A DNA stretch of 64,000 bases from Nitratidesulfovibrio sp. SRB-5 (GTDB taxonomy: Bacteria; Desulfobacterota; Desulfovibrionia; Desulfovibrionales; Desulfovibrionaceae): positions 310,001-374,000 of the forward strand of contig NZ_JAIOTY010000001.1 in NCBI RefSeq assembly GCF_019931275.1, written 5' to 3'. The notes beneath the pieces were generated by a model. It did not search any database, was not told the DNA's origin, and was given only the letters and a program-made list of their open reading frames with translations. Below are positions 1 through 64,000 of the stretch, one piece after another. Positions within the stretch are counted from its first letter, which is position 1; every line of letters begins with the position of its first letter. The translations under genes were made by a program, and so were the position numbers.

Positions 1-377
1 ACGGGGTTGGCCGGGCTGACCACCACGGCCACGCCGTCGATGGCGAAGGGAAAGGACACCAGGCCGTACTTCTGCACTTCTGCCTCGGTGAGCGGGCGAC
101 CGGTATTGCCGATGGCCACCAGCCCTTCACCCACCTGCTGCACGCCCACGCCGGAACCGCCGCCCGCCACCGAGATGCGCAGGGCCGGGTTCACGGTCAT
201 GATGCGTTTGGCGGCTTCCTTCATGACCGGGATGTGCGCGGTGCCCCCGGCGATGTCGAGGGAACCGGTGAGGCCGGATTGGGGCGCGAAGGCATCCAGC
301 GGCGCGGCGGTGGCGGCGGTGGCAAGGCCAAGAGCCAGAACCACGACCAGGGACAGAACGGCACGAAGACGGCGCAT
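1..377 (-). CDS. PstS-like phosphate-binding periplasmic protein (N-terminal part, cut by window edge)
   Basis: Reading from position 377 downward gives an N-terminal signal peptide (MRR start, hydrophobic stretch, AAA-type cleavage region) followed by a segment beginning LDIAGGTAHIPVMKEAA and containing AGGGSGVGVQQV. The glycine/serine-rich GGGSG loop after the first strand is the usual ligand-binding signature of PstS-type phosphate ABC transporter substrate-binding proteins. The start is supported by GGAGGG seven bases upstream. Only about 125 residues are visible; the rest lies outside the window. A related tungstate or sulfate binder cannot be excluded. Confidence 0.75.
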   Translation of the reverse strand, partial: MRRLRAVLSLVVVLALGLATAATAAPLDAFAPQSGLTGSLDIAGGTAHIPVMKEAAKRIMTVNPALRISVAGGGSGVGVQQVGEGLVAIGNTGRPLTEAEVQKYGLVSFPFAIDGVAVVVSPANP

Positions 378-470
378 ACACCCTCCTTGCGGTGATCGGG
401 ATGAAATGATGTGTGAGCGGATGCTAACAGCGTCGGGAGGTTACGTGAAATAGGCTGTTTGAATGAAGCA

Positions 471-507
471 AGGCCGCATGCATAGATTCTGTCTATGCAT
501 GCGGCCT
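471..507 (-). terminator. Perfect 16-bp hairpin, probable terminator of the HDOD-GGDEF gene
   Basis: Positions 471-486 and 492-507 are exact inverted repeats separated by a 5-base loop. The hairpin lies 37 bases past the stop of the minus-strand gene ending at 544. On the minus strand it is followed by a weak T-rich stretch (TTGCTTCATT), so termination is probable rather than certain. Confidence 0.6.
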
Positions 508-543
508 GAAATGGTCGCGGGGGGCGTTGGTGATGTGCGCGCC

Positions 544-3054
544 CTACTCGGCCCAGCGCACCTTTACCCCTTCCAGCTTCTTGGCGGCATAACTGGCCCT
601 GTCCGCCCGCTGGACCAGGTTTTCGCCCGTGTCCGCCGGCGCCAGCAGGGCCAGGCCCATGCTCAGGTCCACGGCGCCCTTGCAGCTGGTCACCACGCCT
701 TCGCGGATGCGCCGGGCAAGGCCTTCCATGATCTCGGGGGTCACCTCGGTGACCACCACGGCAAATTCGTCGCCGCCGTAGCGGCAGGGAAAGTCCATTC
801 CCTTGCGCACCACCGCGCTGATGCCCGCCGCCACCCGGCGCAGCACGGTATCGCCCGCCTGATGGCCATAGGTGTCGTTGATGGCCTTGAATCGGTCAAG
901 GTCGAAGAAGATCAGCCCCAACTGGCGGTTGGTGCGACGGCTGCGCTCCATTTCGCGTTCCAGGATCATGTGGAACTGCGAATGGTTGAACAGCCCGGTC
1001 AGGCCGTCGTACATGGCCTGCTGCTTCACCTTTTCCTCCAGGCGGCGGATGCTGGTCAGGTCGCGCCCCACCACCAGGAAGGCCGGACCCTCGTGCTCGC
1101 GCGAGTCCAGCGCGGAAAAGACCAGTTCGAACAGGCCCATGCTGCCGTCGCCCAGCTCCAGTACCGCCTCCACCGGGGCAGCCGGTGACGAGCCGGACAG
1201 GTAGGCCGCGTCCCAGGTATCGGTAAAGGTGGCCGAGGGGCGCGACGAGGCGAACAGGTTCTTGCCCCGCAACCCGGCGCAGCGGCGCGAGGCCCACGAT
1301 ATCTGCCCCGTGCGGTCCACGGTGAGCACGATTTCCTGCATGGAATCCAGCAGCCGCTCCAGAAAGTCGCGCTGGCGCAGGCTCTGCACGTCCACGTCGG
1401 AGATTTCCGTCACGTCCTCGATGAGCAGCAGCACGTCATCGTGCGAGGCATCGCGGCGGCGGTGCAGCGAAACGTAGGCGCAGGGCGCGCCCATGCGCTG
1501 GCCCGCCGCGTCGGTGGGGCAGAACAGGCGGCTGATGAACGAAGGGCCGCCGTCGTCGGTGAAGGCCTGCCACTCCGGGCCGAAGTCCAGCCCCAGCGAT
1601 TCGGACAGCAGGGGTCGCACTGGCGTGCGGGGGGCCAGGTCGTCGCGGCCCACGTAGTCCAGGAAGCGGCGGTTGGTTTCCACCACCAGCCCTTCGCGGT
1701 CCAGACGGGCCACGCCCAGGGGCAGGGCGTCCAGGGTGTCGGCCTTGGCCTCCAGCACGGCCTGCTGGTGATAGTAATTCTCCAGCGCCATGGCCATGAA
1801 GTGGCAGTACACCAGCAGGGCCGACTTGCGGGCCGGGGCCAGGGCGTCCTTGGGCAGGCGCAACTGGCCCCAGTCGGTGCCCGAGGCGGACAGAGGCACC
1901 CGTTCCTGGCCGGTCTGCCAGGGCAGCCGCGCGAAGGGGGCGGGGCCGGACTGCCGGGGCGTCGGGGTGGTCTCGTCGCCGCTGAATAGCAGGTACTCTT
2001 CGCTGCCGGGCACGCGCAGGGCCACTTCCCAGCGCTGCACGTTCCAGTACCAGCGCAACTGCCGCCCCAGGGTGGCCGCCAGCGAGGGCAGGCCGCCCGC
2101 CACGTGCGACAGCTCCGCCCCCAGGAAATAGAAGGATTGCAGGGTTTCCAGCGACTGCTCGTACAGCCGGGTGCCTGCCGGACGGTCCTGGATGGCCAGT
2201 TGGGCCAGCATGGACTTGAAGCGCTGGGCGCAGGCCTCGCGCAGGTTTTCCAGCCCCTGGTCGTCCAGTGAAAGGCGGGTGCGCAGCAGCATTTCGAACT
2301 GGATGATCAGCGCGGGATGGGTGGCCTGTCCGTGCAGCAGGTCGGCCCACTGGGTGCCCAGGATTACCGCCTGGGTCAGCGGCGTATGGTGGGCCACGCC
2401 GTCCAGGTCGTGATGGCTGGCGATGGCGTCGGCGATGGCCTCGGGCAGGCCCCAGCGGTGGATGATGTTGCGGGCCATGGCCGCGTGGTCGGCGCCCCAG
2501 CAGGTGTTTTCCAGCGACAGCTGGTCGCGTTCCAGGCTGGTGATGCAGGCCTTGCCGCGCAGCACCGGGTCTTCGTCGGCGGAGCACAGGTGCATGAACA
2601 GGGCAAGGTCTTTCAGCAGCGAGGCCAGATAGGCCAGGTGGGCCGTGTCGGGCTGCACCCGCAGGGCGATCTGCTCCGCCGCGATGGACGACCAGACCAC
2701 CAGCCGCCAGTCCTGGTACATGGCCTGCTGGGGGCGCTTCAGCTCGTTGCTCACCCGCTTCTGGAACGACAGCGACAGGGCCAGCTTGAGGATTTCGCGG
2801 GTGCCCAGCACCGTGGCGGCGCGTTGCAGGTCGGAAACCTTGGTGCCCAGCCCGTAGTAGGGCGAGTTGACCAGGCTCAGCACGGCGGCGGCCAGCATGG
2901 GGTCCATGGCCAGGATGCGGGCGATGGTGGAGAATTCGGGAAACGGCGCCACCAGTGCCTGCACCAGTTGCACCATGACCGGGGGAAAGGTGAGTTGCAG
3001 GCAGCGGTTGATGGCTTCTTCGTCGGCCATGTGCCGACCCTGCGGAACAGTCAT
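544..3054 (-). CDS. HDOD-PAS-GGDEF signalling protein (putative diguanylate cyclase)
   Basis: The 836-residue protein opens with an HDOD domain (about residues 15-270, LTFPPVMVQLVQAL and NSPYYGLG). A GAF-like/PAS-like middle follows (about 330-680) and then a C-terminal GGDEF domain. The catalytic signature RYGGDEF is intact at about residue 760, so c-di-GMP synthesis from two GTP is expected. The residue three before the usual I-site aspartate is K rather than R (KGMD), so product inhibition may be weakened. The protein looks cytoplasmic; no membrane segment is obvious. GGAGG lies six bases before the chosen ATG. HDOD plus GGDEF suggests a regulator linking a protein-interaction input to c-di-GMP; the input is unknown. 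Confidence 0.85.
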   Translation of the reverse strand: MTVPQGRHMADEEAINRCLQLTFPPVMVQLVQALVAPFPEFSTIARILAMDPMLAAAVLSLVNSPYYGLGTKVSDLQRAATVLGTREILKLALSLSFQKRVSNELKRPQQAMYQDWRLVVWSSIAAEQIALRVQPDTAHLAYLASLLKDLALFMHLCSADEDPVLRGKACITSLERDQLSLENTCWGADHAAMARNIIHRWGLPEAIADAIASHHDLDGVAHHTPLTQAVILGTQWADLLHGQATHPALIIQFEMLLRTRLSLDDQGLENLREACAQRFKSMLAQLAIQDRPAGTRLYEQSLETLQSFYFLGAELSHVAGGLPSLAATLGRQLRWYWNVQRWEVALRVPGSEEYLLFSGDETTPTPRQSGPAPFARLPWQTGQERVPLSASGTDWGQLRLPKDALAPARKSALLVYCHFMAMALENYYHQQAVLEAKADTLDALPLGVARLDREGLVVETNRRFLDYVGRDDLAPRTPVRPLLSESLGLDFGPEWQAFTDDGGPSFISRLFCPTDAAGQRMGAPCAYVSLHRRRDASHDDVLLLIEDVTEISDVDVQSLRQRDFLERLLDSMQEIVLTVDRTGQISWASRRCAGLRGKNLFASSRPSATFTDTWDAAYLSGSSPAAPVEAVLELGDGSMGLFELVFSALDSREHEGPAFLVVGRDLTSIRRLEEKVKQQAMYDGLTGLFNHSQFHMILEREMERSRRTNRQLGLIFFDLDRFKAINDTYGHQAGDTVLRRVAAGISAVVRKGMDFPCRYGGDEFAVVVTEVTPEIMEGLARRIREGVVTSCKGAVDLSMGLALLAPADTGENLVQRADRASYAAKKLEGVKVRWAE

Positions 3055-3255
3055 GCGCCCCTCCGGTGTGGGGGATTGCGTGGTGCATGGCGCCGCGGAA
3101 AGCCCGTCTGCCGCCTCTGGGCCGCGTGGTTTCGGGCTTCTTCCGGGTGCTTCCGAGCGTCTTCCGTGCGTGTGGCGTGCGTGTGCCGCGCGTGTGCCGC
3201 GCGTTTTCAGGCCATGCCCTGAATCCGCACGGCGCGGCGGAACCGCGCCCCGGTG

Positions 3256-4251
3256 CTACGTGCCGCGATTGAGAACGTAGTCGATGCTTTGCCGCAGGAT
3301 ACGACGTTCCGACGTATCGGGCAATGCATCAAGGCAGGCCGATGCCTTGTCCAGGTAGCTTGCGGCCAGTTGGCGCGTTTTCGCGTCGCAGCCGCGCGCC
3401 CGCAGGTCTGCCGCCACCTCGGCCACCGTGGCGTCGTCGAAGGTGCCTTGCCGGAAGCGCGTCACGAATGCATCGCGTTCCTGCGGCGTCAGCGTTTCAA
3501 GGTAGTAGATCAGCGGCGGAGTCAGCTTGCCTTCGCGCAGGTCGCCGCCTACGGGCTTGCCGGTGTCCTTGGACGAGGCGGCGAAGTCCAGCGCGTCGTC
3601 CACGATCTGGAAGGCGATGCCGAGGTTCAGGCCGAACCCGGCGGCGGCCTGCACGGCCTCGTCCGGGGCCTGCGCGGCCAGTGCGCCCAATTCGCACGAG
3701 GCGCGCAGCATCCACGCGGTCTTGCCGGTGATGATGTCGATGTAGGTGTCGTGCCCGTGGTCGGTGGAGCGCTGGTGGGCGATTTCCACGATCTCGCCGG
3801 TGGCCGTCTGCACGATGGCCTCGGCAATGGTTTCGGTAAGCCGGGCGTCGCCGTAGCGGGCCACGATGCGGTTGGCCAGGGCCAGCAGGGCGTCACCGGC
3901 CAGCACGGTTTCCGTCTGGCCGAACATGGTGTGGGCGGCGGGCAGGCCGCGCCGCAGGTCGGCGCCGTCCAGGATGTCGTCGTGCAACAGGGTGGCCGAG
4001 TGCAGCAACTCCACGGAGCAGGCCAGCGGGTACAGGTCCGGGCCGGAGCTTTTGCGGAACAGCCCCCCGCCTTCCGCGCCAAGCGCCCGTGCGGTGAGCA
4101 GGGTCAGCAGGGGGCGCAACCGCTTGCCGCCCGCGCGCAGCACGTGTTCGGCCACGGGGCGCACCAGCGGGTGGAGTACGGCCACCTCGGCGTCGAGCGT
4201 CTTGTTGATGCGTGGCAGTTCCGTGGCCAGATAGGCTTTGAGCTTCAGCAT
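3256..4251 (-). CDS. Polyprenyl diphosphate synthase (octaprenyl/heptaprenyl type)
   Basis: The 331-residue protein condenses isopentenyl diphosphate onto an allylic primer to make the long side chain of menaquinone. Both aspartate-rich motifs are present: DDILD with the following RRG near residue 85, and DDALD near residue 215. GGKRLRP near residue 40 is the isopentenyl diphosphate-binding motif. The length fits trans-polyprenyl synthases. It lies just downstream of futalosine hydrolase on the same strand, which supports a role in menaquinone rather than in carotenoids. Chain length cannot be read from the sequence, so ispB and hepT are both possible names. Confidence 0.88.
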   Translation of the reverse strand: MLKLKAYLATELPRINKTLDAEVAVLHPLVRPVAEHVLRAGGKRLRPLLTLLTARALGAEGGGLFRKSSGPDLYPLACSVELLHSATLLHDDILDGADLRRGLPAAHTMFGQTETVLAGDALLALANRIVARYGDARLTETIAEAIVQTATGEIVEIAHQRSTDHGHDTYIDIITGKTAWMLRASCELGALAAQAPDEAVQAAAGFGLNLGIAFQIVDDALDFAASSKDTGKPVGGDLREGKLTPPLIYYLETLTPQERDAFVTRFRQGTFDDATVAEVAADLRARGCDAKTRQLAASYLDKASACLDALPDTSERRILRQSIDYVLNRGT

Positions 4252-4381
4252 GGGAATGTCCGTAGGGCTTGCGACCGGGCGTGTCCGGTACCGGCGTGTA
4301 TGGGCCTGCGTGTACCGCCCGGGTGTGTCGTGCGGCGCTGCCGCAGCTACCCGAAACGTCCGAGTGTCGGAAAAGGGTGTG

Positions 4382-5101
4382 TCAGTCGGTCAGGAAAAGT
4401 TCGCGGGCCAGTGCGCCCAGTGCGTCCAGCGCCCCTTCCAGCGCCCAGTCCTCCGCCGCGCGCGAGCCCACGATGTTGGACATGGTGCGCGCCTCGGCAA
4501 AGGGCAGGTTGTGGCGCAGGCAGGCCAGGGCCAGGGAAAAGCCTTCCATGTTCTCCATCAGCGGTGCGTGGCGGCGGCACATGGCCCGCGCCCGCGCCGG
4601 GGTGCCGGAAACTCCGGCCACGGTCAGCGCAACGCCGCTGCGGGCCGCCGGGGGCATGGCAAGGTGCCATTGCCCGAACAGCACCTCGGGCGCAAGGTCG
4701 ATGCGGTCCCACACCGGGCCTGCCGGGCCTTCCGCCTGGGGAAAGGCGATGCCTTGCGGGTCCACGCCATCGTCGCCCGCCAGGCCGTATTCGGGCCATA
4801 CTTCGGCGGACGCCAGCACGGCGCTGCCCAGGGGGGCGCGCAACACGTCGAAGGTGCCCGCGACGCCAAGGTTCAGCACGCCGCGCACGCCCCGGTGCGC
4901 GCCCAGTACCCGGCCCAGCGACAGGGCCGCGTTGACCGGACCCACGCCGGTGACCAGCAGCAGACAGTTGCGCCCGTTGACGGGCGAGGGGCAGGCCTCG
5001 CCCGGTCCGGGCAGGGCGCAGCCCACGCGGCCCCGCCCGTTGAAGCCGGTGAGCACGGCCTTCATTTCACGGGTGGTGGCGGTGGCGATGACGAGACTCA
5101 T
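4382..5101 (-). CDS. mqnB: Futalosine hydrolase (menaquinone biosynthesis)
   Basis: The 239-residue protein is a nucleoside phosphorylase/hydrolase-fold enzyme that cleaves futalosine (or its aminodeoxy form) in the futalosine pathway to menaquinone. Visible motifs are TGVGPVNAA near residue 52, LGVAGTF near 75, MENMEGF (the ribose/catalytic region) near 183 and the C-terminal MSNIVGSR. Neighbours are a polyprenyl synthase downstream and ubiE/menG about 2.5 kb upstream, which fits the pathway. Related MTA/SAH nucleosidases share the fold, but the context and SNIVGSR favour MqnB. Only 94 bases separate it from the selenoprotein candidate, so the two may be cotranscribed. Confidence 0.82.
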   Translation of the reverse strand: MSLVIATATTREMKAVLTGFNGRGRVGCALPGPGEACPSPVNGRNCLLLVTGVGPVNAALSLGRVLGAHRGVRGVLNLGVAGTFDVLRAPLGSAVLASAEVWPEYGLAGDDGVDPQGIAFPQAEGPAGPVWDRIDLAPEVLFGQWHLAMPPAARSGVALTVAGVSGTPARARAMCRRHAPLMENMEGFSLALACLRHNLPFAEARTMSNIVGSRAAEDWALEGALDALGALARELFLTD

Positions 5102-5195
5102 GCGTGAAGGCTGTCCATGAACGGCGCGGGTGCGCCGGATGCGTCGTTGTTTCGATTCCGGCGGATGGTGTTCCGGCGGAAACCGTCTTGAGGTC

Positions 5196-5612
5196 TTACC
5201 GCTTTCGCAGCAGCAACCGCAAATGCCCCTCGGCGGTGGCGCAGGGCATGCCCACCACGTCGGCCTGCCGGATGCGGGCGATGTGCCGCGCGCTGCCCAT
5301 CTGGTTGGGCGCGATGTCCAGCAGCAGTTGCCCGCCCGCAGGCATGGACCGCAGAAGCGAACTCGCTTCCTGAAGGCCCCGTCAGCAGTCGTCCCAGCAC
5401 AGCACCACCGGCACGTCGCGCGGGGGCAGTTCGCACAGCAGGGTGCCGCGCGGAATGCCCGGCATCAGCGAGCAGGCGGGGCCGGTGCGCGGGTCGTCCG
5501 CCGTGCCCTTGTCGTCGGCCTGTTCCCTTTCCGCCGTGCGGCGCAGGGCCGCGCGCAGCGTGGCGTCGTCGGGGGCGGGGGGCAGGCGTTTGCGTCGCTG
5601 GCTGGAGAGCAT
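5196..5612 (-). CDS. Candidate selenoprotein of unknown function, in-frame TGA at 5382-5384
   Basis: Read from the ATG at 5612 (AAGGA upstream), an open frame of 76 codons ends ...LCWDDC then TGA. The same frame continues for 62 sense codons, starting RGLQEASSLLRSMPAGGQ and ending HLRLLLRKR before TAA at 5196-5198. The post-TGA part reads like real protein (LLLDIAPNQMGSARHIARI). The TGA directly follows a cysteine, giving a CWDDCU motif. A strong hairpin with an AGTT loop begins right after the TGA, with the loop 18 bases downstream, as required of bacterial SECIS elements. selB and a selenocysteine formate dehydrogenase are in the same window. I do not recognise the family. Alternatives are a nonsense mutation of a Trp or Cys codon (pseudogene) or two separate short reading frames. 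It sits between a nucleotide-sugar dehydrogenase and mqnB. Confidence 0.6.
5346..5384 (-). promoter_or_regulatory. Candidate SECIS element with its UGA codon
   Basis: After the TGA (5384-5382) the minus strand can fold as GGGCC paired with GGTCC, a small TT/C internal loop, then CAGGAAGCG paired with CGCTTCTG (one bulged G) closed by the tetraloop AGTT. The loop starts 18 bases after the TGA and has G as its second base, matching the known rule for bacterial SECIS hairpins (apical loop 16-37 bases downstream, G in the first two loop positions). The fold is inferred by eye. Confidence 0.55.
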
Positions 5613-5649
5613 GGCGTTCCAGTCCTTTGGGGCCGGTGCGTGGTCCCCG

Positions 5650-6966
<1,317 letters not shown>

Positions 6967-7168
6967 GTCGTTCACTCTGTTGGATATCCTGTGTCCGGCC
7001 CCGGGGGCCGCTTGCTGCCGATGGCGTGCCGGTCGTTTTCCGGCTGGGGTCTGTCTGGTCCTGTCGCGGATGCCCGCCCGGACCGGGCATGCCGACGTGC
7101 CTGTCGGCGAAAATCCGTGTTGACGAAGGGGGTTGCCACGGGCGGTGCCCCCGTGTGAGAAGGCTTTC

Positions 7169-7375
7169 ATGCATATCGACTGGAATACCCTGCTCTGCGC
7201 CGTGGGCCTTGCCTTCGTCATCGAAAGCATTCCGTACGTCCTGTTTGCCGAACGGATGCGACCCGTGTTGCGGTCACTGTCCGACCAGCCCCCGGCCATG
7301 CTGCGGGGCATGGGCATCGCGGCCATGTGCGTGGGCGTGCTGGTGGTCTGGCTGGCCCGGCGCATGCTGGTCTGA
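7169..7375 (+). CDS. Small membrane protein, DUF2065 type
   Basis: The 68-residue protein starts MHIDWNTLLCAVGLAFVIE, with GAAGG upstream. It has one hydrophobic segment at residues 7-24 and a second at about 48-62, with a short loop (RMRPVLRSLSDQPPAMLRGMG) between. This matches the YjeT/DUF2065 family of small inner-membrane proteins, whose function is unknown. It stands alone on the plus strand between divergent and convergent neighbours. Confidence 0.75.
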   Translation: MHIDWNTLLCAVGLAFVIESIPYVLFAERMRPVLRSLSDQPPAMLRGMGIAAMCVGVLVVWLARRMLV

Positions 7376-7379
7376 CGCA

Positions 7380-7500
7380 CGTCGGTTGCACGTGCCGATC
7401 GTACGCGTGTCGGCCTGACGCCTGCCGACATGACACCTGCCGACCTGACACGTGCAAGGCTGCTACGTGTCGGTCCGCTACGTGTCGGCCAGACGGCTCC
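7380..7500. repeat. Degenerate short repeats built on CGTGTCGGCC / GCCGACATGACAC
   Basis: This stretch between the DUF2065 gene and ubiE contains many imperfect copies, in both orientations, of a roughly ten-base unit (CGTGTCGG, CTGCCGACCTGACAC, CTACGTGTCGGTC). No gene is apparent. The pattern looks like decayed tandem duplication. Confidence 0.5.
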
Positions 7501-7536
7501 GCCCCCAATCTCCGCTCCCCGCGTTGCCGCGTGCGG

Positions 7537-8700
7537 CTAGCGCGCCTTCTTCCCCGCCTTGGCACCGCCAGCGGCGCGCTTCTTTTTTGTCGTTCCCTGC
7601 GTGGTTGCGCCGGGCAGGGTGGCCTGCTCCGCGCCGCGCGCGCCGGTTCTTGTCGTCTTGTCGCCCTTTGCCTGTCGGCCAGCCCCGGCTGCCGTTTCCG
7701 CGACAACGGTTTCCGGGACAACCATGTCCGGCACAACCGGTGCGGGGGCTGACGTTTCCGCGACGGCCGATGCCACAGGTGCGCCAGGCTTGTCGGGTGC
7801 GGTTGTGCGCGGCCTGGTGGCGGACCGTTGCTGCGTGGTGGTTTCCGTTCGGTCGTCTCCGGTTTGCGCCGCTTCCGCCGGGGGCGTTTCGGCCTGCGCC
7901 AGTCCGGCCTGCTGCTGCCCGGTCACCGGGGCAAGGGGCTTTTCGGCCACGTGCAGCCGCACGATACCCGAGGTCAGTGGCAGGTGGAACACCCGGCCAA
8001 AGCCTGCCGCCGCCATTTCCCCGGCCAGTTCGTCGGCGGTGGGAAAGGCCATGATGGTGTCCGCCAGGTAGCGGTAGGCGCCGGAATCGCCGGAAACGGC
8101 CTTGCCCACCATGGGCAGCACCCGGTTGAGGTAGAAATTGTACAGCCCGCGCCACACCGGGGTCTTGCCGGTGCCGAATTCCAGCACGCACAGCCGTCCG
8201 CCGGGCACCAGCACCCGCAGGATTTCGGCAAAGGCTTCCGACCGGGGCAGGATGTTGCGGATGCCGAAGGCGATGGTCACGCAATCCACGCTGGCATCGG
8301 CCAGGGGCAGGCGGCGTCCATCCGCCGTGGCGGGCCATATGGCGCGCGCCGTTTCGCCGAACAGCTTGCCGCGCCCGCGTTGCAGCATGGGACGGCAAAA
8401 GTCCAGCGCGGGCACGCGGGTGCCGGGGTGCTGGCGCACGATTTCCAGCGAAACATCCAGGGTGCCCGCCGCCAGGTCCAGCACGCGGCCCGTGGGGCCG
8501 GGCACCACGTGGCGCACCAGGCGATAGCGCCAGTACTTGTCCAGCCCGCCGCTGAGCACGCGGTTCAGCAGGTCATACCAGTCCGCGATGCGCCCGAACA
8601 TGCCGGAAACGCTGCGGGCATGCCCGCACGGATCGGGCTGGCGGGCGCCGTCGGTGGGCGTCGTGGCGGCATTCGGGCAGGCGGTGGCGGAGCGGTCCAT
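7537..8700 (-). CDS. ubiE: Demethylmenaquinone methyltransferase with long C-terminal extension
   Basis: The first 255 residues are a complete UbiE/MenG methyltransferase. They include FGRIADWYDLLNRVLS, the SAM-binding VLDLAAGTLDVSLE (the usual GxG glycine pattern is AGT) and the UbiE signature AFGIRN. It performs the last C-methylation of menaquinone with SAM at the membrane face. Unusually, about 130 extra residues follow, rich in Ala, Thr, Pro and Val. They end in a basic tail (TKKKRAAGGAKAGKKAR) like histone-H1-type tails. The gene lies six bases downstream of a small conserved ORF and is probably cotranscribed with it. The alternative symbol is menG. Confidence 0.85.
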   Translation of the reverse strand: MDRSATACPNAATTPTDGARQPDPCGHARSVSGMFGRIADWYDLLNRVLSGGLDKYWRYRLVRHVVPGPTGRVLDLAAGTLDVSLEIVRQHPGTRVPALDFCRPMLQRGRGKLFGETARAIWPATADGRRLPLADASVDCVTIAFGIRNILPRSEAFAEILRVLVPGGRLCVLEFGTGKTPVWRGLYNFYLNRVLPMVGKAVSGDSGAYRYLADTIMAFPTADELAGEMAAAGFGRVFHLPLTSGIVRLHVAEKPLAPVTGQQQAGLAQAETPPAEAAQTGDDRTETTTQQRSATRPRTTAPDKPGAPVASAVAETSAPAPVVPDMVVPETVVAETAAGAGRQAKGDKTTRTGARGAEQATLPGATTQGTTKKKRAAGGAKAGKKAR

Positions 8701-8706
8701 GCGCGG

Positions 8707-8913
8707 CTACTCCCGCTCGGCGCCAGCGGACGCCGCGGGAGCCACGGGGGGCTGCCCGTCGCGCGCGCCGTCGGTGGCGATGGATTCCAGCACCACGCGG
8801 TAGATGGAGGGGAACACCTCGCCCAGGCTCGCCGGGGAAACCCGCTGGGTTTCGATGAACTTGACCACGATTTCCTTGGTCACCTGCAGGGCTTCCTTGC
8901 GAATCTTGTCCAT
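8707..8913 (-). CDS. Small conserved hypothetical protein, 68 aa
   Basis: Start MDKIRKEALQVTKEIVVKFIE with AAAGGA nine bases upstream. The first 45 residues form an amphipathic helix-rich segment (VKFIETQRVSPASLGEVFPSIYRVVLES), a pattern I recall in short Desulfovibrio proteins of unknown function. The rest is an Ala/Pro tail. It precedes ubiE by six bases and is probably translated from the same mRNA. No function is assigned. Confidence 0.65.
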   Translation of the reverse strand: MDKIRKEALQVTKEIVVKFIETQRVSPASLGEVFPSIYRVVLESIATDGARDGQPPVAPAASAGAERE

Positions 8914-9178
8914 GTGGGATCCTTTGGGTGCGGTCCTTTTGAAAGCGGGCCTTTCGAGTGCGGCTGTGCCGGCGCGTTTCCGGGCTGCGGTCCGCCGGGT
9001 GCCGGACGGAGGGGCATCGGGGCGCCCCGCGACTATCCCGCCATTATCCTGCGGCTCCCCCACCACGGGCCGTGCCCGGTGACAGGCCGTTGCGCGCCAC
9101 CGTCCGGTGCCCAGGCCTGCTGCCGACGACGTCCGGGCCGGTGCATCCGGCTGGCAGGCGGGCCGCCGCGCAGCCGTG

Positions 9179-9278
9179 AAAAAAGAGAAAACCCGCCCGT
9201 GGGGGAATGGTCTCGACCACAGCGGACGAAGACCGGACGGGTAAAAGAAGAATAACCGGTGAGCCATCCCTCTTTTTT
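9179..9278 (-). ncRNA. Candidate ~100-nt small RNA or attenuated leader
   Basis: The minus strand has a promoter-like pair at 9308-9313 and 9285-9290. About 90 bases later comes a textbook intrinsic terminator: ACCCGTCCG (9242-9234) pairs with CGGGCGGGT (9199-9191), an inner GGTCT/AGACC stem lies between them, and TTTTCTCTTTTTT follows. The unit sits in a 546-base gene-free stretch. It could be a free-standing sRNA or the attenuated leader of the 8913 gene and ubiE. A short Phe-rich reading frame starting at 9267 overlaps it but has no clear ribosome site. Confidence 0.45.
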
Positions 9279-9284
9279 CAGGCG

Positions 9285-9313
9285 TCTATAGCATTGCGGC
9301 CCGCGCCCGTCGA
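9285..9313 (-). promoter_or_regulatory. Sigma-70-like promoter for the candidate small RNA
   Basis: On the minus strand TCGACG (9313-9308) is followed, after 17 bases, by TATAGA (9290-9285). Both boxes match four of six consensus bases. Transcription would start near 9278. Confidence 0.4.
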
Positions 9314-9367
9314 GGCCCGTCAGGGAGGGCCTTCCGGCGGGGGGCGTGACGAAGGCCGCACGCGCGA

Positions 9368-9400
9368 AAGGGCGGAGCCGGATGATCCGGCCCCGCCCTT
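9368..9400 (-). terminator. Intrinsic terminator of the acidic 518-aa gene
   Basis: AAGGGCGG-GCCGGAT pairs with ATCCGGC-CCGCCCTT around a minimal loop, 60 bases past the stop codon at 9460. On the minus strand it runs into TTTCGCG. The stem is very stable but the T-tract is short. Confidence 0.6.
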
Positions 9401-9459
9401 GGCGATGTTGCGCAGGTATCCCGCAGCCCGCATGGCAGGCTGCCGTGCGTGGCGTGGCG

Positions 9460-11016
9460 CTACAGGGCTTCGGCCAGCGCGGCGATTTCCTCGCGGATGA
9501 TCCGCGCGGCGGCGGCAGCGGCGGCCTTGTCCGTCTCGGCCTGCAACGTGGCGCGCAGGTCTGCGGCCAGCATGTCCAGGTCGGCATGGGTGATGCCTTC
9601 CGCCCCGGCGTCACTCGTGGCGCCAGTGCCTTCAAGGCGTTCGCGCAGGGGGGCCAGGCGTTCCTCGATGCGGGCGTCCAGGTCTTCGGACAGGGCGGCG
9701 CGCACGCGGTCCACCAGCGGGGCGAACGGACCGTCCTCCCGCGCCAGCAGCGGTTCCAGCAGTTCGGCCAGCGTGTCCTCGGAAAGTGCGGGTGCGGCGT
9801 CGGCCAGCGATTCCATGGCCGTCAGGCGCGTTTCCAGCGCCTCGCGGGCGGCGCTTTCTTCGGCGCGCTGCTCGGCAAGGCTGGCCAGGGAAGCTTCCAG
9901 CGCCTCGATGCGCGCGGCATACCCGGCGGGGCTGTCGCCAACCTCGGCTTCCCCGGGCACATCGGGCAGGGGCGCGTCCGCGGGAATTTCCGGGGAAATT
10001 TCCGGCAGATCGTCTGCGGGCTGCGCGGGGGCGGCCTTGGGCGCGGGGCGGGGCGGCTCCGGCTCGGCCATGGCGGCAGCCGTGGCGGCGGCGGCCAGGG
10101 CTGCCTCGAAGGGGTCGCCGTCGGCCGGGGGCTCATCGGGCGGTGCCACGGAGGGCTGCGCCGCGCTGGCGGCCAGGGCTGCCTCGAAGGGGTCTGTTTC
10201 GTCAGGCAGCGGGGACTGCGCAGGCGCCTCCGGGGCCGGTTCCGGCTCCGGTTCGGGCGCGGGCGCGGCGGCCTTGCCGCCTGATCCCAGCATGTCTTCC
10301 AGCAGGGCGTCCAGATCCGCCACGTCCACGAGGTCGGCGGGCTTCTGCGGGGCGGGGGCTGCTGCGGGCGGCGCCTTGGCGTCCAGCCCGGAAATGAGGT
10401 CGTCGATGTCGTCGTCGCCCAGGGACGAACCGGAACCGCCCGACGTCAGGTCGGCGGCGCTGGGTGCTCCCAGATCGCCGAGCAGGGCGTCCACGTCGGT
10501 CATGTCGGGCATGGACAGTTTTTCGTCCGGATCGACGGGACGACCGGTAATGGCCGAAGGCGTGGACGAGACGTGCTTGGCGGCCATGGAGGGAGCCTCC
10601 TCTGCGTCGTGGTGGGCGGCGGTGGCCTTGGGGGCGGCGGGCGCCTGGGCCGGAGCGGGGTCCGGGGTGTCCGGCAGGTCGCCGATGCTGTTCAGCAGGG
10701 CATCGATGTCGGCGTCCATGCTGGCGTCCATTTCGTAACCCGGTCCGGCATCGCCATGGCTTCCGTCGTCGTCCGGTGTCATGGGAACTGCCGGGGACGG
10801 AGCAGGGGGCGGTGGGGCGATGTCGGCGTCCAGGGTGTCGAACCCCGTCAGCGATTCCAGGCCGCCGCCGTCGGAAAACAGGTCTTCGAGTTCCTTCTCG
10901 AAGCTCGCGGCATCGGAGCCGGACTGCGCCTGCGGCGCGTTGCCCTTCTCGATGATGTCGGTAAGCTCGATGATGTCCTCGTCGGCCGTCAGGTGGGCAT
11001 CGTCGGTGGGAGACAT
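9460..11016 (-). CDS. Acidic Ala/Pro-rich protein with C-terminal coiled coil, unknown function
   Basis: The 518-residue protein starts MSPTDDAHLTADEDIIELTDIIEKGN, with AAGGG upstream. It is strongly acidic and low-complexity for about 330 residues. Short repeated blocks recur (DIDALLNSIGDL, DVDALLGDLG, DLDALLEDMLG) and DPFEAALAA occurs twice. The last 180 residues look like a heptad coiled coil (IEALEASLASLAEQRAEESAAREALETRL). The DALLxxLG blocks resemble short linear peptide-docking motifs. The N-terminal EDIIELTDIIEKG is a motif I have seen in other Desulfovibrio proteins. No enzyme domain or membrane segment is visible. An upstream ATG at 11064 would add 16 basic residues but lacks a better ribosome site. 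Confidence 0.7.
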   Translation of the reverse strand: MSPTDDAHLTADEDIIELTDIIEKGNAPQAQSGSDAASFEKELEDLFSDGGGLESLTGFDTLDADIAPPPPAPSPAVPMTPDDDGSHGDAGPGYEMDASMDADIDALLNSIGDLPDTPDPAPAQAPAAPKATAAHHDAEEAPSMAAKHVSSTPSAITGRPVDPDEKLSMPDMTDVDALLGDLGAPSAADLTSGGSGSSLGDDDIDDLISGLDAKAPPAAAPAPQKPADLVDVADLDALLEDMLGSGGKAAAPAPEPEPEPAPEAPAQSPLPDETDPFEAALAASAAQPSVAPPDEPPADGDPFEAALAAAATAAAMAEPEPPRPAPKAAPAQPADDLPEISPEIPADAPLPDVPGEAEVGDSPAGYAARIEALEASLASLAEQRAEESAAREALETRLTAMESLADAAPALSEDTLAELLEPLLAREDGPFAPLVDRVRAALSEDLDARIEERLAPLRERLEGTGATSDAGAEGITHADLDMLAADLRATLQAETDKAAAAAAARIIREEIAALAEAL

Positions 11017-11347
11017 GACAGACCCTTGGGCAAACCTTCGGTAACGGTTGCGGCGCTCGCGCACCTGTCCGGCAAAGTGCCGTTGCGAGACGGCGGGCGC
11101 TTTGCGTGTTTCAAGACATCAATACTACACACAGGAGCGGGCATGGCGCAAGCGCGTGCGGCATGCCACATGGCGCGTACCCCTCCCGCTCCCGAAACGC
11201 GCCGTCCGGCTGGCCCGCCTGGTATGGAATGTCCGGCGCGGCCCGACTCGCTACGGCCGGGCCCGGCTCGGCCCAGTTTGGTCCGGTCCAGTTCGGTCCG
11301 GGCTGGTCCGGCCTGGTACGACCAGGCCGGATTCGGCCCGGAAACGC
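11017..11347. other. Gene-free stretch with degenerate GGTCCGG repeats
   Basis: No credible gene on either strand. From about 11230 to 11340 the sequence consists of decayed short repeats around GGTCCGG, GGCCCGGCTCGG and GGTCCAGTTCGG. The rest shows no clear element; the promoter of the 11016 gene should lie near 11020-11100 but I could not pick it out. Confidence 0.4.
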
Positions 11348-11377
11348 AAAGGGCCGCCCCCGAAGGGACGGCCCAGA
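11348..11377 (-). terminator. Intrinsic terminator of the cytochrome c3 gene
   Basis: On the minus strand GGGCCGTCCC, loop TTCG, GGGGCGGCCC, then TTTGCGTTT. It lies 27 bases after the stop at 11402 and is followed by T-rich sequence. Confidence 0.75.
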
Positions 11378-11401
11378 AAGCCGGGAAAATGACGGCAGTG
11401 C

Positions 11402-11794
11402 CTAGCTATGGCACTTGGAGCCCTTGCAGCCCGTCAGTTCCTTTTTCTTGGCGGCGTCGGCGCCGGCGGTTTCAAGGTGGCAGCCCACGCAGCTCTTGAA
11501 CTTGGTGCCCTTGTCATGCATGGCGTGGTAGTAGCCCTTGGCGGACTTGTCCTTCTTGTCCATGTTGTCGTGGCAACCGGCGGTGGCGCACTTCTGGTAG
11601 TCTTCCTTGCCGTTGACCGGGTGGTGACATTCGCCACACTTCACGGCCTTGTGGGTCGAGTGGTTGAAGACCACGGGCTGCTTGGTCTTGTCCATCTTCA
11701 GACCGTCGGCAGGGGCCTTCGGGGCGGCGGCAAGGGCGGGCATGGCGATGGCAACGGCCAGCGCGAGCACACCGGTGAGGAACATCTTTTTCAT
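11402..11794 (-). CDS. cycA: Periplasmic tetraheme cytochrome c3
   Basis: The 130-residue precursor has a Sec signal ([22 protein letters not shown], cleaved before APKAPADG). The mature chain is about 107 residues. The four heme motifs are CGECH, CATAGCH (four-residue spacing), CVGCH and CKGSKCH (four-residue spacing), exactly the type I cytochrome c3 arrangement. Extra axial histidines (NHSTHK) are present. From memory the mature sequence is nearly identical to that of D. vulgaris Miyazaki F. It shuttles electrons between periplasmic hydrogenases or formate dehydrogenases and membrane complexes. It has a strong GGAGGT ribosome site and its own TTGACA promoter and terminator, as expected for an abundant monocistronic product. 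Confidence 0.97.
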
Positions 11795-11842
11795 CGCAGA
11801 AATACCTCCTTCACAAGGCATGTTAAGGATTTCCCAAGCGCC

Positions 11843-11871
11843 ATGGTAGTAGGTCGCGTTCGCGGTGTCAA
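11843..11871 (-). promoter_or_regulatory. Sigma-70 promoter of cytochrome c3
   Basis: Minus strand TTGACA (11871-11866), 17-base spacer, TACCAT (11848-11843), about 40 bases upstream of the start codon. The -35 box is a perfect consensus. Confidence 0.7.
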
Positions 11872-12083
11872 GACGGGCCGGGAAAATGCGGCGAACTCTG
11901 GTGGGTTAGGGGTAAACGTTGCCTCATTCCGAAGGCGCCGCGTGTGCCGTGCCGCACAAGGTGGCGCGGATGTCCATTAGAATGCGCATTGGCGGCAAAT
12001 ATGGCGGGGTACTGGCCGCAGGGCGGATTTCTGCGGATTCCCGCGCCATTGGACGTCGCCGGGCAGGCGGCGGCGCCGCATGA

Positions 12084-12875
12084 TTATTCGCTGCCTCCCC
12101 GCCTGCGGGTGCCGTCGGGGGCGTACTTGTCCATGTAGCCGCGCGGGGTGACCATGCGCCCCCCCACCATGGTGGTGGCCCCGTTGCCGATGATGACGAT
12201 GGACAGCATGTCCACGGTGGCCGGGTCGAAGGCCGAAAGCGGCGTGACCGACACCTGCTGGTCGGGTCGGTAGGCCTGGCGCACCAGTCCCACGGGCGTG
12301 TCCGGACCCCGGTGGCGGGCGGCGATGGCCAGGGCCTTTTCCAGATGGTCGGCCCGGCGGCGCGAGCGGGGGTTGTAGATGACCACCACGAAGTCGGCGC
12401 CAAGGGCGGCGTCCAGGCGGCGTTCGATGACGGGCCACGGGGTCAGCAGGTCGCTCAGGCTGACCGAGGCGAAGTCGTGCATCAGCGGCGCGCCCAGCAG
12501 GGCGGCAGCCCCGCACAGGGCGGGCACGCCGGGCACCACCTCCACCGCGTGGGCCAGGCGGGCAAGGCCGCGCTGGTCCAGCAGTTCGAACACCAGCCCG
12601 GCCATGGCGTACACGCCGGGGTCGCCGGAGCAGACCACGCAGGTGGCGCGGCCCGCCAGGGCGGCGTCGATGGCGGCATTGCAGCGTTCCATCTCGGCCA
12701 TCATGCCGGTGGCCAGCACCTCGCGGCCATGGCGCAATTCTTCCGGCACCAGTTCCACGTACAGGGTGTAGCCGACGATGCAGTCGGACGCGGCAATGGC
12801 GGCGCGGGCCTGCGGGGTGAGCAGGGCGGCGTCGCCGGGGCCAAGCCCGATGACGCGCAAGGGAGCGATGGTCAT
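12084..12875 (-). CDS. cobJ: Precorrin-3B/cobalt-factor III C17-methyltransferase
   Basis: The 263-residue protein is a SAM-dependent corrin ring methyltransferase; it performs C17 methylation with ring contraction. The N-terminal VIGLGPGDAALLTPQA, the central SGDPGVYAMAGLV (the P-loop-like SAM motif) and the C-terminal IIGNGATTMVGGRMVTPRGY are typical of CobJ/CbiH. In an anaerobe the cobalt-first (CbiH) reaction is expected. Its ATG overlaps the stop codon of cbiG (ATGA), indicating translational coupling. Cytochrome c3 lies downstream but has its own promoter. Confidence 0.93.
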   Translation of the reverse strand: MTIAPLRVIGLGPGDAALLTPQARAAIAASDCIVGYTLYVELVPEELRHGREVLATGMMAEMERCNAAIDAALAGRATCVVCSGDPGVYAMAGLVFELLDQRGLARLAHAVEVVPGVPALCGAAALLGAPLMHDFASVSLSDLLTPWPVIERRLDAALGADFVVVIYNPRSRRRADHLEKALAIAARHRGPDTPVGLVRQAYRPDQQVSVTPLSAFDPATVDMLSIVIIGNGATTMVGGRMVTPRGYMDKYAPDGTRRRGGSE

Positions 12876-14209
12876 GGTGTGGTCTCGTCAGTCGGTGTGG
12901 TCTGGCCAGCAGAGGGTGTCTGGCCAATTGAGGATGTGGGGCCCGTAGAGGGTGCCGGGGGGCATGCGCGGGTGGCGGAAGGGGCGGGGGCGATGGCCAC
13001 GGCCACGGTGACGCCCCGCGCGGCGGACTTGGGCACCAGCAGGACGGCGGCATCGCCTGCCTGCCGGGCGGAAAGCAGGGCGGCGGCCTCTGCCACGCCC
13101 ACTTCCGTCACGCCCAGCACCTCTGCCGCCTTGGGGGACGGGTGCGGCACGGGCACGGCGGCCAGGCTGGCCGCGTCGAAAAAGTGCAGTTCTGCGCCCA
13201 GCGCGGCGGCGGCGCGGTGCAGGCCCGGCTCGTCGGCCTTGATGCTGACGGAGGCCAGCGCCGCCACGCAGGCCGGGGCAAGGCGGGCGGCGGCCAGCGT
13301 CTCGCGGATGCGGGCTTCGATGATCGTGCCGTCCACACCGCGCTTGCAGCCCGTGCCCACGTGAAGCACGCGCGGGTGCAGCACAAGGCGGCGCGGCGCG
13401 GTCAGATGATCGTGCGGGGTGACCAGCACCGAGGGCGCATCGGGCGGAAGGTCGGCGGGGGCATCGACGAAGCGGAAAAGGGACGCTGGGTGGGGGGGGA
13501 CGCCAGCCCCGTCGCCGGAAGACCCCGGAGCATCGTTCGTTTCGGGGGCACCCCTCCCTGCCTCATCAGCCGTGGCGCATGCGGCGCGCAGCCCCAGCGC
13601 GTCGCCGGGGTCGCAGATCCACACCGTTTCCCCGGCCAGCAGGGCGCCGTTGACGTGGCGGACCATGGCGATGTCGGCCATGGCCAGCCCTGCCCGCGCG
13701 GCCAGCAGGTCGAACGAGGGCAGTCCCTCGGTGTCCGTGGCGGTGGTGATGACCGGCGCCCCGCCGGTGATGGCGGCCACCTGGCGGGCCAGGTCGTTGC
13801 CGCCGCCCAGATGGCCGGACAGCAGGCTGATGGCGAAGGCACCGCGCTGGTCGCAGACCACCACGCAGGGGTCCTGCGCCTTTGAGGCGACATGCGGGGC
13901 GATGCAGCGCACCACGATGCCCGTGGCCGCCACGAAGACATGGCCGGAATACAGGCGGAAGGTGCGCGCCACAAGGTTCGCCAGCGAGGCGAACGGTTGG
14001 GCGGTCGGCATGTCCGCCGTGCCCGGCATGCCGTCCGACCCGGCCCCCGGTGCATCCTTCTCGCCCGCAACCGCCGCGCACAGCCGTTCCGGCAGGTACA
14101 GCGCGCCGTCCAGTTCACCGGCAATGCGCCGTGCCAGCGCGGCCCCGCCGGGGGTCAGCGCGTACACGGCCATGGGCCGCGTGGATGGGGGGGCTGGCGT
14201 GTGGGGCAT
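12872..14209 (-). CDS. cbiG: Cobalt-precorrin-5A hydrolase
   Basis: The protein is about 445 residues. It opens the delta-lactone ring of cobalt-precorrin-5A in anaerobic cobalamin synthesis. The N-terminal CbiG domain shows MAVYALTPGGAALARRIA, LFRLYSGH-like FRLYSGHVFV and LLSGHLGGGNDLARQVA. The C-terminal domain has the signature HVGTGCKRGVDG and SVSIKADEPGL. Between the domains is a variable acidic/Gly-rich insert of about 40 residues. It ends in a Thr/Pro-rich repeat tail (PTDETTP). The start is uncertain: 14209 (MPHTP) and 14173 (MAVYA) both lack a good ribosome site. It is coupled to cobJ by a 4-base overlap. Confidence 0.88.
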   Translation of the reverse strand: MPHTPAPPSTRPMAVYALTPGGAALARRIAGELDGALYLPERLCAAVAGEKDAPGAGSDGMPGTADMPTAQPFASLANLVARTFRLYSGHVFVAATGIVVRCIAPHVASKAQDPCVVVCDQRGAFAISLLSGHLGGGNDLARQVAAITGGAPVITTATDTEGLPSFDLLAARAGLAMADIAMVRHVNGALLAGETVWICDPGDALGLRAACATADEAGRGAPETNDAPGSSGDGAGVPPHPASLFRFVDAPADLPPDAPSVLVTPHDHLTAPRRLVLHPRVLHVGTGCKRGVDGTIIEARIRETLAAARLAPACVAALASVSIKADEPGLHRAAAALGAELHFFDAASLAAVPVPHPSPKAAEVLGVTEVGVAEAAALLSARQAGDAAVLLVPKSAARGVTVAVAIAPAPSATRACPPAPSTGPTSSIGQTPSAGQTTPTDETTP

Positions 14210-14366
14210 GGCGGTCGGGACCGGGTTGGGGTGGTGCGCGGGGCGGTTTGCCGGAAGCGTCCGGCCGGGTATGAATGATGCCGCAACGCAGGCGGGGGCG
14301 GGGCCGTTCCGGCGTCCGCCCCCGTGTCGTTGCGATGGTCCGGGGCAGGGCCCCGGCGCGTGCGCG

Positions 14367-15644
<1,278 letters not shown>

Positions 15645-15744
15645 GCTGCGTTCTCCGTGGCGTGCGTGAGGTTCCGGCGGAAACCCGCGCGGGGCGGGTA
15701 TGTTTCGGCGTTGGCTGGGCGGGGCCCGGTGGTGGCGGCCTGGG

Positions 15745-15935
15745 GGTAGCGCGAACGCGTTGCCGACGGAATCCTACGCGTTGCGGTCGCTATCCGTAAG
15801 GTTCGCGCGTTGCGCACGATGGCCGTAGGGCTCACAAGCTCGCCCAACGGCCACGCCTTGCGCCCTTTGGGTCGGTCTACGTGCTCACCTAACGGCTACC
15901 GCTTTGTCGCCGGGCAAGGCGGACAAAACCCGTAA
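15745..15935. repeat. Nested hairpin repeat (type 2 element) between ahbB and hemL
   Basis: GCGGT...CCGTAAGG (15780-15800) pairs with CCTAACGG..ACCGC (15883-15901), and inside lies a second stem TGGCCGTAGGGC / GCCCAACGGCCA around a TCACAAGCT loop. The block CGCGTTGCGGTCGC-ATCCGTAAGG recurs at 35467-35490, and the core CCGTAAGGCTCACAAG with CTCGCC-AACGG recurs at 34340-34390 and 35480-35513. The remainder of the 426-base gap (15645-16069) holds no gene. Confidence 0.6.
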
Positions 15936-16014
15936 TTCCTCGCATCGCGTCCGGACCAGCCACCCGCAGCGGAAGACCGTCGCGGGCATAAGGAAGAAAG
16001 GCAGGTTCCGGATG

Positions 16015-16038
16015 AAAAAATGGGCGCCTGAAAGGCGC
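16015..16038 (-). terminator. Intrinsic terminator of the siroheme decarboxylase gene
   Basis: Minus strand GCGCCT, loop TTC, AGGCGC, CCA then TTTTTT, 31 bases past the stop at 16070. Confidence 0.75.
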
Positions 16039-16069
16039 GGCGCAGGGGGCGCGTCTTCCGGTATCGCGC

Positions 16070-16570
16070 CTATTCCGGAAAATAGACCATGGAGGTCTTT
16101 TTCAGCTCGCGCAGCGATTCGAGCACGGCGTATTCGTCGAGCACGGTTTCGCGACGTAGTTGTTCGATGACTTCCAGGTGTTCCGTTTCGTGGCGGCCAT
16201 GGATCATGGTGTACAGTTCGTACGGCCAGTCGGGCGCGGACGAGGGGCGGTAGTAGGCGTGCGAGATCAGCGGGTGTTCGGCGGCCTGCTTGCCCGCCTC
16301 TTCGGCCTGCTGTTCGGTGACGCGCCAGGCCACCATGGCGTTGTGGGTCCACCCGGCGCGCTGGTGCTTGATGCTGGCGCCGAAGCGGCGGATGGAGCCG
16401 TCTTCCTTCATGCGGCGCAGCAGGTCGAGCACGGTGGCTTCGTCGGTGCCCACGGCGGCGGCGATGTCTGCGTAAGGGGTGGCGCTGTCGGGCAGGTTCT
16501 TCTGCACGATGGTCAGGATGCGGCGCTCGGTGTCGGTGAATCGGGGCGCGGTGTCGTCGGGACGGCTCAT
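16070..16570 (-). CDS. ahbB: Siroheme decarboxylase subunit (Lrp/AsnC-like AhbA/AhbB)
   Basis: The 166-residue protein has an Lrp-type winged helix (residues 10-70, [19 protein letters not shown] and [22 protein letters not shown]) and a RAM-like ligand domain ([21 protein letters not shown]). AhbA and AhbB together convert siroheme to didecarboxysiroheme in the alternative heme route used by sulfate reducers. Conserved HNAMVAW and the histidine in GRHE fit this family rather than an amino-acid regulator. The hemL neighbour supports it. GAGGA precedes the ATG. The partner subunit is not in the window; whether this is AhbA or AhbB is not certain. Confidence 0.78.
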
Positions 16571-17003
16571 GCGGGGTCCTCGTTCGGTTGCGGTTCGACA
16601 CACGCTGATACCCCGTCCCACCGGACGACGCAACCCGCAGGGGAGGGGAGACGGGCGGGTGCTGTGGTGGGGCGGGGCCCGTGGCGATGGAGCGCCCGGG
16701 CATGTGCGTTGCCGGGACGGAGCGCCCCGTGCGAGGTCGAACGCCCCGTGCGTGGTGGAACTGCCCTTGACCAGATGTGGGGCCGCCTCGCGCGGGGTGC
16801 CCGCCATCCGCCCGTCATCCACGCGTCACTCCCCCGTCCGTCACCCATCCGTCACAGGCTTGCCGTATTGAGGTCGCGGCGCGCCTGCCTTGTGGCGGGC
16901 CGCGCTTTGCCATATCCTTTCGCACCATTGATGCACTGGGTGCGTCGGCACACTTGGCACACCAGACACAGCACGCGCCGCTTGCGGCCACGGAGTATAC
17001 GAC
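16571..17003. other. Divergent intergenic region between ahbB and gpsA
   Basis: No gene on either strand. Two patches of degenerate short repeats are visible: GAGCGCCCCGTGCG-type units at 16690-16760 and CCGTCA-CCATCC units at 16805-16860. Promoters for both flanking genes must lie here, but no clear boxes were found. Confidence 0.4.
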
Positions 17004-18011
17004 ATGACCAGCGACGCCATGCGCATCGCCGTCATCGGGGGCGGCAGCTGGGGCACGGCCCTGGCCCACCTGCTGGCGGGCAAGGGCTACGATGTGCGCC
17101 TGCTGCTGCGCGACGCCGATGTGGCGCGGGCCATCAACACCCGGCACGAAAACCCGCGCTATCTGGCGGGGCTGGCCCTGCATCCCGGCGTGCGCGCGCA
17201 CGTGGTCGCCGCCGAGGCGCTGGAAGGCGCGGAGGTGGTGCTTTCCGTGGTGCCCTGCCAGCAGGTGCGCGGGGTGCTGCGCGGGTTGCGGCCCCTGCTG
17301 CCGCGCGAGGTGGTGTTCGTCAGCGCCAGCAAGGGCGTGGAGACGGGCAGCATGCGCACCATCGCCGAGATGGTGGCGGAGGAACTGGAAGGGCTGGACC
17401 CGCGCTACGCCGTGCTTTCCGGGCCGTCCTTCGCGGCGGAGGTGGTGCGCAACCTGCCCACCGCCGTGGTGCTGGGCTGCACGGACGCGGACCTTGGCGC
17501 GCGGCTGCGCGAGGTGTTTTCCACCCCCGGCTTCCGCACCTATTCCAGTACGGACGTGCGCGGGGTGGAACTGGGCGGCGCGGTGAAGAACGTCATCGCC
17601 ATTGCCGCCGGGCTGTCCGACGGCCTCGGCTTCGGCAGCAACGCGCGGGCCGGGCTGATCACGCGCGGGCTGGCGGAAATGTCCCGCCTGGGCGAGGCGC
17701 TGGGGGCGCGGGCATCCACCTTCATGGGGCTTTCCGGTCTGGGCGATCTGGTGCTGACCTGCACGGGCGACCTTTCGCGCAACCGGCAGGTGGGGCTGCG
17801 TCTGGCCGAGGGGCGGGCGCTGGCCGACATCGTCACCGAGATGCGCATGGTGGCCGAAGGGGTGAAGACCACAGAGGCCGTGCACGACCTTGCCGCCGCC
17901 ATGGGCGTGGACATGCCCATCACCGACGCCATGTACAGCGTGCTGCACGACGGCGCCAACCCGCACGACGCGGTGCGCGAACTGATGACCCGCGAGCTGA
18001 AGGAAGAGTAA
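17004..18011 (+). CDS. gpsA: NAD(P)-dependent glycerol-3-phosphate dehydrogenase
   Basis: The 335-residue cytoplasmic enzyme reduces dihydroxyacetone phosphate to sn-glycerol 3-phosphate for phospholipid synthesis. The Rossmann motif IAVIGGGSWGTALAHLLA is at residues 8-25, VSASKGVE and SGPSFAAEV follow, and the catalytic lysine region ELGGAVKNVIAIAAG is near residue 190. GFGSNARAGLITRGLAEM completes the substrate site. GGAG lies upstream of the ATG. A second in-frame ATG (MRIAV) six residues in is possible. The gene ends 19 bases before an AT-rich ORF that seems inserted. Confidence 0.95.
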   Translation: MTSDAMRIAVIGGGSWGTALAHLLAGKGYDVRLLLRDADVARAINTRHENPRYLAGLALHPGVRAHVVAAEALEGAEVVLSVVPCQQVRGVLRGLRPLLPREVVFVSASKGVETGSMRTIAEMVAEELEGLDPRYAVLSGPSFAAEVVRNLPTAVVLGCTDADLGARLREVFSTPGFRTYSSTDVRGVELGGAVKNVIAIAAGLSDGLGFGSNARAGLITRGLAEMSRLGEALGARASTFMGLSGLGDLVLTCTGDLSRNRQVGLRLAEGRALADIVTEMRMVAEGVKTTEAVHDLAAAMGVDMPITDAMYSVLHDGANPHDAVRELMTRELKEE

Positions 18012-18030
18012 GATGGACTAGGAGGCTACT

Positions 18031-18417
18031 GTGCAAGATCAGGATATGCTTAAGGCCGTTCTTCTGTGTTATGAAGTAGCGAAGAGCGTTTTTGTTGCGT
18101 TTTCCATAGGATGGTTGCTTGCTGACTTGCTAGAGTTCCTTCGGATTTTGCGGTTTGGTAAGGGGTATTATTGGGTGTTCAGGGAGGGGCAAGACAGGAC
18201 AAAAGCGGTTAGCGCGTTTCTTAATGAAAAGTCTCATGGTTTTACAAATTTTGGCATAAAATTTTGCGTAGGTGGTTCTTTTGTGCCAGCAGTAAGTGCT
18301 TTTTATGAAAGTATGGTGATCCGTGTCGTGCTCTTTTTGATAGGTGCTGTATTCGTTTTTTATGGTCTGTTGATTAATTCTGGTTCGGGTATCTTGGTGG
18401 GTGCCAATCGGGAGTGA
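18031..18417 (+). CDS. AT-rich small membrane protein, foreign-looking, unknown function
   Basis: The 128-residue ORF begins with GTG, preceded by TAGGAGG seven bases upstream. Base composition drops abruptly to AT-rich with A/T-ending codons (aaa, ttt, att), unlike all neighbours. Hydrophobic segments lie at about residues 14-35 (VFVAFSIGWLLADLL) and 98-118 (VVLFLIGAVFVFYGLLI); the middle is polar (FREGQDRTKAVSAFLNEKSHG). I do not recognise a family. The composition, its position between gpsA and yjbQ, and the lack of its own terminator suggest recent horizontal acquisition. It is translatable, so not an obvious relic. Confidence 0.65.
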   Translation: MQDQDMLKAVLLCYEVAKSVFVAFSIGWLLADLLEFLRILRFGKGYYWVFREGQDRTKAVSAFLNEKSHGFTNFGIKFCVGGSFVPAVSAFYESMVIRVVLFLIGAVFVFYGLLINSGSGILVGANRE

Positions 18418-18444
18418 CCGTGCCGCTGTAGCTGTTATATTTTG

Positions 18445-18840
18445 CTACCCCGGCAGCCACTGCACCCACAGCCTGCGCTCGCGCGGGCCGTCGAATTCGC
18501 AGAAGTACACCCCCTGCCATGTGCCAAGGCGCAACCGCCCGCCATCCACGATGAGCAGCATGGACGGCCCGAACAGGCTGGTCTTGATGTGCGCGTCGCT
18601 GTTGCCTTCGGCGTGGCGGTAATCACCGCGCCGGGGGACGATGGTGCCCATGTTCACGGCGATGTCGCGGGCAACGTCCGGGTCCGCCGCCTCGTTCACG
18701 GTCACCGCGCCGGTGGTGTGCGGGCAGAACAGCACCAGTGCGCCTTCGGTCCAGCCTTTGCGGGCCACCAGTTCCTGAAGTTCTTCGGTCACGTCCAGCA
18801 ATTGTTCGCGCGCGGTGGTGCGCAGGGACAGCGTTTCCAT
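18445..18840 (-). CDS. yjbQ: YjbQ/UPF0047 family protein
   Basis: The 131-residue protein shows the conserved core LVLFCPHTTGAVTVNEAADPDVARDI, the histidine-bearing DYRHAEGNSDAHIKTSLFGPS and LGTWQGVYFCEFDGPRERRLWVQ. The family has conserved histidines forming an anion/metal site and weak thiamine-phosphate synthase activity in E. coli; the physiological role is unclear. The full length fits the family (about 130-140). It converges on the AT-rich ORF with 27 bases between stops. Confidence 0.9.
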   Translation of the reverse strand: METLSLRTTAREQLLDVTEELQELVARKGWTEGALVLFCPHTTGAVTVNEAADPDVARDIAVNMGTIVPRRGDYRHAEGNSDAHIKTSLFGPSMLLIVDGGRLRLGTWQGVYFCEFDGPRERRLWVQWLPG

Positions 18841-19289
18841 GGGGTCTCCTTGGGGGATTCTTCTGTGAGACTGGGGCGGCCGGGTTGCGCCGCGCCGGAT
18901 GCCCGCGCGGGGCGCCCTTGCTGGTCCAAGTTGGGCTCGGGACGGCGCATTTTCGTCGTTTCGTCAGTGGGGGCAGCGTGTTGCGGGTAGCTCTGCCGTC
19001 CGGCCAGCTTGAGTCCGTGCTGTTTTTTGCCTACAACCACATGACGATGCGAGGCAAGTGAGGTTTACGTCGGGGTGCTGTTCCCGTGTCTGCCTGCCTG
19101 CGTCTGTGCCGCTTCCATGCAGTCCCTGCGTTCGCTTCGCAAAGAACATTCAGGGGTGCAGGGGACAGCGTTCCCTGCCCGCCGGAGGCGCAATAAAAAT
19201 ATCCGGCATTGGGCGCAGCGGATACAACCGCCCGCCGGAGGCGTCTACAAACGCTCTCCGCCGAAGACACAACAACCGGGAGTACACGC
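18841..19289. other. Gene-free region upstream of selB
   Basis: No tRNA (in particular no tRNA-Sec) and no gene is apparent. From 19160 a hairpin GCAGGG...CCCTGC runs directly into the phrase CCCGCCGGAGGC (19180-19191). That phrase occurs again at 19232-19243 and, after a similar hairpin, at 27450-27461, so it is a dispersed repeat. A promoter for selB is expected here but not identified. Confidence 0.4.
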
Positions 19290-21251
19290 ATGCCTGTCGT
19301 CATGGGCACCGCAGGACATATCGACCACGGCAAGACCTCGCTGGTTCGCGCGCTGACCGGCATCGACTGCGACCGGCTGGAAGAGGAAAAACGCCGGGGC
19401 ATCACCATCGAGCTCGGCTTCGCGTTCTGCGACCTGCCGGGCGCCGGGGCTGGAGTCGGACGGCTGGGCATCGTGGACGTGCCGGGGCACGAACGCTTCG
19501 TCAAGAACATGGTGGCCGGGGCGTCGGGCATCGACTTCGTCATGCTGGTCATCGCGGCGGACGAAGGGGTGATGCCCCAGACCCGCGAGCATCTGGAAAT
19601 CTGCTCGCTGCTGGGCATTCGCCACGGCCTTGTGGCCCTGACCAAGGTGGACATGGTGGACCCGGAATGGCTGGACCTTGCGCAAGAGGACGTGGCCGGG
19701 TTCCTGGCCGGGACGTTCCTTGAAGGCGCGCCCATCTTTCCGGTGTCGTCAACCACCGGGCAGGGGCTGGACGCACTGCGCGAACACCTGGCGATGCTGG
19801 AGCGCGAACTGCGCCCGGTGCGCCGCAGCGACCTGTTCCGCCTGCCTGTGGACCGCGTGTTCACCATGAAGGGGCATGGCACGGTGGTCACCGGCACCAT
19901 GGTGTCCGGCAGCGTGAAGGTGGGCGACGAGGTGGTGCTGTACCCCGGCGGCACGCAAACGAAGGTGCGCAGCCTGCAAAGCCACGGCGGCCCGGTGGAC
20001 GTGGCCCCTGCCGGGCGGCGCACCGCCGTCAACGTGCAGGGGCTGGACGTGGAGGACGTGCAGCGCGGCGACGTGCTGGCCCACCCCGGCACGCTGTTTC
20101 CGTCCCTGCGCTGGATGACCCGGCTGACCTGCCTGTCGTCCGCGCCCACGCCGCTGAAGAACCGCACCGAGGTGCACTTTCACCACGGCGCGCGCGAGGT
20201 GCTGGCGCGGCTGTACTTCCCCGACCGGGACAAGCTGGCCCCCGGAGAAACCGCCCTGTGCGAGGTGCGCTTTACCGAGCCCATGGTGGGCGTGGCGGGC
20301 GACCGCTGCGTGGTGCGTTCGTTCTCGCCGCTGCGCACGGTGGCCGGGGGCGCGGTGCTGCACCCGCTGGGGCTGGATCTGCGCCGCAAGGACCCCGAAT
20401 TCGCGGACAAGCTGGCTCTGCTGGAGGGGCTGCCCGACGTGCCCGGTGCGCATGACACGGGTGATGCCGCCACGCAGGAGGCGGCCACCCAGTCCCTGCT
20501 GCGGCTGGCCGGTTCCGCCGGGGCGCGGCTTTCCCAGCTTTCGGTGCTGACCAACCTGGAATCGAAGAGGCTGGACAAGGCCCTGCAAGCCCTGGGGGCC
20601 AAGGGGCAGGTGTTCTGCTTCGACCGGGACGAACGCGCCTACGTGGACGCGGAGACGGTGCGCCGCCTGGGGGCGGGGTGCCTGGCCCGCGCGGCGGAAT
20701 ACCACGCCCGCGAACCGCTCAAGCCCGGCATGGCGCGCGGGGCGCTGTCCGCCGGGTGGGGGCGCGGGCTGCATCCCAAGCTGGTGCATTTCATCGTCGA
20801 GCGGCTGCTGAAGGCGGGCGAACTGGTGGCCGAAGGCGACGTGCTGCGCCTGCCGGGGCACAAGGTGTCGCTGGCCTCGGACCAGGAGGGGCTGCGCGCC
20901 AAGATTCGCGCCGCCTACGCGGAAGGGGGCAGCAGCCCGCCCAACGTGAAGGACGTGCTGGACCCGCTGGGGCTGGAATTCAAGGAAGCGGCGGCGGTGT
21001 TCAAGCTGTTGCAGGACGCCGGGGAACTGGTGAAGGTGAAGGACGGGCTGTACTTCCCCGGCCCGGTGATGGCGGACCTGAAGGCCCGCGTGACCGCGTG
21101 GTTCGACACCCACGACGACCTGGACCCGGCAGGGTTCAAGGAACTGTCGGGCGGCCTTTCGCGCAAGTACGTGATTCCGCTGCTGGAATACTTCGACAAG
21201 GAACGCGTGACCATTCGCGTGGGGGACAAGCGACAGTTGCGGGGGCGGTAG
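19290..21251 (+). CDS. selB: Selenocysteine-specific elongation factor SelB
   Basis: The 653-residue protein delivers selenocysteyl-tRNA to UGA codons carrying a SECIS hairpin. The EF-Tu-like GTPase starts at once: [14 protein letters not shown] (residues 6-19), [23 protein letters not shown] and TKVDMVD. Domains II and III follow to about residue 370. The C-terminal third contains repeated winged-helix domains that read the SECIS (last block [29 protein letters not shown]). The length is normal for SelB. The start was set at [10 protein letters not shown] because GGGAG precedes it. Two UGA-containing genes in this window (5196-5612 candidate, fdhA) are likely clients. selA and tRNA-Sec are not here. 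Confidence 0.96.
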
Positions 21252-21383
21252 CCCGCGCGGCGGCACCCGGCCCCGTCCATCTGATCGTCAAGATAGTCCT
21301 ACAAGACTGCCTGCGAACGCGGATTGGGGAGGGGGCGTGCCTTCGTGCTGCGTCAACGTGCACGGCGGGTTACGGATGCCATG

Positions 21384-21423
21384 AAAACGCGCCGCCACCG
21401 GAGGGTTCCGGTGGCGGCGCTTT
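21384..21423 (-). terminator. Terminator between selB and the small coiled-coil gene
   Basis: GCGCCGCCACCGGA (from 21389) pairs with TTCCGGTGGCGGCGC (to 21420) around a GGG loop. It is flanked by AAAA on the left and TTT on the right, so it can act on transcripts from both strands; it lies 25 bases past the stop at 21445. Confidence 0.75.
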
Positions 21424-21444
21424 GCGTCCCCGTGGGGCAGCAAA

Positions 21445-21708
21445 TCAGAACAGCAGTGCGCGCAGGCTGCCCAGCAGGCCGCCAAGGGTGCCCTGCGAAG
21501 GTCCGGCCATGCCGGGCGGAGGCGGCAGCACCATGTTCCCGGCGTCGGGATCGGGCTGGGCGGAAAGGCGCTGGCGCAGGGCCTCGTAGGCCTGGTCCAT
21601 GCGTTCCTCTTCGCTGCGGCGTTTGCGTTCGGCCTCGCGCATGGTGCGCTCGTGGCGTTCCATGGCGCTCTGGTGCCGTTTCAGCAGGTGTTCGACATTG
21701 TCGTGCAT
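21445..21708 (-). CDS. Small coiled-coil protein, unknown function
   Basis: The 87-residue ORF starts MHDNVEHLLKRHQSAMERHE with GAGGT upstream. Residues 5-50 are a charged helix (KRHQSAMERHERTMREAERKRR then SEEERMDQAYEALRQRL), probably a coiled coil. The tail is Pro/Gly-rich with a hydrophobic end (LGGLLGSLRALLF). No signal peptide or known domain. It has its own terminator and stands alone, convergent with selB. Confidence 0.55.
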   Translation of the reverse strand: MHDNVEHLLKRHQSAMERHERTMREAERKRRSEEERMDQAYEALRQRLSAQPDPDAGNMVLPPPPGMAGPSQGTLGGLLGSLRALLF

Positions 21709-21871
21709 CACGAACCTCGCTGTGACCGATTCTCGCATGCAGGCCCCCGGCAATGACGTTCAGGGGCATTCTTCCTGTGCGCAGATCGTGAATATCTTTA
21801 GAAAAATTACGCCTAAGACTATAGCGCCGCCGTGCGTTTTCTGTCAATCGCACGAGATTCGCGGGTAAAGA

Positions 21872-21906
21872 AAAACCTGCGGTCCGGCTGGCGAATCGCA
21901 GGTTTT
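21872..21906. terminator. Symmetric hairpin with flanking A/T runs
   Basis: AAAACCTGCG (21872-21881) pairs with CGCAGGTTTT (21896-21905), with a 14-base loop. It lies between pnp and the coiled-coil gene, in the promoter region of the latter. It could end read-through transcripts from either side, but the role is unclear. Confidence 0.45.
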
Positions 21907-22019
21907 CATGTCATGTCGCGGGGATTTGCGGGCGGAACGGCGCGGGGCCCTTTCGGGGTTTCTTTTTGGGCCGTGCTATTCCGCACGGAAGGTGTTCGGT
22001 GCAGCACCGCGCGGCAATG

Positions 22020-22052
22020 AAAACGGGCGCGGGGATGTCTCCCCGCGCCCGT
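22020..22052 (-). terminator. Intrinsic terminator of pnp
   Basis: On the minus strand CGGGCGCGGGGA, loop GACA, TCCCCGCGCCCG, then TTTTCATT, 34 bases after the pnp stop. Strong stem and a proper T-tract. Confidence 0.85.
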
Positions 22053-22085
22053 CTGTATTGCGCTCTGCTGTGTTGCGGCGTGCGC

Positions 22086-24356
22086 CTAGCGGCGGTCGCC
22101 GCCACGGCCACGGTCGCCGCCACGGCCACCGCGATCGCCGCCACGGCGGTCGCCGCCGCGGTCGCCACGGCCACCGCGATCGCCACGGTCGCCGCGGTCA
22201 CGCGGCGGGCCGGAGGGGCGGGCGGTGTCTTCGGGGTTCCATTCGACGCCCTGTTCTTCCAGCAGCACGGCCTTGCGGCTGGCGCGGATGCGGTCGCCGT
22301 TGATCTCGATGACCTTCACGGTCATGTCTTCGCCAAGGCGCGCCACGTCGCCAGCCTGTTCCACGCGGTTGGTGTCCAGCTGCGAGATGTGCACCAGGGC
22401 TTCGAGGTTGGGCAGGATTTCGACGATGGCGCCGATTTCCAACACCTTGCGCACCTTGCCCACGTAGTTCTTGCCCAGTTCCGCGCGCTGGTCGTAGTAC
22501 TGCACCATTTCGCGGGCCATTTCCATGGCTTCGTAGGTGGGCGCGAAGATGGAGACCTTGCCGCTGTCCTCGATGTCGATGGACGCGCCGGTGGCGGCGG
22601 TGATGGCCTTGATGTTCTTGCCGCCGGGGCCGATGATGATCCGGATGACGTCGGGGTTGACGAACACCTCGGCATGCTGCGGCGCGTACTTGGACAGTTC
22701 GGTACGGGGAGCTTCCAGCACCTTGGCCATTTCGGCCAGGATGTGCAGGCGCGCCTCGCGGGCCTGGGCCATGGCGCGGGCCATGACGTCGGTGGGCAGG
22801 CCGGTGATCTTGATGTCCATCTGGACGGCGGTGATGCCTTCGGCAGTGCCCGCGATCTTGAAGTCCATGTCGCCGAGGGCGTCTTCATCGCCAAGGATGT
22901 CGGTGAGCACCAGGTACTCGCCCTCTTCCTTGATAAGGCCCATGGCCACGCCGGCCACCGGGGCGGTGACGGGCACGCCCGCGTCCATCAGCGAAAGGCT
23001 GCCGCCGCACACGGCGGCCATGGACGAGGAGCCGTTGGATTCCATGGTTTCCGCCACCACGCGCAGGGTGAAGGGGAAGGAATCGTCCTGGGGCAGCACC
23101 GGCTTCAGCGCCTTTTCGGCAAGGGCGCCGTGGCCGATTTCGCGGCGGGACACGCGCGACATCTTCACTTCGCCCACCGAGTAGGGGGGGAAGTTGTAGT
23201 GCAGCATGAACTTCTTGGTCACGTCGCCCACCAGCGAATCCATGCGCTGGCTGTCGGTGGAGCTGCCAAGGGTGGCAACCACCAGCGACTTGGTTTCGCC
23301 GCGCGAGAACAGGGCGGAACCGTGGGCGCGGGGCAGCAGGCCCGCTTCGATCAGGATGGGGCGCACGGTCTTGGTGTCGCGGCCATCGATGCGGGTGCCT
23401 TCCTTCAGGATGCGGCGGCGCACCAGCACCTTTTCCAGCGAGCCGAGCATGTCGCCCACTTCGCGGCCAAGGTTGGTGTTTTCGGCCAGGGCCGGGTCGG
23501 CCAGCAGGGCTTCAAGCACCTTTTCCTTGACGGCCTTGCGGGCGTCCTTGCGGGCCATCTTTTCGGGGATGCGCAGGGCGACTTCCAGCTCGGCGGTGGC
23601 CAGTTCGGCCACGCGGGCCTTCAGCTCGGCGTTTTCCACCGGCGGGGTGACGGCCATCTTGGCCTTGCCCACCAGTTCCATCAGCTTGAGCTGGGCGTCG
23701 ATGAGCGGCTGGATTTCCTTGTGGGCCCATTCCAGCGCGGCCACGATGACGTCTTCGGGCACGAAGTGGGCTTCGCCTTCGACCATCACCACGGAATCGC
23801 GCGAGGCGGCGATGACGATGGCAAGGTCGCTGGCTTCCATTTCCTTCATGGTGGGGTTCAGCACGAACTCGCCGTTCACACGGCCGATGCGCGCGCCCGC
23901 CACCGGGCCTTCGAAGGGAATGGGCGAAATGGACAGCGCGGCGGAGGCGCCGGTAACGGCCAGCACGTCGCTGTCGTTTTCCTGGTCGGCGGAAATGACG
24001 TTGGCGAGAATCTGCACTTCGTCACGGAAGCCCTTGGTGAACAGCGGGCGCACCGGACGGTCGATGAGGCGAGAGACCAGGGTTTCGCGTTCGCTGGGGC
24101 GACCGATTTCGCGGCGGAAGAAGCTGCCGGGAATACGGCCCGCGGCGTACATCTTTTCAGAGTAGTCCACGGTCAGCGGGAAAAAGCCCATGTCGCGTTC
24201 CAGGGGCTGGGTGCACGCGGTGACCAGCACCACGGTGCCGCCGCACTGCACCCAGACCGCGCCGTGCGCCTGATTGGCGAGGCGACCGGTCTCGAGGATG
24301 ATTTCTTTACCGCCGACAACGGCGGAGACGCGGGTAGCGTTGAAAACGCTCTGCAT
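22086..24356 (-). CDS. pnp: Polyribonucleotide nucleotidyltransferase (PNPase)
   Basis: The 756-residue phosphorolytic 3'-5' exoribonuclease has two RNase PH-type domains (about residues 5-230 and 330-560). The catalytic region [23 protein letters not shown]-like stretch and the second-domain [19 protein letters not shown] are present, followed by a KH domain ([12 protein letters not shown] near residue 580) and an S1 domain. It ends in an unusual tail of roughly 40 residues made only of Asp, Arg and Gly repeats. GAGGT lies upstream of the ATG. The gene is downstream of rpsO, the conserved arrangement, with a hairpin between that may be an RNase III or PNPase control site. Confidence 0.96.
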   Translation of the reverse strand: [756 protein letters not shown]

Positions 24357-24541
24357 TGTTGCGTACCTCTTCGGTTCAGCGAAGGGGATTCCGGGGAGAA
24401 GGCCATGCTGCACCATGACGTTGCAGCCGGAGTGGTCATGGCGGGGGCCGGAGCCTGCTGTTGCGGCTTCCGGCATGGCGCTCTTCCCGGACCCCCCTTC
24501 ACGCTGCGTGTTGGGGGCGACTCGTCGCCCGTGCGCATCGC

Positions 24542-24575
24542 GCAGGGCCCGCCGTCACGCGACGGCGGGCCCTGC
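24542..24575 (-). promoter_or_regulatory. 14-bp perfect hairpin in the rpsO-pnp gap
   Basis: CAGGGCCCGCCGTC pairs exactly with GACGGCGGGCCCTG around a 4-base loop, 11 bases past the rpsO stop. No T-tract follows, so it is a poor terminator. In E. coli a hairpin at this place is cut by RNase III and mediates PNPase autoregulation; the same role is inferred. A second small stem (GGGCGAC/GTCGCCC) lies near 24517-24532. Confidence 0.55.
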
Positions 24576-24585
24576 CGATGGCGGA

Positions 24586-24855
24586 TTACTTTCTGAGGCC
24601 GAGCTTTTCGATCAGCGCACGGTAGCGCTGAACGTCCTTGGCCTTCAGGTACTTGAGGAGCTTGCGACGCTGACCGACCATCTTCAGCAGGCCGGTACGC
24701 GAGTGAAAGTCCTTCTTGTGCGTCTTGAAGTGCCCGGTAAGCTGTTCGATACGGGCGGTGAGCAGCGCAACCTGCACTTCGGGCGAACCGGTGTCGCCTT
24801 CATGCTTGGCGTGCACATCAATGATGCTCTTCTTCTGATCGACGTCCATGACCAC
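24586..24855 (-). CDS. rpsO: 30S ribosomal protein S15
   Basis: The protein is 89 residues, the canonical S15 length, when read from a GTG start at 24855. That start is preceded by GGAGGA at seven bases; the ATG two codons later has poorer spacing. Sequence landmarks are [26 protein letters not shown], the [16 protein letters not shown] rRNA-binding segment and [10 protein letters not shown]15 binds 16S rRNA early in 30S assembly and usually represses its own mRNA. It sits between truB and pnp in the translation operon. Confidence 0.97.
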
Positions 24856-24878
24856 AGCTGTATCCTCCAAAGTGGATG

Positions 24879-25805
24879 TTATTGACTCCACAGTCCCCGA
24901 AGCACGGTCCAGACCGGCTGCGCGTTCACGATGCGCGTTTCGGCCAGGGCCACGGGCGTGTCGTCCGGAGCGAGCATGATGGCCTTCAGCCCTTCGGCAA
25001 ATGGCAGTTGCGCCATGGCCTCGGGCTCGTAAGGCAGGGCCGTCCCGTTGCGTACCGCCGCCTCCTGCGCCGCGCCGATGCGCAGCTTGGGCCAGTGGGG
25101 CAGGGCTCGCGTGACGGGTATGACCCGCTCCGGCAACCGCTCGGGCTCGGCCAGCACGGCATCTAGCTCGTGCGCCTCGTCAATACCGAACGGGTGACTG
25201 TACTCCCGGGTCAGTTCCGTAAGCATGGCGCCGCACCCTAAACGCATCCCCAAGCTGTGGGCCAGGGACCGTATGTAGGTGCCGGAACTGCATGTTACCC
25301 GGAAGGTCGCGGACGGCAGGTCGCACGATACGACCTGTGCTCGCGAAATTTCGACGGTCTTCGTCTTTACCGGCGTCTCGCGCCCGGCCCGGGACAGCTT
25401 GTAGAGGGGCTGCCCCTGGTGCTTGGCGGCGGAGTAGGGCGGCACCTCCTGTTCGGTGCTGCCCAGCCAGTTTTCCACCTCGCGCCGGATGTCGTCCGGG
25501 GTCACGTGGTCGTACGGGGCGGTGGCCGTCACGCTGCCTTCCGCGTCCCACGTGTCGGTGGTGGTGCCAAGGCGAAGGGTGCCAAGATACACCTTTTCGC
25601 CGTCGGCCATCAGGTGGCCGGAAATCTTTGTGGCATGCCCCAACAGCACAAGGAGCACCCCCCTCGCCATGGGGTCGAGGGTGCCCGCGTGCCCGATCTT
25701 TTTCTGGCCAAGCCGCTTCACCCTGGCGATGCACTGGGCCGAGGTGGGGCCCTGGGGCTTGTTCAGCACCAGAAGGCCATGCTGCTGTGCTGGCAGAACA
25801 GCCAT
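24879..25805 (-). CDS. truB: tRNA pseudouridine-55 synthase
   Basis: The 308-residue enzyme isomerises U55 in the T-loop of tRNAs. The catalytic aspartate is in [16 protein letters not shown] near residue 45. [12 protein letters not shown] opens the protein, and [20 protein letters not shown] (the RCSSGTYIR motif region) is near residue 175. A C-terminal PUA-like segment ends the chain. The start was set at [10 protein letters not shown], five bases after the nrnA stop, with AAGGT upstream. Confidence 0.95.
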
Positions 25806-25810
25806 ATACC

Positions 25811-26803
25811 TTATGCCTCTTTGCCGCAGGGCGCAAGCTGGGCGGGAATGGCCGCCAGTACGGCCCGCGCGGCCTCGTGCGGCTGCATGTCCAGTTCGGC
25901 CCCTGCCGCATTGCGATGCCCGCCGCCGCCAAAGGCCGCCGCCACCACGCGCACGTCGTCCGTGCCGCTGGAGCGCAGGCTGATCTTGCTGCGGCCCGCG
26001 CCGTCTCCGCGCACCATCAGCGATACGCGCACCCCGGCAAGGCGGCGCAACTGCGAGGCATACCCCTCCAGGTCGTCCTTGTCGGCCCCGTGCAGGGCGA
26101 ACATGTCGTCGGTGATCACCGATACCGCCACGGCGCCGCCGCAGTGCAGTTCTATTCCCTGCATCAGCGCGCCCCACAGCCGCATGCGGCCAATGGACCA
26201 GTTGTTCTCCAGCCGGTCGTGGAACAGCCCGGGCTTCAGCCCCAGCCGCACGATCTCCGCCGCCAGTTCCAGCAGTTCGCCGCTGGTGCTGCCGTAGCAG
26301 AAGTTGCCGGTGTCCGTGCAGATGCCCAGGTACACCGCCTCGCCCAGCGGGCCGGAAAGCGGCACGCCAAGCTCGCGCGCCAGCATGCCAGCCATCTGGC
26401 AGGTGGCCGCCAGATGCGGTTCCACCCAGTTGCCCACCGTGCCGAACATCGGATTGCCCTGGTGATGGTCGATGTTCACGCTGCGCAGCTCCGGCAGTTT
26501 GGCTTGCAGGTCGCCGCCCACGCGGTGCGCGTCGCCGCAGTCCAGGATAAGCGCCAGGCGCGGGGTGAAATCACCCAACTCCGCCCAGGTGCGCGCCACA
26601 GGGCCGCCCATGTCCACCCAGCCGTACTGCTGCGGCACTCCGCTGGTGTTGTACAGCCGGAACCGCTTGCCCAACGCGCGCAGCACGTGCGCAACCGCCG
26701 CCATGGACCCCACGGCGTCGCCGTCCGGGTTGGCGTGGCTGGCCACAAGGATGTCGTCCTCCGACCGTATGATGGCGGCGATGCTGGCTGCGGTATCTGT
26801 CAT
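25811..26803 (-). CDS. nrnA: DHH-family oligoribonuclease/pAp phosphatase
   Basis: The 330-residue protein has the DHH phosphoesterase motifs: SHANPDGDAVGS (metal ligands), ILDCGD, and NIDHHQGN with the name-giving DHH near residue 118. The C-terminal DHHA1 domain ends with GGGGHRNAAG. NrnA degrades nanoRNA and dephosphorylates 3'-phosphoadenosine 5'-phosphate, the latter relevant in sulfur-metabolising cells. It lies five bases upstream of truB, the common Gram-positive and Desulfovibrio order. The gap to the upstream DUF503 gene contains two hairpin elements. Confidence 0.93.
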   Translation of the reverse strand: MTDTAASIAAIIRSEDDILVASHANPDGDAVGSMAAVAHVLRALGKRFRLYNTSGVPQQYGWVDMGGPVARTWAELGDFTPRLALILDCGDAHRVGGDLQAKLPELRSVNIDHHQGNPMFGTVGNWVEPHLAATCQMAGMLARELGVPLSGPLGEAVYLGICTDTGNFCYGSTSGELLELAAEIVRLGLKPGLFHDRLENNWSIGRMRLWGALMQGIELHCGGAVAVSVITDDMFALHGADKDDLEGYASQLRRLAGVRVSLMVRGDGAGRSKISLRSSGTDDVRVVAAAFGGGGHRNAAGAELDMQPHEAARAVLAAIPAQLAPCGKEA

Positions 26804-26840
26804 GGTGGGGTTCCTGCGGAGCTAGTTTTCAGGGGAAGAG

Positions 26841-26882
26841 CCGGGGAGGGGACCCTTTGAAAAGGGTCTCCCTCCCCGGCCC
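26841..26882. repeat. Long G/C-rich hairpin in the DUF503-nrnA gap
   Basis: GCCGGGGAGGG-ACCCTTT pairs with AAAGGGT-CCCTCCCCGGC around GA. It is followed by a C-rich stretch and CCAAACTTTTCAAAAGGGGG. I recall similar CCCTTTGAAAAGGG hairpins in intergenic DNA of other Desulfovibrio, so this is probably a dispersed element. Confidence 0.55.
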
Positions 26883-26941
26883 CCTCCCCCCCAAACTTTT
26901 CAAAAGGGGGCGACGTTGCCCCAGTGGGGCACCTGTCTTTA

Positions 26942-27066
26942 GCGCGGCGGGATTTTCGTTTGCTGGCAAGGAAAACAAGACAGCCGGGAGGGAACGTACT
27001 CTTTGGTACGTGACCGATCCGGGTGGCGACGTTTGACGCAGTCAGCAGGCGAAAGGCCCGTCGCGC
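26942..27066 (-). repeat. Modular hairpin element, copy A (after DUF503 gene)
   Basis: Begins immediately after the stop codon at 27067-27069. Minus strand: outer stem GCGCGACGGG/CCCGCCGCGC, then TTTCG/CGAAA, GCTG/CAGC, internal loop with GCGTC opposite TCCTT, AAAC/GTTT, and a tip GGTC-ACGTAC-CAAAGA-GTACGT-TCCC. The tip and internal-loop bases match the flagellar copies while the stems differ. Confidence 0.65.
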
Positions 27067-27357
27067 CTATTCGGCGGCGAAAAATTCAATATCGCTGTAG
27101 GTCATCTCTTCGGGGCACACGGCTTCCATCATGGCCAGGCACTTGTCGAGCCGGCTTTGCAGGTGCCGCTCGCTGTTGCTTACCGAAACCACGGCCAGCG
27201 ACAGCCGGGTCAGGGAATCCTGGTTGCGCACCTCTGCGATGGACACGTTGAAGGTATTGCGCACCTTCGTCTTCAGGCTGTTGGCGATGCGCCGCTTTCC
27301 CTTCAGGGAATCGTTGCCGTGCAACTCGAATTCCACCGTGAGCACGCCGATGATCAT
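27067..27357 (-). CDS. DUF503 (YlxP-like) protein
   Basis: The 96-residue protein starts MIIGVLTVEFELHGNDSLKGKRR and contains RIANSLKTKVRNTFNVSIAEV, the hallmark of the DUF503/YlxP family. The family often accompanies infB and ribosome-maturation genes; its function is not established. No good ribosome site precedes the ATG, so translation may depend on infB upstream (123-base gap containing a GGGCAGG hairpin). In many bacteria rbfA lies here; no rbfA is visible in this cluster. Confidence 0.85.
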   Translation of the reverse strand: MIIGVLTVEFELHGNDSLKGKRRIANSLKTKVRNTFNVSIAEVRNQDSLTRLSLAVVSVSNSERHLQSRLDKCLAMMEAVCPEEMTYSDIEFFAAE

Positions 27358-27480
27358 GGGGGTGCCGCGCCGCGTGGCGCATCGTTGACGAAACACGCGG
27401 GCAAATCCCGCGCCAGTAAATCGGCAGGGCAGGAGGCTTGCGCCCCCTGCCCGCCGGAGGCAATCGTTGTCTGTCTATCC

Positions 27481-30400
27481 CTACAGCGTGGCGGCTTCTT
27501 CGACCATCTCGAAGGCTTCGATGATGTCGCCGATCTTGATGTCGTTGAAGTTTTCAAGGCCCACGCCGCATTCGTAGCCCTTCATGACTTCCTTCATGTC
27601 GTCCTTGAAGCGCTTGAGGGACGTGATCTTGCCGGTGTAGACCACCACGCCGTCGCGCAGCAGGCGTACCCCTGCGTTGCGGGTGATCTTGCCGTCGGCA
27701 ACGTGGCAGCCCGCGATGGTGCCCACCTTGGGCACGCTGAAGGTCTGCCGCACTTCCACCTGGCCCAGGTACACTTCGCGCTGCACCGGGGCGAGCATGC
27801 CTTCCATGGCGCTCTTCACTTCATCCACAAGCTTGTAGATGATGTCGTAGAAGCGGATGTCCACGTTCTCCTGCTCGGCGATGTCCTTGACCTTGGCGGT
27901 CGGGCGGACGTTGAAGCCGATGATGATGGCGTCGGAGGCCGATGCCAGCAGGATGTCGGATTCGGAGATGGCCCCGGCACCGCCGTGGATGATGTTGATG
28001 CGCACCTTTTCGGTGCTGAGCTTGCGCAGCGCCTCGGAGATGGCTTCCAGCGAGCCCTGCACGTCGGCCTTGACGACAAGGTTGAGCACCAGGGCTTCCT
28101 GGTCGTCGGCGCGGCGGGACAGGAACGTTTCCAGGGTAACCTTGGATTCGCGGGCCAGTTCCTTTTCGCGCTGCTTCACGGCGCGGGTTTCCGCGATGCG
28201 GCGGGCGAGCTTTTCGTCCGTCACGCACACGAATTCCTCGCCCGCTTCGGGCACGCCCTCGAAGCCCTGCACTTCCACCGGCATGGCGGGGCCAGCTTCC
28301 TTCACCTTCTTGCCCTGGTCGTTGAACATGGCGCGCACGCGGCCACTGAACACGCCGCACACGAAGGTGTCGCCCTGGCGCAGGGTGCCTTCCTGGATCA
28401 GCACGGTGGCCACGGGGCCACGGCCCTTGTCCAGCTTGGCCTCCACGATGTGGCCGCGGGCGGGCTTGTCGGGGTTGGCCTTCAGCTCAAGGATTTCGGC
28501 CTGCAGGGCCAGCAGTTCCAGCAGTTCGTCAAGGCCCTGGCGGGTCTTGGCCGACACGTGGCTGAACACGGTATCGCCGCCCCAGGCTTCGGACACCAGG
28601 CCCATTTCGGCCAGTTCGCGCTGCACGCGTTCCGGGTTGGCGCCTTCCTTGTCCATCTTGTTGACGGCAACCATGATGGGCACGCCGGCGGCCTTGGAGT
28701 GGTTCACCGCTTCGCGGGTCTGCTCCATGACGCCGTCGTCGGCGGCCACCACGAGCACGACGATGTCGGTCACCTGCGCGCCTCGGGCACGCATGGCGGT
28801 GAACGCTTCGTGGCCGGGCGTGTCGAGGAACACGATCTCACCCTTCTTGGTGGTCACGTGGTACGCGCCGATGTGCTGGGTGATGCCGCCCGCTTCGCCC
28901 ATGGTGACGTTGGTCTTGCGGATGGCGTCGAGCAGCGAGGTCTTGCCGTGGTCGACGTGGCCCATGATGGTGACCACGGGCGGCCGGTGCTGCAAGGTCT
29001 CGGGCGTGTCTTCTTCCTTGGGGATCAGGTAGTCGTCTTCCGAGAAGCCCACCTTTTCCACTTCATAGCCGAATTCCGAGGCCACCAGGGTGGCGGTTTC
29101 GATGTCCAGCGACTGGTTGATGGTCGCCATGACGCCGAGGCCGAACAGCACCTTGATGATTTCGGTGGACTTCAGGCCCATCTGGTGGGCCATGTCGGCC
29201 ACGCGAATGGCTTCCTCGACCTTGATCTTGCGCTTGGCTGCCTTCAGCGGCTGGGTGGCGGTGGCGGCCTTCATGTCGCGGCCCTTGCGCCCCTTGCCGC
29301 GGCGGGCGCCGCCACGCGGGAAATCGTCGTCCTCGCGGCCACGCGTGGCGCGATCTGCACCGGGCTGGAAGTCCACCGTGCGGCGGCCCTTCAGGCGCTT
29401 CTTCTTGCTCTGGCCTTCGTCGCCGCCCGCCGGGGGCTGGCCCATGCCGGGGCCGCCGGGGCCGCCGGGACCACCAGGACGGGGACCGTAGCCGGGGCCG
29501 CCGGGTCCACCGGGACGGGGACCGCCGGGACCACCCGGACGATAACCGCCGGGGCGATCACCACCGGGGCCGCCGGGGCCACCCGGACCACCGGGACGGG
29601 GACCGTAACCGGGACGGTCGCCACCGGGCCCACCGGGACGAGGGGCGTAGCCGGGCCGATCGCCGCCAGGACCGCCGGGGCGGGGCGCGTAACCGGGACG
29701 GTCACCGCCGGGGCCACCAGGGCCGCCGGGGCGGGGCGCATAGCCCTGCCGGTCGCCACCGTAGCCGGGACGGTCGCCGCCGGGGCCGCCGGAGCGGGGC
29801 TGGTAGCCCTGCCGGTCGCCGTAGGCGGGGCGGTCGCCCCTGTCCGTGCGGTCGCCTTGCGGGTAGGGGCGCGGCGCCGGAGCGGAAGGATCGGGACGGG
29901 AAATGACGCGGACCTGCGGTCCGGGCACGTCGGGCGTGCGCTTCTTTTTCCTGCGGCGGTTGCCGTCGGCGTCGTCCTCGTCGCCGTCCACGCCTTCACC
30001 GCGCGGGGCGGCGTCAGCCGCCACGGGGGGCAGGATGGAGGGCTGGGGGGTGGCGTCGGGCATGGCCGAAGCGTCGGGCCGGGCCGGGCGGATGATGCGC
30101 GCGGTGGGCGTGGCGGGCTTTTCGGCCTTGGCCTCGGCAGGCTTTTCGGCCTGCTGGGCAGCAACCGCCGGGGCGGCTTCCGCCTGCACATCGGCGGGCT
30201 TGTCCGCACTGGCGGGCGCGGGCGTCGCGGGGGCAGCCGGGGCCACGGGGGCCACCTGCACGGGCTCTGCCGGTGCTTCCGCGACCGGTGCGGGCTCGTC
30301 GTGGCGGCGGATGATGCGCGCGGCGGGCGTGGCAGGGCGTGCCTCGGGCGCCGCGGGGGCTTCGGCGCGGGCGGCACGGGCGGGCCGTTCGTCAGCTGCG

Positions 30401-30744
30401 GGCGGCACGGGCGCTTCGGCCTTGGCGGCGGGCGCTTCGGCGTCGGCAATGCCGGATGCGGCTTCGCCCTCATCGGCACGACGACGCACGGGGGCTTCGC
30501 CCTCTTCGCCGTCGCGGCGGCGGCGGCGCACGATGACGCCGGGCTGCACCACCTTGCGGTCAACGCCCGCTTCGGCGGTCTGGCCCTGATGGCGTTCGCG
30601 CACGCGGCTGACCTCGTCGGCGGTAAGCGTGGTCATCACGCTCTTGGCCGGGATGTCGAGGTCGCGCAGCGTGTGGAGCAGATCTTTGGTGGACACGCCC
30701 AGCTCCGTGGACAGGTCCTTCACCCTGGTCTTGTCGTCGGTCAT
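27481..30744 (-). CDS. infB: Translation initiation factor IF-2 with very long low-complexity N-terminal region
   Basis: This 1087-residue GTPase places initiator tRNA on the 30S subunit. The N-terminal IF2_N fold is at residues 1-55 ([16 protein letters not shown]). About 450 residues of Ala/Pro/Glu-rich sequence follow, then Gly/Pro/Arg/Tyr repeats ([14 protein letters not shown]-like). A second IF2_N segment lies near 520. The G domain begins [21 protein letters not shown] near residue 590, with DTPGHEAF and NKMDKEGA. The C-terminal domains are complete. The ATG overlaps the ylxR stop (ATGA). Confidence 0.96.
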
Positions 30745-30992
30745 TCCTGAACCCCCTTGCGCTTCCTTCTCCAGCCGCCGAACTTCCGGAATCGCTCCCG
30801 GCATTCGGGGCTTTCGCATACGTAGAACCCGCGTCCAGGCAGTATCTGCCTTTCGTCCGGAACGGGGGCTGCCCCCGCCCCGGCGGCGTCCGTCGGGGGG
30901 ACGTACCGCAGAAGCTCGCGCTTTGCAAAGCGGCGCCTGCATATGACGCAGGTGCGTAATGGTATGTGCTTCCCGCGGATGGCTTCATCCAT
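30741..30992 (-). CDS. ylxR: YlxR (DUF448) RNA-binding protein
   Basis: The 83-residue basic protein has the family signature [21 protein letters not shown] and [18 protein letters not shown]. It is found between nusA and infB in most bacteria and is reported as an RNA/nucleoid-binding regulator. It starts eight bases after the nusA stop and overlaps infB by four bases, so the three are translationally linked. An internal Ala/Gly insert ([13 protein letters not shown]) replaces the usual shorter loop. Confidence 0.9.
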
Positions 30993-30999
30993 CCGCGTA

Positions 31000-32331
31000 C
31001 TATTCCTTCGCTTCGGCTTCGGTTCCTTCGCCCGCGCCATCGGCTGCCTCCGGAGCGGGCTCCGCATCCGGTTCGGCAGTCGCGTCGGCATCGTCCTGCA
31101 CCTGGGGCGCAAGGAAGTTGATGGCCGCGCGCAGGTCGGCGATCTTGCCCGGCGCAAGGCCCAGCGCCGAGGCAAGTTCCTCGTCGTCGGCTTCACGCAG
31201 GCGCTCGATGGACTGGAACCCTGCCGCGATGAACTGTTCGATGGAGATTTCGGCGACGCTGGCGATCTGCTCGAGCCCGCGTCCGATGGCGTTGGCCTCG
31301 TTGTAGCGGGTTTCGGTGTAGATATCTATCTTCCAGCCCAGCAGCTTCGCGGCCAGCTTCACGTTCTGGCCCTTGCGCCCGATGGCGTTGGTCAGCTGGT
31401 CGTCGGGCACGATGACTTCGAGCAGGTTCTCTTCCTCGTCCACCACGATGCGCGAGATGACCGCCGGCGACAGGGCGTTGCGGGCGTAGGTGGCGATGTC
31501 CGGGCTCCAGACCACGATGTCGATGCGCTCGCCGCGCATTTCCTGCACGATGTTCTGGATGCGCGAACCGCGAATGCCCACGCAGGCGCCCACCGGATCC
31601 ACGTCGCGGTCGCGCGACATGACGGCGGCCTTGGCGCGGCTGCCGGGATCGCGCGAGACGCCCATGATCTGCACGGTGCCGTCGTCCACCTCGGGCACTT
31701 CGCGGCGGAACAGGGCCGCCATGTAGTCGCGGTGCGCGCGGGACACGATGACCTGCGGGCCACGGCCTTCCTTGCGCACGTCGATGAGGATGGCCTGCAC
31801 CCGGTCGCCGCGCTTGTAGTGTTCGCGCGGGATCTGTTCTTCCTTGGGCAGCAGCGCTTCGGTGCGGCCAAGGTTGATGATCCACCCGGCCTTGTCGCGG
31901 CGCTGGATGATGCCGCTGACGATTTCGCCCCGGCGGTCCTTGTATTCCTCGTAGATGATCTCCTGCTCTGCGTCGCGCATGCGCTGGATGATCACCTGCT
32001 TGGCCGACTGGGCGGCGATGCGGCCAAGGTCCTCGATCTTCACGCGGAAGCCCATTTCGTCGTCCAGCTGCACGCTGGGGTCGTGGGTGCGCGCGTCCTC
32101 GAGCGAAATTTCGCTGTTGGGGTTCTCGACCTTCTTCACGACGATCTTGAACTGATAGACGTCGATTTCGCCGGTTTCGTCATTGTAGCTGACTTCGGCG
32201 TCCATCTCGTCGCCGAACTTGCGGGCCACGGAGGTGCGGACGGCTTCCTCCAGGGTGTCGATCAGCATGTCGCGGTCAAGGCCCTTGTCCTTGCTGATCT
32301 GGTCGATGGCCTTCTTGAGTTCCAGGCTCAT
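31000..32331 (-). CDS. nusA: Transcription termination/antitermination factor NusA
   Basis: The 443-residue protein has the N-terminal RNA polymerase-binding domain (MSLELKKAIDQISKDKGLD), an S1 domain (GEIVSGIIQRRDKAGWIINLGRTEALL), two KH domains (DPVGACVGIRGSRIQNIVQEM near residue 235; DDQLTNAIGRKGQNVKLAAKL near 305) and one helix-hairpin-helix repeat (LREADDEELASALGLAPGKIADL). The C-terminus is acidic. It controls pausing and termination, and often its own operon; an attenuator-like terminator lies in the leader upstream of rimP. Confidence 0.96.
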   Translation of the reverse strand: MSLELKKAIDQISKDKGLDRDMLIDTLEEAVRTSVARKFGDEMDAEVSYNDETGEIDVYQFKIVVKKVENPNSEISLEDARTHDPSVQLDDEMGFRVKIEDLGRIAAQSAKQVIIQRMRDAEQEIIYEEYKDRRGEIVSGIIQRRDKAGWIINLGRTEALLPKEEQIPREHYKRGDRVQAILIDVRKEGRGPQVIVSRAHRDYMAALFRREVPEVDDGTVQIMGVSRDPGSRAKAAVMSRDRDVDPVGACVGIRGSRIQNIVQEMRGERIDIVVWSPDIATYARNALSPAVISRIVVDEEENLLEVIVPDDQLTNAIGRKGQNVKLAAKLLGWKIDIYTETRYNEANAIGRGLEQIASVAEISIEQFIAAGFQSIERLREADDEELASALGLAPGKIADLRAAINFLAPQVQDDADATAEPDAEPAPEAADGAGEGTEAEAKE

Positions 32332-32354
32332 GGGTACTCCTCCGGATCGGTGGC

Positions 32355-33035
32355 CTAGTCCGTGGTGTCGTCGTGCGGCGCGCCGCCGCGTGCGGGCTTT
32401 TTGGGCTGCGCCTTCTTGCGCTGGCCGGTCTTGCCGCCGGGCTGGGGCCGGGTCGTGTCGGGAAAAACGTGGATGAGGTGCGCCTTTTTCACGTCGTCCC
32501 ACGCCACGCTGATGGGGGCGGGGTCTTCGTCGGGGCGGGGCGCGGTGTCGGGCAGGAAGGTGAGGGTGTCGCCTTCCACCCGCACGATGTCCGCCCGGAA
32601 CTTGCGGCGGCCCGGCCATTCCGGGTGGGGCACCGCAAGGGTGAGTTCGATGGTGCGGCCCACGTAGGGAGCCGCCTGGGCGATCTCGAAGAAGGGGCGT
32701 TCCAGCCCCGGCGAGGACACTTCGAGCACGTAGGCGTCGCGGACCACGTCTTCCACGTCCAGGGCAAGGCCGAGCTGGCGCGAAAGGCGGGCGCACTGGT
32801 CAATTGTCACGCCTTCGGGAGTGGCAACTTCGGGCGTGGCGCCTTCGGGCGTGGCGCTTTCGGCCGCTTCGGCAGTGTCGGCGGGGGCGGGCATGCCGGG
32901 CCTGGCGTCCACGTACACGCGCAGCACCATGCGTCCCCCGTCGATGATCTCGATGCCCCACAGGGCAATGCCCAGGGCGTCGGCCAGGGGCGTGGCAATG
33001 GCGGCGACGGCGTCGCGGAGGGGATGCGTGCTCAT
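32355..33035 (-). CDS. rimP: Ribosome maturation factor RimP
   Basis: The 226-residue protein is needed for 30S maturation. Family landmarks are GIALWGIEIIDGGRMVLRVYVD, the DQCARLSRQLGLALDVEDVV block, YVLEVSSPGLERPFF and the C-terminal SH3-like VAWDDVKKAHLI. Two unusual additions are a repeat insert around residues 62-80 (ATPEGATPEVATPEG) and a basic Lys/Pro C-terminal tail. It is the first gene of the nusA-infB operon. The ribosome site is weak, so the exact ATG is less certain. Confidence 0.93.
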   Translation of the reverse strand: MSTHPLRDAVAAIATPLADALGIALWGIEIIDGGRMVLRVYVDARPGMPAPADTAEAAESATPEGATPEVATPEGVTIDQCARLSRQLGLALDVEDVVRDAYVLEVSSPGLERPFFEIAQAAPYVGRTIELTLAVPHPEWPGRRKFRADIVRVEGDTLTFLPDTAPRPDEDPAPISVAWDDVKKAHLIHVFPDTTRPQPGGKTGQRKKAQPKKPARGGAPHDDTTD

Positions 33036-33078
33036 GATGCGGGGTAACGTCCGTTGTCGTGGGCGGCGGAGCCGCAGC

Positions 33079-33106
33079 AAAAAAAAAGGGGGCCGAAAGG
33101 CCACCC
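33079..33106 (-). terminator. Leader terminator (attenuator) upstream of rimP-nusA-infB
   Basis: Minus strand GGG-T-GGCC, loop TTTC, GGCC-CCC, then nine T residues. It lies about 140 bases after the predicted start of transcription and 44 bases before rimP. A full terminator inside the leader of the nusA operon suggests control by premature termination. Confidence 0.65.
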
Positions 33107-33225
33107 GGAATGGCCGCGTACGGCCCTCAGGATGTCGAAGCGGCGTTGCCGGGGAGCGGTAAGGCGTGGCGCTCCGTGAAGCGATTCCAGAGGAATATCG
33201 GCAGCCGCTTCTGTCAAGACGCGAA

Positions 33226-33254
33226 TATATAGTATGCGGCCCGAGGTCTGTCAA
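33226..33254 (-). promoter_or_regulatory. Sigma-70 promoter of the rimP-nusA-infB operon
   Basis: Minus strand TTGACA (33254-33249), 17 bases, TATATA (33231-33226). Both boxes are near-consensus in an otherwise GC-rich region. A second TTGACA lies at about 33201-33206, closer to the gene. Confidence 0.75.
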
Positions 33255-33422
33255 CAGGAGATGGCGCGGGGAATGGTGCGGACCGCGCGCGGATGCGGGG
33301 CCGGGGACGGCGCGCGGGGCAGGGGCATGACCGTCGTTGTTCCGTCGGTTTGGCCCGCGCGCGGTGCGCGCCGTGTGGCGGCGTGCGTTGCCACGCACCG
33401 GAATGATGCAGGTTTGTGGGTG

Positions 33423-33438
33423 TGGCCCATGCCTTGCA
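33423..33438 (+). promoter_or_regulatory. Sigma-54 promoter of flgF
   Basis: TGGCCCATGCCTTGCA matches the -24/-12 consensus TGGCAC-N5-TTGCA with one mismatch and correct GG-GC spacing. It is 41 bases upstream of flgF. Flagellar rod genes are commonly sigma-54-driven. Confidence 0.7.
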
Positions 33439-33478
33439 TTGCCACTGGCGCGGGCAGCATGCCCGCAAGGAGGCACGC

Positions 33479-34258
33479 ATGCAAGAAGGCATGTTGTCGA
33501 GCCTGTTCGGCGCGCTCACCAACGAGCACCGCATGAACAACATCTCGAACAATCTCGCTAACGTGAATACCACGGGCTACAAGCGCGACGTCATATCCTT
33601 CAAGGATACCATGCAGCTGTTCGCCCATGACCAGATCATGGAGCCCATCGCCAACGTGCGCTCGAAAAAGCTCTTTCCGGAGCCCATGCACGTGGCCCGG
33701 CCCCGCATAGCCGTGGCCCACACCGACTTCGAGCAGGGCAGCATGCGTTACACCGGCAACCCGCTGGACGTGGCCATCTCCGGCAACGCCTTTTTCAAGG
33801 TGCGCACGCCTGAAGGCGAATTCTACACCCGCAACGGCAACTTCATCCAGACCGCCGACGGCCAGCTGGTGACCGCCATGGGTCACGCGGTGCAGGGCGA
33901 CGGCGGCGACATTGCCCTGCCCCCCGGCGAGCAGGTGCAGATTTCCGACGACGGACAGATATTCGCGGGCGGCGCCCTGGTGGGCCAGTTGAACATGGTC
34001 ACCGTGAACGACCTGACCGCCCTGGAAAAGCTGGGCGGCAACATGTACCGGCTGCGGCCCGGCTCCAACGCGGGCGAGGTGCCCGCCGAGCGTGCCTACG
34101 TGGCCCAGGGCTACCTGGAGGCGTCCAACGTCGAGGTGGTCTCCGAAATGGTGAACATGATCGAAGCCCAGCGGCAGTTCGAAGCCTACCAGAAGGTGAT
34201 GCAGACCACGGACTCCATTGACCGGGAGGCTACGCAGAAGGTGGGCAAGAAAGTCTAG
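33479..34258 (+). CDS. flgF: Flagellar basal-body rod protein FlgF
   Basis: The 259-residue proximal rod protein is exported by the flagellar secretion system. The N-terminal rod signature is LTNEHRMNNISNNLANVNTTGYKRD. The internal FlgE/F/G-type domain contains GNPLDVAISGNAFFKV and YTRNGNFIQTADGQLV. The C-terminal helix reads VSEMVNMIEAQRQFEAYQKVMQTTDSID. The ATG at 33479 has AAGGAGG at seven bases. It heads the flagellar run, downstream of a sigma-54 promoter. A 349-base gap with a large hairpin separates it from flgG. Confidence 0.95.
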   Translation: MQEGMLSSLFGALTNEHRMNNISNNLANVNTTGYKRDVISFKDTMQLFAHDQIMEPIANVRSKKLFPEPMHVARPRIAVAHTDFEQGSMRYTGNPLDVAISGNAFFKVRTPEGEFYTRNGNFIQTADGQLVTAMGHAVQGDGGDIALPPGEQVQISDDGQIFAGGALVGQLNMVTVNDLTALEKLGGNMYRLRPGSNAGEVPAERAYVAQGYLEASNVEVVSEMVNMIEAQRQFEAYQKVMQTTDSIDREATQKVGKKV

Positions 34259-34269
34259 CGGGTGGCGGC

Positions 34270-34443
34270 ATGAGTGTCTTTTTGTCCTCTGCCTTCGTCA
34301 GAATAACTTTTTATTCCGGTCAAATACCATCAAAGCGCGCTGCGGTCCTCATCCGTAAGGCTCACAAGCTCGCCCAACGGCTGAGGCATATTCCCTTCAT
34401 AAAAAGCAATTCTTCCTTGGCAGAGAACAAAAATCCTACTCAT
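34270..34443 (+). repeat. Modular hairpin element, copy F (flgF-flgG gap), with nested type 2 repeat
   Basis: Stems from outside in: ATGAGT/ACTCAT, TTTTTGT/ACAAAAA, CTCTGCC/GGCAGAG, internal loop TTCGTC opposite TCCTT, AGAAT/ATTCT. The tip region CCGGTC-AAATACC..CATATTCCC is split by a second structured repeat at 34335-34389 (CCGTAAGGC, TCACAAGCT loop, GCCCAACGG). The element starts 12 bases after the flgF stop. Confidence 0.7.
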
Positions 34444-34607
34444 GCCGCCACCCGCAGAAGAAGCCAATCGTCTGACTCACTGCCAACCGCCGCGGCGCGG
34501 GCATGCGTGCCCGGTGCATCCGGCATCCGGTTTGCAAACGCCTGACTGGCGGGCAATCACCGCCGGACAACTGACGGAACCAAACTCCTCGCAAGGAGAC
34601 AACGACC

Positions 34608-35390
34608 ATGATGCGTTCACTCTGGACGGCGGCCACCGGCATGGTGGCCCAGCAGCTCAACATCGACGTGATCTCCAACAACCTCGCGAACGTGAACACC
34701 ACGAGCTTCAAGAAAAGCCGCGCGGAGTTCGAGGACCTCATGTACCAGAACATGCGCATCGCCGGTGCCGCCACCGAAGGGGACAACCGCATTCCCACCG
34801 GCATCCAGGTGGGCATGGGCGTGCGCCCCACCACGGTGCACAAGTTCTTTACCCAGGGCGACTATTCCAACACCGGCAACTCGCTTGACCTCGCCATTGA
34901 AGGCGACGGTTTCTTTCTGGTGCAGGTGAACGGCGAGGACGCCTACACCCGCGCGGGCGCGTTCAAGCTGAACCAGGACGGGGTGGTGGTGACCGCCAAC
35001 GGTTACACCCTGCAACCGGAATTCACCGTGCCCGCCGAAACCAAGAACATCACGGTGACGGAAAACGGGCACATCTCGGCTCTGGACAGCAACGGCGCGG
35101 CGCTGGCCGAGGCCGACATCCCCCTCTACACCTTCATCAACCCGGCGGGCCTCGAAGCGCGGGGCCGCAACCTGTACGTTCCGTCCGAGGCATCGGGCGA
35201 GGCGGTGGAAGGCGTGCCCGGTGAAAATCAGGTGGGCACCATTGCCCAGGGCTTTCTGGAAATGTCCAACGTCGAGGTGGTGGACGAAATGGTGAACATG
35301 ATCGTGGGCCAGCGCGCCTACGAAATGAACTCCAAGGCCATCCAGACGTCGGACACCATGTTGCAGACCGCTGTTCAGCTGAAGCGTTAA
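34608..35390 (+). CDS. flgG: Flagellar distal rod protein FlgG
   Basis: The 260-residue protein begins MMRSLWTAATGMVAQQLNIDVISNNLANVNTTSFKKSRAEF, the FlgG signature. YTRAGAFKLNQDGVVVTANGY and the C-terminal EMSNVEVVDEMVNMIVGQRAYEMNSKAIQTSD are intact. The length equals that of enteric FlgG. AAGGAG lies ten bases before the ATG. It forms the distal rod through the L and P rings. Confidence 0.97.
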   Translation: MMRSLWTAATGMVAQQLNIDVISNNLANVNTTSFKKSRAEFEDLMYQNMRIAGAATEGDNRIPTGIQVGMGVRPTTVHKFFTQGDYSNTGNSLDLAIEGDGFFLVQVNGEDAYTRAGAFKLNQDGVVVTANGYTLQPEFTVPAETKNITVTENGHISALDSNGAALAEADIPLYTFINPAGLEARGRNLYVPSEASGEAVEGVPGENQVGTIAQGFLEMSNVEVVDEMVNMIVGQRAYEMNSKAIQTSDTMLQTAVQLKR

Positions 35391-35399
35391 GGGCATCCC

Positions 35400-35575
35400 T
35401 GCTGCGGGCTTTTCATCCCCTGCCAGCGTCGGACGTCCTCTGCGCCCCGGTCGAGCACGGCAAGAGCGCGTTGCGGTCGCCATCCGTAAGGCTCACAAGT
35501 TCGCCTAACGGCTGCCGCGCACTCCCGTCGCGAATCGTCCGTCCTCCTTGGCAGGAAATGAATATCCTCGCAGCA
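35400..35575 (+). repeat. Modular hairpin element, copy G (flgG-flgA gap), with nested type 2 repeat
   Basis: Stems: TGCTGCG/CGCAGCA, CTGCCA/TGGCAG, internal loop AGCGTC opposite the TCC-rich arm, GGACG/CGTCC, tip CCGGTC...ACTCCC. The terminal loop holds type 2 (35466-35518): GCGG/CCGC, CCGTAAGGC/GCCTAACGG, loop TCACAAGTT. Starts nine bases after the flgG stop. Confidence 0.7.
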
Positions 35576-35608
35576 TGATCCGCCCTTTTAAAGACAGGGA
35601 GACACCGC

Positions 35609-36649
35609 ATGATCCGCCACCGCCGTTCCGCACTCACCCGCCATTCCGCCGTCATGGTGTCCGTGTTGGCCGGTCCCATGGCCTGGCTGGCCGCGCTGGC
35701 CCTTGCCGTGGGGCTGCTGGCCTTCGGCCTTGCCCCGGCGCGGGCCGGCACCGCCGACGCGGGCTGGCGCATCCGGCTGCTGGACGCCGCCGTGGTGTCC
35801 GGCGCCACGGTGACTCTGGGCGAGATCGCGGAGCCGGTGGGCCCCATTTCTCCGCAGGCCTGGCGCGAACTGGCCGCCACGCCCCTGTGGCCGTCACCCG
35901 CCGAGCCGGGCCGCCCCATGAGCGTCAACCGCCCGCGCCTGCAACAGGCCCTGCGCGAGGCCCTGCGTGATACCGAATCGCTGTGTCTGTACCCCGGCAC
36001 GCTGGTGCTCCAGCGCGGCGGCGCGGTGCTGCGCGAAGGCGATCTGCGCGCCTTGGCCGTCAGAGCTCTGACACCCGCCATGGCCGCCATGCCCGGCGAG
36101 GCCTCCATGCAGGACTATCGCCTGCCGCCCTATGTCTTTCTGGCCCACCCGCAGCAGCAGGTGGTGGTGGAAAACACCCTGGCCGCCCCCGGGCGCAACA
36201 CCCTGCGCTTTGCCGTGCGCGAGGTGGACGGCAGCATCGTGCGCAAGTTCACCGGTTCCGCCTTCGTGGACGTGTGGGCCGACGTGCCCTGCGCCGCCCA
36301 GCCCGTGAACAAGGACGACGTGCTGACCCCCGAAAAGATCACCCGCGTGCGCAAGAACCTGGCCTACCTGCGCGAACCCGCGTGGGACGGCCTGGGCGGA
36401 CCGTGGCGCCTGACCCGCCCCGTGGGCGCCGACCAGGTGATCTACCAGAGCGATCTTTCCGGCGTGCCCACCGTGCGGCGCGGCAGCGTGGTGACCGTGC
36501 TGTACGATTCCGGCTCGGTGCGCTTGCAGGTGCAGGGCGAGGCCATGGCCGACGGCGGCCTTGGCGAGACCATTCCCGTGCGCAACATGCAAAGCAAGCG
36601 GCAGATCTATGCCGCAGTGAAGGATGGGGGAACGGTGGTGGTCCGCTAG
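35609..36649 (+). CDS. flgA: Flagellar P-ring assembly chaperone FlgA
   Basis: The 346-residue periplasmic protein has an N-terminal signal (hydrophobic stretch about residues 20-45, cleavage near ARAGTADA). The SAF/FlgA domain occupies the C-terminal half: VPCAAQPVNKDDVLTPEKI (about 230) and RRGSVVTVLYDSGSVRLQVQGEAMADGGLGETIPVRN near the end. FlgA chaperones FlgI during P-ring assembly. It is about 120 residues longer than enteric FlgA, the extra being N-terminal. It is followed after 56 bases by flgH. Confidence 0.9.
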   Translation: MIRHRRSALTRHSAVMVSVLAGPMAWLAALALAVGLLAFGLAPARAGTADAGWRIRLLDAAVVSGATVTLGEIAEPVGPISPQAWRELAATPLWPSPAEPGRPMSVNRPRLQQALREALRDTESLCLYPGTLVLQRGGAVLREGDLRALAVRALTPAMAAMPGEASMQDYRLPPYVFLAHPQQQVVVENTLAAPGRNTLRFAVREVDGSIVRKFTGSAFVDVWADVPCAAQPVNKDDVLTPEKITRVRKNLAYLREPAWDGLGGPWRLTRPVGADQVIYQSDLSGVPTVRRGSVVTVLYDSGSVRLQVQGEAMADGGLGETIPVRNMQSKRQIYAAVKDGGTVVVR

Positions 36650-36705
36650 GCCCCCCGCAGGCAGAAGCCCGAAACGCCCCATCCGCAATCTCAAGGAGAA
36701 CCGTC

Positions 36706-37422
36706 ATGAAACGCAGACTGCTCGCCGCCGGGTGCGCCATGTTGCTGCTTTCCGGGTGCAATGCCGCCCGCCAGCAGCCTTCGCCGGTGCCGCCGGTCAC
36801 GCAGCCGCAGGCCTATGCCGAGCCCGAGGACACGGCCGCCAACCCCGGATCGCTGTACAGCGAATCGGACTCGGAGTTCCTGTTCTCCGACAATCGCGCC
36901 CGCCGGGTGGGCGACATCGTGCTGGTCAAGGTGGTGGAAACCGACAAGGCCAAGAACAAGGCCGACACCACCGCCGACAAGACCTCCACCAACGAGCTGG
37001 GCGTCAGCGCCTTTTTCGGGCAGTCCAGCGCGTCCATCAACCCCATAAATCCCGCAGGGCCTTTTAGCGGTGCCGTGGGCGCCAACCCCGTTCTGGGCAC
37101 CAGCTCCACCTCCAAGCATTCCGCCACCGGTGAAACCAAGCGTGAAAGCACCGTCACCACCACCATCGCCGCCCGCGTGCTGCGCGTGCTGCCCGGCGGC
37201 CTGATGGAAGTGGAAGGGGCCCGCGAAACCCGCGTCAACGACGAGACCCAGTACATCGTGGTCAGCGGTCTGGTGCGCGCCCGCGACGTGTCCTCGGACA
37301 ACTCCGTGACCTCGTCGCAGATGGCCAACGCCCGCATCGAGTACTACGGAAAGGGCACTCTGGCGGACAAGCAGAAGCCGGGGTGGTTTACCCGCCTTAT
37401 GGACAACGTCTGGCCTTTTTAG
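36706..37422 (+). CDS. flgH: Flagellar L-ring lipoprotein FlgH
   Basis: The 238-residue outer-membrane lipoprotein has the lipobox LLLSGC at residues 15-20 after MKRRLLAAGCAM. The conserved core includes SLYSESDSEFLFSDNRARRVGDIVLVKVVE, the Thr/Lys-rich ETDKAKNKADTTADKTS, VLRVLPGGLMEVEGARE and the end LADKQKPGWFTRLMDNVWPF. AAGGAGA precedes the ATG. The stop codon abuts hairpin element B. Confidence 0.95.
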   Translation: MKRRLLAAGCAMLLLSGCNAARQQPSPVPPVTQPQAYAEPEDTAANPGSLYSESDSEFLFSDNRARRVGDIVLVKVVETDKAKNKADTTADKTSTNELGVSAFFGQSSASINPINPAGPFSGAVGANPVLGTSSTSKHSATGETKRESTVTTTIAARVLRVLPGGLMEVEGARETRVNDETQYIVVSGLVRARDVSSDNSVTSSQMANARIEYYGKGTLADKQKPGWFTRLMDNVWPF

Positions 37423-37548
37423 GAAATGCGTCGGGCTGACCCGGATGCTTCGTCAAGCGGGGCCGCCGCCGAGGTCGAGTACTGAAGAGTACACTCCCTC
37501 GTCGGCGGCCCCGCTTTCCTTGCCTGCGGGCCAGCCGGGCGCATTTCC
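37422..37548 (+). repeat. Modular hairpin element, copy B (directly after flgH)
   Basis: Starts on the last base of the flgH stop codon. Stems: GGAAATGCG/CGCATTTCC, GGCTG-CCCG/CGGG-CAGCC, internal loop ATGCTTCGTC opposite TTCCTTGCC, then AGCGGGGCCGCCG/CGGCGGCCCCGCT (13 bp exact), tip GGTC-GAGTAC-GAAGAGTAC-ACTCCC. Confidence 0.75.
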
Positions 37549-37581
37549 CGTGCGTTGCCAGGCACGGCGATTCCGCCCGCA

Positions 37582-37664
37582 TGCATCGTCAAACATCGCC
37601 GCCGCCGGGGTCGTGTACCAAAGAGTACACTCCCTGGGCGGCGGCTTCGTTTTCCTTGCCAGCG
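37582..37664 (+). repeat. Modular hairpin element, copy C
   Basis: GCATCGTC, AAAC/GTTT, GCCGCCG/CGGCGGC, tip GGTC-GTGTAC-CAAAGA-GTACAC-TCCC, then TTTTCCTTGCC. Its left flank (GGCGATTCCGCCCGCATGCA) is repeated almost exactly as the left flank of copy D. Confidence 0.7.
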
Positions 37665-37788
37665 AACGCGGCGATTCCGCTCGCATGCATCGTCAAACGG
37701 GATTTTCGCTCCGGTCATGTACCACCCCGTATATTCCCGTCGCGAAAATCCCGTTTTCCTTGCCTGCGAGCGGACTTGCCGCGTTCGC
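37662..37788 (+). repeat. Modular hairpin element, copy D (most perfect copy)
   Basis: Stems: GCGAACGCGGC (37662-37672)/GCCGCGTTCGC (37778-37788); CCGCTCGCA (37677)/TGCGAGCGG (37765); internal loop TGCATCGTC opposite TCCTTGCC; AAACGGGATTTTCGC (37695)/GCGAAAATCCCGTTT (37742). The tip is CCGGTC-ATGTAC-CACCCC-GTATAT-TCCC. All pairs in the outer stems are exact. Confidence 0.8.
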
Positions 37789-37863
37789 GCCGTACAGTGA
37801 GAGCGGGGGGCTTCTCTACTTTCGGTCCCCGCATATTTCCATTCCCTCTGACCGCCTTCGCAC

Positions 37864-37879
37864 TGGCACGGTGTTGGCA
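37864..37879 (+). promoter_or_regulatory. Sigma-54 promoter of flgI
   Basis: TGGCACGGTGTTGGCA has a perfect -24 half (TGGCACG) and a GC at the correct -12 distance, one base off the TTGC half. It lies about 200 bases upstream of flgI and after hairpin elements B-D, giving flgI-flgJ and later genes an independent promoter. Confidence 0.7.
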
Positions 37880-38080
37880 ATAGCCATGGGCAGCGCCGGA
37901 ATACCGTCGGATACCCGTCGGTGCCGCGCCCTGCGGAATGCTTGTTTCTTGACCGTCAGCAATCCGCGCGTCCCATCCCTTCGCGCCCGTTCGGCCCACG
38001 TCCGGCCCATGTCCGGCGCACATTAGGGGGGGCGCCGCGTAACGGGCTGCCCCGCGCAGCCGGATTTTCGGAGAAATGCC

Positions 38081-39205
38081 ATGTCGCCCAGCCTTCGTTC
38101 CCTCACCGCCCGCCTTCTCGTCGTCCCGCTGCTTGCGGCCCTGTGGCTGCTGGCCCTGCCGGGCGGCGCAGGGGCCGTGCGCATCAAGGACATCGCCAGC
38201 TTCGGCGGCGTGCGCGACAACCAGCTCGTGGGCTACGGCCTGGTGGTGGGCCTTGGCGGCACGGGCGACAAGAAGGACTCCACCTTCACCATGAGCTCCA
38301 TGGTCAACATGCTGGAGCGCATGGGCGTGGCAGTGGACCCGGCCAAGATGAAGCCCAAGAACGTGGCCGCCGTCATGGTCACCACCCGCATGCCCGTTTC
38401 CGCCAAGCCCGGCACCCGTCTGGACGTCACCGTGTCGTCCATGGGCGACGCCACCAGCCTGCAGGGCGGGGTGTTGCTGATTACCCCGCTGAAGGGCGTG
38501 GACGGCAAGGTGTACAGCCTGGCGCAGGGGCCGCTGGCTCTGGGCGGCTTTTCCGTGGAAGGGCAGGCCGCCCGCGCCCAGAAGAACGTGACCACCGTGG
38601 GCACCATCCCCGGCGGGGCCATCGTGGAGCGGGGCATTCCCTTCCAGTTCAACAGCCAGGATACGCTGACCCTGCACATGTCCAGCGCCGACTTTTCCAC
38701 CACCATGCAGGTGGTGGAACGGCTGAACCGGGTCATGGGCGGCAGCTACGCCAAGGCCCAGGATGCCTCCACCGTGGCCCTGGACGTGCCGCCCGCCTAC
38801 CGGGGCAATCTGGTGCCGCTGATGGCCTCCATCGAGAACATCGAGGTCACCCCCGACAGCCCCGCCAAGGTGGTGGTGGACGAAAAGACCGGCACCGTGG
38901 TGCTGGGGCGCGACGTGCGCATCTCGCGCGTGGCCGTGGCCCACGGCAGTTTGCAGGTCACCGTGCAGGAAGGCATGGACGTCTCGCAGCCCGGCCCGTT
39001 CAGCCAGGGGCAGACCGTGGCCACGCCGCGCACCGACATCAACGTGCGTGAGGAAAACCGCCGCCTGATGCTCATGGAAGGCGCCACGTTGCAGGAGCTG
39101 GTGGATGGCCTGAACGCCATCGGCGCCACCCCGCGCGACCTGATTTCGATCCTTCGGGCCATGAAGACGGCGGGGGCTTTGCACGCCGACCTCGAAGTTA
39201 TTTAG
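38081..39205 (+). CDS. flgI: Flagellar P-ring protein FlgI
   Basis: The 374-residue periplasmic protein has a signal peptide ([29 protein letters not shown]). The mature start [26 protein letters not shown] is highly conserved, as are [44 protein letters not shown] and the final [36 protein letters not shown] precedes the ATG. Its stop codon is followed at four bases by hairpin element E. Confidence 0.97.
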
Positions 39206-39209
39206 CCGC

Positions 39210-39337
39210 GGCACAAGGGCCTTTTCGCCTCTGCCGTCGTCAGAACGTTTTTTTGTTCCGGTCGGGTACCACAAAAGTACGCTCCCTCCACAAAAAGAGC
39301 GTTCTTCCTCGGCAGAGACAAAAAATCCTCTTGTGCC
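39210..39337 (+). repeat. Modular hairpin element, copy E (directly after flgI)
   Basis: Stems: GGCACAAG/CTTGTGCC, TTTT/AAAA, TCTGCCG/CGGCAGA, internal loop TCGTC opposite TCCT, AGAACG/CGTTCT, T-rich/A-rich stem, tip CCGGTC-GGGTAC-CACAAAA-GTACGC-TCCC. Confidence 0.75.
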
Positions 39338-39412
39338 GGAGTCTCGCGTCGCCAATCGGATTGCCCGGTTGCAGAGGCATGAGGTTCCAGCTCAGCCGGA
39401 AGGACAGCAACC

Positions 39413-41206
39413 ATGACCGCTCCCGTCGACCCTAAACTCGCCACTGCCGCCTCGGCCCAGCACGAGCTTACCCAGCGCAAGCTCGAGATGGATGCCCTGC
39501 GCAAGCGCCTGCGCACCGATCCGTCCAAGGAGCAGAAGCTGCGCGAGGCGTGCGAAGGGTTCGAATCCATTTTCGTGCAGAAGATGTGGGAGCAGATGCG
39601 CGCCACCCTGCCCAAGGAAGGCTACCTGCACAGCAAGGAAGAGGAATTCTGGCAGTCCATGTTCGACCAGGAGCTTGCCAAAAAGATGACCTCTGCCGGG
39701 GGCATCGGGCTGGCCGACATGATCTACGAGCAGCTTTCCACCAAGCTTACCGACGCCAGCCGCACCACCGCGCCCAGTTCGGTGCGCGAGCCGGTGCCGG
39801 TGAAGCCGGTGTCGCTGGTGCCGCGCATGATCACGCCCGCGTCCGAGGGGACTGGGGGGACTGGGGGGACTGGCGGGACTGGCGGGGTCAGGAGCGGTGC
39901 GGCTTCGTCCATGTACGAACCCGCCAACCCCGAGGCTCCGGTGGCGGGTGAGGCCCAGGCGCCGGACGCCGCAGGCGGAACAGGTGGAACGGGCGCAATG
40001 GCCGACCCGGCAAATCAGGCCGGGCACTCCATCGTCCAGCAGCATCTGGCCGAACTGGAGCGTCAGGTTGCCGCCGCACCCCCGGCTGGCGAGGCCGGTC
40101 CGGTGGCATCCAGTCCGGCGGTATCCCTTGTGGCGGGGGCTGCCATTGCGGGCGGCGCGGGTGCGGCTGCCGCAACGGGCGCGACTGCCGTAACTGGCGC
40201 AGCGGGGTCCGCTGTCGCTGTCGCTCCCGGTTCGACCGGGGCCCAATCCGCCATGGTACCGACTGCCGCCGTTGAAGCCGGGCAGGCAGGTGATGCGTCT
40301 TCCAAAGCCCAGCGCCGCACCGCACGCGGGCTGCCCGCCGCCTCCGTGGCTGGCGAGAACACGCGCAAGGTGCGCAGCCCCATGCGCGACGCCCAGATGG
40401 GGCCGCCCATCGTGCACCGCACCGGGGCCATGAAGCGGGTGGCCTCGCCCGCTGCCACGCGCACGCTCAGCGTGCCCACGGGTGCGCCTTCGGCAGCCGA
40501 ATTGCAGGCCGGTCAGGCGGCGCAGGACGTGCAGGCCGCCGTATCCGGCGCCGGGCCCGTCGGCGCAGCATCCCCGGCGGCAGGCGAAATTTCTTCGGCA
40601 ACCGGAGCAACGCCATCGGTGTCCGGCATGGTCTTTCCGGCATCGGGCGCGGCATCGGGCCCTGCATCGGGCGCGGCATCCCCGGCAGCCGCATCGGCCA
40701 CCCCGGCCTCTCCGGCTGCTCCGGTTTCCAAGGCCTCTCCCACGGGCGGACCCGCGGTGGCCCTGGGCGCGCCAGGGCCCATGGCCTGGCCGCATGAGGG
40801 GCGCATCGCCTCCGGCTTCGGCTGGCGCAACGATCCCATCACCGGCGAACGGGCCTGGCATCCGGGCGTGGACATTGCCGTGACCGAGGGCGACCCGGTG
40901 CGCGCGGCGTGGGACGGCAAGGTGGTCTTTGCCGGTGAGCGGGCCGACTACGGCAGGCTGGTGGTGCTGGAGCACCCCGGCGGCTGGCGCAGCTTTTACG
41001 GCCATAACGGCAGCCTGGACGTGCGCGAGGGCGACGTGGTTCGGGCGGGCACGGAAATTGCCAAGGCAGGGGGAACGGGCCGCGTTGCCGGGCCGCATCT
41101 TCACTTCGAGGTGCGCCAGGGCGAACTGGCGGTAAACCCGGAATACGCGGCGCGCAGCCTCGCTTCCGGGGGGATCGCGGCACAACGGACCCGTACCGGA
41201 GGGTAA
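39413..41206 (+). CDS. flgJ: FlgJ-type rod-binding protein fused to an M23 (LytM) peptidase
   Basis: The 597-residue protein has an N-terminal FlgJ rod-capping domain (residues 25-105: LREACEGFESIFVQKMWEQMRATLP and EEFWQSMFDQELAKKM). A roughly 340-residue Ala/Gly/Thr/Pro-rich linker follows, including a GTGGTGGTGG run near residue 144. The C-terminal peptidase M23 domain has the zinc ligand motif HPGVDIA and HLHFEV, with ASGFGWRNDP and GHNGSL. FlgJ normally carries a glucosaminidase or nothing; here an endopeptidase would open peptidoglycan for the rod. No signal peptide is seen, consistent with export through the flagellar apparatus. Confidence 0.88.
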   Translation: MTAPVDPKLATAASAQHELTQRKLEMDALRKRLRTDPSKEQKLREACEGFESIFVQKMWEQMRATLPKEGYLHSKEEEFWQSMFDQELAKKMTSAGGIGLADMIYEQLSTKLTDASRTTAPSSVREPVPVKPVSLVPRMITPASEGTGGTGGTGGTGGVRSGAASSMYEPANPEAPVAGEAQAPDAAGGTGGTGAMADPANQAGHSIVQQHLAELERQVAAAPPAGEAGPVASSPAVSLVAGAAIAGGAGAAAATGATAVTGAAGSAVAVAPGSTGAQSAMVPTAAVEAGQAGDASSKAQRRTARGLPAASVAGENTRKVRSPMRDAQMGPPIVHRTGAMKRVASPAATRTLSVPTGAPSAAELQAGQAAQDVQAAVSGAGPVGAASPAAGEISSATGATPSVSGMVFPASGAASGPASGAASPAAASATPASPAAPVSKASPTGGPAVALGAPGPMAWPHEGRIASGFGWRNDPITGERAWHPGVDIAVTEGDPVRAAWDGKVVFAGERADYGRLVVLEHPGGWRSFYGHNGSLDVREGDVVRAGTEIAKAGGTGRVAGPHLHFEVRQGELAVNPEYAARSLASGGIAAQRTRTGG

Positions 41207-41210
41207 CCAG

Positions 41211-41675
41211 ATGTACGATCAGATACACGGCAATCTTGTCCGGCAAACCAAGGGGCTGGAGGTGCTGGCCCTGCTGCTCGAGGAAGAGTTTGCCCACTTG
41301 CGCGGGCGCTCTCCCGACGCCGTGAGCGCCGTGGAATTCTCCATCCACGAACTGATGCGCCAGCTGGCCTGTGAACGCGTTGACCTGAAGTCGGTCATGC
41401 AGCGCACCCGGCTTTCGGAATACGCGGACATGCTGCCCGAGGAACAGGGCGACGCAGTGCGCGCCCTCATCGCGCGCATCGACGCCCAGGAACAGCACTG
41501 CGCCCGCCAGGCCTCGCTGAACGCGGACCTGGCCCTGGCCCTGCTGGACCAGAGCCAGGAGCTGCTGGACTACCTGCACCGCCGCCTGGTTCCTCCCAAG
41601 CAGGAAACCTACGGCCGCAAGGGCGGCATGACCACCTCGCGCGCCGAGGCGGCGCTCATCCGCGGGAGGTTGTAA
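41211..41675 (+). CDS. flgN: FlgN-type export chaperone
   Basis: The 154-residue all-helical protein starts MYDQIHGNLVRQTKGLEVLALLLEEEFAHLRGR. LNADLALALLDQSQELLDYLHRRL near residue 110 resembles the FlgN helix that binds the C-terminal helices of FlgK and FlgL. It begins four bases after flgJ, and its TAA is directly followed by the flgK ATG, the classic position for the hook-junction chaperone. Sequence conservation in this family is low, so context carries much of the call. Confidence 0.85.
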   Translation: MYDQIHGNLVRQTKGLEVLALLLEEEFAHLRGRSPDAVSAVEFSIHELMRQLACERVDLKSVMQRTRLSEYADMLPEEQGDAVRALIARIDAQEQHCARQASLNADLALALLDQSQELLDYLHRRLVPPKQETYGRKGGMTTSRAEAALIRGRL

Positions 41676-43784
41676 ATGGCCGGTGTCACCTCGCTGCTCA
41701 ACATGGGGCAGCTTTCGCTGCTGGCGAACCAGACCGCCATCCAGACCACGGGCAACAACATCGCCAACGTGAATACCGTCGGGTATTCGCGCCAGGCGGT
41801 GCGCTTCGAGGAGTATCCCGCCCTCGACGGCTTTCCGGGTCAGATCGGCACTGGTGCGTACGCGGCAGAGGTGTACCGCTATTTCAACGGCTTCGTGGAA
41901 AAGTCGTACCTGGACAAGGCCTCGCAACAGTCGCGCTGGGATTCGCAGTACGAGATGCTGCAAAGCGTGGAAAGCCTGTTCAACGAATCGACCACCCCCG
42001 GCATCAACGCCGCCATGTCGCAGTTCTTCGCCGACTGGCAGGCCCTTTCGCAGCGGCCCGACGACAAGGCCAGCCGCGACGCGCTGCTTTCGCATTCCGA
42101 CAACCTCGTCAAGCTGCTCCAGAACTCCGAATCCAACCTGCGCATCATGCAGCAGCAGATGGACCAGTACCTGAAGCAGGAAGTGAACGAGGCCAACAGC
42201 CTGATCAAGCAGATCGCCGAGTTGAACCGGCAGATCGAAATGCACGACGATCCGGGCAAGAACAACGCCAACACGCTCATCGACAACCGCAACCTGCTGG
42301 TGCGCCAACTGTCGCAGAAGCTCGACGTCGACGTGGTGGACAACGGCAGCGGCAAGTTCACGGTGGTCACCAAGGCCGGTCACACCCTGGTGGACGGGGT
42401 GAACGCCTTCTCGCTGGACTACCAGGGGCCGCAGTCGCAGCAGTCGCTGGTGCCCGGTTCGAATTTCGACGGCGAGATCCACTTCGAAGGGTCGGACGAG
42501 TACGAATACACCCTCGACGTGGTGCAGTCCGGTGCGGTGACCAGCGGCGCGGGCGCGGCCATGTACCGGGTCTCGCTGGACGGCGGCAAGACCTGGCTGA
42601 AGGACGAGACCGGCAACGACCGGTTGTTTGCCGCCCGCCCTGAAGACCAGAAGGTCAAGGTGCAGGGGCTGGACATCTATTTCAGCGGGTCCACCCAGAA
42701 CCTGGAGGCGGGCGACCGCTTTACCGTCACGCCCAAGAGCGGCGTGTACTGGGTTACGCCCACCACTTCGCCCCTGAACATTTCGCCCCAGACCATGGCC
42801 GACGGCACCGACAATTCCCGGCGCATCACCGGCGGCACCATCGGCGGGTTCATGATCTTTCGCGACACCCAGGTGGGCCGCTACGTGGACCGCGTGAACG
42901 CCCTGTCGGAATCGCTGATCTGGGAAGTGAACCGCCTGCACAGCCAGGGCGCGGGGCTCGACCACATGTCGGTCATGAGCGGCACCTACGGCGTGGCCGA
43001 TCCGTCCATCGCCCTTGGGTCCGACAGTTCAGGCCTGGCCTGGCTGAACCGGCTGGAGGCGGGCAACTTCAGCATGTACGTGTACGACGCCAACAGCGGC
43101 GCCTACCTTTCCAACGCCTCCGGCCCGCTGGACTTCGACACGGCCACGCCGGGCATCCAGAACTTCGACCCCACGGTGCATTCGCTGAACGACGTGCGCG
43201 ACGCGCTGAACAACACCTTCGGCACCTATATCAACGCCGACATCGTGGACAACAAGCTCGTGGTGCGCAGCAACAGCGGCTACAAGTTCGGCGTGGGGGC
43301 CGATTCCGCGGGGCTGCTGGCGGGCCTTGGGCTGAACACCTATTTCCAGGGTTCGGATGCCTCCACCATCTCCGTGCGGCCCGACGTGCGCAGCGACACC
43401 AATTTCATCAACGCGGGCAAGGTCAACGGCGGCAACGAGGCCAACGCGGGCGACAACGACACCGCCACGGCCATCGCCGGGCTGGCCACCAAGGAGGTGA
43501 CCATCTCCACCACCTTCGAACGGGCCAGCTCGCAGACCCTGTCGGAATACTACAGCGCCATCGTGGCCACCGTGGGCGCGGATACCGCCTCCACCAAGTT
43601 CAACGCGGCCTATACGGCAACCCTGGCCAAGGACCTGGACGAGCGCCAGAGCGCATCGTCCGGGGTGAACCTGGACGAAGAGATGGCCAGTCTCGTCAAG
43701 TTCCAGCACGCCTACAAGGCGGCGGCCAAGCTGGTGACCACGGCGGACCAGATGATGCAGACGCTGCTGGGCCTCAAGCAGTAG
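41676..43784 (+). CDS. flgK: Flagellar hook-associated protein 1 (FlgK)
   Basis: This 702-residue hook-filament junction protein begins SLLNMGQLSLLANQTAIQTTGNNIANVNTVGYSRQ. The D1 helix region (SLFNESTTPGINAAMSQFFADWQALSQRPDDKASRDALL) is typical. The C-terminus has SGVNLDEEMASLVKFQHAYKAAAKLVTTADQMMQTLLGL. The middle is enlarged relative to enteric FlgK (about 550 residues) with beta-rich inserts around 260-400. GGAGG precedes the ATG. Confidence 0.95.
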   Translation: MAGVTSLLNMGQLSLLANQTAIQTTGNNIANVNTVGYSRQAVRFEEYPALDGFPGQIGTGAYAAEVYRYFNGFVEKSYLDKASQQSRWDSQYEMLQSVESLFNESTTPGINAAMSQFFADWQALSQRPDDKASRDALLSHSDNLVKLLQNSESNLRIMQQQMDQYLKQEVNEANSLIKQIAELNRQIEMHDDPGKNNANTLIDNRNLLVRQLSQKLDVDVVDNGSGKFTVVTKAGHTLVDGVNAFSLDYQGPQSQQSLVPGSNFDGEIHFEGSDEYEYTLDVVQSGAVTSGAGAAMYRVSLDGGKTWLKDETGNDRLFAARPEDQKVKVQGLDIYFSGSTQNLEAGDRFTVTPKSGVYWVTPTTSPLNISPQTMADGTDNSRRITGGTIGGFMIFRDTQVGRYVDRVNALSESLIWEVNRLHSQGAGLDHMSVMSGTYGVADPSIALGSDSSGLAWLNRLEAGNFSMYVYDANSGAYLSNASGPLDFDTATPGIQNFDPTVHSLNDVRDALNNTFGTYINADIVDNKLVVRSNSGYKFGVGADSAGLLAGLGLNTYFQGSDASTISVRPDVRSDTNFINAGKVNGGNEANAGDNDTATAIAGLATKEVTISTTFERASSQTLSEYYSAIVATVGADTASTKFNAAYTATLAKDLDERQSASSGVNLDEEMASLVKFQHAYKAAAKLVTTADQMMQTLLGLKQ

Positions 43785-43802
43785 CGACGGAAGGAGTCTC
43801 CC

Positions 43803-45326
43803 ATGGCAGGACGCGTTACGCAGCGAACCATGTTCGACAATTACATTTCGAACATGAACTATGCGCTGTCCAACCTCATGGAATCGAACATGCAGGCGTC
43901 CAGCCAGAAGCAGGTCAACCGCCCGTCGGACGATCCCGTGGGCATGGCCCGCATCCTGAACTATCGCGCCTCGCTGGCCACCAACGAGCAGTACCAGAAG
44001 AACGTGGGCCAGGCCGAAAGCTGGCTGAGCCTCGCGGACAAGACGCTGACCCAGGTGAGCACCGTGCTCACCCGCATCAAGGCCCTGGCGGAACAGGCCG
44101 CAACCGGCACGGTCAGCCCAGAGAACCGCAAGGAAATCAGCTACGAAATGCGCGAGCTGTACGGGCAGCTCATCAACCTGGCCAACACCGAAAACGAAGG
44201 CCGCCACATTTTCGCCGGGCACAAGATCGAGAGCGCCGCCTATGTTGCCGGGCTTGCCGTCACCGCCAACGACCCCGCACTGTCGAACACCTCGTTCACG
44301 GTGGACGGCGGGGCCAGCAACACCATCGTGTTCCAGTTCCTGGAAAGCGGCACCATCGGCACCGACGCGCTGGACTACCGCTATTCCGAAGACGGCGGCA
44401 CCACCTGGAAGACCGGCACCCTGGCCTCCAACGCCGCGCCGGTGATGCTGGGCGGGGCGCGCCTGACCATGTCTCCGGGCGCTGCGGTGACCGCCGTGGA
44501 TACCGGCAACGACCACGAGGCGGGCAACGGCACCTGGCTGTACATTCGGCCCACGGCCATCTACAAGGGCGACGACATGAACTCTTCCGGCCTCACGGCC
44601 GAGAGGTACGGCGCCGCCAACATAGCGGCCACGGCCGATGGTTCGTTCTCGCGCGACGTCATGGTGCGCATCGACCAGTCGGGCACGCTGTCCGGCGCCA
44701 TCAGCTATTCGTACAGCATGGACGGCGGCTCAAGCTGGGTGCCCGCCACCGCGTCCGGCACGGGCGGGCCCGTTTCGCTGCTGGTGCCCGGCGGCTTCCT
44801 GACGCTGGCCTCCAACGGGGGCAACGCGCTGGCGGCGGGCGACCAGTTCGTCATCAGGCCGCACCGCGCCTCGCTGGAATACGAGATTTCGCCCGGCGAA
44901 TACATGTCGGTGAACAACGTGGGCAAGGACATCTTCGGCGGCCTGTACCAGGCGCCGGGGCAGTCCAGCCCCACGGCGGTGTACGGCGGCGACGGGCGCA
45001 ACCTGTTCGAGGTGATGGGCAGGCTGATAGCCTTCACAGAAACCAACAGCCAGACCGGCATCCAGCAGGCGCTGGATGAACTGGGCACCGCATCGAAGGT
45101 CATCCTGACGGCGGCGGCGCGCGTGGGCGGCAAGGAAAACCGGCTCGACGTGGTGCAGGGCATCCTGGAGTCGCAGGAAGACGACCAGACCATGCGCATG
45201 AGCAGCATAGAGGACGTGGACGTGGCCAAGCTGATGACGCAGCTCGCGCAGCAGCAACTGACCTACAACAGCGTGCTCAAGTCGTCCTCCATGATCATGC
45301 AGATGAATCTCACGAACTTCCTGTAA
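43803..45326 (+). CDS. flgL: Flagellar hook-associated protein 3 (FlgL)
   Basis: The 507-residue protein has flagellin-like ends: N-terminal VTQRTMFDNYISNMNYALSNLM and RPSDDPVGMARILNYRASLATNEQYQKNV; C-terminal RLDVVQGILESQEDDQTMRMSSIEDVDVAKLMTQLAQQQLTYNSVLKSSSMIMQMNLTNFL. The central 280 residues form a variable surface domain with two repeated SYSMDGGSSW/RYSEDGGTTW modules. It is longer than enteric FlgL (317). GGAG precedes the ATG. Confidence 0.94.
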   Translation: MAGRVTQRTMFDNYISNMNYALSNLMESNMQASSQKQVNRPSDDPVGMARILNYRASLATNEQYQKNVGQAESWLSLADKTLTQVSTVLTRIKALAEQAATGTVSPENRKEISYEMRELYGQLINLANTENEGRHIFAGHKIESAAYVAGLAVTANDPALSNTSFTVDGGASNTIVFQFLESGTIGTDALDYRYSEDGGTTWKTGTLASNAAPVMLGGARLTMSPGAAVTAVDTGNDHEAGNGTWLYIRPTAIYKGDDMNSSGLTAERYGAANIAATADGSFSRDVMVRIDQSGTLSGAISYSYSMDGGSSWVPATASGTGGPVSLLVPGGFLTLASNGGNALAAGDQFVIRPHRASLEYEISPGEYMSVNNVGKDIFGGLYQAPGQSSPTAVYGGDGRNLFEVMGRLIAFTETNSQTGIQQALDELGTASKVILTAAARVGGKENRLDVVQGILESQEDDQTMRMSSIEDVDVAKLMTQLAQQQLTYNSVLKSSSMIMQMNLTNFL

Positions 45327-45338
45327 GGGCCGGGCCAC

Positions 45339-45578
45339 ATGCTCATACTTACACGCCGGCCGGGCGAAAGCCTGTACCTTGGCGACAACATTCGCATCAC
45401 CATCCTTGGCATGCAGGGAAAGCAGGTCAAGATCGGGCTCGACGTACCCGGCGACATGGTCGTGTACCGAGAGGAAGTCTACCGGCGCGTCATGGAGGAA
45501 AACCGCATGGCGCTCGAAACCAGCAACGCTGACCTGCTCGCGGCGACACAGATATGGCACGACAGAACGAAAGAGTGA
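45339..45578 (+). CDS. csrA: Carbon storage regulator CsrA
   Basis: The 79-residue RNA-binding protein starts [23 protein letters not shown], with the conserved L4, R6 and R44-region residues ([14 protein letters not shown]). It binds GGA motifs at ribosome sites and represses translation, typically of flagellin, in partnership with FliW. The last 25 bases overlap fliW in another frame, coupling the two. Confidence 0.96.
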
Positions 45579-46081
45579 TCCAGACCCGGCTTGGCCGCCA
45601 GAGTGTGGCGCTGGACAAGGTGCTGTATTTTCCCCGGGGCCTCATGGGCTTCGAGGACAAGCACGAGTTCACGCTGCTGCAACTGCGCGAGGGCGCGCCC
45701 TTCCTCATCCTGCAAAGCATGGACGACCCGCGTCTGGGCTTGCTGGTGGGCGACCCGTACAGCTTCATCGAGGACTACCCCATCCGCATCGGCGATGCGG
45801 AGCAGAAGCTGTTGCGGCTGCGCACCATCCGGCAGGTGGCCGTGCTGGTCACCGTGTCCATTCCGCCGGGGCACCCCGAAAAGACGGCGCTGAACCTTAC
45901 CGGTCCCATCCTGATCAACCACGAGGCCCGACTGGGCCTGCAGGTGCCCCAGACCGACGGGCGCTTTCCCTCGCAGTACTACCTGCACGAGCAGGGCAAG
46001 TGCCCGGCGGAACGTGGGCAGGACGCGGATGGGGGGACGGCGGGAGCCGGGACCGGGAACGGCGAAGGACCGGAATCCTGA
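45554..46081 (+). CDS. fliW: Flagellar assembly factor FliW (CsrA antagonist)
   Basis: The protein is 175 residues. The conserved core is [52 protein letters not shown] and [19 protein letters not shown]. FliW binds CsrA and releases it when flagellin is exported, a partner switch coordinating filament synthesis. The C-terminal 35 residues are a Gly/Ala/Asp tail. It overlaps csrA by 25 bases and ends the flagellar run before a strong terminator. Confidence 0.95.
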
Positions 46082-46107
46082 GGCGTGGCGGACGGCGGGG
46101 CGTAGGC

Positions 46108-46170
46108 CCGGTTGCCCCGGCTGACCCGGTTGGCCCGGTTGCTCCGGTTGCTCCGGTTGCTCCGGACCGT
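46108..46170 (+). repeat. Nine-base tandem repeat after fliW
   Basis: Imperfect copies of CCCGGTTGC followed by three exact copies of GGTTGCTCC. Noncoding, between the fliW stop and the terminator. Confidence 0.7.
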
Positions 46171-46186
46171 TGGACGAAACACATGC

Positions 46187-46227
46187 ATGCGAAAGGGCGG
46201 CCCCTGATGGGGGCCGCCCTTTCGCAT
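46187..46227. terminator. Bidirectional terminator between fliW and the sigma-54 activator
   Basis: ATGCGAAAGGGCGGCCCC pairs with GGGGCCGCCCTTTCGCAT around a small loop, between convergent genes. The stem is very strong; the A/T-rich inner pairs give modest T-tracts both ways. Confidence 0.8.
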
Positions 46228-46297
46228 GGTGACGACAAACCCGGCGGCGCCACGGACTCCCGAAATGCCCGCGTGGCCGGTGGAGGATGCGGACCCG

Positions 46298-48064
<1,767 letters not shown>

Positions 48065-48302
48065 GCCGGATGTGTTGCAAGGATGGTTCCGCCGTGGCGG
48101 AACGCCCGCGTGCCAGGAATCAGAGAACGATTTCAGATTGTTGCGCTTGCGGGTCTTTGGAAAGCGCAAAGTGCGCGCAAGTGTGTTTTGACAATAAACG
48201 GAAAAAACATGCGCCGGAAATGCCATTTTTGAAAAAGTGACATTCCCGGCGCGTTGCTATGCTGGGTGCGGAACCGTTGGCCGGAGGGCACACGCCGCAG
48301 GC

Positions 48303-48622
48303 GGCGTCATCAACCAAGCCACCGAGGGCGTCATCAACCAAGACGCCGTGGCGTCATCAACCAAGACGCCGTGGGCGTCATGAGCCAAGCCGCCGTGGGC
48401 GTCATGAGCCAAGCCGCCGTGGGCGTCATGAGCCAAGCCGCCGTGGGCGTCATGAGCCAAGCCGCCGTGGGCGTCATGAGCCAAGCCGCCGTGGGCGTCA
48501 TGAGCCAAGCCGCCGTGGGCGTCATGAGCCAAGCCGCCGTGGGCGTCATCAACCAAGACGCCGTGGCGTCATCAACCAAGCCGCCGTGGGCGTCATCAAC
48601 CAAGACGCCGTGGGCGTCAGGC
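48303..48622. repeat. 24-bp tandem repeat array upstream of the sigma-54 activator
   Basis: Unit GTGGGCGTCATGAGCCAAGCCGCC is repeated about seven times with near-perfect identity (48375-48548). It is flanked by variant units in which ATGAGCCAAGCC becomes ATCAACCAAGAC. Open reading frames run through on both strands because 24 is a multiple of three, but none has a credible start or homology. The region 48065-48695 holds no recognised gene. Confidence 0.85.
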
Positions 48623-48695
48623 CTCGAAGCGGGAAGTGTCGTCGTCTCCGCCGGGGCCGGGTGTATCGGCTCTGGCGCTCGGGGTGCTCCGGTTT

Positions 48696-51203
48696 TCACG
48701 CAACGTCATTGCGGGTACTGGTGCCGGGTTCGGCGGGTGCCGGGGCAGCCGCCAGCGAGGGCAGCCCTTCGATGGCGCGCACGTGCACGTCCATCTGCGG
48801 GAAGGATATCTCGATGGCGTTCTCTCGGAACAGGCGATCGATGGTCCGGCGCAGGTCGGACGCAGTGGACGCGCCGTGGTTCAGGTCGTCCACCCATACC
48901 CGCAGCACGAAGTCGAGGCTGCTGGGCCCGAAGTCCTGGAACAGCACGTTGGGCGCGGGGTCTTGCATCACCCGCGGATGGTCCGCCGCCGCCTGCTTCA
49001 GCAGGTCGGTCACCTTGTCGATGTCCGATCCGTAGGCCACGCCGATGGCGATGTCGCGGCGCATGCGCATGCTGTTGCGGGTCCAGTTGGTGAGCCGGTT
49101 GGACACGAATTCGGAGTTGGGCACGAAGATCACGGCGTTGTCGAAGGTTTCGACGGTGGTGGAGCGGATGCTGATCTTGCGCACCGTGCCCCACGTCTCG
49201 CCGATCTGGATGATGTCGCCCTCCAGCAGCGAGCGCCCGAAAATGAGGATCAGCCCGCTGAAGAAGTTGTTGAAGATGGTCTGCAACCCGAAGCCCAGCC
49301 CAACGCTGAGGCCACCGGCGATGACCGTGAGGCTGGTCAGGCTGACGCCCAGGGCGTTCAGCACCACCAGGCCGAACAGCGCCCACAGGGCATAGGTCAG
49401 CCCGGTCTGCAACGGCGGGATCACCCCGCGCTCCACGCGGGGCAGGCGCGCGGGCAGGTTGTCGAGGAACGACGTGCCCACGGCGATGGCCGAGCGGGTA
49501 AGGTAGAACAGCAGCACCAGACCCAGCACCCGCAACGAGTTGAACGACACCGACCCCACGTTGACGTTCAGTTCCAGCGCCTGGCGCATCATGTACGGGC
49601 CGCCGGGGAAGGCGGACAGCCACGGCAGCAGGGTGGCGGCGGCCACCACCCACATGGCGGGGGCGCCAAGGCCCAGCACCAGGCCGCGCAGCAGGGCGCG
49701 CATGCCCTTTTCCGGCAGGCGTTCCGCCAGCAGGGTCACAAGGGCCACCAGCACCGCCCCCAGTTGCAGGGCCACGGCCACGGCCAGCCCCACCAGGAAG
49801 AACGGGATGGCCAGCCGCGCCCAGCCGAACACCGCCGCCAGCAGCGAAATGATGCACAGCGCGGGTTCGCAGGCCAGCAGCACCTTTTCCAGCAGGGGCA
49901 GCACACGGGGCCTGCCGCGCCGGGCGCGCACGGCCAGCACCGCCACCATGCACAGCGCCCACAGCGGGGCCAGCAGCACGGCGGGCGGGTTCAGGAACAG
50001 CAGCAGCACCCCGATGGCCGCCGGTGCGAACAGCAACGACAGGGGCGAGCGCTGCGGCACACCGGCAAGACCGGCGGCGCGCAGGCTCCATACCAGGGTC
50101 AGCTCGCCCCACAGCAGCAGAAGGTGCGCGGGCACCACCACGGCCCGGTACACCTCGCCGCCGCGCGTCCATGAGGCGAAGTGCAGGGCAATGCCCACGG
50201 CGATCCACGGCCAGCTGCGCGCGGCCACATTGCGGCAGCTGTCGGCCCAGCCGCCCGGCAACCGGCAGCCGCGCTGCAATGCCAGCCTGCCCAGCAGGAA
50301 CAGTGGCACGGCCAGAAAGGCAAAGCGCAGCAGCAGCGCGCCCCAGTCACGGGTGGACTGCGGGAACTCGGTGGCCAGTCGAATCTCGGTGGTGTCCGAC
50401 CAGGCGGCCAGGTTGGCGGGCAACGACAGCCATACGCCAAGGTCCATCAGCGAACTGGAGGCCACCAGATAGTAGGTGCGCCACAGCGTGGGCAACTGCG
50501 CGTCGATCTGTTCCAGCGCCTGGGTCAGCTTTGCGCTGACGGCGTGGCCGGGGTCCAGGGCGCGGGCAAGGCGGGTGCGCAGCGTCGTGAGGTTCTTGCG
50601 GCCCTCGTTGAGCTTGGCCAGGTATTCGGACAGATCCTTTGAAAGGTCGCTGGACCGCTCCGTGGCCAGATGCTCGGACAATTCCTTGTCCAGCGCGGTG
50701 AAGTCGTCCAGGCGCTGGCGTACGGCGGCATCGGTGGCCTCCATGGGGGCCAGCCGTCCTTGCAGGGTGCGCTGCACGCCCGCCATCTGGCGGCGGATGG
50801 CGGCCATTTCGCTGGGGTGGTTGCGGCTCAGCTGGTACAGGGCGAACAGGCGCTGGTAGTCGCGCTGCATGGCGGACACCTGGCCGTCGAGCGCCTTCAC
50901 CATGTCCGGCAGGGCCTTGCGCAGGCGGTCGGTTTCTTCCACCAGGGCCGACAGTTCCTGCCCGCGTGTCTGCCAGATGATGTCCATGGCCTGCTGCCCG
51001 TCCGGTGCATCCTGCTGCGTGTCGCCCGGCAGGGCGGCATCGGCGGCCTGCGACGGTGCCTGGGCCGCCAGCGCGGCGCGCGGGGCGGGCAGGCCGGACC
51101 ACGCGGGGGCCAGCCCGGCAAGCGCGGCCAGGCCCAGCAGGGCCAGCAGCATGGTCAGGCGGCGGGGAGAGCGAAGCGGAAGGCGTATGGGGGCATGAAG
51201 CAT
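48696..51203 (-). CDS. Large MscS-family mechanosensitive channel
   Basis: The protein is about 835 residues. It has a signal peptide/N-terminal hydrophobic segment, then a roughly 250-residue periplasmic coiled coil (WQTRGQELSALVEETDRLRKALPDM; DUF3772-like). About eight to ten membrane helices follow, and finally the MscS core. The pore helix VIAGGLSVGLGFGLQTIFNNFFSGLIL and the beta domain GDIIQIGETWGTVRKISIRSTTVET are near residues 600-680. This architecture resembles MscK/YbdG-like large channels protecting against hypo-osmotic shock. Start: MLHAP at 51203 has AGGA at suitable spacing; ATG at 51215 is the alternative. Confidence 0.88.
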   Translation of the reverse strand: MLHAPIRLPLRSPRRLTMLLALLGLAALAGLAPAWSGLPAPRAALAAQAPSQAADAALPGDTQQDAPDGQQAMDIIWQTRGQELSALVEETDRLRKALPDMVKALDGQVSAMQRDYQRLFALYQLSRNHPSEMAAIRRQMAGVQRTLQGRLAPMEATDAAVRQRLDDFTALDKELSEHLATERSSDLSKDLSEYLAKLNEGRKNLTTLRTRLARALDPGHAVSAKLTQALEQIDAQLPTLWRTYYLVASSSLMDLGVWLSLPANLAAWSDTTEIRLATEFPQSTRDWGALLLRFAFLAVPLFLLGRLALQRGCRLPGGWADSCRNVAARSWPWIAVGIALHFASWTRGGEVYRAVVVPAHLLLLWGELTLVWSLRAAGLAGVPQRSPLSLLFAPAAIGVLLLFLNPPAVLLAPLWALCMVAVLAVRARRGRPRVLPLLEKVLLACEPALCIISLLAAVFGWARLAIPFFLVGLAVAVALQLGAVLVALVTLLAERLPEKGMRALLRGLVLGLGAPAMWVVAAATLLPWLSAFPGGPYMMRQALELNVNVGSVSFNSLRVLGLVLLFYLTRSAIAVGTSFLDNLPARLPRVERGVIPPLQTGLTYALWALFGLVVLNALGVSLTSLTVIAGGLSVGLGFGLQTIFNNFFSGLILIFGRSLLEGDIIQIGETWGTVRKISIRSTTVETFDNAVIFVPNSEFVSNRLTNWTRNSMRMRRDIAIGVAYGSDIDKVTDLLKQAAADHPRVMQDPAPNVLFQDFGPSSLDFVLRVWVDDLNHGASTASDLRRTIDRLFRENAIEISFPQMDVHVRAIEGLPSLAAAPAPAEPGTSTRNDVA

Positions 51204-51242
51204 GGTGGTCTGCATCCTGTGGAGTTGCTGTTGGCGGTGCCC

Positions 51243-51335
51243 TGGGGCATGTTCGGCATGGGCTGGCACGGGCTGGCACGGGCTGGCATGAGCCGGCATG
51301 AGCCGGAACGCGTCGGCATGGGCTGGCATGTACGG
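51243..51335. repeat. Ten-base tandem repeats upstream of the MscS gene
   Basis: Imperfect copies of GGCTGGCACG and GGCATGAGCC arranged in tandem in the divergent 417-base gap (51204-51620). Noncoding. Confidence 0.6.
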
Positions 51336-51432
51336 GGCGCAAGGCGGACTTCACCCTATACGCCGCCACGGCGCGTTGTTCAATGTGCGGATGGGCACCC
51401 GCGCCGCGTGGGCTGATTTTTCATCCGAACCG

Positions 51433-51459
51433 CTTGCCCGGTTAGGAAAATTGGGCAAG
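51433..51459. promoter_or_regulatory. Inverted repeat, possible operator upstream of the cytochrome module
   Basis: CTTGCCC and GGGCAAG are exact inverted repeats 13 bases apart, about 160 bases before the first membrane subunit gene. The symmetric arrangement suggests a dimeric regulator site. Unproven. Confidence 0.35.
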
Positions 51460-51620
51460 AATGCAAGTATTCACGTCAGCCCGCCCCACGGGGCACGCGT
51501 TGCGAGCAATGCGTGCCCGGCCCGAGCGGAGGACCGTTCCGGTCCCGCCCGTCCCGCCCGCCCGGTGCAATCGGACGAAAGGCACGGGGCCACGGCTGGC
51601 GAATCCAGGAGGAAACCGGC

Positions 51621-52766
51621 ATGACTCCGGCTTTGCCGCCCGCCGCGCTGGTGCCCGTGCCCGACCCCATACCGGGGCCGTGGGGATGGTTCCAGGCGCT
51701 TCTTCTGCTCACTTTCGTGGTGCACCTGCTGTTCATGAACGTGGTGCTGGGCACGGGTGTGATAACCCTGTTCCGCTCGCTGCGCACGCCGTTCTCGCCC
51801 AACGACCAGATCAACGTGGACATCCGCGAGACGGCGGCCTGGGTGCCGCGCGCCATGGCCCTGGCCGTGAACTTCGGGGTGCCGCCGCTGCTGTTCCTGC
51901 AGGTGCTGTACGGGCAGTTCATCTACCCCAGCTCCATCCTGATGGCCGTGTGGTGGCTGGGGATCGTGGGCTTCGTGATGATGGCCTACTACGGCTTCTA
52001 TCTGTACGGGCTGGGGCACGCCGTGCTCGGCCCGCGCCGCACCCTGGTGGCGGGCATCAGCGTGGCGCTGCTGCTGGTCAACGCCTTCGTGCTCACCAAC
52101 AACGCCACCCTGATGCTGGACCCGGCCCGCTGGACCGGCTACGCCGCCTCGCCGGGCGGCACCCTGCTGAACTGGGGCGAACCTTCGCTCGTGCCGCGCT
52201 ACCTGCACATGGTGGTGGGCGCGGTGGCCGTGGGCGGGTTGTTCATTGCCGGGCGCGCCCGGTTGCTCAAAAAGGCTGGCGGCCCGGTGGCCTCCGGCCC
52301 GCATGGGCCGCAGGACTGGGAGCTGCGCATCACCGAGGGCCTCAAGTGGTTCACCCACGCCACCTACGCCCAGGTCGTGCTGGGCACGTGGTTTCTGCTC
52401 AGCCTGCCCGGCCCCATGACGCGCCTGTTCATGGGCGGACACGGGCTGGCCACCGGCGCCTTCGTGCTGGGGCTGGCGGGCACGGTGCTGGCCCTTGTGG
52501 CCGCACGGCAGCGCCGGGTGTGGCTGGCCACCGGGGCCACGGTGGGCGTCATGTTCCTGATGGCGGCCATGCGCGCCGTGCTGCGCGACGCGTGGCTGGC
52601 CCCGCACCTGAACGCCTCCATGGCCCAGGCGGCGGCGACCCCCGTGGTCCCCCCGATGGTGGGGCAGGACGGCGCTGCGGCGCTGTTCGTGGTGTCGCTG
52701 GTGGCGGGCATAGCCGCCGTATGGTGGCTGGTGGTCATCGCCCGCCGCAGCGGAAAGGAGGCGTAG
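51621..52766 (+). CDS. Cytochrome bd-superfamily-like membrane protein (first subunit)
   Basis: The 381-residue polytopic protein has about eight or nine hydrophobic helices, starting WGWFQALLLLTFVVHLLFMNVVLGTGVITLF with a histidine in the first helix (possible heme ligand). Further histidines are in VPRYLHMVVGAVAVGGLFIAG and LKWFTHATYAQVVLGTWFL. The layout resembles CydA-like subunits lacking the quinol loop. It is followed after three bases by a CydA-like subunit carrying a cytochrome c domain. AGGAGG lies upstream of the ATG. The pair probably forms a membrane quinone/cytochrome c oxidoreductase; whether oxygen is the acceptor is unknown. Confidence 0.65.
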   Translation: MTPALPPAALVPVPDPIPGPWGWFQALLLLTFVVHLLFMNVVLGTGVITLFRSLRTPFSPNDQINVDIRETAAWVPRAMALAVNFGVPPLLFLQVLYGQFIYPSSILMAVWWLGIVGFVMMAYYGFYLYGLGHAVLGPRRTLVAGISVALLLVNAFVLTNNATLMLDPARWTGYAASPGGTLLNWGEPSLVPRYLHMVVGAVAVGGLFIAGRARLLKKAGGPVASGPHGPQDWELRITEGLKWFTHATYAQVVLGTWFLLSLPGPMTRLFMGGHGLATGAFVLGLAGTVLALVAARQRRVWLATGATVGVMFLMAAMRAVLRDAWLAPHLNASMAQAAATPVVPPMVGQDGAAALFVVSLVAGIAAVWWLVVIARRSGKEA

Positions 52767-52769
52767 GCC

Positions 52770-54077
52770 ATGCAGTACCCGGTCTGGCAACTGCCGGTGA
52801 ACGGCGGCCTGCTCATCGCGCTGATTTCGGTCATCCACGTGTTTGTGGCCCAGTTCGCAGTGGGGGGCGGGTTCTTTCTGGTCATGGCCGAACGCAAGGG
52901 CCACGCCGAAGGCAATAACGAGATATTGCAGTGGGTGAAGCGGCACAGCCGGTTCTTCGTGCTGCTCAGCATGGTTTTCGGCGGGGTGACCGGTGTGGGC
53001 ATCTGGCTGATCATCTCGCTGGTCAGCCCGGCGGCCACCTCGCAACTGGTGCACCTGTTCGTGTACGGCTGGGCCACGGAGTGGGTCTTCTTTCTGGGCG
53101 AGATTGCGGCGCTGCTGGTGTACTACTACACCTTCCAGCGCTGCATTTCGGGCCGCATGAGCAAAAAGGACCACATGGCGACGGGCTGGCTGTACGCGCT
53201 GTTCGCCTTCCTGTCGCTGTTCATGATCAACGGCATCATCGGGTTCATGCTCACCCCCGGCGAATGGCTGCGCACCGGCAACTTCTGGGACGGGTTCTTC
53301 AACCCCACCTTCTGGCCCGCGCTGGTGTTCCGCTTTGCCCTGTGCCTGCTGCTTTCCGGCCTGTTCGCCATGATAACGGCCCTGCGCATTCCCCACCCGG
53401 AAACGCGCGAGGCCATGGTCCGCTGGTCGGCCAAGTGGGTGTGCCTGCCGTTCATCGGGCTGCTGCTGGGCGCGGCATGGTACTTTGCGGCGCTGCCCCC
53501 GGCGCAGCAGGCCATGATCCTGCGCCGCACCGACGACATCCGGCCCTTCGCCCTGGCCTGGCCGGTGGTGACGCCGCTGCTGTTCCTGGGCGGGCTGGCC
53601 TTTTTCGTGAAGGCAAGCGGCAGGGCGCGAGCCGTGCTGGCGGGCGTGGTGCTGCTGCTGGGCCTTGCCCAGGTGGGGGCCTTCGAGTGGGTGCGCGAGA
53701 CGGGGCGCCGCCCGTGGGTCATCCACGGCTACATGTACTCCAACGGCATCCGCGCGGCGGACGTGGAGCGCATGCAGCGCGACGGCGCGCTGTCGCTGAC
53801 CGCCTGGGCGGGCGCGCGCCAGGTCACCGACGCCAACCGCCTGGACGTGGGCCGGTTCCTGTGGGCGCAGCAGTGTTCCAGCTGCCACGGCATGGGCAAC
53901 CCCATGCTGGACATGGTGCCGCGCGCGGCCAAACGCGGTGTGGCCGGGCTGGAGGCGCAGCTGGCCGGGCAGGGCAAGCTGCTGCCCTACATGCCGCCCT
54001 TCTGCGGCACCCCGGCGGAGCGCAACGCGCTGGCTGTGTATATTGCGCACGAGGTTGAACGCCGCTTGGCGCGTTAG
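52770..54077 (+). CDS. CydA-like membrane subunit fused to a C-terminal cytochrome c domain
   Basis: The 435-residue protein's first helix reads LIALISVIHVFVAQFAVGGGFFLVMAERKG, with histidine placed like the b595 ligand of CydA. YGWATEWVFFLGEIAALLVYYYTF has the conserved glutamate. TGRRPWVIHGYMYSNGI corresponds to the GRQPW motif of the CydA quinol loop. After the last helix a single monoheme cytochrome c domain carries CSSCHGMGNPM near residue 370 and a possible Met ligand in LPYMPPF. CydA relatives with cytochrome c tails are known in the bd superfamily. The multiheme cytochrome downstream is the likely electron partner. Confidence 0.75.
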   Translation: MQYPVWQLPVNGGLLIALISVIHVFVAQFAVGGGFFLVMAERKGHAEGNNEILQWVKRHSRFFVLLSMVFGGVTGVGIWLIISLVSPAATSQLVHLFVYGWATEWVFFLGEIAALLVYYYTFQRCISGRMSKKDHMATGWLYALFAFLSLFMINGIIGFMLTPGEWLRTGNFWDGFFNPTFWPALVFRFALCLLLSGLFAMITALRIPHPETREAMVRWSAKWVCLPFIGLLLGAAWYFAALPPAQQAMILRRTDDIRPFALAWPVVTPLLFLGGLAFFVKASGRARAVLAGVVLLLGLAQVGAFEWVRETGRRPWVIHGYMYSNGIRAADVERMQRDGALSLTAWAGARQVTDANRLDVGRFLWAQQCSSCHGMGNPMLDMVPRAAKRGVAGLEAQLAGQGKLLPYMPPFCGTPAERNALAVYIAHEVERRLAR

Positions 54078-54135
54078 GCCGTCCGGAATATGCATTTGTG
54101 AGATTTTGGCAGCAACGACGCAGGGAGATGCGACG

Positions 54136-56097
54136 ATGAGCAAGACAGATTCCCGCATGACCGAGAACCTGTTCCGCGTGTGGCTGATCGTGGTGGCCGT
54201 GTTCGCGGTGGGCTTTCTGGGCGCGCAACTGTTCGCGCCGTCCATGCGGCCCGCCGTCAAACCGGCGGGGCCGGGCCAGAATGTTCCCAGCCAGAACGCC
54301 ACGGCTCCGCAGGGCGGGACCGTGGCCGGCACCGGCTATGGACAACTGGTCACCGACGTGCCCCCGTTCGACCCCGGCAAGGCCGGCCACGTGCTGGTGG
54401 CGTGGAGCAGGCAGGGCATGCAGCACGTCACCGACGCGGAACCCGCGTGGACCCTGCTGCCCGCCGGTTCCACCCTGCGGGCGCAACTGGTGCATCGCGG
54501 CCCCGGCCCGCAGGCGGTGACCGCGGGGGTGACCCTGACCTGGCGGCTGGACGGCGAGGCCAAAACCGTCGCCGCGCAGCCCGCCGCCGTGGCCGATTCC
54601 TCGCTCACCCCCGCCGGGCAGGCCGCCACCACGCCCGCCGCGAAACCCGGCGATGGTGCCGCGCAGGTGAAAGCCCCGCAGCTTTCGGGTGAACTGAAGC
54701 TGGTGGAAGGCACCACCCTGTACGAGGCTACGGGCATTCCCGTGCTGCCGTATGACGGAGCAGGGAGCCCCGGTGGTGGAAAGGGCGGGTTCAACCCGTA
54801 CCCCACGGTGACCGTGGAGGCGCGTGATGCCTCCGGCGCGTTGCTGGCCGTCACCCGCTGCGTGCTGCCGGTGTCCACCGAGATGGGCTGCCGCAACTGT
54901 CACGGCGGCGAATGGAAGGTGGGCGGCGTGGCGGGCATTTCCCCGGCCACCGCCGCCGACGTGCTGGAAGTGCACGACCGCATCAACGGCACGGATCTGG
55001 CCAGGCGGGCCAAATCCGGCACCACCGTGGTCTGCCGGAGTTGTCATGAACCGCCGGACAAGTCCAAGGCAGACAAGTCCGAGGCAGACAAGTCCGACGC
55101 AGCCAAGCCGGGCGCAACGCCGTCCGGCAAGCCCGTGCCCCCCAACATGTCCGCCGCCATCCACGGCTGGCACGCCGCCTACATGGGCGGGCGCGGCGCG
55201 GATGCCTGCAATTCCTGCCATCCTTCCGCACCCCAGGGGGCCACCCGGTTCTGGCGCGACTACCACGCGACCAAGGGCCTGGATTGCACCCGCTGCCACG
55301 GGGCCATGGAAGACCATGCCCTGTCCCTGCTGCGCAAGGAGCAGGAGGCGGGCAACCCCGCCGCCGAGCGGCTGATGGCGGCCATCGCCCCCGTGGCGGT
55401 CAAGGATGCGAAAGACATCGCCCCGCGCACCCCGTGGGTGAACCTGCCCGACTGCGCGGGTTGCCACGACTTTGCCGAAAAGCCCAGGTCGGCCACCGCC
55501 AGCGCCTTCAACAAGTGGACCGCCGATGCCGCCGGGCTGTACGCCGAACGCACCGACGACACCACCATGCTGCGCTGCCCGGCCTGCCACGGTGCGCCGC
55601 ACGCGGTGTACCCGGCGCGCAATCCGCTGGGGCGCGACCGCGACAACATTCCCCCCATGCAGTACCAGCAGTACGCCCGCGCCATGGGTGCTTCCGGCAA
55701 CTGCTTCGTCTGCCATGGCGAGACGCCGGAATTCTCGGTGCACCACCCCCTGGTGGAGCGCAAGACGGTCACCGTCACCGTGCCGCAGGGCGCGAAGCTG
55801 GCCAAGCCGCGCGTACCCTTCCCGCACGAGGCGCACACCCCCGCCGTGGATTGCGGCACCTGTCACCACAAGGGCTACGTGGACGGCGGCCCCATGAAGT
55901 GCGCCAGCAAGGACTGCCACGACGTGGTGGTGGACGCCGAAACCGGCACACCCAAGGACCGCGAGAACCCGCGCTACTTCCGCAACGCCTTCCACGGCGA
56001 AGGCCCCAGCTGCAACGCCTGCCACGCCAAGCTGCTGGCGGCGGGCAAGGCGGCGGGGCCCACGGAGTGCCGGGATTGCCACAAGGTCAAGCCGTAA
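54136..56097 (+). CDS. Membrane-anchored undecaheme cytochrome c
   Basis: The 653-residue protein has one N-terminal anchor (FRVWLIVVAVFAVGFLGAQLF) and about 250 residues of Pro/Ala-rich and beta sequence before the first heme. Heme motifs in order: CRNCH, CRSCH, CNSCH, CTRCH, CAGCH, CPACH, CFVCH, CGTCH, CASKDCH (four-residue spacing), CNACH, CRDCH; eleven in total. It should sit on the periplasmic face and wire the cytochrome bd-like pair to soluble cytochromes. A Lys/Ser/Asp repeat (KADKSEADKSDAAK) lies near residue 313. GGGAG precedes the ATG. A strong terminator follows. Confidence 0.85.
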   Translation: MSKTDSRMTENLFRVWLIVVAVFAVGFLGAQLFAPSMRPAVKPAGPGQNVPSQNATAPQGGTVAGTGYGQLVTDVPPFDPGKAGHVLVAWSRQGMQHVTDAEPAWTLLPAGSTLRAQLVHRGPGPQAVTAGVTLTWRLDGEAKTVAAQPAAVADSSLTPAGQAATTPAAKPGDGAAQVKAPQLSGELKLVEGTTLYEATGIPVLPYDGAGSPGGGKGGFNPYPTVTVEARDASGALLAVTRCVLPVSTEMGCRNCHGGEWKVGGVAGISPATAADVLEVHDRINGTDLARRAKSGTTVVCRSCHEPPDKSKADKSEADKSDAAKPGATPSGKPVPPNMSAAIHGWHAAYMGGRGADACNSCHPSAPQGATRFWRDYHATKGLDCTRCHGAMEDHALSLLRKEQEAGNPAAERLMAAIAPVAVKDAKDIAPRTPWVNLPDCAGCHDFAEKPRSATASAFNKWTADAAGLYAERTDDTTMLRCPACHGAPHAVYPARNPLGRDRDNIPPMQYQQYARAMGASGNCFVCHGETPEFSVHHPLVERKTVTVTVPQGAKLAKPRVPFPHEAHTPAVDCGTCHHKGYVDGGPMKCASKDCHDVVVDAETGTPKDRENPRYFRNAFHGEGPSCNACHAKLLAAGKAAGPTECRDCHKVKP

Positions 56098-56186
56098 CCA
56101 TGTCGGGCCGTTGCCTCCTGTCTGGCAGGGGGTGAAACGCCTCGCAATGCCGACGAGGCCCACGGCCTGACCACATCGCACACCAC

Positions 56187-56216
56187 CGGGGCGCGCGGAA
56201 CACACCGCGCGCCCCG
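56187..56216 (+). terminator. Intrinsic terminator of the cytochrome module
   Basis: CGGGGCGCGCGG, loop AACACA, CCGCGCGCCCCG, then TTCGTTT, 90 bases past the undecaheme gene. The rest of the 324-base gap before fdhA holds a possible small symmetric site (TGTCAGGATAGACA at about 56247) and no gene. Confidence 0.75.
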
Positions 56217-56421
56217 TTCGTTTCGGGGCACTTTCCGCGCCATTCTGTCAGGATAGACACATATAGCTGATAACGTGGAAGAAAGTGACTTCCCATATTC
56301 GAGTGGTGTGATATGCAGGACATGCTGGGCGTCTGCTTTCGCGGGGCGGCATGCCGTTTCCCGCCCGCGCCCGGTGCGCACCTTTCGCGCGCAACCCGCA
56401 TCCCTCGTCAGGAGGCACACC

Positions 56422-59400
56422 ATGAAAATGAACCGGCGGGGCTTCATCAAGCTCGCTGCCACGGGTGCAGTGGCCACCGCGTTCGGGGGGCTGGGCATCA
56501 GCCTTGCCCCGGTCGCGGTCCATGCCGAAGGGTTGGCCATCGACAAGGCCACCCTGACCACGTCCGTCTGCTGCTATTGCGCCGTGGGCTGCGGCCTGCT
56601 GGTCTGGACCGACCCCGCGACCGGGCGCACCATCAACATCGAAGGCAACCCGGACCACCCCACCAACGAAGGCACCCTGTGCCCCAAGGGGTCGTCCATC
56701 TGGCAGACCGCGGAGCAGAGCCAGCGCATCACCAAGGTGCTGTACCGCGCCCCCGGCAGTGACAAGTGGGAAGAGAAGTCGTGGGACTGGGCGCTGCCGC
56801 GCATAGCCCGCAAGATCAAGGACACCCGCGACGCCTCGTTCGAGGCCGTCAACGACAAGGGCCAGCCGGTCAACCGCACCCGCGCCATCGCCTCCGTCGG
56901 CTCCGCCGCCATCGACAACGAGGAGGGCTGGCTGCTGCAAGCCATGCACCGCTCGCTCGGCCTGGTGTACCTGGAGAGCCACGCCCGCATCTGACACAGT
57001 TCCACTGTGGGGGCTCTGGCAGAGTCCTACGGACGCGGCGCGATGACGAATCACTGGATCGACCTCAAGAACAGCGACGTGTTGCTCATCATGGGCAGCA
57101 ACGCGGCGGAAAACCACCCCATCTCGTTCAAGTGGGTCACCCGCGCCCAGCAGCGCGGAGCAACGCTGATCCACGTGGACCCGCGCTTCACGCGCACCTC
57201 GGCCAAGGCGGACCTGTACGCGCCCATCCGCTCGGGCACGGACCTGGTGTTCTTTGGCGGGCTGATCAGGCACATTCTGGATAACGAGCTGTATTTCAAG
57301 CAGTACGTGGTGGACTACACCAACGCCTCGTACCTTGTGGGGCCGGACTACGACTTCAAGGACGGCCTGTTCTCCGGCTTCAACCCGGAGACGGCCAGCT
57401 ACGACCGCAGGAAATGGGCCTTCGTCACAGACGACAAGGGCGTGACCCTGAAGGATCCCACCCTGAAGGATCCGCGCTGCGTCTTGCAGGTGATGCGCCG
57501 CCACTACGCCCGCTACGACCTGAAGACCGTGGTGGACGTGACCGGCATGCCGGAAGACAAGGTGCTGGCGGTGTGGAATTCCTTCGCCTCCACCGGCAAG
57601 CCGGACAAGGCGGGCACCATCCTGTACGCCATGGGCCAGTGCCAGCACACCGTGGGCGTGCAGAACATCCGCGCCCTGTCCATGATCCAGATGCTGCTGG
57701 GCAACATCGGCATAGCGGGCGGCGGGGTCAACGCGCTGCGCGGCGAATCCAACGTGCAGGGCACCACGGACATTGCCCTGTTGTGCGACAACCTGCCCGG
57801 CTACCTGCCCATTCCCCGCGCCACCTGGGCAGACTACGACGCCTACGTGAAGGCGGGCACCCCGGTCACGGCGGATCCGCAAAGCGCCAACTGGTGGTCA
57901 AACATCGACAAGTACGCGGCATCCCTGATGAAGGCCATGTACCCCACGGTGGACCACAAGGAAGCGTACACCTGGCTGCCCAAGATCGACGACACCAAGG
58001 TGGTGGAATACTCCTGGCTGTCGCTGTTCGAGCGCATGTACAACGGCGGTTTCAAGGGCGCGTTCGTGTGGGGGCAGAACCCCTGCGCGGGCGGGGCCAA
58101 CGCGGGCAAGAACCGCAAGGGCATGGCCAAGCTGGACTGGGCGGTGATGGTCAACCTGTTCGAGAACGAGACCTCGCTGTTCTGGAAGGGGCCGGGCGTG
58201 AACCCCAAGGACGTCAAGACCGAGGTGTTCTTTCTGCCCGCGTGCATGAGCGTGGAAAAGGACGGCTCGGTGGCCAACTCCGGTCGCTGGCTGCAATGGC
58301 GCGAGAAGAGCGCCAGGTTCATGGGCGATTCCCTGAGCGACGGCGACATCGTCATCCGGCTGTTCGAGGAAGTGCGCAAGCTGTACAAGGCAGAGGGCGG
58401 CAAGTTCCCGGAACCCATCCTGAACCTTGATACCGCCTACCTGAAGGACGGCGCATACGACGCCAGCGCGCTGGCCAGGCGCCTCAACGGCACCTTCCTG
58501 AAGGACGTGACCATCGCCGACAAGCAGTGGAAGGCGGGCCAGCAGGTGCCCGGCTTTGCCGCGTTGCAGGCCGACGGTTCCACCGCGTGCGGCTGCTGGA
58601 TATTCTCCGGCTGCTACACCGAGCAGGGCAACATGATGGCCCGGCACGACCGCACCCAGACCCCGGAACAGGCGGCCATCGGCCTGTTCCCCAACTGGTC
58701 GTACGCCTGGCCCGCCAACCGGCGCATCCTGTACAACCGCGCCGGGGTGGACCAGACGGGCAAGCCCTTCGACCCCAAGCGCGCGGTCATTGCCTGGAAC
58801 GGCGAAAAGTGGGTGGGCGACGTGCCCGACGGCGGGTGGAAGCCCGGCGAAAAGCTGCCGTTCATCATGGTGCGCGAAGGGCGCGGCCAGTTGTTCGGCC
58901 CCGGGCGCGTGGACGGCCCCCTGCCGGAACACTACGAACCCTTCGAAAGCCCGCTGGCGGGCAACCCCCTGTCGCCGCAGCGGGTCAACCCCACGGCCCT
59001 GCACTTCGCCCACGAGGAAAAGGCCGTGCGCGACCCGCGCTTCCCTTACGTGTGCATACCGGGTGACCGAGCAGTGGCAGTCCGGCACCATGACCCGCAA
59101 GACCGCGTGGCTGAAGGAAATGCAGCCCGACGGATTCTGCGAGATGAGCCGCGAACTGGCGGCGCAACTGGGCGTGCAGAACGGCGACCAGGTGGTGCTG
59201 GAATCGGTGCGCGGCAAGGTGCAGGTGGTGGCCATCGTCACCCCGCGCCTGAAGCCGTTCACCGTCATGGGCGAAACCGTGCACCAGGTGGGCATTCCCT
59301 GGCAGTTCGGCTGGGGCCAGAAGAAGAACGCCACGTTCGATTCGGCCAACCTGCTGTCGCCTTCGGTGGGCGACCCGAACACGGGCATTCCGGAGACGAA

Positions 59401-59449
59401 AGTCTTCATGGTGAACGTGAGAAAAGCCCAGTCCGGGAAGCAAGGGTAG
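56422..59449 (+). CDS. fdhA: Formate dehydrogenase alpha subunit, selenocysteine-containing, frameshifted near 59060
   Basis: This is a periplasmic W/Mo-bis-pterin enzyme oxidising formate. Tat signal MKMNRRGFIKLAATG; [4Fe-4S] ligands in CCYCAVGCGLL and GTLCPKGSS. Codon 191 is TGA (56992-56994) in SHARI-U-HSSTVGALAESYGRGAMTNHW, the selenocysteine site of this family, followed by a SECIS hairpin. The downstream frame stays open to about 59060 (FPYVC), where coding moves by one base into the frame beginning AYRVTEQWQSGTMTRKTAW and ending at the TAG 59449. The break is at GTGTGCATACC; a two-base loss in the GTGTG run or a one-base gain explains it. It may be an assembly error or a true inactivating mutation. 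Everything else is full-length. fdhB follows after seven bases. Confidence 0.93.
56992..57027 (+). promoter_or_regulatory. UGA selenocysteine codon and SECIS hairpin of fdhA
   Basis: After TGA, CACAGT/ACTGTG forms a small stem (56995-57009). GG-CTCT (57012-57017) then pairs with AGAG-T-CC (57021-57027) with a bulged T and loop GGC, 23 bases after the TGA. The bulged T and G-starting loop match the E. coli fdhF SECIS. Confidence 0.85.
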
Positions 59450-59456
59450 GTGAGCC

Positions 59457-60191
59457 ATGAGCGAGAACAAGGGCAAGACCTTCTTCATCGACCAGACCCG
59501 CTGCACCGCCTGCCGTGGCTGCCAGGCAGCATGCAAGCAGTGGAAGAAGCTGGCCGCCGACGAAACGGTGAACACCGGCAGCTACCAGAACCCGCCAGAC
59601 CTCAACGGGCACACCTTCAAGCTGGTGCGCTTCAACGAGGTGGAAGTGGACGGCAAGCTGAAGTGGGTGTTCTTTCCCGAGCAGTGCCGCCACTGTCTGG
59701 AGCCGCCGTGCAAGATGATGGCGGACGCCTTCATCCCCGGCGCCATCATCCAGGACGAGGCCACCGGCGCGGTGATCTACACGGAAAAGACGAAGGAACT
59801 GGACTACCAGACCATCCGCGAGGCCTGCCCCTACGATATCCCCCGCAAGGAGGAATCCACGGGCCTGCTCACCAAGTGCAACATGTGCATCGACAGGGTG
59901 CGCGCGGGCATGCTGCCCGCCTGCGTCAAGACCTGCCCCACCTTCACCATGCACTTCGGCGACCGTGACGAGATGCTGGCCATGGCCCGCGCGCGGCTGG
60001 CCGAAGTGCAGAAGAAATCCCCGGCGGCCCTGCTGGCCGATTCCGACCTCGTCCGGGTGCTGTACCTGTGCGAGGTGCATCCCAGCCATTACCACCATCA
60101 CATGGTGGCCGACGCAGGCGGCGCAACGGACCGCATCGGCCCGTTCAGCCGCCGGGCGCTGCTGGCCATGCGGCCGCTGCGCACGGGGTAG
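59457..60191 (+). CDS. fdhB: Formate dehydrogenase beta (iron-sulfur) subunit
   Basis: The 244-residue ferredoxin-like subunit has four cysteine clusters: CTACRGCQAACKQW, CRHCLEPPC, ACPYDIPRKEESTGLLTKCNMCIDRV and ACVKTCPT, giving four [4Fe-4S] clusters. It has no signal peptide or membrane anchor, so it should travel with the Tat-exported alpha subunit and pass electrons to cytochrome c3. It overlaps no other gene and is followed by a terminator. No FdhC/cytochrome c subunit or FdhE is adjacent. Confidence 0.94.
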   Translation: MSENKGKTFFIDQTRCTACRGCQAACKQWKKLAADETVNTGSYQNPPDLNGHTFKLVRFNEVEVDGKLKWVFFPEQCRHCLEPPCKMMADAFIPGAIIQDEATGAVIYTEKTKELDYQTIREACPYDIPRKEESTGLLTKCNMCIDRVRAGMLPACVKTCPTFTMHFGDRDEMLAMARARLAEVQKKSPAALLADSDLVRVLYLCEVHPSHYHHHMVADAGGATDRIGPFSRRALLAMRPLRTG

Positions 60192-60246
60192 GGCCTGTTC
60201 GGGCTGCCCGGGCAGTAGCCCGCATCCTCACCTTCTGACCAAGAAA

Positions 60247-60280
60247 AACGGGCCGCCCGCAATCGCGCGGGTGGCCCGTT
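60247..60280. terminator. Terminator between fdhB and the TetR gene
   Basis: AACGGGCC-CCCGC pairs with GCGGG-GGCCCGTT around a short loop, between convergent genes. A five-A run on the left serves the minus strand; TTCCGTTT on the right serves the plus strand. Confidence 0.75.
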
Positions 60281-60302
60281 CCGTTTGTATGACCGCAACC
60301 GG

Positions 60303-60911
60303 CTATGCCGCGTAGGCAGCCAGAAAGACGGAGACGGCGGCCTCCACTGCGTTGCGCGCTTCCTCTTCGCTCACTTCCGTCTTCACGCACAGCATCACCG
60401 GCATCTCCACGGTGGACTGGCACAGGGCCAGGAAATGTTCGGCGGCCACGTCGGCGTCGGGTATGCGCAGCACGCCCAGTTCGTCCGCCCGTGTCAGGTA
60501 TTCCGCCAGCAGCCGCCTGCCGCGCAGGATGCACGTTTCGTAGAAGATGCGCCCGATCTCGGGAAAGCGCGGAGACTCGTGGTACAGCAGGCGCATCACG
60601 GCCTGCGGGTCCTTGTCGGTGATGAGGTTGAGGTACCGTTTGCCCAGCAGGCGCAACACCTCGTGCAGATCGTCGGCGTGGGGGGGCAGGTCGAACACGG
60701 TGGCGCCGCGCACGCGCACCCTGTCTTCCATGTAGGCTTCGAACAGGGCCTCCTTGCTGTCGAAATAGGCGTACAGGGTGCCCTTGGAGCCGCCAAGCGC
60801 GCTTGCGATGCGCGACATGGACGTGCCCTGATAGCCGTGTTCGAGAAACAGCGGACCGGCGATTTCGAGGATTTCGGCCCTGCGGTCACGTGGGGGGCGG
60901 CCTAGCGCCAT
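60303..60911 (-). CDS. TetR/AcrR-family transcriptional regulator
   Basis: The 202-residue protein's N-terminal helix-turn-helix is ILEIAGPLFLEHGYQGTSMSRIASALGGSKGTLYAYFDSKEALFEAYM. The C-terminal ligand/dimer domain (about 75-200) is of the TetR_C type seen in regulators of RND pumps. AGGAG lies upstream. A perfect palindrome at 60984-60998 overlaps the promoter region between it and the divergent efflux operon, so it is the likely repressor of both itself and the pump. Confidence 0.9.
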   Translation of the reverse strand: MALGRPPRDRRAEILEIAGPLFLEHGYQGTSMSRIASALGGSKGTLYAYFDSKEALFEAYMEDRVRVRGATVFDLPPHADDLHEVLRLLGKRYLNLITDKDPQAVMRLLYHESPRFPEIGRIFYETCILRGRRLLAEYLTRADELGVLRIPDADVAAEHFLALCQSTVEMPVMLCVKTEVSEEEARNAVEAAVSVFLAAYAA

Positions 60912-60964
60912 ATGCGTCTCCTGCCTCGATGAAGTTTTCGCAACATAACCCGACATGGGGGGAG

Positions 60965-60993
60965 TTGACAGGCACATGTTCAAACCGTACTGT
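60965..60993 (+). promoter_or_regulatory. Promoter toward the second TetR gene and RND operon
   Basis: TTGACA (60965-60970), 17-base spacer, TACTGT (60988-60993). The -10 half lies inside the palindromic operator. Confidence 0.5.
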
Positions 60994-60998
60994 ACGGT
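60984..60998. promoter_or_regulatory. Palindromic operator ACCGTAC-T-GTACGGT
   Basis: Seven-base exact inverted repeat around one base, 73 bases upstream of the minus-strand TetR start and overlapping the plus-strand -10. Size and symmetry fit a TetR-family operator. Confidence 0.65.
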
Positions 60999-61211
60999 CA
61001 ATAAAATATAGGGCTCAGGGCGGGAAACGCAAGCACGAATCCGCAGCATGCCGTTTCTGAAAGGCATCGTTGCGGAACGAAAGGGTTTGCATTTCACGTG
61101 CGTGCGCGTCGCCCGACCGGCGAAAGCCGGAGGAACCGGCGTCAGGCGCCCGATGCACCGCAACTGCGCCATTGGCGGCATGTTGTCCCGGCCATGATGG
61201 GGCCGGTTTCG

Positions 61212-61245
61212 ATCACACTCCATGACGGGGTGTGATGATTTTTGG
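61212..61245 (+). terminator. Hairpin with T-tract in the leader of the TetR-RND operon
   Basis: ATCACACTCC pairs with GGGGTGTGAT (one G-T pair) around ATGAC and is followed by GATTTTT. It lies 56 bases before the second tetR gene, in the middle of a long leader. It could attenuate read-through or be a protein site. Confidence 0.5.
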
Positions 61246-61300
61246 GTGGCCCTTCACGCACGCCGCATTGGCGCGGCAGGGGCGCACGGCCGGAGGGGGC

Positions 61301-61990
61301 ATGCAGGAGCAGCAGGATGACGAAACGCGCGCGCGACTGCTGCGCGCGGCCAGGGTGGTCTTTGCGTCCGACGGGTTGAAGCGCGCCACCATCCGCAAGA
61401 TCAGCACGCTGGCGCGGGCCAACATCGCGGCGGTGAACTACCACTTCGGCAGCAAGGAAAACCTCTACGTGGCCGTGCTGCGCGACCACCTGGAGCAAAA
61501 GCTGCGGCGCAACCCGCGCGATGCTGGCGTGAGCAGCCTCACTTCTCCGCGCGGGCGCCTGCGGGCTTACGTGCGCAGCATGCTGACCCAGTTCGCCTGC
61601 GATGGCGACGCGGTGTCCGCACGTCTTGGAAAGCTGCTGTCACAGGAATTCGTGCAGTCCTCGTCGCGGTGTTTCCAGACAGTCATCGAGAGCTGCTGCG
61701 GGCCCGCGCACGCCATGCTGCTGGACATCGTGCGTCAGCTCCTGCCCGGCAGCGACAGCCGGACGGTATCGCGCTGCGCCGGGAGCATCATGGGGCAATG
61801 CGTCCTGCATGCCCACGCCAGCGAAGTCATACGTCTCATTTCACCCGACATGGTGCTGAAGCCCAGCAACGTCGAATCCATGGCGGATTTCATCGTCGAG
61901 TTCACCCTGGGCGGTATCGAGCGTCTTTCTGTCGGTCTGCCCGGTCACTCCCCCTCCCCCATACGGGAGCAACGTTCAGAAATTGCATGA
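61301..61990 (+). CDS. TetR/AcrR-family regulator, first gene of the efflux operon
   Basis: The 229-residue protein's HTH is ARLLRAARVVFASDGLKRATIRKISTLARANIAAVNYHFGSKENLYVAVL. The C-terminal domain resembles the CerR-type (DUF1956) fold. GGAGG is directly upstream of the chosen ATG; an in-frame ATG at 61232 would add 23 residues without a ribosome site. Its stop overlaps a possible ATG (61987) of the next gene, so it is cotranscribed with the pump and is probably its local regulator. Confidence 0.88.
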   Translation: MQEQQDDETRARLLRAARVVFASDGLKRATIRKISTLARANIAAVNYHFGSKENLYVAVLRDHLEQKLRRNPRDAGVSSLTSPRGRLRAYVRSMLTQFACDGDAVSARLGKLLSQEFVQSSSRCFQTVIESCCGPAHAMLLDIVRQLLPGSDSRTVSRCAGSIMGQCVLHAHASEVIRLISPDMVLKPSNVESMADFIVEFTLGGIERLSVGLPGHSPSPIREQRSEIA

Positions 61991-62007
61991 AAGGTTCAGG
62001 AAAATTA

Positions 62008-63210
62008 ATGCGCAACACCATGAGACACGCACTCGTCGCCCTGTTTGCCGTGCTTGCCACTGTGGTCGCCGGTTGCGGCCAGGACAGGCCCGCCGCCGGT
62101 CCGGCCCCGGAACCGGAAGCCACGGTGGTCACCATCCGCCCCGGCACGGTGACGCTTTCGACCATCCTGCCGGGGCGCACAGCTGCCCTGCTTGTTTCCG
62201 AGGTTCGCCCACAGGTTGGTGGCATCATTCAGAAAAGACTGTTCCGTGAAGGGGCGGACGTGAAGGAAGGCGAGGTGCTCTACCAGATCGACCCTGCCAC
62301 CTTCCAGGCCGCGTACGACAGCGCCAAGGCCGTGCTGGCCAGGGCCGAGGCCGCCGTGGAGCCCGCCCGGCTCAAGGCCGCGCGCTACGCCGACCTGGTG
62401 AAGACCAACGGCGTGAGCCAGCAGGACAACGACGATGCCCAGGCCGCGTACAAGCAGTATGTGGCCGAGGTGGCCTCGGCCAGGGCAGCGCTGGAAACGG
62501 CGCGCATCAACCTTGGCTATACCCGGGTTGTCGCGCCCATTTCCGGGCGCATCGGTCGTTCCAGCGTAACCCCCGGCGCCCTGGTCACCGCCAATCAGGC
62601 CAACGCCCTGGCCACGGTGCAGAAGACCGACCCGGCTTACGTGGACGTTACCCAGTCCACCGGCGAGTTGCTGCGTCTTCGGCGCGCCCTGGCCGAAGGG
62701 CGGCTGCGCAAGGCCGGGACCGACGGCGCGAAGGTGAAGCTGCTGTTCGAGGATGGCAGCGCCTATCCGCTGGAGGGCACGTTGCAGTTCTCTGACATTA
62801 CCGTGGACCCGGACACCAGCGTGGTGACCCTGCGCGCCTTGTTCCCCAACCCGAAGCGTGACCTGTTGCCCGGCCTTTACGTGCGCGCGGTGCTGGAAGA
62901 GGGCGTGGACGAGAACGCCATCCTGGTGCCGCAGGCTGCCGTGACCCGCGATTCCAAGGGCAACCCCATGGTGTTGCTGGTCACCGCCGACAACACGGTG
63001 GAGCGCCGCTCCATCACCGTTGACCGCGTGGTGGGCAGCGACTGGCTGGTGGGCAGCGGCCTTGCCGCAGGCGACCGGGTAATCGTGGAAGGCCTGCAGA
63101 AGGTGCGGCCCGGCGGCAAGGTGAAGGCCACCGAGGCCGTCGCCGCCGATGCGTCCGCCGCATCCGGACAGGCTCCCGGTACGGCGGCCACCCCGGCCGC
63201 GCGCCAGTAG
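62008..63210 (+). CDS. RND efflux periplasmic adaptor (MexA/AcrA family lipoprotein)
   Basis: The protein is 400 residues. A lipoprotein signal ends ATVVAGC near residue 24. The barrel-sandwich hybrid begins VRPQVGGIIQKRLFREGADVKEGEVLYQID, and the alpha hairpin has LARAEAAVEPARLKAARYADL. The lipoyl half is INLGYTRVVAPISGRIGRSSVTPGALV; the beta-barrel and membrane-proximal domains finish with VPQAAVTRDSKGNPMVLLV. AGGA precedes ATG 62008; the ATG at 61987 overlapping the tetR stop is the alternative. The Ala-rich C-terminal tail is typical. It links the pump to an outer-membrane channel (not in the window). Confidence 0.93.
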   Translation: MRNTMRHALVALFAVLATVVAGCGQDRPAAGPAPEPEATVVTIRPGTVTLSTILPGRTAALLVSEVRPQVGGIIQKRLFREGADVKEGEVLYQIDPATFQAAYDSAKAVLARAEAAVEPARLKAARYADLVKTNGVSQQDNDDAQAAYKQYVAEVASARAALETARINLGYTRVVAPISGRIGRSSVTPGALVTANQANALATVQKTDPAYVDVTQSTGELLRLRRALAEGRLRKAGTDGAKVKLLFEDGSAYPLEGTLQFSDITVDPDTSVVTLRALFPNPKRDLLPGLYVRAVLEEGVDENAILVPQAAVTRDSKGNPMVLLVTADNTVERRSITVDRVVGSDWLVGSGLAAGDRVIVEGLQKVRPGGKVKATEAVAADASAASGQAPGTAATPAARQ

Positions 63211-63226
63211 GCGGGGAGTGTAGACC

Positions 63227-64000
63227 ATGTCCAGATTCTTCATTGACCGTCCGGTCTTTGCCTGGGTTATCTCCATCATCATCATGCTGGCGGGGGCCTT
63301 GTCGATCCTCAGCCTGCCCATATCGCAGTATCCCAAGATCGCGCCCACGTCGGTCACCATCAGCGCACAGTACCCCGGCGCTTCCGCCAAGACCATGGAG
63401 GACACCGTCACCCAGGTCATCGAGCAGAAGATGAAGGGGATCGACAGCCTGCGCTACATGTCGTCCACCAGTGACTCCACCGGCCAGACCTCCATCACCC
63501 TGACCTTCGATGCGGACACCAACCCCGACATCGCGCAGGTGCAGGTGCAGAACAAGCTCTCGCTGGCCACGCCCCTGCTGCCGGAAGCCGTGCAGCGTCA
63601 GGGCATCACGGTGAACAAGAGCACCTCCAGCTTCCTGATGATCATCGCGCTGGCCTCGGATGATCCGTCCATGACCGGTCGTGACCTCAGCGACTATGCC
63701 GCCACCTACCTGCTGGATCCCATCAGCCGCGTGGACGGTGTGGGCGAAACCATGCTGTTCGGTGCCCAGTATGCCATGCGCGTCTGGCTCGACCCGCACA
63801 AGCTGCTGAACTACAAGATGACCCCGGCGGACGTCAGTTCCGCCATCACCGCCCAGAACGCCCAGTTGTCCGTCGGCCAGATCGGCGGCACCCCGGCCGT
63901 GCCGGGGCAGGGCATGAGCTTCACCATCCTTTCGCAGTCGCTGCTGCAGAACCGCGAACAGTTCGAGAACATCGTGCTGCGGGTGAACCCGGACGGCTCC
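63227..64000 (+). CDS. RND efflux pump (AcrB/MexB, HAE1 family), N-terminal part, cut by window end
   Basis: The 258 visible residues begin [23 protein letters not shown], the standard HAE1 start with the first membrane helix. [42 protein letters not shown] and the porter-domain [30 protein letters not shown] are well conserved. The gene follows the adaptor by 16 bases and continues outside the window. It should export drugs or solvents by proton antiport. Confidence 0.95.

Follow-up and report, generated by a model that had tools for sequence, protein, structure and literature searches.

The catalogue of PMC13188914 (May 2026) lists 119 prokaryotic selenoprotein families and subfamilies, reports Cys homologues for almost every selenoprotein, and describes searches by Cys/Sec pairs. 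The deep-Sep study (PMC12013277), in which candidates are filtered by homology, added nine families, none of them in its two Desulfovibrionia genomes according to the parts of that paper covered here. Adjacent Cys and Sec residues (CU motif) are found in the Csac_0668 family, SaoL, SaoC, SaoB, HgcA, MbdU and KCU-star (PMC13188914). Concerning the TusA family (TusA, SirA and YeeD, i.e., TsuB; PF01206), the catalytic Cys of YeeD belongs to a CPxP motif, is situated at the start of a helix and forms a cis Cys-Pro bond (PMC11073785). YedF (TIGR03527), which is linked to selenium metabolism, combines a TusA-like domain, with CPxP, and a DsrE domain (PMC5322559).

The window (the whole 64-kb stretch of DNA analysed) contains a gene whose product is very probably a selenoprotein from a so far undescribed family (hereafter the Sec family) with a TusA-like predicted fold, known almost only in the Sec form. 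The Sec family shares the adjacent Cys-Sec with the CU-motif selenoproteins, none of which, unlike the Sec family, is listed with a TusA domain in the parts of PMC13188914 covered. With YedF it has in common a TusA-like domain and a link to selenium metabolism, yedF itself lying near one member (L132), whereas it consists of a single small domain with Sec instead of a CPxP domain joined to DsrE.

Within the same portion of the catalogue, none of the 119 entries carries PF01206 or a TusA name, and a TusA-type selenoprotein is equally absent from the parts covered of PMC9312934, PMC1794560, PMC1914089, PMC2432076, PMC8318568, PMC2702500, PMC5322559 and PMC11097638. A literature search, with supplementary tables and subscription papers outside its scope, returned none among the matches listed. 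Pfam has no model for the Sec family as such, and PHROGs gave no match. NCBIfam contains models for most CU-motif selenoproteins and, according to PMC13188914, for three nameless families of PMC12013277; no Sec-family member matched the latter, and the 28 members searched gave nothing convincing (best E 9.7e-4, one member against a TrkA model). The proposal of an unrecognised family thus holds against the sources checked, namely the covered part of the PMC13188914 catalogue, Pfam and NCBIfam.

Reading frame and conservation of the TGA

The features of the gene are as follows:

5196-5612, minus strand: predicted selenoprotein gene, ATG start, 138 residues plus TAA, Sec as residue 77
5382-5384, minus strand: TGA predicted to encode Sec, at the same site in 81 genomes with one TGA each
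5199-5408, minus strand: predicted TusA-like core domain, residues 69-138, from AlphaFold2, structural alignment and family alignment

As described in the initial annotation, the frame (5612 to 5196) is broken by a single TGA right behind a Cys (Cys76; the TGA, at 5384-5382, is codon 77) and runs on to TAA. Coding continues after the TGA, but over 61 sense codons, the 62 originally counted including the stop. The placement between a nucleotide-sugar dehydrogenase gene (5650-6954) and the futalosine hydrolase gene mqnB (4382-5101) is likewise correct, all three being on the minus strand, with genes for a polyprenyl diphosphate synthase (3256-4251) and a UbiE-type methyltransferase (7537-8700) nearby.

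The core protein is identical (100%) in Nitratidesulfovibrio liaohensis and 94% identical in Desulfovibrio sp. A2, both belonging to the genus of the window. It is preceded by an N-terminal extension (about 60 residues; 5409-5612, minus strand) that is conserved only within the genus. Among seven congeneric sequences, variable sites fall on codon positions 1/2/3 in the ratio 17/16/28 in this extension and 8/2/19 after the SECIS region. The extension is far less constrained, such that the start (ATG at 5612) is uncertain, and it may represent a linker or wrongly assigned sequence. There is coding constraint on both sides of the TGA, and the decay of the downstream frame that was to be expected of a pseudogene is not seen, the third-position bias extending past the SECIS region.

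Within the phylum, 81 genomes (the window's included) from 14 taxonomic families carry a member of the Sec family, and each has a single TGA at the site. This total results from merging the searches by genome handle, the profile searches being confined to the phylum; the genome samples overlap, such that the rates of the separate searches are not additive. A protein search of 59 relatives (the own genome included) yielded 16 rows, 15 with one TGA; in the row of G003, a contig end cuts the sequence before the site. The core-profile search of the taxonomic family (199 genomes) gave 53 matches, 52 with one TGA and one by chance (G018, out-of-frame DNA behind a permease, rejected as a sense-codon homologue). 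In the order search, 38 of 199 genomes matched, G040 being newly added, and in the class search (247 genomes) 49 of 50 rows had the TGA, a weak row (G295, E 0.0086) being left out of the TGA count. A single TGA was present in 25 of 34 rows from 395 genomes of the phylum, the nine non-conforming rows (E 0.0087-0.037) being left out of the count, and, in a second search of the phylum, in 22 of 25 rows from 326 genomes.

As the profiles carried Cys in place of Sec in this column, a Cys form would score at least equally; yet Cys, Trp or any other sense codon, whose presence in relatives had been named as evidence against Sec, occurs at the site in none of the 81 genomes, one contig-end fragment (L057) aside. 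A DNA pattern admitting Sec or Cys matched 17 stretches among 84,980 named genomes. Twelve of these belong to the Sec family, all with TGA (11 apparently repeat genomes already counted, only L053 being additional), and the other five have Cys. Four of these were rejected as Cys homologues because their frames are without the domain. The fifth, L057 (Acidobacteriaceae), begins at contig base 1 and ends about a dozen residues past the motif; it is too short to assign and may be a Cys form of the family. Three other rows were rejected as sense-codon homologues: L199 looks like a chance match, and L197 and L198 are genuine TusA proteins with CPxP. The family thus appears to occur almost only in the Sec form, no Cys version being clearly found.

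The hairpin after the TGA

5346-5379, minus strand: putative SECIS hairpin, lower stem 5375-5379/5346-5350, upper stem 5364-5370/5353-5359, loop AGUU 5360-5363

The 42 nt after the TGA of the window fold into two stacked stems with the apical loop AGUU (-18.3 kcal/mol). In geometry, it presumably corresponds to the SECIS of E. coli fdhF. Bacterial SECIS elements are described with a loop of 3-9 nt, an upper stem of 4-16 bp, G at loop position 1 or 2, a distance of 16-37 nt from the UGA and a minimum free energy of at most -7.5 (PMC13188914, in the part covered). The window hairpin lies within these bounds, with a loop of 4 nt, a stem of 7 bp, G in second position, 18 nt and -18.3, in agreement with the AGTT tetraloop 18 bases after the TGA originally noted. 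Compared to dinucleotide shuffles, the z-score is -2.07, with 9 of 200 shuffles folding equally well; taken singly, the window fold is modest evidence, and the comparative evidence decides. Rfam gave sub-threshold matches only.

The comparison comprised 78 distinct members, identical-60-mer duplicates and the odd row L057 being dropped, and the control consisted of 1,000 synonymous-codon shuffles with local codon usage and the protein held fixed. Counting the T of the TGA as 1, a tetraloop is closed by pairing of positions 16-21 with 26-31 in 44 sequences, and a hexaloop by pairing of 16-21 with 28-33 in 31. At least five apical pairs form in 75/78 sequences (shuffles: mean 18.3, maximum 28) and all six in 72/78 (mean 2.6, maximum 8); in the tetraloop register only, six pairs are found in 42/78 versus 1.4 expected (maximum 8). 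The loop dinucleotide G23-U24 is present in 68 members, compared to 8.3 expected (maximum 17), and G23 in 77. The fold-energy z-score against the codon shuffles averages -2.2 over the members, that of the window sequence alone being -0.7.

Concerning covariation, two-sided changes affect five of six pairs in 25 tetraloop rows and three of six in 24 hexaloop rows; these rows were chosen by class, which makes their percentage paired circular, and are related, such that the changes are not independent events. The covariation score is greater than in all 500 shuffles in both the tetraloop and the hexaloop set, which is not the case for the counts of pair types. Loss of the hairpin where the TGA is kept, named beforehand as a sign of a pseudogene, is seen at most in part: the stem is kept in the 75 members given above, but neither register gives five apical pairs in L073, L061 and L056, and another sequence (L080) is without the loop G.

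Predicted fold and relation to TusA

The AlphaFold2 model (window sequence with 12 named-record sequences; pLDDT 87.6, pTM 0.77) exhibits a beta-alpha-beta-alpha-beta-beta topology, with Cys76-Sec77 where helix 1 starts, the place given for CPxP in PMC11073785. The six best VIA-align structures (Z 10.6-8.8) are TsuB (two entries), SirA-like 3hz7, E. coli TusA (two) and YhhP, and all six are also found by a TusA sequence profile; HP1264 (2lxr, Z 8.1, not classified) and Alba (Z 7.5) follow. Foldseek alone gave no match at E <= 0.001, the folds being mixed. In sequence, the similarity to TusA/SirA/YeeD is weak but repeated. Among Pfam models, PF01206 matches most often (4/28 members, best E 1.2e-4), the window member itself having no Pfam match; hhalign to 19 TusA domains gave E 1.7e-5 (probability 78) over the part behind the active site; and the two best non-TGA rows from the phylum search of 326 genomes (E 4.9e-5 and 0.002) are genuine CPxP TusA. 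A PDB sequence search with the family profile returned no TusA, but three irrelevant rows, the best an engineered repeat protein. On the basis of the model and these alignments, a TusA-like fold is highly likely.

The register relative to the TusA Cys varies, the full alignment pairing it with Cys76 and the clade-2 subset with Sec; in the structural alignment to 3lvj_C (8..84 on 4..80), Sec would fall on residue 19 if ungapped. The tree separates 78 Sec sequences from 21 TusA by a 100/100 branch (68 columns, with long-branch warnings). Whereas TusA has CPxP, all 78 distinct members have Cys-Sec-x followed by Gly (70), Ala (7) or Pro (1), and the Sec family is regarded as a TusA-fold relative but not filed as TusA because CPxP is absent throughout.

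Three sequence types can be distinguished, CWxDCUxGFxEASS (mostly Desulfovibrionaceae), DYRxDCUxGFxDVSLRL and DSRKDCUKGLVGVGLRFR, the first two not being strictly monophyletic in the tree. Regarding the motif first proposed, the vicinal Cys/Sec is general, [Asp/Glu]-Cys-Sec being found in 78/78 distinct members, whereas the CxxxC spacing, given by a Cys five residues before Sec (Cys72), occurs in only 53/78 and is no family feature. The eight sequences of the third type have a strong hydrophobic N-terminal stretch in six cases, a weak one in L143 and none in L196. Signal-peptide-like N-termini seem to be present in L138-L140, L143, L144, L194 and L195, that of L194 presumably being a lipoprotein signal, and this subgroup (clade 3) may be exported.

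Decoding, neighbourhood and possible function

19296-21242, plus strand: selB, encoding the elongation factor specific for Sec that decoding requires (TIGR00475, 360.9 bits, cut-off 242.25)

Besides selB, the window contains fdhA, encoding a formate dehydrogenase alpha subunit (56422-59500, plus strand), with a TGA at position 56992 (context ARI-U-HSSTVG), such that both genes named in the initial annotation as evidence of Sec decoding are present. The protein-like reading of fdhA changes frame near 59038-59060, by a frameshift or an assembly error. A tRNA scan of the 64-kb window found none. selB is above cut-off in 25/29 carriers tested, the remainder (G002, G021, G029 and G106) being assemblies in 230-590 contigs. 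As evidence, co-occurrence with selB fails to separate carriers from non-carriers: it is above cut-off in 25/25 carriers outside the window's family versus 70/80 non-hit genomes of the phylum (Fisher p 0.11). The TGA conserved in 81 genomes, the covarying hairpin, the coding constraint and selB in the window all support the selenoprotein reading, and the translated product is almost certainly a selenoprotein, as predicted from the sequences.

Gene neighbourhood was rejected as a guide to function, being conserved within clades and differing between them. Among 24 Desulfovibrionales loci plus the window, an mqnB-like gene is adjacent in 10 and the sugar dehydrogenase gene in 10, as counted by an automatic ORF clustering that undercounts in GC-rich DNA and missed the window's own mqnB. 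From its motif, an intervening frame in relatives looks like MqnD; it had no NCBIfam match. Outside Desulfovibrionales, the selenium metabolism-associated LysR regulator (NF040786, LysR_Sec_metab) is the next upstream gene on the same strand in six of 20 loci, the six of clade 2a (L131, L132, L135, L136, L137 and L141), and is above cut-off in all six, L132 having selD as well as yedF within 4 kb. LysR_Se is found only in SelD-containing organisms (PMC5322559, as far as covered). Four loci of the third type (L139, L140, L143, L144) carry a dihydrouridine synthase gene behind the Sec gene, and in three loci an ABC ATPase gene stands in front of it. In L197, another genome of the phylum, a genuine TusA-like protein (about 1320-1660) is encoded right behind a membrane-protein frame. 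The latter looks like a YeeE/YedE transporter, and the two probably constitute a TsuA-TsuB pair.

The simplest reading of a Cys-Sec pair in the place of the TusA active site would be selenol redox chemistry or sulfur/selenium transfer. SelB and tRNA-Sec would insert Sec at the UGA; the selenol beside Cys76 would then cycle between free selenol/thiol and a Cys-Sec selenenylsulfide or, alternatively, carry a bound sulfur or selenium atom, and the protein would pass electrons or S/Se atoms between partners. A single chemistry may be put to use in several settings, as one clade lies beside the selenium LysR and the N-termini of another look exported.

There is close to an even chance that the protein is a small thiol/selenol redox protein, the TusA fold being merely the scaffold of the Cys-Sec pair. 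This agrees with the presence of the pair in all 78 members, while the aligned TusA domains share one Cys, that of CPxP, and with the exported appearance of clade 3; but no reductase or peroxidase gene was recognised among the annotated neighbours, and the TusA-family members described in the covered part of PMC11073785 handle sulfur. Somewhat less likely, though plausible, is a protein that, as TusA does, chiefly carries sulfur or selenium, Sec being the acceptor, and that is tied to selenium supply. The predicted fold, the LysR_Sec_metab gene adjoining in six loci, and selD and yedF in L132 point to such a carrier, whereas the loss of the CPxP box and the exported-looking clade 3 do not, and with 52 carriers among 199 genomes of the taxonomic family, selB being above cut-off in 167, most selB-bearing genomes are without the gene, such that it would be no general selenium donor. 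Improbable in our view is the more specific proposal that Sec arose at the Pro of CPxP beside the retained Cys, not by replacing the catalytic Cys, giving a Sec-obligate Cys-Sec carrier of selenium (or polysulfide sulfur) tied in one clade to the selenium LysR.

That the TGA is an ordinary stop, of a pseudogene or between two adjacent short genes, is very improbable: standard annotation would end the frame there and the single-sequence hairpin reaches only z -2, but the codon is TGA in 81/81 genomes and TAA or TAG in none, the protein is conserved on both sides, and the hairpin covaries beyond codon constraint. Even less probable is insertion of another residue (e.g., Trp) or SECIS-free read-through; the identity of the inserted residue is read from sequence, but the hairpin lies within the SECIS bounds of PMC13188914 as covered, selB is present in the window and in the carriers as given above, and no relative has Trp at the site.

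As a predicted selenoprotein, the Sec family places selenocysteine on a fold absent from the 119 families and subfamilies of PMC13188914 in the part covered, and points to a blind spot, a small, almost-only-Sec family being easily annotated as a truncated frame or missed entirely. The route of selenium to SelD is described there as incompletely elucidated. Were the protein a sulfur or selenium carrier, it would bear on selenium supply to SelD or on reactive-sulfur handling in sulfate reducers. If Sec arose at the Pro of CPxP, the family would constitute a counter-example to the rule that selenoproteins originate by Cys-to-Sec exchange, and a candidate for the protein handing selenium to SelD in some sulfate reducers.
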